Shown here: piece after piece, positions 1-34,450 of the stretch
How positions within the stretch are numbered: position 1 is the stretch's first letter
Layout: each line of letters begins with the position of its first letter
NCBI GenBank assembly: GCA_903874255.1
Contig: CAIQRN010000074.1
Span: 1 to 34,450, forward strand
DNA: 34,450 nucleotides
Direction of reading: 5' to 3'
From: an uncultured Actinomycetes bacterium
GTDB taxonomy: Bacteria; Actinomycetota; Actinomycetes; Nanopelagicales; Nanopelagicaceae
Notes under the pieces: generated by a model
Databases searched by the model: none
Told to the model about the DNA's origin: nothing
The model's input: the letters and a program-made list of their open reading frames with translations, nothing else
Position numbers and translations under genes: made by a program

Positions 1-438
1 GACCGCGCGTGAAACGCCAAGATTTTTTGTGAACAAGGAGCCCAACTTATTGGCCCACCCGGGTTTTATATTTGCTTCGTGAATTACGATTGGAACATTG
101 CTTATGCGGGCCGCAATGTATGCGGGAGCGCTTACGTATCCACCAAAACCAATAAGCAAGTCTGCATTGCGTAATACTTTCTTTGCAGCTCTTACGGATG
201 CGAGCAAATCAATTGGCACGCGCAGCCACTGAAGCGATGGTTTTCTGGCGACCACTACTTTTGGGATATTGAAAAGATCAAAGCCTGCGGCTGGTACCAG
301 AGTATTTTCGAGCCCCTGAGATGTTCCGAGAAATGTAATCCGATCATCGGGCTGTTCTAATTTCCATGCTCTAGCTACTGCAAGTGCCGGCTCTACATGA
401 CCAGCAGTGCCTCCACCAGCTAAAACTATCGAAGCCAT
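1..438 (-). CDS. murG: UDP-N-acetylglucosamine--N-acetylmuramyl-(pentapeptide) pyrophosphoryl-undecaprenol GlcNAc transferase MurG (N-terminal part, truncated by window edge)
   Basis: Reverse strand reads MASIVLAGGGTAGHVEPALAVARAW..., with the GGGTAGHxxPALA motif; dcw operon context; runs off the left edge. Confidence 0.93.
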   Translation of the reverse strand, partial: MASIVLAGGGTAGHVEPALAVARAWKLEQPDDRITFLGTSQGLENTLVPAAGFDLFNIPKVVVARKPSLQWLRVPIDLLASVRAAKKVLRNADLLIGFGGYVSAPAYIAARISNVPIVIHEANIKPGWANKLGSLFTKNLGVSRAV

Positions 439-1598
439 GTCCATCCCGATTTCTGTAACTCAGAATATATTTCTGCATCTCGACGCGCTGCACCAATGAC
501 AAATGCAATGCCCATAAATGTAGAAATCAATGCCGATCCTCCGTATGAGATTAAGGGCAAAGTTACTCCGACCACAGGCAAAACGCTGATTGCCGAACCA
601 ATGTTAAGAATAGTTTGTATTCCAATCCAGCAACCAATCCCGCAACAAACATACCTATCCATTGGCTCATTTGCTCGCTGTGCAATTCTAAATATTGCAA
701 AAATTAGGACTGCAAGTAGAAATAATGTAGCTACTGCGCCGAATAAACCAAGCTCTTCGCCGATTACCGAAAAAATGAAATCGGTGTGAGCCTCTGCCAA
801 ATTCCCCCACTTTTGACGGCTTGCCCCAAGACCAACACCAAATAAGCCACCACTAGCCAAGCCCAAGAGACTGTGTGCAGGCTGCCATCCAAAATTTTGA
901 TACTGATCTTCGGCAAAGGGATTGAGAAAAACTAAGAATCTTTGCACTCGATATGTTTCAGACATAATGAGTACCGCGATTCCAAAGAATCCGATGCTTG
1001 TCACCAATGCAAATATGCCTAGGCGAACACCACTGACCCACAATAAACCCGCGAGAACAAATGCAAACACAGATGCGGTACCAAGGTCTCCACCAATTAA
1101 GACCAATAAAATACATACCAAAAATACGGGGGCTATCAATTTAATTACATTGGCTTGGATATCTCCAGATTTTTCACGCCTTGCAAGAATGAATCCCGCC
1201 CAGAGAATAACTAAAAATTTTGCCAATTCGCTTGGCTGTACATCAACAAAACCTAAACTGATCCAATTGTGATTACCGTTGACCGTTTTTCCAACTCGGG
1301 CAAACTGAACTACAGCAAGAAGCGCAACGGAAAACAGCACGCCAATTTTAGCAAACACCTTCCACTGAGCCAGAGATATTCTCGATAGTGCCCAGGTCAT
1401 CGGAATGCTTAAAGCTAAAAACAAAAGTTGTCGAAATATTATGGCGTACGTTGTCCCTTTATTTTCAAGGGAATATATCGATGAGGCAGAGAAAACCATT
1501 ACTAGACCAAATAGACTTAAAATCGTTGAGCTCGCCAAGAGCATGTAATAGAGATTTACTGGCCGCTTAAAAACACTTTGCTTTTGTTCAATTTGCAT
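426..1598 (-). CDS. ftsW: Peptidoglycan polymerase/cell division protein FtsW (SEDS family)
   Basis: Multi-TM SEDS protein (GDLGTA, FIFSVIGEELGLFGA, PLISYGGSALIS). The ORF-track start at 1766 lies inside murD; MQIEQKQSVFKRP at 1598 is the likely start. Confidence 0.92.
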   Translation of the reverse strand: MQIEQKQSVFKRPVNLYYMLLASSTILSLFGLVMVFSASSIYSLENKGTTYAIIFRQLLFLALSIPMTWALSRISLAQWKVFAKIGVLFSVALLAVVQFARVGKTVNGNHNWISLGFVDVQPSELAKFLVILWAGFILARREKSGDIQANVIKLIAPVFLVCILLVLIGGDLGTASVFAFVLAGLLWVSGVRLGIFALVTSIGFFGIAVLIMSETYRVQRFLVFLNPFAEDQYQNFGWQPAHSLLGLASGGLFGVGLGASRQKWGNLAEAHTDFIFSVIGEELGLFGAVATLFLLAVLIFAIFRIAQRANEPMDRYVCCGIGCWIGIQTILNIGSAISVLPVVGVTLPLISYGGSALISTFMGIAFVIGAARRDAEIYSELQKSGWTWLR

Positions 1599-2982
1599 GT
1601 TGCACCATTTTTTCGACTGAGCGGATAAATCTGTCACCACGATCTGCATATGAGATGAACTGGTCCATTGATGCACAAGCAGGCGCAAGCAGCACAACAT
1701 CGCCTTCAGAAGCGATAACAAGGGCTCGCGCAACGATGTCATCCATAAACGAATTCGACTCTCCACCTTTTATGTAATCGCTTTGAGGTTTAATCGAAAT
1801 CCGTACAGTTTCAGGTGAGTATCGAATAAATGCTCGCTCAATTAATTCTGCATCAGAACCAATTAAAATAGCTGCCTTAATATTTTTTGCAATCTTTTGG
1901 ACGAGTTCGTCCATTTCTGCGCCTTTTGCTAATCCCCCAGCGATCCAGATTATTGAGGAATAAGACGAGAGAGAAGCGGCAGCCGCATGCGGGTTAGTTG
2001 CTTTTGAATCATTTATCCAGGTAATGGAGTTTTTGGTGGCAACGGTCTCAATTCGATGACGCCCAGGTCGAAATGCAATAACTGCAGCTCTAATTTCTTC
2101 ATGCTTCACTCCGATGCATCGAGCAAGTGCACCGGCAGCCAAAGTGTTTGAAACATTATGCGGAATCGTTGGTTGGACTTCCATGAGCTCGGCAAAAATT
2201 GATGCCTCCTGTGGGTCGTTTACAAAAGCGCGATCAACTAATAATTCTTCAACTAAACCGATCTCACCAGGTGACGGCGTTCCAAGTGTGTAGAAAGCTT
2301 TTTTTCCGTGCCACGCCTGACTCCTCATAAGTATCTCGGAATCATCGGCATTTAATATTGCAATCTCCGAGCGTTCAAGTAATGAAAATTTATCGCCGGC
2401 ATATGAATCAAAGTCGCCATGCCAATCTAAATGGTCTTGCGCAATGTTTAATATGGCGCTTCCTACAAACTCAGCTTGGGTGCTCCAGTGAAGTTGGAAT
2501 GATGAAAGTTCAAGAACTAAAACATCGTACTGTTGATTGCTCTCAACGGCATCAATCACGGTATCGCCAACATTGCCACAAGCAATAGCTTTTAAACCGC
2601 CAGATCTAATCATGGCAGCAACTAGCTCTACCGTGGAGGTCTTGCCGTTAGTACCAGTAACAGCTAGCCATCTCTGTTGCGGTGCTACTTCATTTTTTAT
2701 ATTCCAGGCTAAATCAATTTCATTGAGTAAAGGAATCTGCAATTCACGCGCTCGGACTATTAGTGGGTGATTTACTCGCCAACCAGGTGAAACGACAATC
2801 TTTGTATAGTCCAAAGAATTCACTTGAGAAGTCTTAATTACTTTGTGAGCGCTATGAACATTTTCGGAATCATCGGCAATTGTTATCAATGCACCTCTTT
2901 TTGCCAGTGCATTTGCGACTGAATTTCCAGTTACACCAGCACCTAGAATTAATAGATTTTCACCTGCGAATGAGAGTTGCAT
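1588..2982 (-). CDS. murD: UDP-N-acetylmuramoylalanine--D-glutamate ligase
   Basis: Mur ligase ATP motif VTGTNGKTSTVEL, NDSKATNPHAA; operon context. Confidence 0.95.
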   Translation of the reverse strand: MQLSFAGENLLILGAGVTGNSVANALAKRGALITIADDSENVHSAHKVIKTSQVNSLDYTKIVVSPGWRVNHPLIVRARELQIPLLNEIDLAWNIKNEVAPQQRWLAVTGTNGKTSTVELVAAMIRSGGLKAIACGNVGDTVIDAVESNQQYDVLVLELSSFQLHWSTQAEFVGSAILNIAQDHLDWHGDFDSYAGDKFSLLERSEIAILNADDSEILMRSQAWHGKKAFYTLGTPSPGEIGLVEELLVDRAFVNDPQEASIFAELMEVQPTIPHNVSNTLAAGALARCIGVKHEEIRAAVIAFRPGRHRIETVATKNSITWINDSKATNPHAAAASLSSYSSIIWIAGGLAKGAEMDELVQKIAKNIKAAILIGSDAELIERAFIRYSPETVRISIKPQSDYIKGGESNSFMDDIVARALVIASEGDVVLLAPACASMDQFISYADRGDRFIRSVEKMVQHAN

Positions 2983-2986
2983 ACAA

Positions 2987-4051
2987 TTACTTAACTACCC
3001 ATTGGGCATAAAACAGACCAATTCCACCTGCGACGCTAAGTCCGGCAATGATCCAAAAACGAATAACCACGGTAATTTCTTCCCAACCTTTTAATTCAAA
3101 GTGGTGATGAAGTGGGGCCATTCTAAAGACTCTTTTTCCTCCGCTAATTTTAAAATACACAGTTTGAATAACTACAGAAAGCGTGATGATCACAAAAAGT
3201 CCGCCAAGTGGAACAAGAAGTAGTTCAACGCGAAGAGTTGAAGCGAAACCTGCAATCGCTGCACCAAGTGCAAGTGAACCGGTGTCACCCATAATAATTT
3301 TTGCAGGTGCGGTATTCCACCACAAGAATCCAATACAGCCTCCTGCAAATGCCGCAGCAAGGACTGCTAGATCCAAAGGATCGCGCACTTGATAACAGCC
3401 CGTAGTTGCGATGGCACCATCTTGACAACTTTGACCAAATTCCCAGACGCCGATTAAAACAAAAGATAGGAATGTCATGATGGTTGCACCTGTTGCTAGG
3501 CCATCTAGACCATCAGTGAGATTTACTCCATTGCTTGCTGACATCACCATAATGACGATGAAGAGAATTACTCCAAAAGTTCCTAGGTACAGAGTAGTTT
3601 CGCTCACTCCAGATAAGTACAGTGAAATCGGCGTCAATTGATTACTGTCTGGAAATTGCAAACCAAGATAACCAAAAGCACCGGCTAGAGTTGCTTGAGC
3701 TAATAACTTATAGCGCCCCTTTAACCCTCTTGAATTTTGACGAGAAACTTTCAGCCAATCATCAAGGAAACCAACGAAACCAAGTCCAACTACTAACCCA
3801 ATGATGAGTACAGCTGAGGTGGTCATGGTTGTTCCTGTAAATATATGTGCGACTACATATCCAAGAATGGCGGCAGTAATGAAGATGATTCCACCCATGG
3901 TTGGAGTTCCATGTTTTGTTTTATGAGTAGATGGTCCGTCATCGCGGATGATTTGTCCGTAGCCACGTCCTGCAAGAATATGAATCAACCCTTTTGTTCC
4001 AAAGAGAGCAAATGCCAACGCGAATGCTCCTGCAATTAATATCCGTGTCAT
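2987..4051 (-). CDS. mraY: Phospho-N-acetylmuramoyl-pentapeptide transferase
   Basis: KHGTPTMGG, NLTDGLDGLA, APLHHHFELKGW motifs. Confidence 0.96.
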   Translation of the reverse strand: MTRILIAGAFALAFALFGTKGLIHILAGRGYGQIIRDDGPSTHKTKHGTPTMGGIIFITAAILGYVVAHIFTGTTMTTSAVLIIGLVVGLGFVGFLDDWLKVSRQNSRGLKGRYKLLAQATLAGAFGYLGLQFPDSNQLTPISLYLSGVSETTLYLGTFGVILFIVIMVMSASNGVNLTDGLDGLATGATIMTFLSFVLIGVWEFGQSCQDGAIATTGCYQVRDPLDLAVLAAAFAGGCIGFLWWNTAPAKIIMGDTGSLALGAAIAGFASTLRVELLLVPLGGLFVIITLSVVIQTVYFKISGGKRVFRMAPLHHHFELKGWEEITVVIRFWIIAGLSVAGGIGLFYAQWVVK

Positions 4052-5424
4052 TCACTTACCCCAATCTTTTCCATCCACATTCTCTCTAACTCTTGTGCCA
4101 ATAACTCAAAATGTTCAGAGCGTGAAGCTTTCACTAAAACAACATCACCGGCACGAAAATGTTCAAGTAATTTCAAAGCTGATTCCACTGTTGGATGATG
4201 GTGAACACTCATCGCACCAACTGGTGATCCATACTCTGGGGCATTAATGACAACCAAGTGATCAATGCCCAACTCATGAGCAAGAGTGCCAATTGTCAGG
4301 CTTTGTTCGGCTTGTGACTCGCCGAGTTCCTGCATCTTTCCTACAAAAGCCCACGCCGCTCCACCACGTTCTTGTGCAAAGAGAACTAAGGTTCGAAGTG
4401 CCGCCGCCATAGAAACCGGATTGGCGTTATATGAGTCATTTATTATTAGTAAATCGCCACAGTCATGAAGTTCCATCCGCCATTTACTTGAAATCTCACC
4501 GGTAGATAAGGAACTTGCTATAAGTTCGAGTGGTAACGATAGAGCTGTACCAACTGCCGCCACTGCAAGTGCATTTGATATCTGATGTGCGCCGACCAAT
4601 CGCATTCCAACCGCGTCTCTCCCAGCCGGAGTCACAACATCAAAATGTGGGCGGCCTTCACGCATCTCTATATCTGCAGCACGTACTTGTGAACTGCTAT
4701 TTTCTCCGAAAATAATTGTTCGCCCGCTATGGAGCTCGGCCATGGCCGGCGTAAATTCATCGTAACTACCCAGAATCGCAATTCCATCACTAGTTAAAGC
4801 TTTTACTAATTCGCTCTTGGCTTCAACGATTGCTTGTTGACTTCCAAATTCACCAATGTGAGCGGTCCCCACAGTTAATACCACTGCGATATTGGGCTGA
4901 GCAATTTCACACAAGCGAGTGATATCGCCCTTATGGCGCGCACCCATCTCTAAAATACAAAAACGAGTACGTTCATCACATTCCAACAAAGTAATAGGCA
5001 TCCCAAGATCATTATTGAACGAGCCACTTGGTGCAATCGTTGGCCCGACTGCAATCAACATATGCGCCAATAAATCTTTCGTACTTGTCTTGCCCTGTGA
5101 ACCAGTTATGGCAATTACTGTTAAATTCTCTAAGCGTTTGCGAACAAAGGTGGCGATAACTGACAAGGCTTCAATAACATCAGGAACAACTATGCATGGC
5201 CCATCGACTCGATGTGTGGTTATAGAAAACACCGCACCATTACGGTAGGCATCAGCAATAAATTCATGACCGTCCGTGCTCGCACCTTTAAGCGCTAGAA
5301 AGAAACTCCCTGGCTTTGCTATGCGAGAATCGAAGACCGGGGCCTTGGAAACAAGTAGGTCTTTGTCACAGAAAAGTTCGCCACCAATTAAAAGTGCGAT
5401 TTCTCCTGCAGTTAATGTAATCAT
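4048..5424 (-). CDS. murF: UDP-N-acetylmuramoyl-tripeptide--D-alanyl-D-alanine ligase
   Basis: AITGSQGKTSTKDLL, NDSYNANPVSM; overlaps mraY by 4 nt. Confidence 0.95.
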   Translation of the reverse strand: MITLTAGEIALLIGGELFCDKDLLVSKAPVFDSRIAKPGSFFLALKGASTDGHEFIADAYRNGAVFSITTHRVDGPCIVVPDVIEALSVIATFVRKRLENLTVIAITGSQGKTSTKDLLAHMLIAVGPTIAPSGSFNNDLGMPITLLECDERTRFCILEMGARHKGDITRLCEIAQPNIAVVLTVGTAHIGEFGSQQAIVEAKSELVKALTSDGIAILGSYDEFTPAMAELHSGRTIIFGENSSSQVRAADIEMREGRPHFDVVTPAGRDAVGMRLVGAHQISNALAVAAVGTALSLPLELIASSLSTGEISSKWRMELHDCGDLLIINDSYNANPVSMAAALRTLVLFAQERGGAAWAFVGKMQELGESQAEQSLTIGTLAHELGIDHLVVINAPEYGSPVGAMSVHHHPTVESALKLLEHFRAGDVVLVKASRSEHFELLAQELERMWMEKIGVSE

Positions 5425-6911
5425 GCTTTATCTTCAATCGCTTTAGCTAGCTCAATGCGATCGTCGAATTCATAATTAATTCCATTGATTTCCTGACCCT
5501 TTTCATGGCCCTTTCCTAAAATCATTACAACGTCACCCGCAGAAGCAAGATCTACAGCTTTCTTTATCGCTGATGCGCGATCGACTATCACTTCACTAGG
5601 TGTTATTACATCAATATCTAGAACCATCTGAACTAAAATCTCTTCTGGCTTTTCGCTTCTTGGATTATCGCTAGTAAAAATTGCGATATCTGAACCCTCA
5701 TGTAGCGCTTGCCCCATAAGCGTGCGTTTTGTTTTATCTCGGTCTCCGCCACACCCTAGAACGGCAATTACTTTGCCATCAGAAATCTGATGAGCGGTTT
5801 CTAATACTCGCTTAACTGCATCGGGCGAATGTGCGTAATCTACAAGTGCCGTAAAATTCTGGCCTAGTCGGACTGCCTCAAGTCGGCCCGTTGCGCCTTT
5901 TAGAGTTGGCAAAATCGCAGCAATATCGATTGGATCGATTCCGCTTTCAAATGCAATTGCAACGGCCATTAATAAGTTATCGAAGTTATAGCCACCATGT
6001 AGTTGTGTCTTTGCTTCAATCAATATTCCACCCGTACCGCGAATCGAAACTGAAGCCCCAACATAATCAGTTTCAATTGAATTGAAATGCCATGTTGCTT
6101 GTCTATCCAATCTGGAAACAGTTACGACTGGTAACTCTGTTTGCTTTGCAAGTCGTAAGCCATGCTCATCATCAATATTTATTACCGCTAAGTCAGCATA
6201 CTCAAAGGTGAACAATGCAGCTTTTGCCTTGAAATAATCCTCCATGGTTTTATGAAAATCCAAATGATCTTGGGAAAGATTTGTGAATCCGACTACTGCA
6301 AAATGACTTCCCCGTACTCGATCTAAAGTAATTGCATGACTAGATACTTCCATTACTAAATTTCTCATGTGTCTCTCACGCATAACCGCTGATAGCGCTT
6401 GCAAATCGCTACTTTCAGGCGTCGTCCGTTTGCTGGCTAGAATCTCAACACCGATTCGGGTTTCTACAGTTCCAATTAACCCGCTCTCGCGACCCGCAGC
6501 GCTCATAATTTGGTGCAATAAAGTGGTTACTGTGGTTTTTCCATTAGTTCCTGTGACTCCAACGCTATAAAGATCACGCATCGGTTCTGAATAAAACCAG
6601 GCGCTCACAATTCCGGCGGCTCTACGTGGGTTTGCAGAAATCAGCACGGGAACCCCGGTCACTTTAAGTGCACCTGACTCATCAGTGAGAACAGCGACTG
6701 CACCACGTGCGATTGCATCTGCAGCAAAATCTGCTCCATGATGATTTTCCCCAGGAAGGGCAATAAATAGATCACCCGGAACCACTGCATTACTTGTTTG
6801 TGCAATTCCGCTTACTTCACAAATCTGATCAACTGTTGGATCTAACTGTGCACCAACTACATCTGCAATCGCACTTAATCTCTTCGAATGATTAGCCAGC
6901 GGTCGTTGCAT
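5421..6911 (-). CDS. murE: UDP-N-acetylmuramoyl-L-alanyl-D-glutamate--diaminopimelate ligase type MurE
   Basis: GVTGTNGKTTVTTLL, DNPRSEKPEEI (a typical Dap-ligase motif), GKGHEKGQEI. Confidence 0.95.
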   Translation of the reverse strand: MQRPLANHSKRLSAIADVVGAQLDPTVDQICEVSGIAQTSNAVVPGDLFIALPGENHHGADFAADAIARGAVAVLTDESGALKVTGVPVLISANPRRAAGIVSAWFYSEPMRDLYSVGVTGTNGKTTVTTLLHQIMSAAGRESGLIGTVETRIGVEILASKRTTPESSDLQALSAVMRERHMRNLVMEVSSHAITLDRVRGSHFAVVGFTNLSQDHLDFHKTMEDYFKAKAALFTFEYADLAVINIDDEHGLRLAKQTELPVVTVSRLDRQATWHFNSIETDYVGASVSIRGTGGILIEAKTQLHGGYNFDNLLMAVAIAFESGIDPIDIAAILPTLKGATGRLEAVRLGQNFTALVDYAHSPDAVKRVLETAHQISDGKVIAVLGCGGDRDKTKRTLMGQALHEGSDIAIFTSDNPRSEKPEEILVQMVLDIDVITPSEVIVDRASAIKKAVDLASAGDVVMILGKGHEKGQEINGINYEFDDRIELAKAIEDKA

Positions 6912-8691
6912 TGGTCACCTTCTTTGCTTGCAAATCTTTTTCATTGAGTGCAACAGGGACAATTGTTGATCCAGTTGGAGCTATGTGGCGACTTTGCAAA
7001 ACAAAAGTCATCACTTTTTTAAATACTGGCCCAGCTAATGTGCCTCCCCAGTGTTGTCCTTTTGGATTTTGAATAGTCACGCTAATTACATAAGCCGGCC
7101 TGTCGGCTGGAGCAAAACCAATAAACGAAGCTGTATATCCTCGATAGCACCCACATGTGTCATCAATTCGCATTGCGGTTCCAGTTTTACCGGCAACCCG
7201 ATAGCCAGGTATCGCTGCGCTCGGTGCAGTTCCATTTGCAGAAACAACGCTTTCCATCATCAATCTCAGGGCTTGAGCAGTTTGTGCACTTACGGCACGT
7301 TGACTTGTTCGATTTCCCGCAGGAGTGAAATTACCGCTCGCATCAGTAATTCCCGCAATCACTGTTGGCGAAACCCGCACTCCATCATTAGCAATTGTTG
7401 CAAAAATACTTGTCGCTTGAAGCGCAGTGACAGAGTATCCCTGACCGAATGCCATTGTTGGGGCAGTTGTGCCAGACCAGTCGGCAACTTTACGTAAAAT
7501 CCCACGCGACTCCCCCTGCAAACCCGAGCCAGTGCTTACGCCCACGCCAAATTTCTGTAGATATGAATACAAAGTTTGATGCGAAAGAAGTTCGCCAACT
7601 TTTATAGATCCGGTATTACTTGAAATCGCTAAAATTCCTGAAGTGGTCAACCGCTCTGTGGGATGTTTTTCATGATCGTGAAAAAGTTTATTGGAACGTT
7701 GAAGTGCATACGGGACAGTGAATACAGTGTTTGGTGTGACTTTCTTTTCTTCAATGGCCGCTGCCATCGTGATTACTTTTCCAGTTGAACCCGGCTCATA
7801 AACTTCCTGAACCGATGGATTTCTCATCTCAACTAATGAAACTCGTGAAGTGTCATTAGGGTCGTAGGTTGGTGCGGTCGCATGTGCCAATATTTCACCG
7901 GTTTTAGGATCCATCACAATGACTGTTCCACTAACCGCACCGGAATCCTTTACAGCTTTTGCAATCGCTTCTGCTGCAACCCATTGCACGTCACGGTCAA
8001 TAGTTAACCGGATTCCACTTCCTTGCTTAGCTGGAATGATTTCAGATTGAGACCCTGGAATTTCTGCACCGCCTGCTGATGCAAATGAATACTTTCCAAT
8101 TGTTCCTGCCAGTAATGAGTTCTTGCTGGATTCAAGTCCAGAAGCACCAACACCATCATGATTTACAAATCCAATAAGTGAAGCAATGAGAGAACCTGAG
8201 GGATATTCACGGATATAGCCACGTTCAGAATAAAAACCGATAATTCTTTGTGGACTCATACTTGGAAAAGCCTTGTTGTATTCCGCTATGGCCGCAGTTA
8301 ACTTCTGCCACACTAATGGCTTTGCATTTTCAAGGACCATGTTCCATTTGCGAGTTCCAGTAATCTTTGCTTCTACTTCTGCTGTAGACATTCCAAGAAT
8401 CGGGGCTATTAAGGCAGAGGTTGCAGTGGGATCAGAAATCTGTGTTTGATCAACGACAATACTTGTTGCCGCAACGCTTCGTGCAAATGCAACACCATTT
8501 ACATCAGTGATTGTCCCTCTAGGTGCTGGCAAAATTTTCGTATTTTCCATTTCATTAATTGCGCGATTTCGATATTCCCCTGCTTGAATTGCCTGCACTT
8601 GAACAAGTCGTACACAAAATAATGCAATAACCAAGGCCAAAACAAAGATCAAACTTCTAATTCGTTTCTGAGCTAAAGAAAAATTACCCAT
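6892..8691 (-). CDS. ftsI: Peptidoglycan D,D-transpeptidase FtsI/PBP3-type
   Basis: Transpeptidase motifs STGK, SSNTG and KTGTA; N-terminal TM; operon position. Confidence 0.94.
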   Translation of the reverse strand: MGNFSLAQKRIRSLIFVLALVIALFCVRLVQVQAIQAGEYRNRAINEMENTKILPAPRGTITDVNGVAFARSVAATSIVVDQTQISDPTATSALIAPILGMSTAEVEAKITGTRKWNMVLENAKPLVWQKLTAAIAEYNKAFPSMSPQRIIGFYSERGYIREYPSGSLIASLIGFVNHDGVGASGLESSKNSLLAGTIGKYSFASAGGAEIPGSQSEIIPAKQGSGIRLTIDRDVQWVAAEAIAKAVKDSGAVSGTVIVMDPKTGEILAHATAPTYDPNDTSRVSLVEMRNPSVQEVYEPGSTGKVITMAAAIEEKKVTPNTVFTVPYALQRSNKLFHDHEKHPTERLTTSGILAISSNTGSIKVGELLSHQTLYSYLQKFGVGVSTGSGLQGESRGILRKVADWSGTTAPTMAFGQGYSVTALQATSIFATIANDGVRVSPTVIAGITDASGNFTPAGNRTSQRAVSAQTAQALRLMMESVVSANGTAPSAAIPGYRVAGKTGTAMRIDDTCGCYRGYTASFIGFAPADRPAYVISVTIQNPKGQHWGGTLAGPVFKKVMTFVLQSRHIAPTGSTIVPVALNEKDLQAKKVTNATTAG

Positions 8692-9091
8692 GATTTACCG
8701 TGCCAGGTGTACTTGCAGGTTGGTCAAGAGTTAAGTACGTAGAACTTGTCGCTGGTTTCATTCCAAGTGCTGTTGCCGCTTGTGCTAACTGCTCAGGCGA
8801 AGAAAGATTATCCATCGTGCGAGATATTGCCTCTCGCTCATCGCTCACCATCTTTGCTTCTTGCTTAAGGTGGCTCAAAGTAAATGCATCTTGGGCAAGC
8901 AAAGTGTTAATAAATAGTAAGAATAGAAGCGTCAATAAACCGAGCGCCGAAACAAACTTTGCAAAATATTTACGGCTCTCCTGCATATCAGCCGTTCCTT
9001 CGGGAACCAGTTTCAAAGCAACCTTTGCGCCTTGAGCGGCAATGACTTGCCGTGAACGGGTAATTGCTGGTGCAAATGAAGTAATCGCCAT
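8684..9091 (-). CDS. FtsL-like septum formation protein (small bitopic membrane protein)
   Basis: 135 aa with a single TM (FVSALGLLTLLFLLFINTLLAQDAF) followed by a coiled-coil-like segment; located between rsmH and ftsI as FtsL typically is. Confidence 0.75.
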   Translation of the reverse strand: MAITSFAPAITRSRQVIAAQGAKVALKLVPEGTADMQESRKYFAKFVSALGLLTLLFLLFINTLLAQDAFTLSHLKQEAKMVSDEREAISRTMDNLSSPEQLAQAATALGMKPATSSTYLTLDQPASTPGTVNHG

Positions 9092-10044
9092 TACGCGGCC
9101 ACTCTTTCAATTGCACGTAATCGAACAGAAGCTGAACGCGGGTTCGTATCAAGTTCGGTTTGCGATGGTGTTTCGCTTCCACGAAAAACAAGTGCGAACT
9201 TTGCGGCAAATTCAGGTAACTCAAATGGGAGGTTGCGAGGAGTGCCCGAAGTTGATGAGGAAACGAATAACTCTTTGACGATTCGATCTTCAAGTGACTG
9301 GAAGGACATCACTACTAGGCGTGCACCTATATTTAATAGCTCCATGGCTGCCGGCAGTGCGCGCGTAATTGCACCTAATTCATCGTTTGTTTCAATACGC
9401 AGGGCCTGAAAAGTACGTTTAGCTGGGTTGCCGCCAGTTCGACGAGTTGCTGCCGGAATTGCATCTTTTATTAATGCTGCCAATTGAGCCGTTGAATTTA
9501 ATGGGGCAACTGCTCTTGCCTTAACAATCGACTCAACAACGCGAGTGGCAAACTTCTCTTCACCATATGTTCGAAGAATTCTTACCAACTGACCAGGCGC
9601 ATATGTATTAACAATCTCGGCAGCTGTTAATGACTGAGTTCTATCCATGCGCATATCAAGTGGTGCATCTTGAGAATATGAAAAACCACGTTCACTTTGA
9701 TCTAATTGCATTGACGAGACGCCTAAATCAAATAGCGCGCCATCTATTTTTGAAAAACCATGTGCTTTAACAGTTTCTGCAATCTGATCAAATGTTGCAT
9801 GTGAAGCATGAAATCGATTTGAAAAATCTGTCAGGCGGTTATTGGCGCTTGCAATTGCATCTTGATCTCGGTCGATGCCGATAACAGTTAGCTGAGGGAA
9901 TTTGGAAAGTAGCGCTTGCGTATGGCCGCCTAGTCCCAGGGTTGCATCGACAACAATTGGCTGCGCTGTTGAAACTATTGCGGGAGAGAGTAAATCAATG
10001 CAACGTTCACGCATTACAGATATGTGTGCGATATTGCTATCCAT
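9091..10044 (-). CDS. rsmH: 16S rRNA (cytosine(1402)-N(4))-methyltransferase RsmH (MraW)
   Basis: HISVMRERCIDLL, DATLGLGGHTQALL, FDLGVSSMQLDQSERGFSY, PAKRTFQALRIETNDEL motifs. Confidence 0.96.
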   Translation of the reverse strand: MDSNIAHISVMRERCIDLLSPAIVSTAQPIVVDATLGLGGHTQALLSKFPQLTVIGIDRDQDAIASANNRLTDFSNRFHASHATFDQIAETVKAHGFSKIDGALFDLGVSSMQLDQSERGFSYSQDAPLDMRMDRTQSLTAAEIVNTYAPGQLVRILRTYGEEKFATRVVESIVKARAVAPLNSTAQLAALIKDAIPAATRRTGGNPAKRTFQALRIETNDELGAITRALPAAMELLNIGARLVVMSFQSLEDRIVKELFVSSSTSGTPRNLPFELPEFAAKFALVFRGSETPSQTELDTNPRSASVRLRAIERVAA

Positions 10045-10091
10045 TACTCCCCCTCTTAATTGGTTTTACTCTGCTAGAAATATTTTTACTG

Positions 10092-10193
10092 CACTCACCT
10101 CTGGTCACCGCCGGCCGACGGATCTATTTGATAACGGCGCCGGGGAAGGGGCGCCGTTATCTTCGAAGGGTCGGCGGTGGCCACAAGTGAGTG
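10092..10193 (-). promoter_or_regulatory. Long hairpin in the mraZ-rsmH spacer; candidate structured 5' leader of rsmH (possible mraW-type RNA element)
   Basis: Perfect 12-nt inverted repeat GATAACGGCGCC (10130-10141) / GGCGCCGTTATC (10150-10161), loop GGGGAAGG. Outer imperfect stem CACTCAC..GTCACCGCCGGCCGAC (10092-10118) with GTCGGCGGTGGCCAC..GTGAGTG (10170-10193). It fills nearly the whole intergenic gap. Confidence 0.7.
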
Positions 10194-10195
10194 AT

Positions 10196-10627
10196 TTAGA
10201 ACAAGCCCGGGAAAACCTCCTCTGAAATATCAGCAAAACCTTTTTCGCGATCTGCAAGATATTCATTCCAAGAAGTTGCATCCCAAATTTCAACGCGAGT
10301 ATTTGCACCGATAACAATGCAATCTTTTTCAAGAGCTGCATAAGTGCGCAGTCCTTGTGGAATTGTTACTCGACCTTGGCGATCAGGAATTTCATCATGT
10401 GCACCTGCAAACATCACACGCATGTAATCTCGCGATGATTTTGCAGTGACTGGTGCTTGTTTTAATTTCTCTGTAATTATGGAAAATTCCTGAGATGGAA
10501 ATACATAAAGGCAACGTTCTTGTCCTTTAGTAATTACCAAACCGGCAGATAACTCATCACGAAATTTCGCTGGCAAAATTAATCGCCCTTTGTCATCTAG
10601 ACGTGGTTCATGAGTGCCAAGAAACAT
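10196..10627 (-). CDS. mraZ: Transcriptional regulator MraZ
   Basis: [26 protein letters not shown], a canonical MraZ N-terminus. Confidence 0.96.
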
Positions 10628-10682
10628 TTCCTTTTCACTCCCTTCCCCGAGGTCTATGCACCTACCCGATGTGCTTAATCCC

Positions 10683-10726
10683 CCACTTTACTCCACTTTG
10701 CTCCTTTTTCAACCACCTTGAACCAC
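10683..10726 (-). promoter_or_regulatory. Phased MraZ-box-like repeat array upstream of mraZ
   Basis: Plus-strand CCAC at 10683, 10693, 10713 and 10723 with degenerate CCTT at 10703. Minus strand: GTGGTTCAAG GTGGTTGAAA AAGGAGCAAA GTGGAGTAAA GTGGGGG, an exact 10-bp period. Confidence 0.78.
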
Positions 10727-10770
10727 TACAACCCCCTTTGCCCCCATTGAAGCCCCAGAAAAAGGGCATG

Positions 10771-10796
10771 AAAAAAGGGGCCCACGTGGGAGCCCC
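10771..10796 (-). terminator. Rho-independent terminator downstream of the DUF3040 gene
   Basis: Minus strand GGGGCTCCCACGTGGGCCCC followed by TTTTTT. Confidence 0.8.
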
Positions 10797-10819
10797 TTGC
10801 TTGGTAAGAAACAGTCTAG

Positions 10820-11161
10820 TTACTGGTTGTTACGCTCATCCCAGCGCTTTTCCAAGCGAGCGCTCAATGATCGAGCGGGCTTGGATGTGCCGACCGCCGG
10901 CTTACTTATGCTCGAAATCGCCAGAATTAGCCCGGCAAGAGCGATAACAAATCCCAGCACTCCGATTGGCGTGGTCTTAACTATCAACCCGCCGAAAAGT
11001 ACGGCCAGGCCGAGAACTACAAGAGCAAAGGCGATGCCAATTCGAGATTTTTTGCCCTGGCTGATTCCACCTGAAAACGCTGAAACTAGGCGTGGATCCT
11101 CGGTCATAAGGGCAGCTTCCATCTCCTGAAGCATTCGCATTTCATGATCTGATAGAGCCAT
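10820..11161 (-). CDS. DUF3040 domain-containing membrane protein
   Basis: MALSDHEMRMLQEMEAALMTEDPRLVSAF is the typical DUF3040 N-terminus; two hydrophobic helices. Confidence 0.9.
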   Translation of the reverse strand: MALSDHEMRMLQEMEAALMTEDPRLVSAFSGGISQGKKSRIGIAFALVVLGLAVLFGGLIVKTTPIGVLGFVIALAGLILAISSISKPAVGTSKPARSLSARLEKRWDERNNQ

Positions 11162-11204
11162 AACTCAACAATAGAACATCACATGCCCGACTGGCTACCG
11201 CAAA

Positions 11205-12392
11205 TCACTCCTCATCAGCCTGCTCAGGCTTAATTAAACGCGCTGGGCGCACACTGCCCTTGCCAAAACGGGCCCGCGCTTTGTCCATCGCCCCCTCCGC
11301 CTGACGCCAACCCACCTCACGTTCGCCAAGGACCAACTGCACTGGCGCTTCTTGGCTCAAATTCTCAAGTGAGACTCCGACTAGGCGCAATCTCGCCCTA
11401 TCAATACGAAGTGCTTGGTAGAGATTTTTTACTACCTCATATACATCGTGCGTACTATCGATTGGAAGCGGCAAAGTCTTACTGCGATTGATTGTTGAGA
11501 AATCCGCAAAGCGGACTTTGATACTAATTGTTTTGGCGAATAACTCGCGGTCTCGTAATCGCGCCGTTGCTCTCTCTGTTAATCGTAAGAACTCAGTCAA
11601 AATCTCTTCTGGGCTATCTAGATCTTGTGGGAAAGTTTCGGCAGCGCTAATACTTCGATCAGGCTCATCCGGTGTTACATCACGATAATCGCGTCCCCAC
11701 GCAAGTTCATATAACGATGCACCATTTGCTTCTCCAACTGCACGAATCAATGTTGCACGTGGAAGCTTTGCAATATCTTCAATTGTTCGTAATCCTAAGC
11801 GTTCAAGTACTTCAGCGGTTTTTGGCCCGACTCCCCACATTGCTTTAATTGGCAAAGGGTGCAGAAAGGTAAGAATCCGATCTGCAGATATTTCTAACAT
11901 TCCATTAGGTTTGCAATGTGCCGAAGCTAATTTGGCTATAAATTTAGATGGTGCGATACCCACTGAACATGTAATGCCCTCTTGCTCTTCGATTTTCTTG
12001 CGAATGGCAACGGCAATCTCGCGACCTGTACCTAAAAGTTTTTTTGATCCAGTTACATCAAGGAATGCTTCATCAAGTGAGATTGGTTCGACCCAAGGTG
12101 TGAAACTATGAAATATCTCCATGACGTGACTCGAAACTTCTTGATACCTAGGCATGTCAACCGGTAAGAAGATTGCATGTGGTGCCAAGCGCCGTGCACG
12201 CCCAACTGGCATCGCCGAATGAATTCCAAATTTTCGGGCTTCGTAATTTGCTGCAGATACAACACCACGTGCACCCATTCCGATCACAACGGCCTTACCT
12301 TTTAACTCTGGATTATCGCGTTCAGCAACGGATGCAAAAAATGCATCCATATCGACATGAAGAATTGTTGCCTGAACTTGCTCTTCACTCAT
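11205..12392 (-). CDS. dinB: DNA polymerase IV (Y-family, DinB-like)
   Basis: ILHVDMDAFFASVAERDNPELKGKAVVIG, SLDEAFLDVTGS, CSVGIAPSKFIAKLAS; overlaps the upstream dnaE2 by 4 nt. Confidence 0.95.
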   Translation of the reverse strand: MSEEQVQATILHVDMDAFFASVAERDNPELKGKAVVIGMGARGVVSAANYEARKFGIHSAMPVGRARRLAPHAIFLPVDMPRYQEVSSHVMEIFHSFTPWVEPISLDEAFLDVTGSKKLLGTGREIAVAIRKKIEEQEGITCSVGIAPSKFIAKLASAHCKPNGMLEISADRILTFLHPLPIKAMWGVGPKTAEVLERLGLRTIEDIAKLPRATLIRAVGEANGASLYELAWGRDYRDVTPDEPDRSISAAETFPQDLDSPEEILTEFLRLTERATARLRDRELFAKTISIKVRFADFSTINRSKTLPLPIDSTHDVYEVVKNLYQALRIDRARLRLVGVSLENLSQEAPVQLVLGEREVGWRQAEGAMDKARARFGKGSVRPARLIKPEQADEE

Positions 12393-15300
12393 ATTGCCAG
12401 CGTACTTTCTTTTATGCGCCAGGATTCATAGGCCGCGCGCAGATCCCACGCACCTGTTGCGCGTAATGAAATTCCACGGGCCCCCGTGCGCCGAGTAATG
12501 CCACGGATCAGTAGCAGGGATGAGGAATAGAGGGTGCTCGCATAGTCGGCTTGAACGTCGGTAAAAAATGTTGAATCACTGCAGCCATAGCCATCATCTA
12601 GCGTCACAAAGATGACACGTTTACCGCTGCGCACTGGTGGAGTTTGCATTGCTGTTTTAATTCCGGCAACTAAAACCGATGATTGCGAACGTTGTTTAAG
12701 TAAATCCGATGAACGAACTGCGCCTATAGCATTAAGGAAATCACTATAGAACTCTATTAAGTGTGCCGACATGTCCATTCCTAAACGTTCAATTTCATAT
12801 TTAACGCTTTCAGCCGGAGTCATATCGGCTAGGCCACTGCTAATTAATACTGGTGCAGGAAAAGCCAAATTCATCTGTGCGCCAGTAACTCCAGCGTTTG
12901 GAGACTTTTGTAAATCAGAAAAGTGCAACAACAAATCACGGCGATTAACGTCGGTATGCAAGCGGTCAAATGCACCAGTCAATATTGCGCTCTCGGTGAC
13001 AGGTGCACTACAACCAGCACGGCGGACAAAATCAGTTAAATCTATATATGGGCGTCCAGCAATTATTGAAGCTACTTCTGCATCGCTAATCTTTGCAAGA
13101 GTAGAAAGTGCAATGCGGATCGCTTTTCCACCATCTTCCACTCGATACACCGCATCAGATTCATTTATATCTAGCGGTGCCACTGTTAAACCCATTTGAC
13201 GAACTTCATCAACTATTAATCGCTTGGGATACATTCCTGGATCATGGGTCAGTACTCCGGCTAAAAAAGCTGCTGGGTAATGAGTCTTTAGCCATGCCGA
13301 TTGATATGTAGGTAGCGCAAAGGCTGCAGCATGAGCTTTGCAAAAACCAAAAGATGCAAAAGCCCGCAGAACCTCCCAGATCTCATGAACAATTTTTAGT
13401 TCATACCCACGCGCTATTGCTGCTGGAAAAAACCAATCGCATACTTCCTGTTGTCCGGCCTTGTCCCCCAATGCCCGTCGTTTTTCATCGGCGCTGGCTA
13501 AGGAAATTCCTGTCATGGTCGCAATGATTTCAATGACTTGTTCGTGGAAAACAACAACACCTTCGGTATCGCGCAGAATTTCATACAAATCGGGATGAAT
13601 AATTTGAGCTGTTGCCCAACCGTGTCGCGCTTTTAAAAAAGGCGTAATCATGTCGGATTTAACTGGGCCGGGCCGAAAGAGTGAGATATCAATAATTAAA
13701 TCAGTAAATGTTTTGGGTTCTAACTTACCCACTAATTCGCGTTGGCCTGGGCTCTCAATCTGAAATAGCCCCAAAGTTTTGGTGGATTGAATGAGCGAAT
13801 ATGTATCTGGATCATCAAGTGGAACGCAATCAATATCAACGCTCTTTTCTTCAGTGCGAGTTATTTCCTCAAGCGCATAGGAAATCGCCGACTGCATGCG
13901 CACACCCAAAACATCGAGTTTTAATAAACCAATCGCTTCTACATCATCTTTATCAAAAACCACCATCGGATAACCACTTGCATTTGATAAGAGTGGCGTG
14001 CGATCGAGTAAGCCACCATCAGATAAAACAATGGCGCATGGATGCATCGATAAATGTCTCGGCAATCCATCAAGACGTTCAGCAAGTGCAATTGTCATCG
14101 CCGTTAATGGTGCAGAGATATTGAGTGAACGAAGCTCGGGCAGATTTTCGAGCGTTTTAGAGATATTACGTGCACGAACATGCGGCATCGATTTTGCCAA
14201 CATATCAATCTCCATACCGGGCAACCCCAGAGCCGCCCCTGCATCTCGGATTGCATGTCTGGCCCGGTATGTATCAACCATGGCAACGGTTGCGCATCGT
14301 GATTGATTGCCGGGCTTATTCCATTGGGTATTGCCATAGCGTTTAAAGACCATGTCATAAATCTCAAGACGGCGGTGTGATTCAACATCGATATCTATAT
14401 CGGGTAACGCGCGGCGCAGCGGGGAACAAAAACGCTCCATCAATAAACCATGTTGCAATGGATCAACACCAGAGATTCCAAGTAGATGACAGATTAATGA
14501 ACCTGCACCGCTACCCCGTGCTGCTACGCGAATACCCGCATCTCTTGCCATGTCACAAATATCTGCAACGGTCAGAAAATATGATTCAAAGCCAAGAGTT
14601 GCAACGGTAGATAGTTCATCATCTAGGCGTGCACGAACTTTTTTAATAGTTGCGCTATCGCTATAGCGCCAGTTAATTGCCGCTTCGCTACGAGAGCGTA
14701 AAAGCAAGCGCATCTCATGCGCCGAATCCACACCAACTACATGTGGCTCAGGTAAATGTGCACCGCCCAAACCAATATCGCGTTGTGGTGATAGAAGACA
14801 ACGTTCGGCCCACTGCCGTGTTGTTGCTAACAACTGCCGTGGAGTTCGCTCACCTGCAGCGCGCGCAATCTCTGCAGCTAATGAAATCATTTCATCGCTA
14901 GATTTTAAAAAACCTTCAGCATTGCGCCGTTCAACATGGCGGGGATGCAGAGGAACTAATTGGCGAGCGCAATCTAAGACATCGGCCACTGGTCCATCGC
15001 CGCGATCACGCATTCGCACTGCATTGGTAACCACGGCATCAATATCGTGGTCTCTGGCAAAAATAAGTGATTTAGCTGCGTGCGAGGTAGAACGCGGGCC
15101 TTTACCTGCAACTAAGTGAGATACGCACTCGATTGCATTGCCTGCAAATAAATCACGCAACTGATTAAAGGCAGTAAAAGCTGCGTCAATTCGATTATCT
15201 GCAATTAATTCACCTACTGGTGATTGCGGACCATGTAGGGCATAAACATTGCTGCTGTAATGGCTAAAACTTTGCAAGAATTCTAATGTTAAAGCAGGGT

Positions 15301-15616
15301 TGCGGTCATCACTTGTCATTGCAAGAGATGTAAGCAATCGACACAGCGAGCGCCATCCCCCATCGCTGTGTGCCAAAAGTGTGATGCGATTATTTGCGCC
15401 CTGCATATCAATTGCTAGGTTGACGCCGATAATGGGGGCGATACCGAAATCAACACAACTTTGTGCAAAACGAATAGCACCAGCTAATCCATCACGATCG
15501 GTAAGTGCCAACGCGGGCATTTCAAATTCGCTAGCGCGTTGTACTAAATCAGCTGGTTGCGTGGTTCCATACTTAAGTGAATAAGCACTGGCAACATTTA
15601 AATGAATAAAACTCAT
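12389..15616 (-). CDS. dnaE2: Error-prone DNA polymerase III alpha subunit, DnaE2/ImuC type
   Basis: 1075 aa; AARGSGAGSLICHLLGIS, LPDIDIDVESHRRLEIYD, FHEQVIEIIATMTG, SFGFCKAHAAAFALPTYQSAWLKTHYPAAFLAGVL. Size and operon partners favour DnaE2 over DnaE1. Confidence 0.88.
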   Translation of the reverse strand: MSFIHLNVASAYSLKYGTTQPADLVQRASEFEMPALALTDRDGLAGAIRFAQSCVDFGIAPIIGVNLAIDMQGANNRITLLAHSDGGWRSLCRLLTSLAMTSDDRNPALTLEFLQSFSHYSSNVYALHGPQSPVGELIADNRIDAAFTAFNQLRDLFAGNAIECVSHLVAGKGPRSTSHAAKSLIFARDHDIDAVVTNAVRMRDRGDGPVADVLDCARQLVPLHPRHVERRNAEGFLKSSDEMISLAAEIARAAGERTPRQLLATTRQWAERCLLSPQRDIGLGGAHLPEPHVVGVDSAHEMRLLLRSRSEAAINWRYSDSATIKKVRARLDDELSTVATLGFESYFLTVADICDMARDAGIRVAARGSGAGSLICHLLGISGVDPLQHGLLMERFCSPLRRALPDIDIDVESHRRLEIYDMVFKRYGNTQWNKPGNQSRCATVAMVDTYRARHAIRDAGAALGLPGMEIDMLAKSMPHVRARNISKTLENLPELRSLNISAPLTAMTIALAERLDGLPRHLSMHPCAIVLSDGGLLDRTPLLSNASGYPMVVFDKDDVEAIGLLKLDVLGVRMQSAISYALEEITRTEEKSVDIDCVPLDDPDTYSLIQSTKTLGLFQIESPGQRELVGKLEPKTFTDLIIDISLFRPGPVKSDMITPFLKARHGWATAQIIHPDLYEILRDTEGVVVFHEQVIEIIATMTGISLASADEKRRALGDKAGQQEVCDWFFPAAIARGYELKIVHEIWEVLRAFASFGFCKAHAAAFALPTYQSAWLKTHYPAAFLAGVLTHDPGMYPKRLIVDEVRQMGLTVAPLDINESDAVYRVEDGGKAIRIALSTLAKISDAEVASIIAGRPYIDLTDFVRRAGCSAPVTESAILTGAFDRLHTDVNRRDLLLHFSDLQKSPNAGVTGAQMNLAFPAPVLISSGLADMTPAESVKYEIERLGMDMSAHLIEFYSDFLNAIGAVRSSDLLKQRSQSSVLVAGIKTAMQTPPVRSGKRVIFVTLDDGYGCSDSTFFTDVQADYASTLYSSSLLLIRGITRRTGARGISLRATGAWDLRAAYESWRIKESTLAI

Positions 15617-15894
15617 ACGTTACGGATAATCCATTGCCCACTGAGTTCGTCACGCTCTAATTCAAAGGTCGTCAACGCACCTATTGGTGCCGCCTCTACT
15701 CGCCATAGTGCACGGGCTTGATCATCTGGCCTGTACTTGCCATCACTAATGCGATTCCACCAACCCCCAGCTTCGCACCACCTAGACAGGACTGCGTGAA
15801 TACGAAAGCGCCGACCCTTGAAAGTGAATTCAATAGGCGTTGTTGCTCCATCGATTGTGACATCGTTGGCGGGATTGACCTGAGGCGCTGACAT
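15613..15894 (-). CDS. DUF6504 family protein
   Basis: Small protein, FTFKGRRFRIHAVLSRWCEAGGWWNR...ALWRVEA...FELERDELSGQWIIRNV, consistent with DUF6504; directly upstream of dnaE2 with a 4-nt overlap. Confidence 0.75.
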   Translation of the reverse strand: MSAPQVNPANDVTIDGATTPIEFTFKGRRFRIHAVLSRWCEAGGWWNRISDGKYRPDDQARALWRVEAAPIGALTTFELERDELSGQWIIRNV

Positions 15895-15926
15895 TGTTGG
15901 CCCTTCCTTCTATGAGCTGTGGATAT

Positions 15927-15942
15927 TCGAACAGATGTTCGA
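15927..15942 (-). promoter_or_regulatory. LexA/SOS box (actinobacterial type)
   Basis: Perfect palindrome TCGAAC-AGAT-GTTCGA, matching the actinobacterial LexA consensus TCGAAC-N4-GTTCGA; about 33 bp upstream of the DUF6504-dnaE2-dinB operon start. Confidence 0.9.
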
Positions 15943-16056
15943 AAACTAGCCCCTTGCACCGACAAATGGCAAGTGGATGAGCGTGTCGGCATCTAAAAAT
16001 GGTTGAAAGTTCAATTAAAATTGCCCACGTTCGTATTCACCAACCTAAGGAGCTCC

Positions 16057-16470
16057 ATGAACGCAGTACTCGTAATCGGCCGCATCTTGTTTGCGCTGAT
16101 CTTCATCAACTCAGGCATAAGTCACCTCACCAAGCTAGAAGCGATGACTGGCTATGCCAAGTACAAGAAGGTCCCAGCTGCAAAGCTTGGCGTAATCGTT
16201 TCTGGTCTGATGATTCTCGTTGGCGGTCTTTACATCGTATTCGGCGTATACGCAGATCTCGGTGCACTTCTCATCGCTATCTTCCTTATCCCTACAGCAT
16301 TCTTGATGCATGCATTCTGGAAAGAAACTGATGCAACAGCTAAGCAAACAGAAACAATTGGATTCTTCAAAGATCTAGCTCTTGCTGGTGCAGCTTTAAT
16401 CATCTTCGCACTAGTCGGTGCAGGTGCCGATTTCGGCCCAAGCATTACAAGCGCGTTCTTCAACTTCTAA
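16057..16470 (+). CDS. DoxX family membrane protein
   Basis: MNAVLVIGRILFALIFINSGISHLTKLEAMTGYAKYKKVPAAKLGVIVSGLMILVGGL. RBS AAGGAG at 16047-16052 supports the internal start over the ORF-track start at 16003. Confidence 0.88.
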   Translation: MNAVLVIGRILFALIFINSGISHLTKLEAMTGYAKYKKVPAAKLGVIVSGLMILVGGLYIVFGVYADLGALLIAIFLIPTAFLMHAFWKETDATAKQTETIGFFKDLALAGAALIIFALVGAGADFGPSITSAFFNF

Positions 16471-16481
16471 TTAATTAGAAA

Positions 16482-16522
16482 AATAAAGCCCCTGCAGAGA
16501 AATCTGTGGGGGCTTTATTTTT
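16482..16522. terminator. Bidirectional Rho-independent terminator between convergent doxX and MFS genes
   Basis: AATAAAGCCCCTGCAGA GAAA TCTGTGGGGGCTTTATTTTTT; T-run on the plus strand and A-run on the other side; overlaps the MFS stop codon. Confidence 0.85.
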
Positions 16523-17711
16523 TAATGATATGAGATTGATATCCAGCTAAAAGCAACATCAATACTGGATACATCATTGCAGCCGGCAAGCCAAGCCATT
16601 GTGCCAGTGCACCGGTTATAGAAGGTCCGATGAAATACCCCGCAATGCCAATGACACCTACACGTGCAATTGCAACAGATGCAGCGATTCCAGAAATTTC
16701 AGATGCAGCTAAAATATATGCGGGAAACATTGGGCCAATGCCAAGTCCAGCACAAGCAAAACCAACACAAACAATAATTAAAGCAGTCAATGGATGTGAA
16801 TCTGAGAGTGGTACGCCAATTGCGATTCCAGCACCCAGACCAACTCCTCCTAAATAGCCTCCGTACAACACTGTCTTTCGTGGACCAAAATAATCAAGTG
16901 CACGATCGCCTAAAAAGCGCGCAGTAATCATTGCTAAAGAAAAGACTGCAAATGCTGCTGCATTAACGCCTTTTCCAAAATGCATATCGTCCCGTAGAAG
17001 AATTGCGCCCCAGTCACTTGCTGCGCCTTCTGCAATTAGCCCGCCTAGTAGACCAATTCCCATTCCCCAGAGGGGCAAAACACTCTTACTAATTAGAGGG
17101 ATCTTTGCTGAAGTTTCATCTTCGCCACCGCTGTGATCATCAAGGGCAGGCGATAAAAGCATATTGACGGCGGGTATAAATAAGAAGAAGCAGACTATTC
17201 CGACTCCAACTAAGTTGTCGCGAGGAGAAACCAATTTTGCAATCGATCCGCCAAGGACAGTTGTAGCAAAAGCTCCAGATGACCAAAGCGCATGAAATGA
17301 AGACATAACTCTTTTTTCCAAAAGTTTTTCAATGACAACAGCTTGGGTATTACTTGAAATATCCATACTTGAATAGCCAAGACCCATTATGAATAAACCA
17401 AAGATTAAAGTAACTGGTGAAGTCGATAAACCCATCAAAATCAAACCAATCGGCATGATAATAATTGCGATTTTAATGACGGGCTTTGTTCCAAAAGTAT
17501 GGATTAAGCGACCGGCAAGTTGCGCTCCGATAATTGCACCGGCTGTGCTTGAGAGCAAAATCAAACCAAGTTGACCATTGTTTAATCCATTGGCATCGCG
17601 AATTTCAGGGATACGAGCAACCCACGCCATGGAAACAACTCCCATAAAAAAGAAGGTTGCCCAAAGGCCATTACGCGCTCGAGTTGCAGTGACTTTCAAA
17701 TCAGTTCCCAT
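16515..17711 (-). CDS. MFS transporter
   Basis: ~12 TM segments; GVVSMAWVARIPEIRDANGLNNGQLGLILLSSTAGAIIGAQLAGRLIHTFG is MFS-like. Confidence 0.88.
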   Translation of the reverse strand: MGTDLKVTATRARNGLWATFFFMGVVSMAWVARIPEIRDANGLNNGQLGLILLSSTAGAIIGAQLAGRLIHTFGTKPVIKIAIIIMPIGLILMGLSTSPVTLIFGLFIMGLGYSSMDISSNTQAVVIEKLLEKRVMSSFHALWSSGAFATTVLGGSIAKLVSPRDNLVGVGIVCFFLFIPAVNMLLSPALDDHSGGEDETSAKIPLISKSVLPLWGMGIGLLGGLIAEGAASDWGAILLRDDMHFGKGVNAAAFAVFSLAMITARFLGDRALDYFGPRKTVLYGGYLGGVGLGAGIAIGVPLSDSHPLTALIIVCVGFACAGLGIGPMFPAYILAASEISGIAASVAIARVGVIGIAGYFIGPSITGALAQWLGLPAAMMYPVLMLLLAGYQSHIIKK

Positions 17712-17762
17712 AAGGTGATAACGGTAACTGACAACGGCCGATAAACCTGCTTTTATAGAAAC

Positions 17763-19019
17763 ATGTTTTTCTCCTTCTGGCCAAGCCGAAGCGAGTTTTC
17801 AAATAATCGCAAAGACCTGATCGCTGACTTGATTGCAGGTCTTACTGTTGCAATCGTTGCGCTTCCACTTGCAATTGGTTTTGGCATAACTTCCGGAATG
17901 TCGGCCGCAGCTGGCTTAACCACTGCAATCATCGCAGGGTTCTTGGCTGCTGTATTTGGTGGATCTAAATATCAAGTAAGTGGGCCAACCGGTGCTATGA
18001 CAGTTATTTTAATTCCAGTCATTCACACATATGGAGTCAGCGCTATTCCTGCACTTGGTCTCATGGCTGGAGCCATGGTGATTGCGATGGCCATCTTTAA
18101 ACTTGGCGCAGTAATAAATCGTGTGCCATGGACCGTTGTGGAGGGTTTCACGGTTGGAATTGCGCTCATCATTTCATTACAACAGATTCCCCTTGCTTTA
18201 GGCATTGCAAAAGGTGAAGGTGAAAAGAGCTACATCGTCGCTTGGAATACTTTAATGAATGCAATCGATGCAGGATTAAATTACTCGAGCCTTCTTGTCG
18301 TCGCAATTACTTTAGTAATTAAATTTTCTTGGCCTCAGATTGTTTCCCGCTTAAAACTCAAGCTCCATATTCCCGCAAGCTTTATGGCGTTGGTATTTGT
18401 CACTTTAATTGTTAAAGCTTTTTCAATTGATGTCGCAACAATTGGAAACATCCCGCGCTCATTAGGTTCCTTCCAAAAGCCAATCTTCGACAATCTAACT
18501 TCACTTCTGGTCCCCGCCCTCTGGATTGCGCTTCTGGCTGCAGTTGAATCACTTCTGTCGGCACGTGTCGCCGATGGTCTTGCCCATAATAAAGAAAAGT
18601 TTGAACCTAATCGCGAATTATTTGGCCAGGGTCTTGCAACTCTTGCTGCATCGATTTTTGGAGGAATGCCAGCAACTGGTGCAATTGCGCGAACTAGCGT
18701 AAATGTACGTTCTCATGCCAAATCTAGGCTTGCCTCTGTCTTTCACGCCTTCGTACTTCTTTTTATAGCTTTAGTTGCCGCACCCCTAGTAAGCCAAATC
18801 CCAACGGCAGTAATTGCCGGTTTATTACTGGGTACTAGTTATCGAATCCTCAATCCCGTTTCAATAATGGAATCACTTCGCACTACAAAAGCCGAGGCCG
18901 CGACTTTGATAGTCACCGCGATAAGTACTGTGGCCATTGACTTAATTTGGGGCATGGCCATAGGTATTGGTCTTCATGTGATTCTCTCTCGCTATTCTAA
19001 AAAGCCACAAGCAATATAG
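17763..19019 (+). CDS. SulP family inorganic anion transporter lacking a STAS domain
   Basis: DLIAGLTVAIVALPLAIGFGITSGMSAAAGL, GPTGAMTVIL; ends after the TM domain at 418 aa. Confidence 0.88.
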   Translation: MFFSFWPSRSEFSNNRKDLIADLIAGLTVAIVALPLAIGFGITSGMSAAAGLTTAIIAGFLAAVFGGSKYQVSGPTGAMTVILIPVIHTYGVSAIPALGLMAGAMVIAMAIFKLGAVINRVPWTVVEGFTVGIALIISLQQIPLALGIAKGEGEKSYIVAWNTLMNAIDAGLNYSSLLVVAITLVIKFSWPQIVSRLKLKLHIPASFMALVFVTLIVKAFSIDVATIGNIPRSLGSFQKPIFDNLTSLLVPALWIALLAAVESLLSARVADGLAHNKEKFEPNRELFGQGLATLAASIFGGMPATGAIARTSVNVRSHAKSRLASVFHAFVLLFIALVAAPLVSQIPTAVIAGLLLGTSYRILNPVSIMESLRTTKAEAATLIVTAISTVAIDLIWGMAIGIGLHVILSRYSKKPQAI

Positions 19020-19054
19020 AATCCAACCTATTCCAACTCATCAAGGAGATCTCC

Positions 19055-20233
19055 GTGGACAACATCAACGCATTCAATAACCATCTTCCAGTAAAAGTTC
19101 GTTTTGGAGAAGGTGTGGCAGCAACATTGCCAGCAGTTGTTGCCGAAATTGGTTCTAGCAAGGTTTTCTTGATGGTCGATAAAGATATTGAAAAATTTAA
19201 CCCAGCCGCTGCTCAACTCATTGATCAAATGAAATCTGCACCAGGTATCTCTGTTACTTTATTTGAAAAGCCTGCAGGCGAGCCAACAATTCAAATGGTT
19301 GATGATGCCATCGCATCTCTTAAAGCTGCAGGTTCAGATGTTGTTGTAGCTCTCGGTGGCGGTTCAGTTATCGATACTGCAAAAGCTGCGCGCTTATGCG
19401 CACAACTGAACTGCACATTCCGCGAATTCCAATCTCAACCTCCTGTTTATCCAGCACCAACACTTCCCCTTATCGCACTTCCAACTTCTGCTGGCACAGG
19501 CTCTGAAGTTTCTGGTGGGTCAGTTATCTCAGATCCAGAAGCTGGCCGTAAAGCAGGTATTGCAAATGGAAATCTTCGTGCACAGGTTGCCCTTGTTGAT
19601 CCAGTTCTTACATATTCAATGCCGCCTTCAATGACTGCAAACACTGGTATCGATGCACTTGCGCAAGCAATCGCAGGAATCATTGCAAAGTGCTCTACGC
19701 CAATTGGTGATGCAATCGGTTACGAAGCAGTTCGCATGATGACTCCAGCACTTGTTGCAGCTTTCAAAGATGGAAATGACAAAGCAGCTCGTGCAGGAAT
19801 GGCCGCCGGAAGCATGATGGCCGGTTTAACAATGAACATCTCTGACTGCACCGCCGAGCATTCACTCGGTCAAGCAATTGGCGGTCTGAAGCACGTTCCT
19901 CACGGTCTAACTATTGGATTAGTACTTGTTGAAACTCTTACCCGGGAGGCAAAAATTGTTCCCGAAAAAATGGAGCGCGTTGCAGATGCAATGGGTGTAC
20001 CGCAAGATGGAACAAAAGATGGATCTCGCTGCGTGAGCGCTGTTCGCAAGATTTTGGCAGAACTTCAATTCCCAGTCCTTTCATCCCTTGGATTTGTAGA
20101 AGCTGACATCGATGAACTCGCTGAAATCGCATTGAAGGATTTCTTCATTACTCAAGCACCTAAGCCTTGGAGTAAGCAAGAAGTTGTAGATGCATTCATG
20201 TCTGCTCTAAAACTAGAAAGCCGTGTCGCTTAA
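19055..20233 (+). CDS. Iron-containing (class III) alcohol dehydrogenase family protein
   Basis: VVALGGGSVIDTAKA, LPTSAGTGSEVS, NTGIDALAQAIAG, EHSLGQAIGGLKHVPHG. Confidence 0.88.
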   Translation: MDNINAFNNHLPVKVRFGEGVAATLPAVVAEIGSSKVFLMVDKDIEKFNPAAAQLIDQMKSAPGISVTLFEKPAGEPTIQMVDDAIASLKAAGSDVVVALGGGSVIDTAKAARLCAQLNCTFREFQSQPPVYPAPTLPLIALPTSAGTGSEVSGGSVISDPEAGRKAGIANGNLRAQVALVDPVLTYSMPPSMTANTGIDALAQAIAGIIAKCSTPIGDAIGYEAVRMMTPALVAAFKDGNDKAARAGMAAGSMMAGLTMNISDCTAEHSLGQAIGGLKHVPHGLTIGLVLVETLTREAKIVPEKMERVADAMGVPQDGTKDGSRCVSAVRKILAELQFPVLSSLGFVEADIDELAEIALKDFFITQAPKPWSKQEVVDAFMSALKLESRVA

Positions 20234-20236
20234 ATA

Positions 20237-20725
20237 GTGGAGGAAGTTTTAACAAATCCCTCTGTAATCCGGGTTACTGCACTTCTAAAAGAGTTGGGCT
20301 GCACCGGTGAAGTCACCATACTTTCAGACTCTGCACGCACCGCACTTGATGCAGCACAAGCTTTAGGGATTGAAGTCGGTCAAGTCGCATCCTCTATCGT
20401 CTTCAAGTTACCTAGCGGAAATCCACTTTTAGTTATTACTAGTGGACGTCACCGCGTGGATACTGAACTGGTTGCAAGAAACTTAGGTGTAGAAAAACTC
20501 TACCGAGCCGATGCCGACTTTGTTAAGAACGCTTCAGGCTTTTCTATTGGTGGCGTCTCCCCCGTTGGTTGGGTGAACAAACCAGAGATCACTGTGATTG
20601 ATTTGGCCCTTGATGAACATGAGGTTGCTTGGGCCGCTGCCGGCCATCCTCATTCGGTCTACCCAACTTCTTTTTCTGAATTGCAACGCGTAACCGGTGC
20701 AACACCCATGGCCGTTGGCGATTAA
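20237..20725 (+). CDS. YbaK/EbsC family (aminoacyl-tRNA deacylase-like) protein
   Basis: GTG start; QVASSIVFKLPSGNPLLVITSGRHRVD..., FSIGGVSPVGW, HPHSVYPTSFSEL are typical of the YbaK/ProX fold. Confidence 0.88.
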   Translation: MEEVLTNPSVIRVTALLKELGCTGEVTILSDSARTALDAAQALGIEVGQVASSIVFKLPSGNPLLVITSGRHRVDTELVARNLGVEKLYRADADFVKNASGFSIGGVSPVGWVNKPEITVIDLALDEHEVAWAAAGHPHSVYPTSFSELQRVTGATPMAVGD

Positions 20726-20757
20726 AACCAAGAGTTTGTAAAGGAAATACCGCAGCT

Positions 20758-21267
20758 ATGCGTAATAGGGGTATGAGCAAACGAGAGTTTGAGGATTTCT
20801 ACCTCGCAAATAGAACCCCTTGCTTTCGGGCGCTTTGTGTAACTGTTCCAAGCTTTGCCGAAGCAGAAGAGTTAGTAGCCGAGGGCTTCACCCGCGCCTA
20901 TGCCAACTGGAATACGGTGCGCAAGCATCCAGCGCCATCTGCTTGGGTAGTTCGAACTGCACTTAATCTGCACCGCGATAACTGGCGCAAGAGAAATACT
21001 TCTAAGCGCCATTTAGTTGCCGTATCAGAAAGCTACGAGGATCAATCTGAAATGCTCGATCCAGCTTTGCTACGTCAGCTCAAACAACTTCCAGAACAAC
21101 AGCTCTTAGTAATTGTTCATCGAGTCTTGCTTGACCTATCAACTGAACAAACTGCAATTGCAATGGGAATTGCCTCTGGAACCGTATCTACTCATTTAAA
21201 ACGAGGGCTCGCCTCTTTGCGTGATCTCTTGGAACCACAGACTCAAAAGGAGGCTATCAATGAGTAA
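20758..21267 (+). CDS. RNA polymerase sigma factor, ECF/SigE-family
   Basis: Sigma-70 region 2 (FEDFYLANRTPCFRALCVTVPSFAEAEELVAEGFTRAYANW) and region 4 (LPEQQLLVIVHRVLLDLSTEQTAIAMGIASGTVSTHLKRGLASLRDLL). AAGGAA at 20741-20746 supports the 20758 start. Confidence 0.88.
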   Translation: MRNRGMSKREFEDFYLANRTPCFRALCVTVPSFAEAEELVAEGFTRAYANWNTVRKHPAPSAWVVRTALNLHRDNWRKRNTSKRHLVAVSESYEDQSEMLDPALLRQLKQLPEQQLLVIVHRVLLDLSTEQTAIAMGIASGTVSTHLKRGLASLRDLLEPQTQKEAINE

Positions 21268-22078
21268 TCAATTTAACCCACATGATGAAATGACCGAAAG
21301 GGAAACAGAATTGTTATCTAAGAAACTATTAGCAAAATTTTCGAAAGTTACATCCAACGAACCAGCACTGAATTTTTCAAGCACTTCAGGAAATAAGGCA
21401 AAACTTGGTTGGATAGGAGCGGTTGCTGCAGTTGGAATCGCAGCCCTGGCCTTTAACATGACTTCAGGTGTAGCACCGACAACATGGGCAGCTGATCCAA
21501 CGGATCTAACTGCCGCGGAAATTAAAACTATCAGTGCGCTCTGTGTTGAAACTATTGCAGGACCTGCAATGCCAGGTACTGAAGGTGCCGTTGGTGTTGA
21601 AGAACCTGGCGTGAAAGTAGTTCCAGATTCGCAAGACCCTAATCAAAACGCTGTGGTCGGCAAGATGCAGGACTCAACTATTCCGGGTGCTTCTACTCTT
21701 CCCCCACTCTTTGCTTTTGATTTTCGTGACGGGAATGGTTTCGCAATGTATGTAGATGAAGCAACTGGCGCTTCAGTAACTTGTAACATTGAATCTGATG
21801 GAGACGGTTTTAAGACAACCGGTTTCACAAGTTCACAAGCTTTAGCAAGCAATAAACTTGTCGTGGCTTCAATGTTAGTAAGAGGAAAATCATTCACATC
21901 GGCTATCGGATCTTTAGTTGATGGAGCAACACATGTAGAGCTACGTGCTAAGGGCTTTGAAACAGGTCACGCAAGCGTATTTGGCAATAACTGGGCAATC
22001 TTCTGGCCAGGATTTGAAAATGCCTCAATAGTTCAGCTTGATGATTCAGGAAAGATTCTCGACGAAACAAAGTTATAA
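21260..22078 (+). CDS. Single-pass membrane protein, candidate anti-sigma/sensor partner of the sigma factor
   Basis: Overlaps the sigma gene by 8 nt with a strong RBS (AAAGGAGG). ~50-aa cytosolic N-terminus, one TM (IGAVAAVGIAALAFNM), ~200-aa extracytoplasmic region. Confidence 0.6.
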   Translation: MSNQFNPHDEMTERETELLSKKLLAKFSKVTSNEPALNFSSTSGNKAKLGWIGAVAAVGIAALAFNMTSGVAPTTWAADPTDLTAAEIKTISALCVETIAGPAMPGTEGAVGVEEPGVKVVPDSQDPNQNAVVGKMQDSTIPGASTLPPLFAFDFRDGNGFAMYVDEATGASVTCNIESDGDGFKTTGFTSSQALASNKLVVASMLVRGKSFTSAIGSLVDGATHVELRAKGFETGHASVFGNNWAIFWPGFENASIVQLDDSGKILDETKL

Positions 22079-22084
22079 GTGAGG

Positions 22085-22133
22085 TATGCGCACAATCACT
22101 CTGCAGTAATTGAGCAGGGTGATTGTGCGCATA
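22085..22133. repeat. Long inverted repeat (20-nt arms) downstream of the sigma/membrane-protein operon
   Basis: TATGCGCACAATCACTCTGC (22085-22104), loop AGTAATTGA, GCAGGGTGATTGTGCGCATA (22114-22133); one G-U position, no T-tract. Confidence 0.85.
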
Positions 22134-22245
22134 AATTGCAGTACTAGCAAAAAAATCTTGGATACGTGCAATAGGGGTATTTGCAAATGAGTCGTAGTAG
22201 CGCGTGTTAGTGGCGCTATTCAGCAGATAGTTAGAGAATGCTCCT

Positions 22246-22467
22246 ATGAAGGCACGCATATTTGAGTGGCTTGGCGTTGTTACCGCCATTGTTTATTCGC
22301 TCCTAGTAGCTGCAAATATTGGTGCTGAGTTCATGGGCTTTACTTTGCTGCTGACATCATCTGCCCTGATTGGAATTTGGGCATATTTAGGCAAACATAA
22401 AGGAATTCTTTTCTTGCAGTTTTTCTACGCCGCTGCCGGAATCATCGGAATGATTCGCTGGTTCTAA
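22246..22467 (+). CDS. Small three-TM membrane protein heading the carotenoid operon
   Basis: 73 aa MKARIFEWLGVVTAIVYSLLVAANIGAEFMGFTLLLTSSALIGIWAYLGKHKGILFLQFFYAAAGIIGMIRWF; its stop abuts the next GTG start. Confidence 0.75.
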   Translation: MKARIFEWLGVVTAIVYSLLVAANIGAEFMGFTLLLTSSALIGIWAYLGKHKGILFLQFFYAAAGIIGMIRWF

Positions 22468-23124
22468 GTGATAGTTGCCTATTTTTGGAAAATATCACCC
22501 CGAAAAATTCCCTTCGCACTTTTTGCAATGGCTTCCGACCGAATTTATCTAAAGGCTTCTACCAATGTGGGCTTCTTTAAATCTTTAGGCACTGGCAAAG
22601 GTGAAACCTTCACTCCTTCTGATGCAAATACTTTGCGCTGGGGAGTGATTGTTGAGGTAAAAAATATTGAAGAGTTCGATCACTCGCCAGTAGTAGAGAG
22701 ATGGCGCAAGAATTCAGATCATGAATTTCGTGCCGTTATCGAGCCGATTTCATCTCATGGACAATGGTCATCCAAGCAACCATTTGAACCCACGATTTCA
22801 CAATGGGACGGCAAAGTGATTGCGATTACTCGGGCACGAATTGCATTGCTTCAAAACCTAAAATTTTGGCGAGCGGTTCCTCCAGTTACCGCTTCACTCA
22901 AAACTGCTCCAGGTTTGATCTCGGCGATAGGAATCGGTGAGGCGCCTATCGGCCTCCAAGGAACATTTTCTATTTGGGAATCCCCTGCCGCTTTGCGCGA
23001 TTTCGCTTATCGCGGATCGGCACATATTGCCGCGATTGATGCCACCGCCAAGTACAAATGGTATTCAGAAGAGCTCTTTGCCCGCTTTGCAGTGCATGAT
23101 ATTCGAGGTTCGATTAATCCTTAA
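22468..23124 (+). CDS. CrtA-like (spheroidene monooxygenase-like) carotenoid oxygenase
   Basis: GTG start; ASDRIYLKASTNVGFFKSLGTGKGETFTP, ITRARIALLQNLKFWRAVPPV, IGIGEAPIGLQGTFSIWESPAALRDFAYRGSAHIAAI, WYSEELFARF, matching the CrtA family pattern. Confidence 0.82.
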   Translation: MIVAYFWKISPRKIPFALFAMASDRIYLKASTNVGFFKSLGTGKGETFTPSDANTLRWGVIVEVKNIEEFDHSPVVERWRKNSDHEFRAVIEPISSHGQWSSKQPFEPTISQWDGKVIAITRARIALLQNLKFWRAVPPVTASLKTAPGLISAIGIGEAPIGLQGTFSIWESPAALRDFAYRGSAHIAAIDATAKYKWYSEELFARFAVHDIRGSINP

Positions 23125-23151
23125 GGGGCTCGATAGGGCAGACTTACCACC

Positions 23152-23955
23152 ATGTCGATTCGCCATTACACACCAAGACGACGTCGCTATGGACAGTTAT
23201 CTCAACGCGCAAATGCTTTGTTAATCACAATAGTTTCAATCGCAATCCTCTTGCAAGTTATTTATCCCCTTGCAAGTGGTGAATTCTTAAGACTGCTCAC
23301 AATAAATGTCGTGTACTGGGGCGCTGGTGCCATGCTTTTGCATGCATTACTTACGTATGGTGGCCGCTATGCAATTACTTATTTCTTGTTCACATTCTTT
23401 TTTGCATTAACAATTGAGCAAGTGGGCGTTCAGACGGCATGGCCCTTTGGAGATTATTCTTACTCGAGTGATCTTGGATTGAAAATACTTCACGTACCGA
23501 TGGTTGTTCCATTTGCATGGATCATGCTCGTCCATCCCGTGCTAACTGCTGCCCGCAAAATAGCTGGAAGTTGGGTCTTTTTATACGGCGGAGCATTACT
23601 AATGGCATGGGATTTATTCTTAGATCCACTAATGGTTACCTCGGGCCGTTGGAGTTGGAAAGTAACTGGATCACATGTTCCATTCCAACCTGAAATCCCA
23701 CTCTCGAATACTTTCGGATGGCTTCTCAGTGGAATGTTTTTAATTGGAGTTCTTCACATGATTTTGCCGCGAGAGCGACGCAAAGCTGGGGCAACCTTTG
23801 CAACAACCGATGCCTTCATCCTCTGGACTTTATTCTCAGGCATTTTTGGAAATCTCTTCTTCTTTCACCGTCCCGGCATAGCTCTATTTGCTGGATTTAT
23901 TTTCGGTGCACTATTAACTCCATATTTCTTTACTCGCTGGCTCGGCCGGCCTTAG
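23152..23955 (+). CDS. Carotenoid biosynthesis protein, CruF-like (1',2'-hydratase family)
   Basis: Polytopic; EQVGVQTAWPFGDYSYSSDLGLKILHVPMVVPFAWIML, ALLMAWDLFLDPLMVTSGRWSW are typical of the CruF/DUF422 family. Confidence 0.85.
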   Translation: MSIRHYTPRRRRYGQLSQRANALLITIVSIAILLQVIYPLASGEFLRLLTINVVYWGAGAMLLHALLTYGGRYAITYFLFTFFFALTIEQVGVQTAWPFGDYSYSSDLGLKILHVPMVVPFAWIMLVHPVLTAARKIAGSWVFLYGGALLMAWDLFLDPLMVTSGRWSWKVTGSHVPFQPEIPLSNTFGWLLSGMFLIGVLHMILPRERRKAGATFATTDAFILWTLFSGIFGNLFFFHRPGIALFAGFIFGALLTPYFFTRWLGRP

Positions 23956-23960
23956 TCTTT

Positions 23961-25034
23961 ATGGATTTAATTCTTCTAATTCCCGCGGGGCTTTTATTTT
24001 TTATTGGCCTTATTAATTTTATGACAGTTCGAAATCCCTGGGATTATTCACAAATTGACGAGAAACTCTCAATTCATATTCCGCTTCGCAATGAAGAATC
24101 AAATGTCCAAGCACTACTAGAAAATCTTAGCCAGCAGAAATACCTTTCAAATGCTCAATTTTTCTTTCTTGATGACAACTCGGAAGATGACACTTTTAAA
24201 TTGCTTGAACAGTTCTGCGAACGAGTACCCAATTTTCATCTTCTTTCTGGTGCGGCCCTACCCCAAGGTTGGATAGGAAAAACTTGGGCGCTGCAGCAAC
24301 TTCTTAATGAATCAAGAGGTGAAATTGTCGTCACCATTGATGCCGATGTTCGCCTTCAATCTGATGCCATCAGTAAAGCTGTTAATTTGCTTAAGAGCAC
24401 TCAACTAGATTTTCTCTCACCATATCCTGCTCAACTTGCCCACACATGGTCAGAAAAATTAATTCAACCGCTTTTGCAATGGTCTTGGTTTTCTACCGTT
24501 ATCTTGCGCTTTGCCGAAAGAAGTTCGATGAGTTCAACCGTTGTTGCAAATGGACAGTTCTTTGTTGTCCGTAGATCAGTGCTTGAGAAAATTGGTGGAT
24601 ACCGGGCAGTTGCGAATAAAGTTTTAGACGATGTGGCACTAGGGCGCGAACTTGTTAAATCTGGTTCTCATGGCACGGTGGCAAATGGTTCGTTGATTGC
24701 GTCGACTCGAATGTATTCGTCATGGGCAGAGATTCAAGCCGGTTATGGAAAATCACTTCATAGCGCATTTGGCTCTCTCGTTGGTTCGTTCTTTGCAATT
24801 ACCTTTTTGTTTGTCACTGGAATTGCACCTCTTATCGCCGGTATCACAGGTTCAGAGGCAGGCTGGTATGCATTTGCTGCCGTTACTCTTACACGCACAA
24901 TGAGTGCAATCAAGGCAGGAAAATCTGGCTTAGATGGATTTCTGCATCCTATTTCTAGTGCCCTGCTTATTTATTTAATTATTTACTCATGGCTCATGCG
25001 CGGTCACATTCAATGGAAAGGCCGCACCGTATGA
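23961..25034 (+). CDS. Family 2 glycosyltransferase (CruC-like, carotenoid glycosylation candidate)
   Basis: IPLRNEESNVQALLENL, FLDDNSEDDT, VVTIDADVRL, C-terminal TMs. The ORF-track start at 23718 lies inside cruF; ATG 23961 is preferred. Confidence 0.82.
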   Translation: MDLILLIPAGLLFFIGLINFMTVRNPWDYSQIDEKLSIHIPLRNEESNVQALLENLSQQKYLSNAQFFFLDDNSEDDTFKLLEQFCERVPNFHLLSGAALPQGWIGKTWALQQLLNESRGEIVVTIDADVRLQSDAISKAVNLLKSTQLDFLSPYPAQLAHTWSEKLIQPLLQWSWFSTVILRFAERSSMSSTVVANGQFFVVRRSVLEKIGGYRAVANKVLDDVALGRELVKSGSHGTVANGSLIASTRMYSSWAEIQAGYGKSLHSAFGSLVGSFFAITFLFVTGIAPLIAGITGSEAGWYAFAAVTLTRTMSAIKAGKSGLDGFLHPISSALLIYLIIYSWLMRGHIQWKGRTV

Positions 25035-26545
25035 AGATTGTTGTGATCGGCGCCGGAGTTGGCGGAATGATGGCTGCAGCTCGATTAGCTAAAGCCGGAC
25101 ATCAAGTCGAGGTATATGAAGCTTCTAATCGCACCGGAGGAAAACTACACACTGAATGGATTGGCAAAGTAGCTTTCGATACCGGTCCATCTCTTCTGAC
25201 ATTGCCCGCTGTGTATAAAGATTTCTTCCAGCGGACGGGAAAACATCTGGGACTCATGTGTGAAATAAAGGCAGTTGACCCTTCATTTGATTATAGGTTT
25301 GCCGACGGAACCAATGTTCAATTCGCAAATCTTTCCAGACATCAAACGCTCAATAACCTGCGCACTGCATATGGCGATGAAGTTGCTCACCAATGGAATG
25401 AATTGATGTATCGCGCGGAAAAAATGTGGGATGTCTCGCGTGAGCCATTCATTGAAAATGAACTACGTTCTGCATTTTCATTATTAAAACGACGCTCGCT
25501 TTTACGTGATTTGAAAATAATTGCACCTTGGAAATCGCTCCGGAAACTGTCCGAAGAATTACTACCCGACCAACATCTGCGCTTCATTTTAGATCGATAT
25601 GCGACATACAGCGGCTCTGATCCTCGTAAAGCACCTGCCGTGCTTTCGACTATAGCTTTTGTTGAAGAAAGCTTTGGCGCCTGGCACATCAAAGGTGGGC
25701 TTGGAACTTTAGCCGCGTTAGTTCATGAACGAGCGGAAAAAGTCGGCGTTATTTTCCATTTGAACTCCCCGGTTGCCGCAATAAATCTGCGCAAAGCTAA
25801 AGCCAATGGAATTACTTTAGATAGCGGAGAAATAGTTGATGCCGACGCAGTCATTGCCAATGCCGATGCTTCACTCATTTACAACACTCTCATCACGGGC
25901 AAAATCAGGAGAATTAAGAAAGAACGTAGAAATATCGCTAAAGCCGAGCCCTCTTTAGCGGGTTTTTCATTGCTTCTTGGAATTCGTAAAGATGAAACCG
26001 AAGCACTTGCACACCACACCGTGCTCTTTCCTGAAAACTATGATGCCGAATTTGATGCGATTTTCACACATAAGAAACCTGTTGAAAAACCCACAATCTA
26101 TATTTGCGCACCAAATGATGCCGCGATGACAAAAGATGAGAAGTTAGAAAGTTGGTTTGTCTTGGTAAATGCACCTGCTCATGGTGCTGATGGTTTTAAT
26201 TGGGACGATAAAGTTTTCGCTCAGAACTATGCCAACTCCATCATTGATCAAATTGAATCCCGAGGTATTCCTGTTCGAGCGCGACTTGAATCTCTCACAA
26301 TTCGAACGCCCGCAGATTTGGAAAACGCCGTTCGCGCTCCGGGAGGTTCGATTTACGGTACATCAAGTAACGGCGCTCGAGCAGCATTTATGCGAGCGAA
26401 GAATCGTTCACCAATCAAGAACCTCTACTGTGTGGGCGGCTCTGCTCATCCTGGTGGTGGGTTGCCTCTTGTTGGCTTGAGTGCTGAAATGGTTGCTAAC
26501 GCAATTGGGAATGCGCAAAACGCAAAACCATTAACAGGCCACTAG
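25031..26545 (+). CDS. CrtI/CrtD-type FAD-dependent carotenoid desaturase (likely CrtD, 3',4'-desaturase)
   Basis: MKIVVIGAGVGGMMAAARLAKAGHQVEVYEASNRTGGKLHT and C-terminal GGSAHPGGGLPLVGLSAEMVAN; 4-nt overlap with the GT gene. Confidence 0.85.
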   Translation: MKIVVIGAGVGGMMAAARLAKAGHQVEVYEASNRTGGKLHTEWIGKVAFDTGPSLLTLPAVYKDFFQRTGKHLGLMCEIKAVDPSFDYRFADGTNVQFANLSRHQTLNNLRTAYGDEVAHQWNELMYRAEKMWDVSREPFIENELRSAFSLLKRRSLLRDLKIIAPWKSLRKLSEELLPDQHLRFILDRYATYSGSDPRKAPAVLSTIAFVEESFGAWHIKGGLGTLAALVHERAEKVGVIFHLNSPVAAINLRKAKANGITLDSGEIVDADAVIANADASLIYNTLITGKIRRIKKERRNIAKAEPSLAGFSLLLGIRKDETEALAHHTVLFPENYDAEFDAIFTHKKPVEKPTIYICAPNDAAMTKDEKLESWFVLVNAPAHGADGFNWDDKVFAQNYANSIIDQIESRGIPVRARLESLTIRTPADLENAVRAPGGSIYGTSSNGARAAFMRAKNRSPIKNLYCVGGSAHPGGGLPLVGLSAEMVANAIGNAQNAKPLTGH

Positions 26546-27116
26546 TTTGAAGTAGCAAGAACGCTACAGAAACTGCAAGAACGCCAGGAATATTCAAATG
26601 CCACATAAGTAAGACCATGAATAAGAAAATTGCACGTACTGGACGCTCTGCGGGCGTTACTACTCCGATATCTTTTATTTCAAGCGAGACAAGTTTTGCG
26701 CGTGCGTACTCTTGAAATGATGCAAGGCACCACAGAGTGATTACAAGCCAGGCGGGAACTCCAATTACATATAGCGCATAAAGCCAAAGCGCTTCGCTTA
26801 TTCGATCAACGACGGAATCAAGAGTTGCTCCCCAAGCGCTTTGGCGCTTCTGAAAAATTGCAACGCTGCCATCAATCCCATCGCAAAAAAGTGAGAAGAC
26901 AAGAAAGAAAATAGCCCACCAACTTGTAGCCATTAAAGCTGTTGCCGCAGCAGCGAGCAACCCCAACAAAGTCAGCACATTTGGTGAAATTCTCAATAAA
27001 GTTGCGACTAATCCGAAGCGGTATGAAATTTTAAGCCACCAAGCAACTGCACCTTCTACGGGTGCATCGCTATGCAATGAGCTCCACGTTTGGGTGAATT
27101 CTTGCTTACTTAGCAT
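26496..27116 (-). CDS. CDP-alcohol phosphatidyltransferase family protein
   Basis: Motif CDGIDGSVAIFQKRQSAWGATLDSVVDR within a polytopic protein; convergent overlap with the crtD-like 3' end. Confidence 0.82.
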   Translation of the reverse strand: MLSKQEFTQTWSSLHSDAPVEGAVAWWLKISYRFGLVATLLRISPNVLTLLGLLAAAATALMATSWWAIFFLVFSLFCDGIDGSVAIFQKRQSAWGATLDSVVDRISEALWLYALYVIGVPAWLVITLWCLASFQEYARAKLVSLEIKDIGVVTPAERPVRAIFLFMVLLMWHLNIPGVLAVSVAFLLLQTSGLLMVLRFAHSQLR

Positions 27117-27146
27117 TATGAAATCCTAAATTTCTCTCAGGTGGTA

Positions 27147-27166
27147 TGTACTGTGGTTATAGTACA
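27147..27166. promoter_or_regulatory. Candidate operator dyad upstream of crtE
   Basis: TGTACT-GTGGTTAT-AGTACA, perfect 6-bp arms with an 8-bp spacer, overlapping a -10-like TATAGT. Confidence 0.45.
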
Positions 27167-27223
27167 GAAGTTTGCGCCAGTTCTGTGTGGCGGATTCCTA
27201 CTTAGTGGCGGTACCTTTGCGAC

Positions 27224-28300
27224 GTGAGTTCACAGACAAAGTCGGAATTGCAAGAAGTCCGGGATGGCGTAGAAATTGAGTTAGCCCAATTCATGCGCGA
27301 TCAGCAGAGTTATCTGCAGTCAATCTCAACTGAACTCAATCCCGTATCGCAAGCCCTTTCTTCTTTTCTGCTCGATAGTGGCAAGCGTCTGCGCCCACTT
27401 TTTGCTTATGCGGGACTAACCAGTGCAGGAGCTTCATTATCGCCAGCTACGACTAAGGCGATTTCTTCCTTAGAACTTCTGCAAGCCTGTGCACTTATTC
27501 ATGATGATTTGATGGATGGTTCAGATACTCGGCGCGGAAAACCATCTATACACCGCCACTTTGAATCTATTCATGTGCAAGATGAGCTAGAGGGATTTGC
27601 TCCAGCCTATGGATTGGCGTCAGCGGTTTTGCTTGGTGACTTAGCGCTAGTTTGGTCTAATCAACTTTTAAATAACTCGGGAATATCAACTGAGGAATTG
27701 CAACGAGTCCTACCAATTTTTGATGAAATGCGCGTTGAGTTGATGGCGGGGCAGTTCTTAGATATTCATGAACAGACACAAAAGAATACAGATTTAGCCA
27801 GATCAATGAAGATTGCCCGATATAAATCAGGCAAGTACACAATCGAACGCCCCTTACATATGGGCGCCGTGTTATCGCACAATTCAACACCAGAACTTCT
27901 ACATGCGCTATCTAATTATGGATTACCACTTGGTGAAGCTTTTCAATTTAGAGATGACTTGCTAGGTGTGTTTGGTGATCCAAGTGTTACGGGCAAGCCC
28001 GCTGGTGATGATTTACGCGAAGGCAAGCGCACGGCATTAATTGCTATGACTGATACCCGTTGTACCGACGCAATGCGTGAAGAAAGTAGAAAATACTTTG
28101 GAAAAAATGATCTAGATGAAAATGGAGTAGCAATCTTGCAAGAAATGATTGTCTCTACAGGGGCAAAGACTGAACTTGAAAAACTAATAGATGAATTAAC
28201 TGAACGCGCCATGAAAGCAGTTGATAACCCGGTAATTGCCGATGGTGCACGGGAAACGCTAATTGAGTTAGCAACAATTGCAACAAGACGGAGTATGTAA
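27224..28300 (+). CDS. crtE: Polyprenyl (geranylgeranyl) diphosphate synthase
   Basis: GTG start; LIHDDLMDGSDTRRGKPSIHR and QFRDDLLGVFGDPSVTGKPAGDDLREGKRTALI motifs; upstream of crtI-crtB. Confidence 0.92.
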   Translation: MSSQTKSELQEVRDGVEIELAQFMRDQQSYLQSISTELNPVSQALSSFLLDSGKRLRPLFAYAGLTSAGASLSPATTKAISSLELLQACALIHDDLMDGSDTRRGKPSIHRHFESIHVQDELEGFAPAYGLASAVLLGDLALVWSNQLLNNSGISTEELQRVLPIFDEMRVELMAGQFLDIHEQTQKNTDLARSMKIARYKSGKYTIERPLHMGAVLSHNSTPELLHALSNYGLPLGEAFQFRDDLLGVFGDPSVTGKPAGDDLREGKRTALIAMTDTRCTDAMREESRKYFGKNDLDENGVAILQEMIVSTGAKTELEKLIDELTERAMKAVDNPVIADGARETLIELATIATRRSM

Positions 28301-29785
28301 GTGGTTGCACGTGTAAAAGGTCCAACAGATCACGTAATTATTGTCGGTGCCGGCCTTGCTGGATTAAGTGCAGCGTTACGTTTAGTAGGGGCAGGTCGCA
28401 AAGTAACGGTGATCGAGCGCGAAGGCGTTCCTGGCGGGCGAAATGGTCTCTTAAACAAAGATGGCTATTCATTTGATACCGGTCCGACGGTTTTAACAAT
28501 GCCATCGCTAATTAACGATGCTTTTAACTGCGTTGGTGAAGATATGAAAGATTGGTTAGAACTTAAACCACTTACTCCTTTATACCGAGCTTTTTATGCC
28601 GATGGTTCACAGTTAGATGTGCACTCCAATACCGCTGAAATGGAAGCTGAAATAGAGAAAAATATCAGCAGTGCAGAAGCTGCGGGATATCGTAAATATG
28701 TAGATTTTGTTACCAAGCTTTATAAATATGAAATGAATGATTTTATTGATAGAAACATTGATAGCCCGCTCAATTTGCTTACCCCCAATTTAGCTCGCTT
28801 GATTGCCCTAGGTGGCTTCCGCAAACTCTCTCCCAAAGTTAATCAATTCATGAAAGATCCACGTTTACAAAAGGTCTATTCATTTCAGGCCATGTATGCA
28901 GGGGTTAGCCCACAACAGGCTTTAGCTATCTATGCGGTGATCGCTTATATGGACTCGGTTAACGGTGTATTTTTTCCTAAAGGCGGAATGCATGCAGTTC
29001 CGCGCGCCCTTGCCGCAGCAGCCGAAAAACATGGTGTGGTTTTCAAATACAACACCACGGTTTCAAAGGTTGAGGTAAATAACGGACGCGCAAAGGCGGT
29101 CATCACCGAATCCGGTGAGCGTTTTGAATGCGACGCGGTAATCCTTAATCCAGATTTGCCTGTGGCATATCGCGACTTATTAGGTAAAACCCCTGCATCG
29201 GTGAAGAGGTTGAAATACTCACCGTCATGCGTCACTTTGCTTATTGGCTCAAATAAGAAATATGACTTTGCAGCGCATCACAACATTCACTTCGGGCATT
29301 CTTGGGATGGTGTGTTTGAAGAGTTAATCACGCAGAAGAAATTGATGAGTGACCCCAGCATCTTGGTAACAGTGCCAACGCATGATGACCCCGAATTGGC
29401 ACCACCCGGCAAACATTCGTATTACGTGCTCTTCCCGACTCCAAATTTAGATTCAGATATTGATTGGCACAAACAAGCTGGTCCATATCGAGATCAAATG
29501 ATTAAAACAGTCGAGGAGCGCGGGTACGAAGGTTTTGGCGACTCAATTGAAACTGAAGTCGTGACAACTCCCCTAGATTGGAAAAATCAAGGAATGGAGA
29601 TGGGTGCACCATTTGCAAGCGCACATACATTTTTCCAAACAGGTCCCTTTAGACCACGCAACATGGCGCAGGGCCTTGAAAACGTGGTCTTTGCAGGTTC
29701 TGGAACTCAACCCGGCGTTGGTGTGCCTATGGTTTTAATCTCAGGTCGCTTGGCCGCTGAACGAATTGTTGGACCAGTTAAGTAA
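28301..29785 (+). CDS. crtI: Phytoene desaturase
   Basis: GTG start; HVIIVGAGLAGLSAALRLVGAGRKVTVIEREGVPGGRNG, SFDTGPTVLTMPSL, C-terminal GSGTQPGVGVPMVLISGRLAAERI. Confidence 0.94.
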   Translation: MVARVKGPTDHVIIVGAGLAGLSAALRLVGAGRKVTVIEREGVPGGRNGLLNKDGYSFDTGPTVLTMPSLINDAFNCVGEDMKDWLELKPLTPLYRAFYADGSQLDVHSNTAEMEAEIEKNISSAEAAGYRKYVDFVTKLYKYEMNDFIDRNIDSPLNLLTPNLARLIALGGFRKLSPKVNQFMKDPRLQKVYSFQAMYAGVSPQQALAIYAVIAYMDSVNGVFFPKGGMHAVPRALAAAAEKHGVVFKYNTTVSKVEVNNGRAKAVITESGERFECDAVILNPDLPVAYRDLLGKTPASVKRLKYSPSCVTLLIGSNKKYDFAAHHNIHFGHSWDGVFEELITQKKLMSDPSILVTVPTHDDPELAPPGKHSYYVLFPTPNLDSDIDWHKQAGPYRDQMIKTVEERGYEGFGDSIETEVVTTPLDWKNQGMEMGAPFASAHTFFQTGPFRPRNMAQGLENVVFAGSGTQPGVGVPMVLISGRLAAERIVGPVK

Positions 29786-30658
29786 ATGGATCAGTTAGAA
29801 GCGTCCTACGCCGAATGCAAGAGACTTAATTCACTGCATGGCAAGACTTATTACTTAGCAACTTTGTTGCTACCTCGCGCCAAAAGAAAGTACGTACATG
29901 CGCTCTATGGTTTTGCGCGATATGCAGATGAAATTGTAGATGATCTTGAATCCACACTTTCAATCGAGCAAAAGAGCGAAGTTTTAAATAATTGGGGAAG
30001 TAAAATACTGGCTGATCTTAAAAACGGTACAAGTGAAGATGCGGTTGGAAGAGCGTTGATTGATACTGTCAATACTTTTGGTATTCCACTTGCTCACTTT
30101 GAAGCTTTTCTCAAATCAATGACCATGGATTTAACCGTGCAGGAATACCAAAGTTATGACGACCTCATGGAATATGTATACGGCTCAGCGGCAGTAATTG
30201 GTTTGCAAATGGTTCCTGTCTTAGGAGCCCTTGATGAGGGAGCTTATGAATGTGCGCAGAAATTGGGTATTGCATTTCAATTAGCGAATTTTATTCGTGA
30301 TGTTAATGAAGATCTAGATCGCGGCCGAATCTATTTGCCAATCGAAGAGTTAGCCGAGCATGGCGTAACTCGCGAAATGCTCGAAGAACGAACTCTGACT
30401 CCACAAATCATCAATGCATTGAAGTTTCAAATTGCCCGAGTTCGTCGACTTCAAAAAGAGGCCGAACCAGGGATTTTGATGCTCTCTCCGTCGAGTCGAC
30501 CTTGCATAGAAGCAGCAAGTGAGCTCTACTGCGCAATTGTTGATGAAGTCGAAAAAATTGGTTACGACATTTTCAATAAACGTGCCAAGACTTCAACCCC
30601 TAGACGGTTGCGAGTATTTATCCGCGCTTATCTGAAGCGCCTAGCCGTATCCAATTAG
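29786..30658 (+). CDS. crtB: Phytoene synthase
   Basis: TYYLATLLLPRAKRKYVHALYGFARYADEIVDD and QLANFIRDVNEDLDRGRIYLP motifs. Confidence 0.94.
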   Translation: MDQLEASYAECKRLNSLHGKTYYLATLLLPRAKRKYVHALYGFARYADEIVDDLESTLSIEQKSEVLNNWGSKILADLKNGTSEDAVGRALIDTVNTFGIPLAHFEAFLKSMTMDLTVQEYQSYDDLMEYVYGSAAVIGLQMVPVLGALDEGAYECAQKLGIAFQLANFIRDVNEDLDRGRIYLPIEELAEHGVTREMLEERTLTPQIINALKFQIARVRRLQKEAEPGILMLSPSSRPCIEAASELYCAIVDEVEKIGYDIFNKRAKTSTPRRLRVFIRAYLKRLAVSN

Positions 30659-30920
30659 TTAAAACTGATAGGACCAAAGCAAACCCGAATAGCAAATCTT
30701 CCAAAGGTGCAGCTGCGATTCGAACACCAATTATTGACTCTGGGTTATACATAACAATATTTCTAGAGGTCAGCCACCAATTTGTGAGAAGTTGAAAACT
30801 CAAAATAATGGCATAAGAGACCCAGAAAACTTTTCGTTTGAGAAGTTGAGTTCCGATTAGATACATGTCGAAAGTGATTGCGACTACAACCGCGCTTGTC
30901 GCCAATTGCGTGTACGTCAT
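30618..30920 (-). CDS. crtYd: Lycopene cyclase domain protein (CrtYd-like subunit)
   Basis: Three-TM protein with GVRIAAAPLEDLLFGFALVLSVLTNW (PxE(D/E) motif); 4-nt overlap with the partner subunit. Confidence 0.86.
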   Translation of the reverse strand: MTYTQLATSAVVVAITFDMYLIGTQLLKRKVFWVSYAIILSFQLLTNWWLTSRNIVMYNPESIIGVRIAAAPLEDLLFGFALVLSVLTNWIRLGASDKRG

Positions 30921-31243
30921 GGCTCAACCTGCCAGTGTCTCCTCTTTATGCGCACGGCTTCAATTGTCATAAGCGCAGCGATTGGCACTACTAAGAAAAA
31001 GAAGTACTCCTCTAGCGGAATACACCATGGTCCATAAATACCCAGAATCTGAGTTTTATCAAAGCTCCAATGCCCATGAGAAATTGCATACTTATCCCAA
31101 GCTATAAAAACAAAGGCAACTGGAGCAATCGCAAATATCACTCGTTTGACTTGCTTAAGCACTCCAACTTTCAAGAAAATCTCTAGCCAGAAAGATCCCA
31201 CGACCGTGAAAACAATCATCACTAGGTACCCATATTTTTGCAC
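30917..31243 (-). CDS. crtYc: Lycopene cyclase domain protein (CrtYc-like subunit)
   Basis: HGHWSFDKTQILGIYGPWCIPLEEYFFFLVVPIAALMTIEA (PLEE motif). Confidence 0.88.
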   Translation of the reverse strand: MQKYGYLVMIVFTVVGSFWLEIFLKVGVLKQVKRVIFAIAPVAFVFIAWDKYAISHGHWSFDKTQILGIYGPWCIPLEEYFFFLVVPIAALMTIEAVRIKRRHWQVEP

Positions 31244-31262
31244 GAGATAACGCTACTCTAAT

Positions 31263-31348
31263 AACCACGGGAGCCATGTATGGCTGAGAGGGTTTGAGAT
31301 TCAAACCGACCGATTGACCCGTCCGATAATGCGGACGCGGAAAGGAAG
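31263..31348 (+). ncRNA. TPP (thiamine pyrophosphate) riboswitch
   Basis: CACGGGAGCCATGTATGGCTGAGAGGGTTTGAGATTCAAACCGACCGATTGACCCGTCCGATAATGCGGACGCGGAAAGGAA: conserved GGCTGAGAgGG, TTGACCCG.tCCG-ATAATGCGGACGCGGAAAGGA core; directly upstream of pnuC. Confidence 0.92.
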
Positions 31349-31352
31349 ATTT

Positions 31353-31928
31353 ATGTCCACCGTTTTATTCTCCATTCGAGGAGTTGAAACCTCAGTTTTA
31401 GAATTTGTTTCAGCCGTTGTGTCTCTTGTAGGTGTCTGGTTAGGCACCACGGGTAAGAGAATTACCTGGCCTTGGTGGGCAGTAAGCAGTGCGATGTATT
31501 TAGTTTTCTTCTACGACGTAAAGCTCTATGCCAGTGCCGTACTACAAATTGTCTTTATTGTTGCTGCAGTATGGGGTTGGTTTGGCTGGGCACCCACTGG
31601 TGCGGTTCCTGGATTTCTCAATCATCGCAACCGCATGTACTGGTTCGGTGCAACAATCATTTCTGTCTCGATTTTAGCGCCACTGCTCTCGCGCATTGGT
31701 GCGGCAGCAACATGGTCTGATGCCTTTCTTTTCGTGGGATCTTTCGTTGCACAAATTCTTATGGTGTATGAAAAGGTTGAATCCTGGGCGCTATGGCTAA
31801 TTGTTGATGCAGTTGGCACAATTGAATACGCATACTACGGGTACTGGTTCACCGCTTTTCTCTACGCGATTTTTACTCTTGTTGCAGTGGTGGGTTGGAA
31901 ACGTTGGTATGACACTAATAGCAATTGA
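31353..31928 (+). CDS. PnuC family transporter, probable thiamine transporter (PnuT-type) by riboswitch context
   Basis: LEFVSAVVSLVGVWLGTTGKRITWPWWAVSSAMYLVFFYDVKLYASAVLQIVFIVAAVWGWFGW is a PnuC fold pattern; TPP riboswitch in the leader. Confidence 0.88.
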   Translation: MSTVLFSIRGVETSVLEFVSAVVSLVGVWLGTTGKRITWPWWAVSSAMYLVFFYDVKLYASAVLQIVFIVAAVWGWFGWAPTGAVPGFLNHRNRMYWFGATIISVSILAPLLSRIGAAATWSDAFLFVGSFVAQILMVYEKVESWALWLIVDAVGTIEYAYYGYWFTAFLYAIFTLVAVVGWKRWYDTNSN

Positions 31929-32409
31929 TGGTCGCGCAGGTGCTGGTAAGACAACACTTGCAGAAAATCTACGCGCTAAATTCGCAAATTCGCAATCTGT
32001 TCAAGTCATACATATGGACGATCTTTATGACGGATGGGAAAATGCTCTAAGTGAAAAACTAACGAAGAGTTTAGAGAGAATTATTAGTGCACACTTATCT
32101 CGATCACCTATTGATATTGATATCTTTAACTGGCATACCCTGTGCTTCGACTCGGTCCAGCACATTGATCCCACGGATCTTTTAATCCTAGAAGGCGTTG
32201 GTGCCGGGCAAGAAGTGGTGCGTACCGCTGGAGCCACTGTTTACTGGCTAGACATCGATTCAGAGGTTGGCATTGCCAGGGTTTTGAAGCGAGATGGCGA
32301 GCAAATCGCATTACACATGAATAAATGGCGCGAACTTCAAGAGTTTCACTTTTTGCGAGATAAGACACGCGAAAACGCGGAACACATTCAAAGAGCATTC
32401 GGTACTTAG
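31909..32409 (+). CDS. P-loop NTPase, uridine-kinase-like small-molecule kinase
   Basis: MTLIAIDGRAGAGKTTLAENL (Walker A), VIHMDDLYDGW, LLILEGVGAGQ. Starts 20 nt inside pnuC; the ORF-track start at 31801 would overlap pnuC far more. Confidence 0.8.
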   Translation: MTLIAIDGRAGAGKTTLAENLRAKFANSQSVQVIHMDDLYDGWENALSEKLTKSLERIISAHLSRSPIDIDIFNWHTLCFDSVQHIDPTDLLILEGVGAGQEVVRTAGATVYWLDIDSEVGIARVLKRDGEQIALHMNKWRELQEFHFLRDKTRENAEHIQRAFGT

Positions 32410-32425
32410 CCCTAAAATTCACAAC

Positions 32426-34327
32426 ATGTCAGACTTATCGGGTGAACTCATTGATAGTCGCTATCAATTAATTCGCCAGGTCGCTAATGGCGGAATGGCA
32501 TCAATCTATGAGGCCATCGATACTCGATTAGATCGCAAAGTTGCCGTAAAGATTATGCACCCACATTTGGCCCAAGACGAGGCCTATGTTGGACGTTTCA
32601 TCCGAGAAGCAAAAGCGGCGGCGGCACTTTCTCATCCAAATATTGTTGCAGTGCAAGATCAAGGGTGGAATCAAAACGGAGTGCCTGCCGTATTTCTCGT
32701 TATGGAGTTAATTCAAGGTCATACATTGCGTGATTATTTAAATGAACGTGGTCGATTTGAAATAAAGGATGCCATAAATTATCTGACACCAATTCTGAGT
32801 GCGTTAGCCGCAGCCCATGAAATTGGAATAGTCCACCGTGATATCAAGCCTGAAAATATTTTGATTTCGAATGAGGGCAGAGTCAAGATTGCAGACTTTG
32901 GGTTAGCGCGTGGTGAAATTATTGGATCAACCATGACAGCAGAATCCAGCGTAATTCTTGGTTCTGTTTCTTATCTCTCCCCCGAACAGGTTCAACGTGG
33001 TGTAGCTGATGCACGAAGTGATGTCTATGCCGTAGGAATTGTTGCCTATGAAATGCTTATTGGTGAAAAACCATTCATGGGTGAATCTCCAATTCAGATT
33101 GCATATATGCATGTAAATCAAGAAGTGCCTTCACTTCGCACTAAACGGAAAGAGATCCCTCAAAGCCTGGATGAATTAATTTTGAGAGCCGCAAATCGTA
33201 ACCCCGACCTACGTCCAGCACATGCAGGTGAATTCCTAAAGGCTCTTGAGAAAATTCAAATCGATTTGGACCCAACAACAAATCAAATGAAATTGTCATT
33301 GGATTTACCCGTTGAACCGATACGGGAAAAATCCCGTAACAAAGTCAAAAAGGAAGTTGCGAAAGTGGAAGAAGTTACTGAGCCGACCCAAGAAACAACC
33401 ACGCAGATCCGAACCACCAAAGGAAAGAAGAGAAGAGCCAGTAAACGAGTTCGACGCAATAGAAAAGTTGCACTTTTACTAGCTGTAGCTTTGGGCGTTG
33501 GTGGTTGGTATGCATTGGTTGGCCCAGGTTCTCGTACGGTGGTTCCATCCCTAGTTGGCGGCACTCTCGATGATGCAAGTAGTGCACTAACTCCGCTTGG
33601 TCTTACGAGCAAAGTGACTGAAAAGAGATTTGACGAAGAGATTCCTGCTGGCGCAATTATTGAATCTGATCCTCCCGGCGGTGGCCGTGTTGCATCGGGT
33701 GGAGAAGTTAAATTTATAGTTTCCAAAGGTCCAGAGCGCTACACAATTCCGCAAGTAGTTGGATTATCGCCAGAAGCTGCAGTGGCAGCAATAACAAAAT
33801 ATCCACTCAAGTTAGATTCCACAACTGAGGAATTTAACTCCGAGATCCCCAAAGGATTTGTGATTACGAGCATTCCAGTGCCAGGTAAGAAAGTTAAGCG
33901 AAACTCTACGGTTGCACTTGTTGTCAGCAAGGGAACAGAGACCGTTGCCCTTACAACATATATTGGAAAAATTGGCGAACAAGCTCTTACTGAATTAACC
34001 GATGCGGGATTTACCGTGACTACGAAATATGTTTTCGATGAAACGGTTCTATCCGGAATTGTTATTTCTCAAACACCTTCTGGAATCGATGTCGCTCCGA
34101 AGGGATCCAAAGTGGCGCTTGTGGTCTCGAAGGGTTCTCAATTTGTCTTTATTCCAAATCTTTTCTCCATTGAACAATCCTTGGCCGTGAAGACGCTTCA
34201 GGATTTAGAACTCAAAGTTGTTGTGAAGAAATTGGGGAAAAAGGCCGTTAAGAAAGTGACAAATGTTGTCCCTAAGGTAGGAAGTAAAGTTAAACGTGGC
34301 AGCACTGTCACGATTACCGTAGGGTAA
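32426..34327 (+). CDS. PASTA-domain serine/threonine protein kinase (PknB/PknL-type)
   Basis: Kinase motifs VANGGMASIYEA, VAVKIM, IVHRDIKPENIL, KIADFGLARG; one TM (VALLLAVALGVGGWYALV); about four PASTA repeats at the C-terminus. Confidence 0.94.
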   Translation: MSDLSGELIDSRYQLIRQVANGGMASIYEAIDTRLDRKVAVKIMHPHLAQDEAYVGRFIREAKAAAALSHPNIVAVQDQGWNQNGVPAVFLVMELIQGHTLRDYLNERGRFEIKDAINYLTPILSALAAAHEIGIVHRDIKPENILISNEGRVKIADFGLARGEIIGSTMTAESSVILGSVSYLSPEQVQRGVADARSDVYAVGIVAYEMLIGEKPFMGESPIQIAYMHVNQEVPSLRTKRKEIPQSLDELILRAANRNPDLRPAHAGEFLKALEKIQIDLDPTTNQMKLSLDLPVEPIREKSRNKVKKEVAKVEEVTEPTQETTTQIRTTKGKKRRASKRVRRNRKVALLLAVALGVGGWYALVGPGSRTVVPSLVGGTLDDASSALTPLGLTSKVTEKRFDEEIPAGAIIESDPPGGGRVASGGEVKFIVSKGPERYTIPQVVGLSPEAAVAAITKYPLKLDSTTEEFNSEIPKGFVITSIPVPGKKVKRNSTVALVVSKGTETVALTTYIGKIGEQALTELTDAGFTVTTKYVFDETVLSGIVISQTPSGIDVAPKGSKVALVVSKGSQFVFIPNLFSIEQSLAVKTLQDLELKVVVKKLGKKAVKKVTNVVPKVGSKVKRGSTVTITVG

Positions 34328-34331
34328 GCCA

Positions 34332-34450
34332 ATGTCAAAAGTAAGTAATAAGCCACGCATTGGTGCCCATGTTCCTACAACAGGTGGAATGGCTAAACGC
34401 TCCATTGAATATGCCCAAGAAATTGGGGCAAGTGCGATTCAAGTTTTCGC
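34332..34450 (+). CDS. nfo: Endonuclease IV (AP endonuclease family 2), 5' end only
   Basis: Reads MSKVSNKPRIGAHVPTTGGMAKRSIEYAQEIGASAIQVF; the IGAHVPTTGG...A..IGA..IQVF pattern is typical of Nfo; truncated by window end. Confidence 0.85.
   Translation, partial: MSKVSNKPRIGAHVPTTGGMAKRSIEYAQEIGASAIQVF

Follow-up and report, generated by a model that had tools for sequence, protein, structure and literature searches.

The window analysed here, a stretch of 34,450 nucleotides from an uncultured actinobacterium of the Nanopelagicaceae, carries on its minus strand a LexA-boxed row of three genes whose products probably form an SOS-induced translesion polymerase with several subunits, of the DnaE2B-[ImuB-C]-PolY-RecA type. 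Judged from its sequence, DUF6504 is a free-standing ImuB-C domain, so that ImuB is in effect split and its PolY core appears catalytically intact.

Gene order and LexA box of the cassette

DUF6504, dnaE2 and dinB follow one another with two 4-nt overlaps (Table 1). When the ORF positions were checked in the window, the three genes were recovered where an earlier note, made from the DNA letters, had placed them. The proteins scored 38 bits with PF20114 (cut-off 24.2), 239 bits with DNA_pol3_alpha and 179 bits with IMS, respectively, and the genome encodes one Y-family protein, two DnaE and one RecA. The flanking DUF3040 gene, present in 112 of the searched loci and as a rule immediately downstream of polY, is not put forward as a component of the machine.

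Table 1. Positions of the cassette genes, motifs and neighbouring gene in the window
Feature	Position	Strand	Basis or remark
LexA/SOS box TCGAACAGATGTTCGA, perfect palindrome	15927..15942	.	about 32 bp upstream of DUF6504 start
DUF6504, standalone ImuB-C domain (93 aa)	15613..15894	-	PF20114 match, profile comparison, AF2 models
dnaE2, DnaE2B clade (1075 aa)	12389..15616	-	Pfam match, alignment, tree
Putative beta-clamp motif QMNLAF of DnaE2	12860..12877	-	Q914 invariant in alignment; presumed function, QLxLx-type motif
dinB/PolY (395 aa), sole Y-family protein of the genome	11205..12392	-	Pfam match, genome search
Catalytic motif SLDEAFLDV of PolY, residues 105-113	12054..12080	-	read in translation
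Putative beta-clamp motif QLVLGE of PolY, residues 352-357	11322..11339	-	sequence motif
RecA-NT-like motif RQAEGAMDKARARFGKGSV of PolY, residues 363-381, including RFGKGSV	11250..11306	-	local score against own RecA N-terminus
DUF3040 (SCO2097 family), flanking gene	10820..11161	-	domain match; kept downstream neighbour

The palindrome TCGAACAGATGTTCGA, which the earlier note had also described at the head of the cassette, is the only perfect LexA-palindrome match in the window; the whole genome of 1.57 Mb contains three such matches, this one included, besides near matches in front of recA and, arranged in tandem, in front of lexA. The survey of relatives that had been suggested revealed that the box and the three-gene order are conserved in the genus and across Actinomycetes. 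The box stands directly upstream of DUF6504 in 33 of 34 same-genus loci (every fully readable locus has both box and gene order, the exceptions being interrupted by contig ends) and heads the cluster in 72 of 80 named GTDB loci, frequencies that place it beyond chance. With this box upstream, and with lexA and recA encoded in the same genome, the cassette has the make-up of a LexA/SOS regulon member and is predicted to be DNA-damage-inducible via LexA. The LexA targets of Streptomyces venezuelae include dnaE2, with 31-fold induction, and dinP, with 14-fold induction (PMC9380542).

DUF6504 as a candidate ImuB-C domain

DUF6504 had been regarded as an uncharacterised third component; it is indeed a member of the cassette, but its kind can be identified. 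PF20114 matches the C-terminus of a bona fide ImuB, that of Methylocella, above its curated cut-off (30.4 bits compared to 24.2; residues 432-504 of 507), which argues that DUF6504 is a standalone ImuB-C domain. Profile comparison (hhalign) of DUF6504 with proteobacterial ImuB-C gave 92%, and these two matches supply the separate ImuB-C protein of the DnaE2B-[ImuB-C]-PolY-RecA module. In AF2 models, DUF6504 is predicted to be all-beta with a strand order that agrees with that of ImuB-C. Compared directly with actinobacterial ImuB2-C, DUF6504 scored low in hhalign (1.7-10%), so its homology to ImuB depends on the alphaproteobacterial ImuB link; four actinobacterial ImuB proteins likewise gave no PF20114 match in Pfam. 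Searching the PDB with the DUF6504 profile and model yielded no match, as is also the case for ImuB-C (PMC12926913). With DUF6504 as the standalone ImuB-C domain, part of ImuB is present after all.

Distribution of ImuA' and ImuB

Genome-wide profile searches detected neither ImuA' nor ImuB in the window genome, and hence no separate imuA'-imuB locus, in agreement with what had been claimed for the cassette. Both proteins were also missing from all 73 genomes of the genus searched with these profiles, six of which are single-contig, whereas the same profiles match strongly in 19 genomes of the class. The ImuA' profile gave weak matches in the genus (26-30 bits), corresponding in the window genome to RecA, and the ImuB profile matched there the cassette PolY alone, without the C-terminal part. 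Of the canonical mutasome, neither an imuA' gene nor an inactive Y-family core fused to ImuB-C was thus found, and the genome is one without ImuA or ImuB. Among 47 class genomes, DUF6504 and ImuB hardly ever occur together (both in 1, ImuB only in 18, DUF6504 only in 21, neither in 7; Fisher p 2.7e-6, kinship uncorrected).

In larger relatives a HEPN_SAV_6107 gene, absent from the window cassette, lies within the operon. That this gene is operon-specific was rejected, as 38 of the 47 class genomes have it, whether DUF6504 is present or not; its conservation inside the operon of larger relatives makes it a lead.

Properties of DnaE2 and PolY

The polymerase aspartates D406, D408 and D568 of DnaE2 are intact and invariant in the alignment, whereas its PHP metal site is broken (HLNVA/TDRD compared to HLHVH/TDHG in the cell's own DnaE1). 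DnaE2 is therefore a second DnaE that has lost the PHP metal ligands and retained the polymerase aspartates, as expected of an error-prone polymerase. A DnaE2 tree of 58 sequences separated DUF6504-linked and ImuB-linked clades (100% each), and the window DnaE2 falls into the former together with Propionibacteriaceae, the family of Tessaracoccus. This corresponds to the DnaE2B (non-ImuB) clade, in a tree built without the reference sequences of PMC12926913. In NCBIfam the DnaE1 model scored slightly above the error-prone model, both under cut-off; a plain DnaE1 copy is ruled out by the tree placement and the broken PHP site.

PolY contains the catalytic motif SLDEAFLDV and the QL-type clamp motif that the earlier note had read in the Y-family partner, and it also carries DMDAFF; the SxDEAxxD motif is kept by nearly all PolYs of named cassettes. 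PolY thus appears to be catalytically intact. A diverged ImuB was rejected, as the motifs are intact and the proposed phylogeny sets DinB apart from ImuB. Overlooked earlier was a RecA-NT-like tail, whose local score against the N-terminus of the cell's own RecA was equalled or beaten by 116 of 20,000 shuffles. The match is short; the best RecA-NT match falls in the tail of 108 of 116 PolYs. Together, SLDEAFLDV, DMDAFF and this tail describe an apparently active PolY with a RecA-NT motif. Because PolY keeps a tail resembling the RecA N-terminus, RecA probably substitutes for ImuA'.

Proposed mechanism and alternatives

Starting from the observed gene order, the conserved LexA box, the absence of ImuA' and ImuB, the homology between DUF6504 and ImuB-C, the motifs and the DnaE2B placement, we propose that LexA represses the cassette until it is made to cleave itself by RecA filaments formed on damaged DNA, upon which the three genes would be translated as a single coupled unit. 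PolY would dock on the beta clamp via QLVLGE and on RecA via its RecA-NT-like tail, and DUF6504, as a detached ImuB-C barrel, could bind the dead PHP domain of DnaE2, like ImuB-C in the M. tuberculosis model, and bridge DnaE2 to PolY; in the models of PMC12926913, ImuB-C lies on the PHP domain of DnaE2. DnaE2, devoid of PHP proofreading, would then extend past the lesion. Induction, complex formation, division of labour and mutagenesis are predictions of this scheme. The idea that an active DinB replaces ImuB as the DnaE2 partner is retained in its LexA-controlled, non-canonical cassette and intact DinB motifs; it had missed the RecA-NT-like tail and ImuB-C. It withstood two of the conditions named as refuting it, as no separate imuA'-imuB locus was found and relatives do conserve the box. 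A bolder version, which we offer as tentative, is a holoenzyme with two active polymerases in which PolY inserts opposite the lesion, DnaE2 extends, the detached barrel bridges them and RecA acts as regulatory subunit. This would be the sole inducible translesion machine of streamlined freshwater actinobacteria, HEPN_SAV_6107 being an extra subunit or regulator in larger Actinomycetes.

DnaE2, helped by DUF6504, and DinB might instead be independent inducible polymerases that share a promoter and form no complex. Both polymerases appear active; in one relative (G088) polY has no box and is separated from the DUF6504-dnaE2 pair, which has one, and in ImuB genomes a cassette-type PolY persists near HEPN without dnaE2B. 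The tight overlaps, the strict gene order across the genus and the AlphaFold support for this type of complex in other species (PMC12926913) nevertheless make mere co-regulation rather unlikely. Quite improbable is that DUF6504 acts as a DNA-binding damage sensor guiding the polymerases with no protein-protein bridge, as proposed for ImuB-C by Aravind et al. 2013 (PMC3765255): a second relative (G079) has DUF6504 under its own box without dnaE2 or polY, but DUF6504 accompanies dnaE2B in nearly all loci and ImuB-C sits on the PHP domain in the models mentioned above. Since the units separate in these two relatives, a strict four-part complex does not extend to all relatives.

The genome is a MAG, 93% complete in 131 contigs, in which imuA' and imuB of a canonical ImuA'-ImuB-DnaE2 mutasome could have been missed. 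The genome-wide and genus-wide searches reject such a mutasome elsewhere in the genome, and with 0 of 73 genus genomes positive, weak ImuA' matches that in the window genome correspond to RecA, and a DnaE2 outside the ImuB-linked clade, this explanation is extremely improbable.

Comparison with known systems

The DnaE2B-[ImuB-C]-PolY-RecA type has already been predicted, with AlphaFold support (PMC12926913, 2026), so the cassette is not new in kind. New are its occurrence in an acI-type streamlined lineage (genomes of about 1.3-1.6 Mb), the LexA control across relatives, the assignment of DUF6504 to ImuB-C, its near-exclusion with ImuA'/ImuB and the HEPN_SAV_6107 gene inside the operon of larger relatives. 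PMC12926913 describes DnaE2 as characteristic of rather large genomes; here, genome-streamlined bacteria would retain a LexA-boxed machine dedicated to mutagenesis, with PolY as the only Y-family polymerase. The cassette offers a minimal three-gene test bed for DnaE2 mutasome function without ImuA', and, with ImuB naturally divided into an apparently active PolY and a free ImuB-C, the function of either half can be tested on its own.

The Geobacter lexA-imuB-C-polY operon shares an active PolY, a standalone ImuB-C and SOS control (PMC6511836) but has no DnaE2. The Streptomyces system of DnaE2B, inactive PolY (scDinB2) and RecA has a LexA-controlled dnaE2-dinP pair and a DnaE2 of the same type; it differs in its inactive PolY and in that ImuB-C is reported missing (PMC6511836, PMC12926913). 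With the M. tuberculosis ImuA'-ImuB-DnaE2 mutasome, the cassette has in common LexA control, a second DnaE, an ImuB-C domain and a RecA-NT-type motif on the Y-family partner, whereas it lacks ImuA', its PolY appears catalytically intact, its ImuB-C forms a protein of its own and its DnaE2 belongs to another clade. The putative DnaE2B-[ImuB-C]-PolY-RecA mutasome of Tessaracoccus lapidicaptus (PMC12926913), also from Actinobacteria, agrees in its non-ImuB-clade DnaE2, apparently active PolY, standalone ImuB-C and absence of ImuA and ImuB; by contrast, the window cassette comes from Nanopelagicales with genomes of the small size given above, its operon contains no HEPN or methyltransferase gene, the cell has no Y-family protein other than its PolY, and the LexA box is present throughout.

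Gene content and LexA box of the cassette

The three open reading frames, their two 4-nt overlaps and the LexA palindrome lie where the earlier note had placed them (see table), and the products belong to the Pfam families DUF6504 (PF20114), DnaE polymerase and IMS-type Y-family polymerase (PolY). The palindrome is the sole perfect match within the window; the genome has three in all. The gap that separates lexA from a divergent LysM-like gene contains a second perfect site, accompanied by a tandem one-mismatch site, and about 160 bp upstream of recA is a site that differs at one position but keeps the same spacer (TCGAACAGATGTTCGG). Judged from the cassette box together with the sites at lexA and recA, the SOS regulon of the host is of the ordinary actinobacterial type and includes the cassette. 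Elsewhere in the genome, a one-mismatch box precedes TPR-like and helicase-like genes, which may also belong to the SOS regulon.

Locations of the cassette, its surroundings and the loci compared
Feature	Location	Strand	Remark
LexA palindrome	window 15927-15942		head of cassette
DUF6504	window 15613-15894	minus	
dnaE2	window 12389-15616	minus	
polY	window 11205-12392	minus	
dcw-type cluster	window 6892-11161		mraZ-, rsmH-, ftsL- and ftsI-like ORFs (assigned by eye); adjoins cassette via DUF3040
One-mismatch LexA box	C81:31931 (L106:3933)		contig of the same genome; TPR-like and helicase-like genes on minus strand
HEPN_SAV_6107 gene (example)	L186:2865-3419		
G092 split locus	L221:147-14486		
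G092 LexA-type box of dnaE2	8665		
G079 residual locus	L102:2071-3767		

DUF6504 as a standalone ImuB C-terminal domain

By sequence and model comparison, DUF6504 is a standalone ImuB C-terminal domain (ImuB-C), a form of this domain already described (PMC3765255). Methylocella and Methylovirgula carry imuA-imuB-dnaE2 operons on plasmids, and there 'DUF6504 family protein' is the annotation given to the ImuB gene itself; the Methylocella ImuB (507 aa) carries PF20114 at residues 432-504 (30.4 bits, Pfam cut-off 24.2), and ImuB of Paracoccus and Rhizobium gave weaker matches at the same position. An HMM built from standalone DUF6504 proteins retrieved the C-terminal ends of ImuB proteins (best E 1e-7). 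In hhalign, DUF6504 paired with proteobacterial ImuB-C at 92% probability. Beta structure predominates in the AlphaFold models of both DUF6504 (pLDDT 83) and actinobacterial ImuB-C (pLDDT 84.5), and a comparison of their strand lists gives an identical core strand order. A PDB fold search with DUF6504 returned no match.

The two polymerases

DnaE2 keeps its palm aspartates and has lost PHP ligands (HLNVA and TDRD versus HLHVH and TDHG in DnaE1 of the same genome). In a tree of 58 DnaE sequences, every ImuB-linked DnaE2 fell in one clade (100%) and every DUF6504-linked DnaE2 in a second (100%), together with one Streptomyces plasmid DnaE. The DnaE2 of the window lies inside the DUF6504-linked clade, beside Propionibacteriaceae, the family of Tessaracoccus lapidicaptus.

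The catalytic motifs of PolY are intact, and the protein groups with active DinB-type polymerases, apart from ImuB; its nearest solved relative is a DNA polymerase IV (7yll). Its tail carries QLVLGE, which resembles the clamp motif of E. coli Pol IV, followed by RQAEGAMDKARARFGKGSV. The latter aligns without gaps to the host RecA N-terminus RQKALDTALAQIERQFGKGSV, the FGKGSV core being identical. At least as high a score arose in 116 of 20,000 tail shuffles, and the best RecA N-terminus match lay within this tail in 108 of 116 homologous PolYs. Such a motif has been taken as a docking site for RecA/ImuA (PMC6511836, PMC12926913).

Distribution of DUF6504, ImuA' and ImuB

The lack of visible ImuA' and ImuB remarked on in the earlier note was borne out by profiles built from actinobacterial sequences, which gave strong matches to both proteins in the same 19 of 47 class genomes. 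In the genus of the window, the ImuA' profile found nothing above matches of 26-30 bits, which coincide with recA in the window genome, and the ImuB profile matched the cassette PolY alone. An IMS match is present in 63 genomes of the genus, six of them single-contig, and in none of these is there more than one. Among the class genomes, 18 have ImuB only, 21 DUF6504 only, one both and seven neither (Fisher p 2.7e-6, kinship ignored). In the genome with both (G079), DUF6504 has no adjacent dnaE2B or polY.

The best named relatives of the host, on which the genus assignment is based, are Candidatus Planktophila/Nanopelagicaceae and other freshwater actinobacterial MAGs. The host MAG comprises 1.57 Mb in 131 contigs (93% complete), and genomes of the genus that are at least 90% complete measure 1.2-1.8 Mb. 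PF20114 is present in 61 of 73 genus genomes, the window genome counted, and all 12 lacking it are less than 90% complete. The box and the order DUF6504-dnaE2-polY were each found in 33 of the 34 same-genus loci read in detail, the exceptions being contig-end cuts. DnaE2 similarity yielded 80 named GTDB loci, from Propionibacteriaceae, Intrasporangiaceae, Geodermatophilaceae, Nocardioidaceae and Streptacidiphilus among others. The box is present in 72 of them, DUF6504 in 68 and a PolY close downstream in 65.

The wider operon and its rearrangements

Outside Nanopelagicaceae, a HEPN_SAV_6107 (PF18726) gene usually lies between DUF6504 and dnaE2 (47 loci, within L084-L103 and L182-L216), and a methyltransferase gene often stands between dnaE2 and polY. 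DUF3040 comes next after polY in most loci, a linkage kept across the class. HEPN_SAV_6107 was not found in the genus of the window and is common across the class whatever the mutasome type. A HEPN survey lists it only as an actinobacterial family that lacks the conserved catalytic motif (PMC3710099), and the literature searched makes no earlier mention of its link to this operon.

In class genome G092, DUF6504-HEPN and dnaE2-polY are split by an insertion of about 8 kb, with a separate LexA-type box at dnaE2. In G088 (L099, L225), a boxed DUF6504-dnaE2 pair is separate from polY, which has no box and remains with the methyltransferase gene and DUF3040. From these two rearrangements, LexA control is best supported for the DUF6504-dnaE2 pair; the support for including PolY is weaker. 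G079 retains the LexA box, DUF6504, HEPN and DUF3040, dnaE2B and polY being gone from between them; it also has ImuA'-ImuB-DnaE2.

Comparison with known mutasomes

Mitomycin C induces dnaE2 31-fold and dinP 14-fold in S. venezuelae, where both genes are targets of LexA (PMC9380542). A survey of mutasomes describes a fourth group of DnaE2B, the clade outside the ImuB-linked one, that combines an apparently active PolY, a standalone ImuB-C and RecA and occurs in Actinobacteria only; acceptable AlphaFold complexes are reported for all eleven module types (PMC12926913). The cassette shows every feature of this type that sequence can test. The idea of a non-canonical mutasome is therefore sound, yet it is not new, as the type is already in print as a prediction. 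The name DUF6504 was not found in the literature searched, including the text of that survey. The present case adds a lineage with small genomes, a LexA box demonstrated across relatives, the identity of DUF6504, the finding that it and ImuA'/ImuB almost exclude each other, and the wider gene content of the operon.
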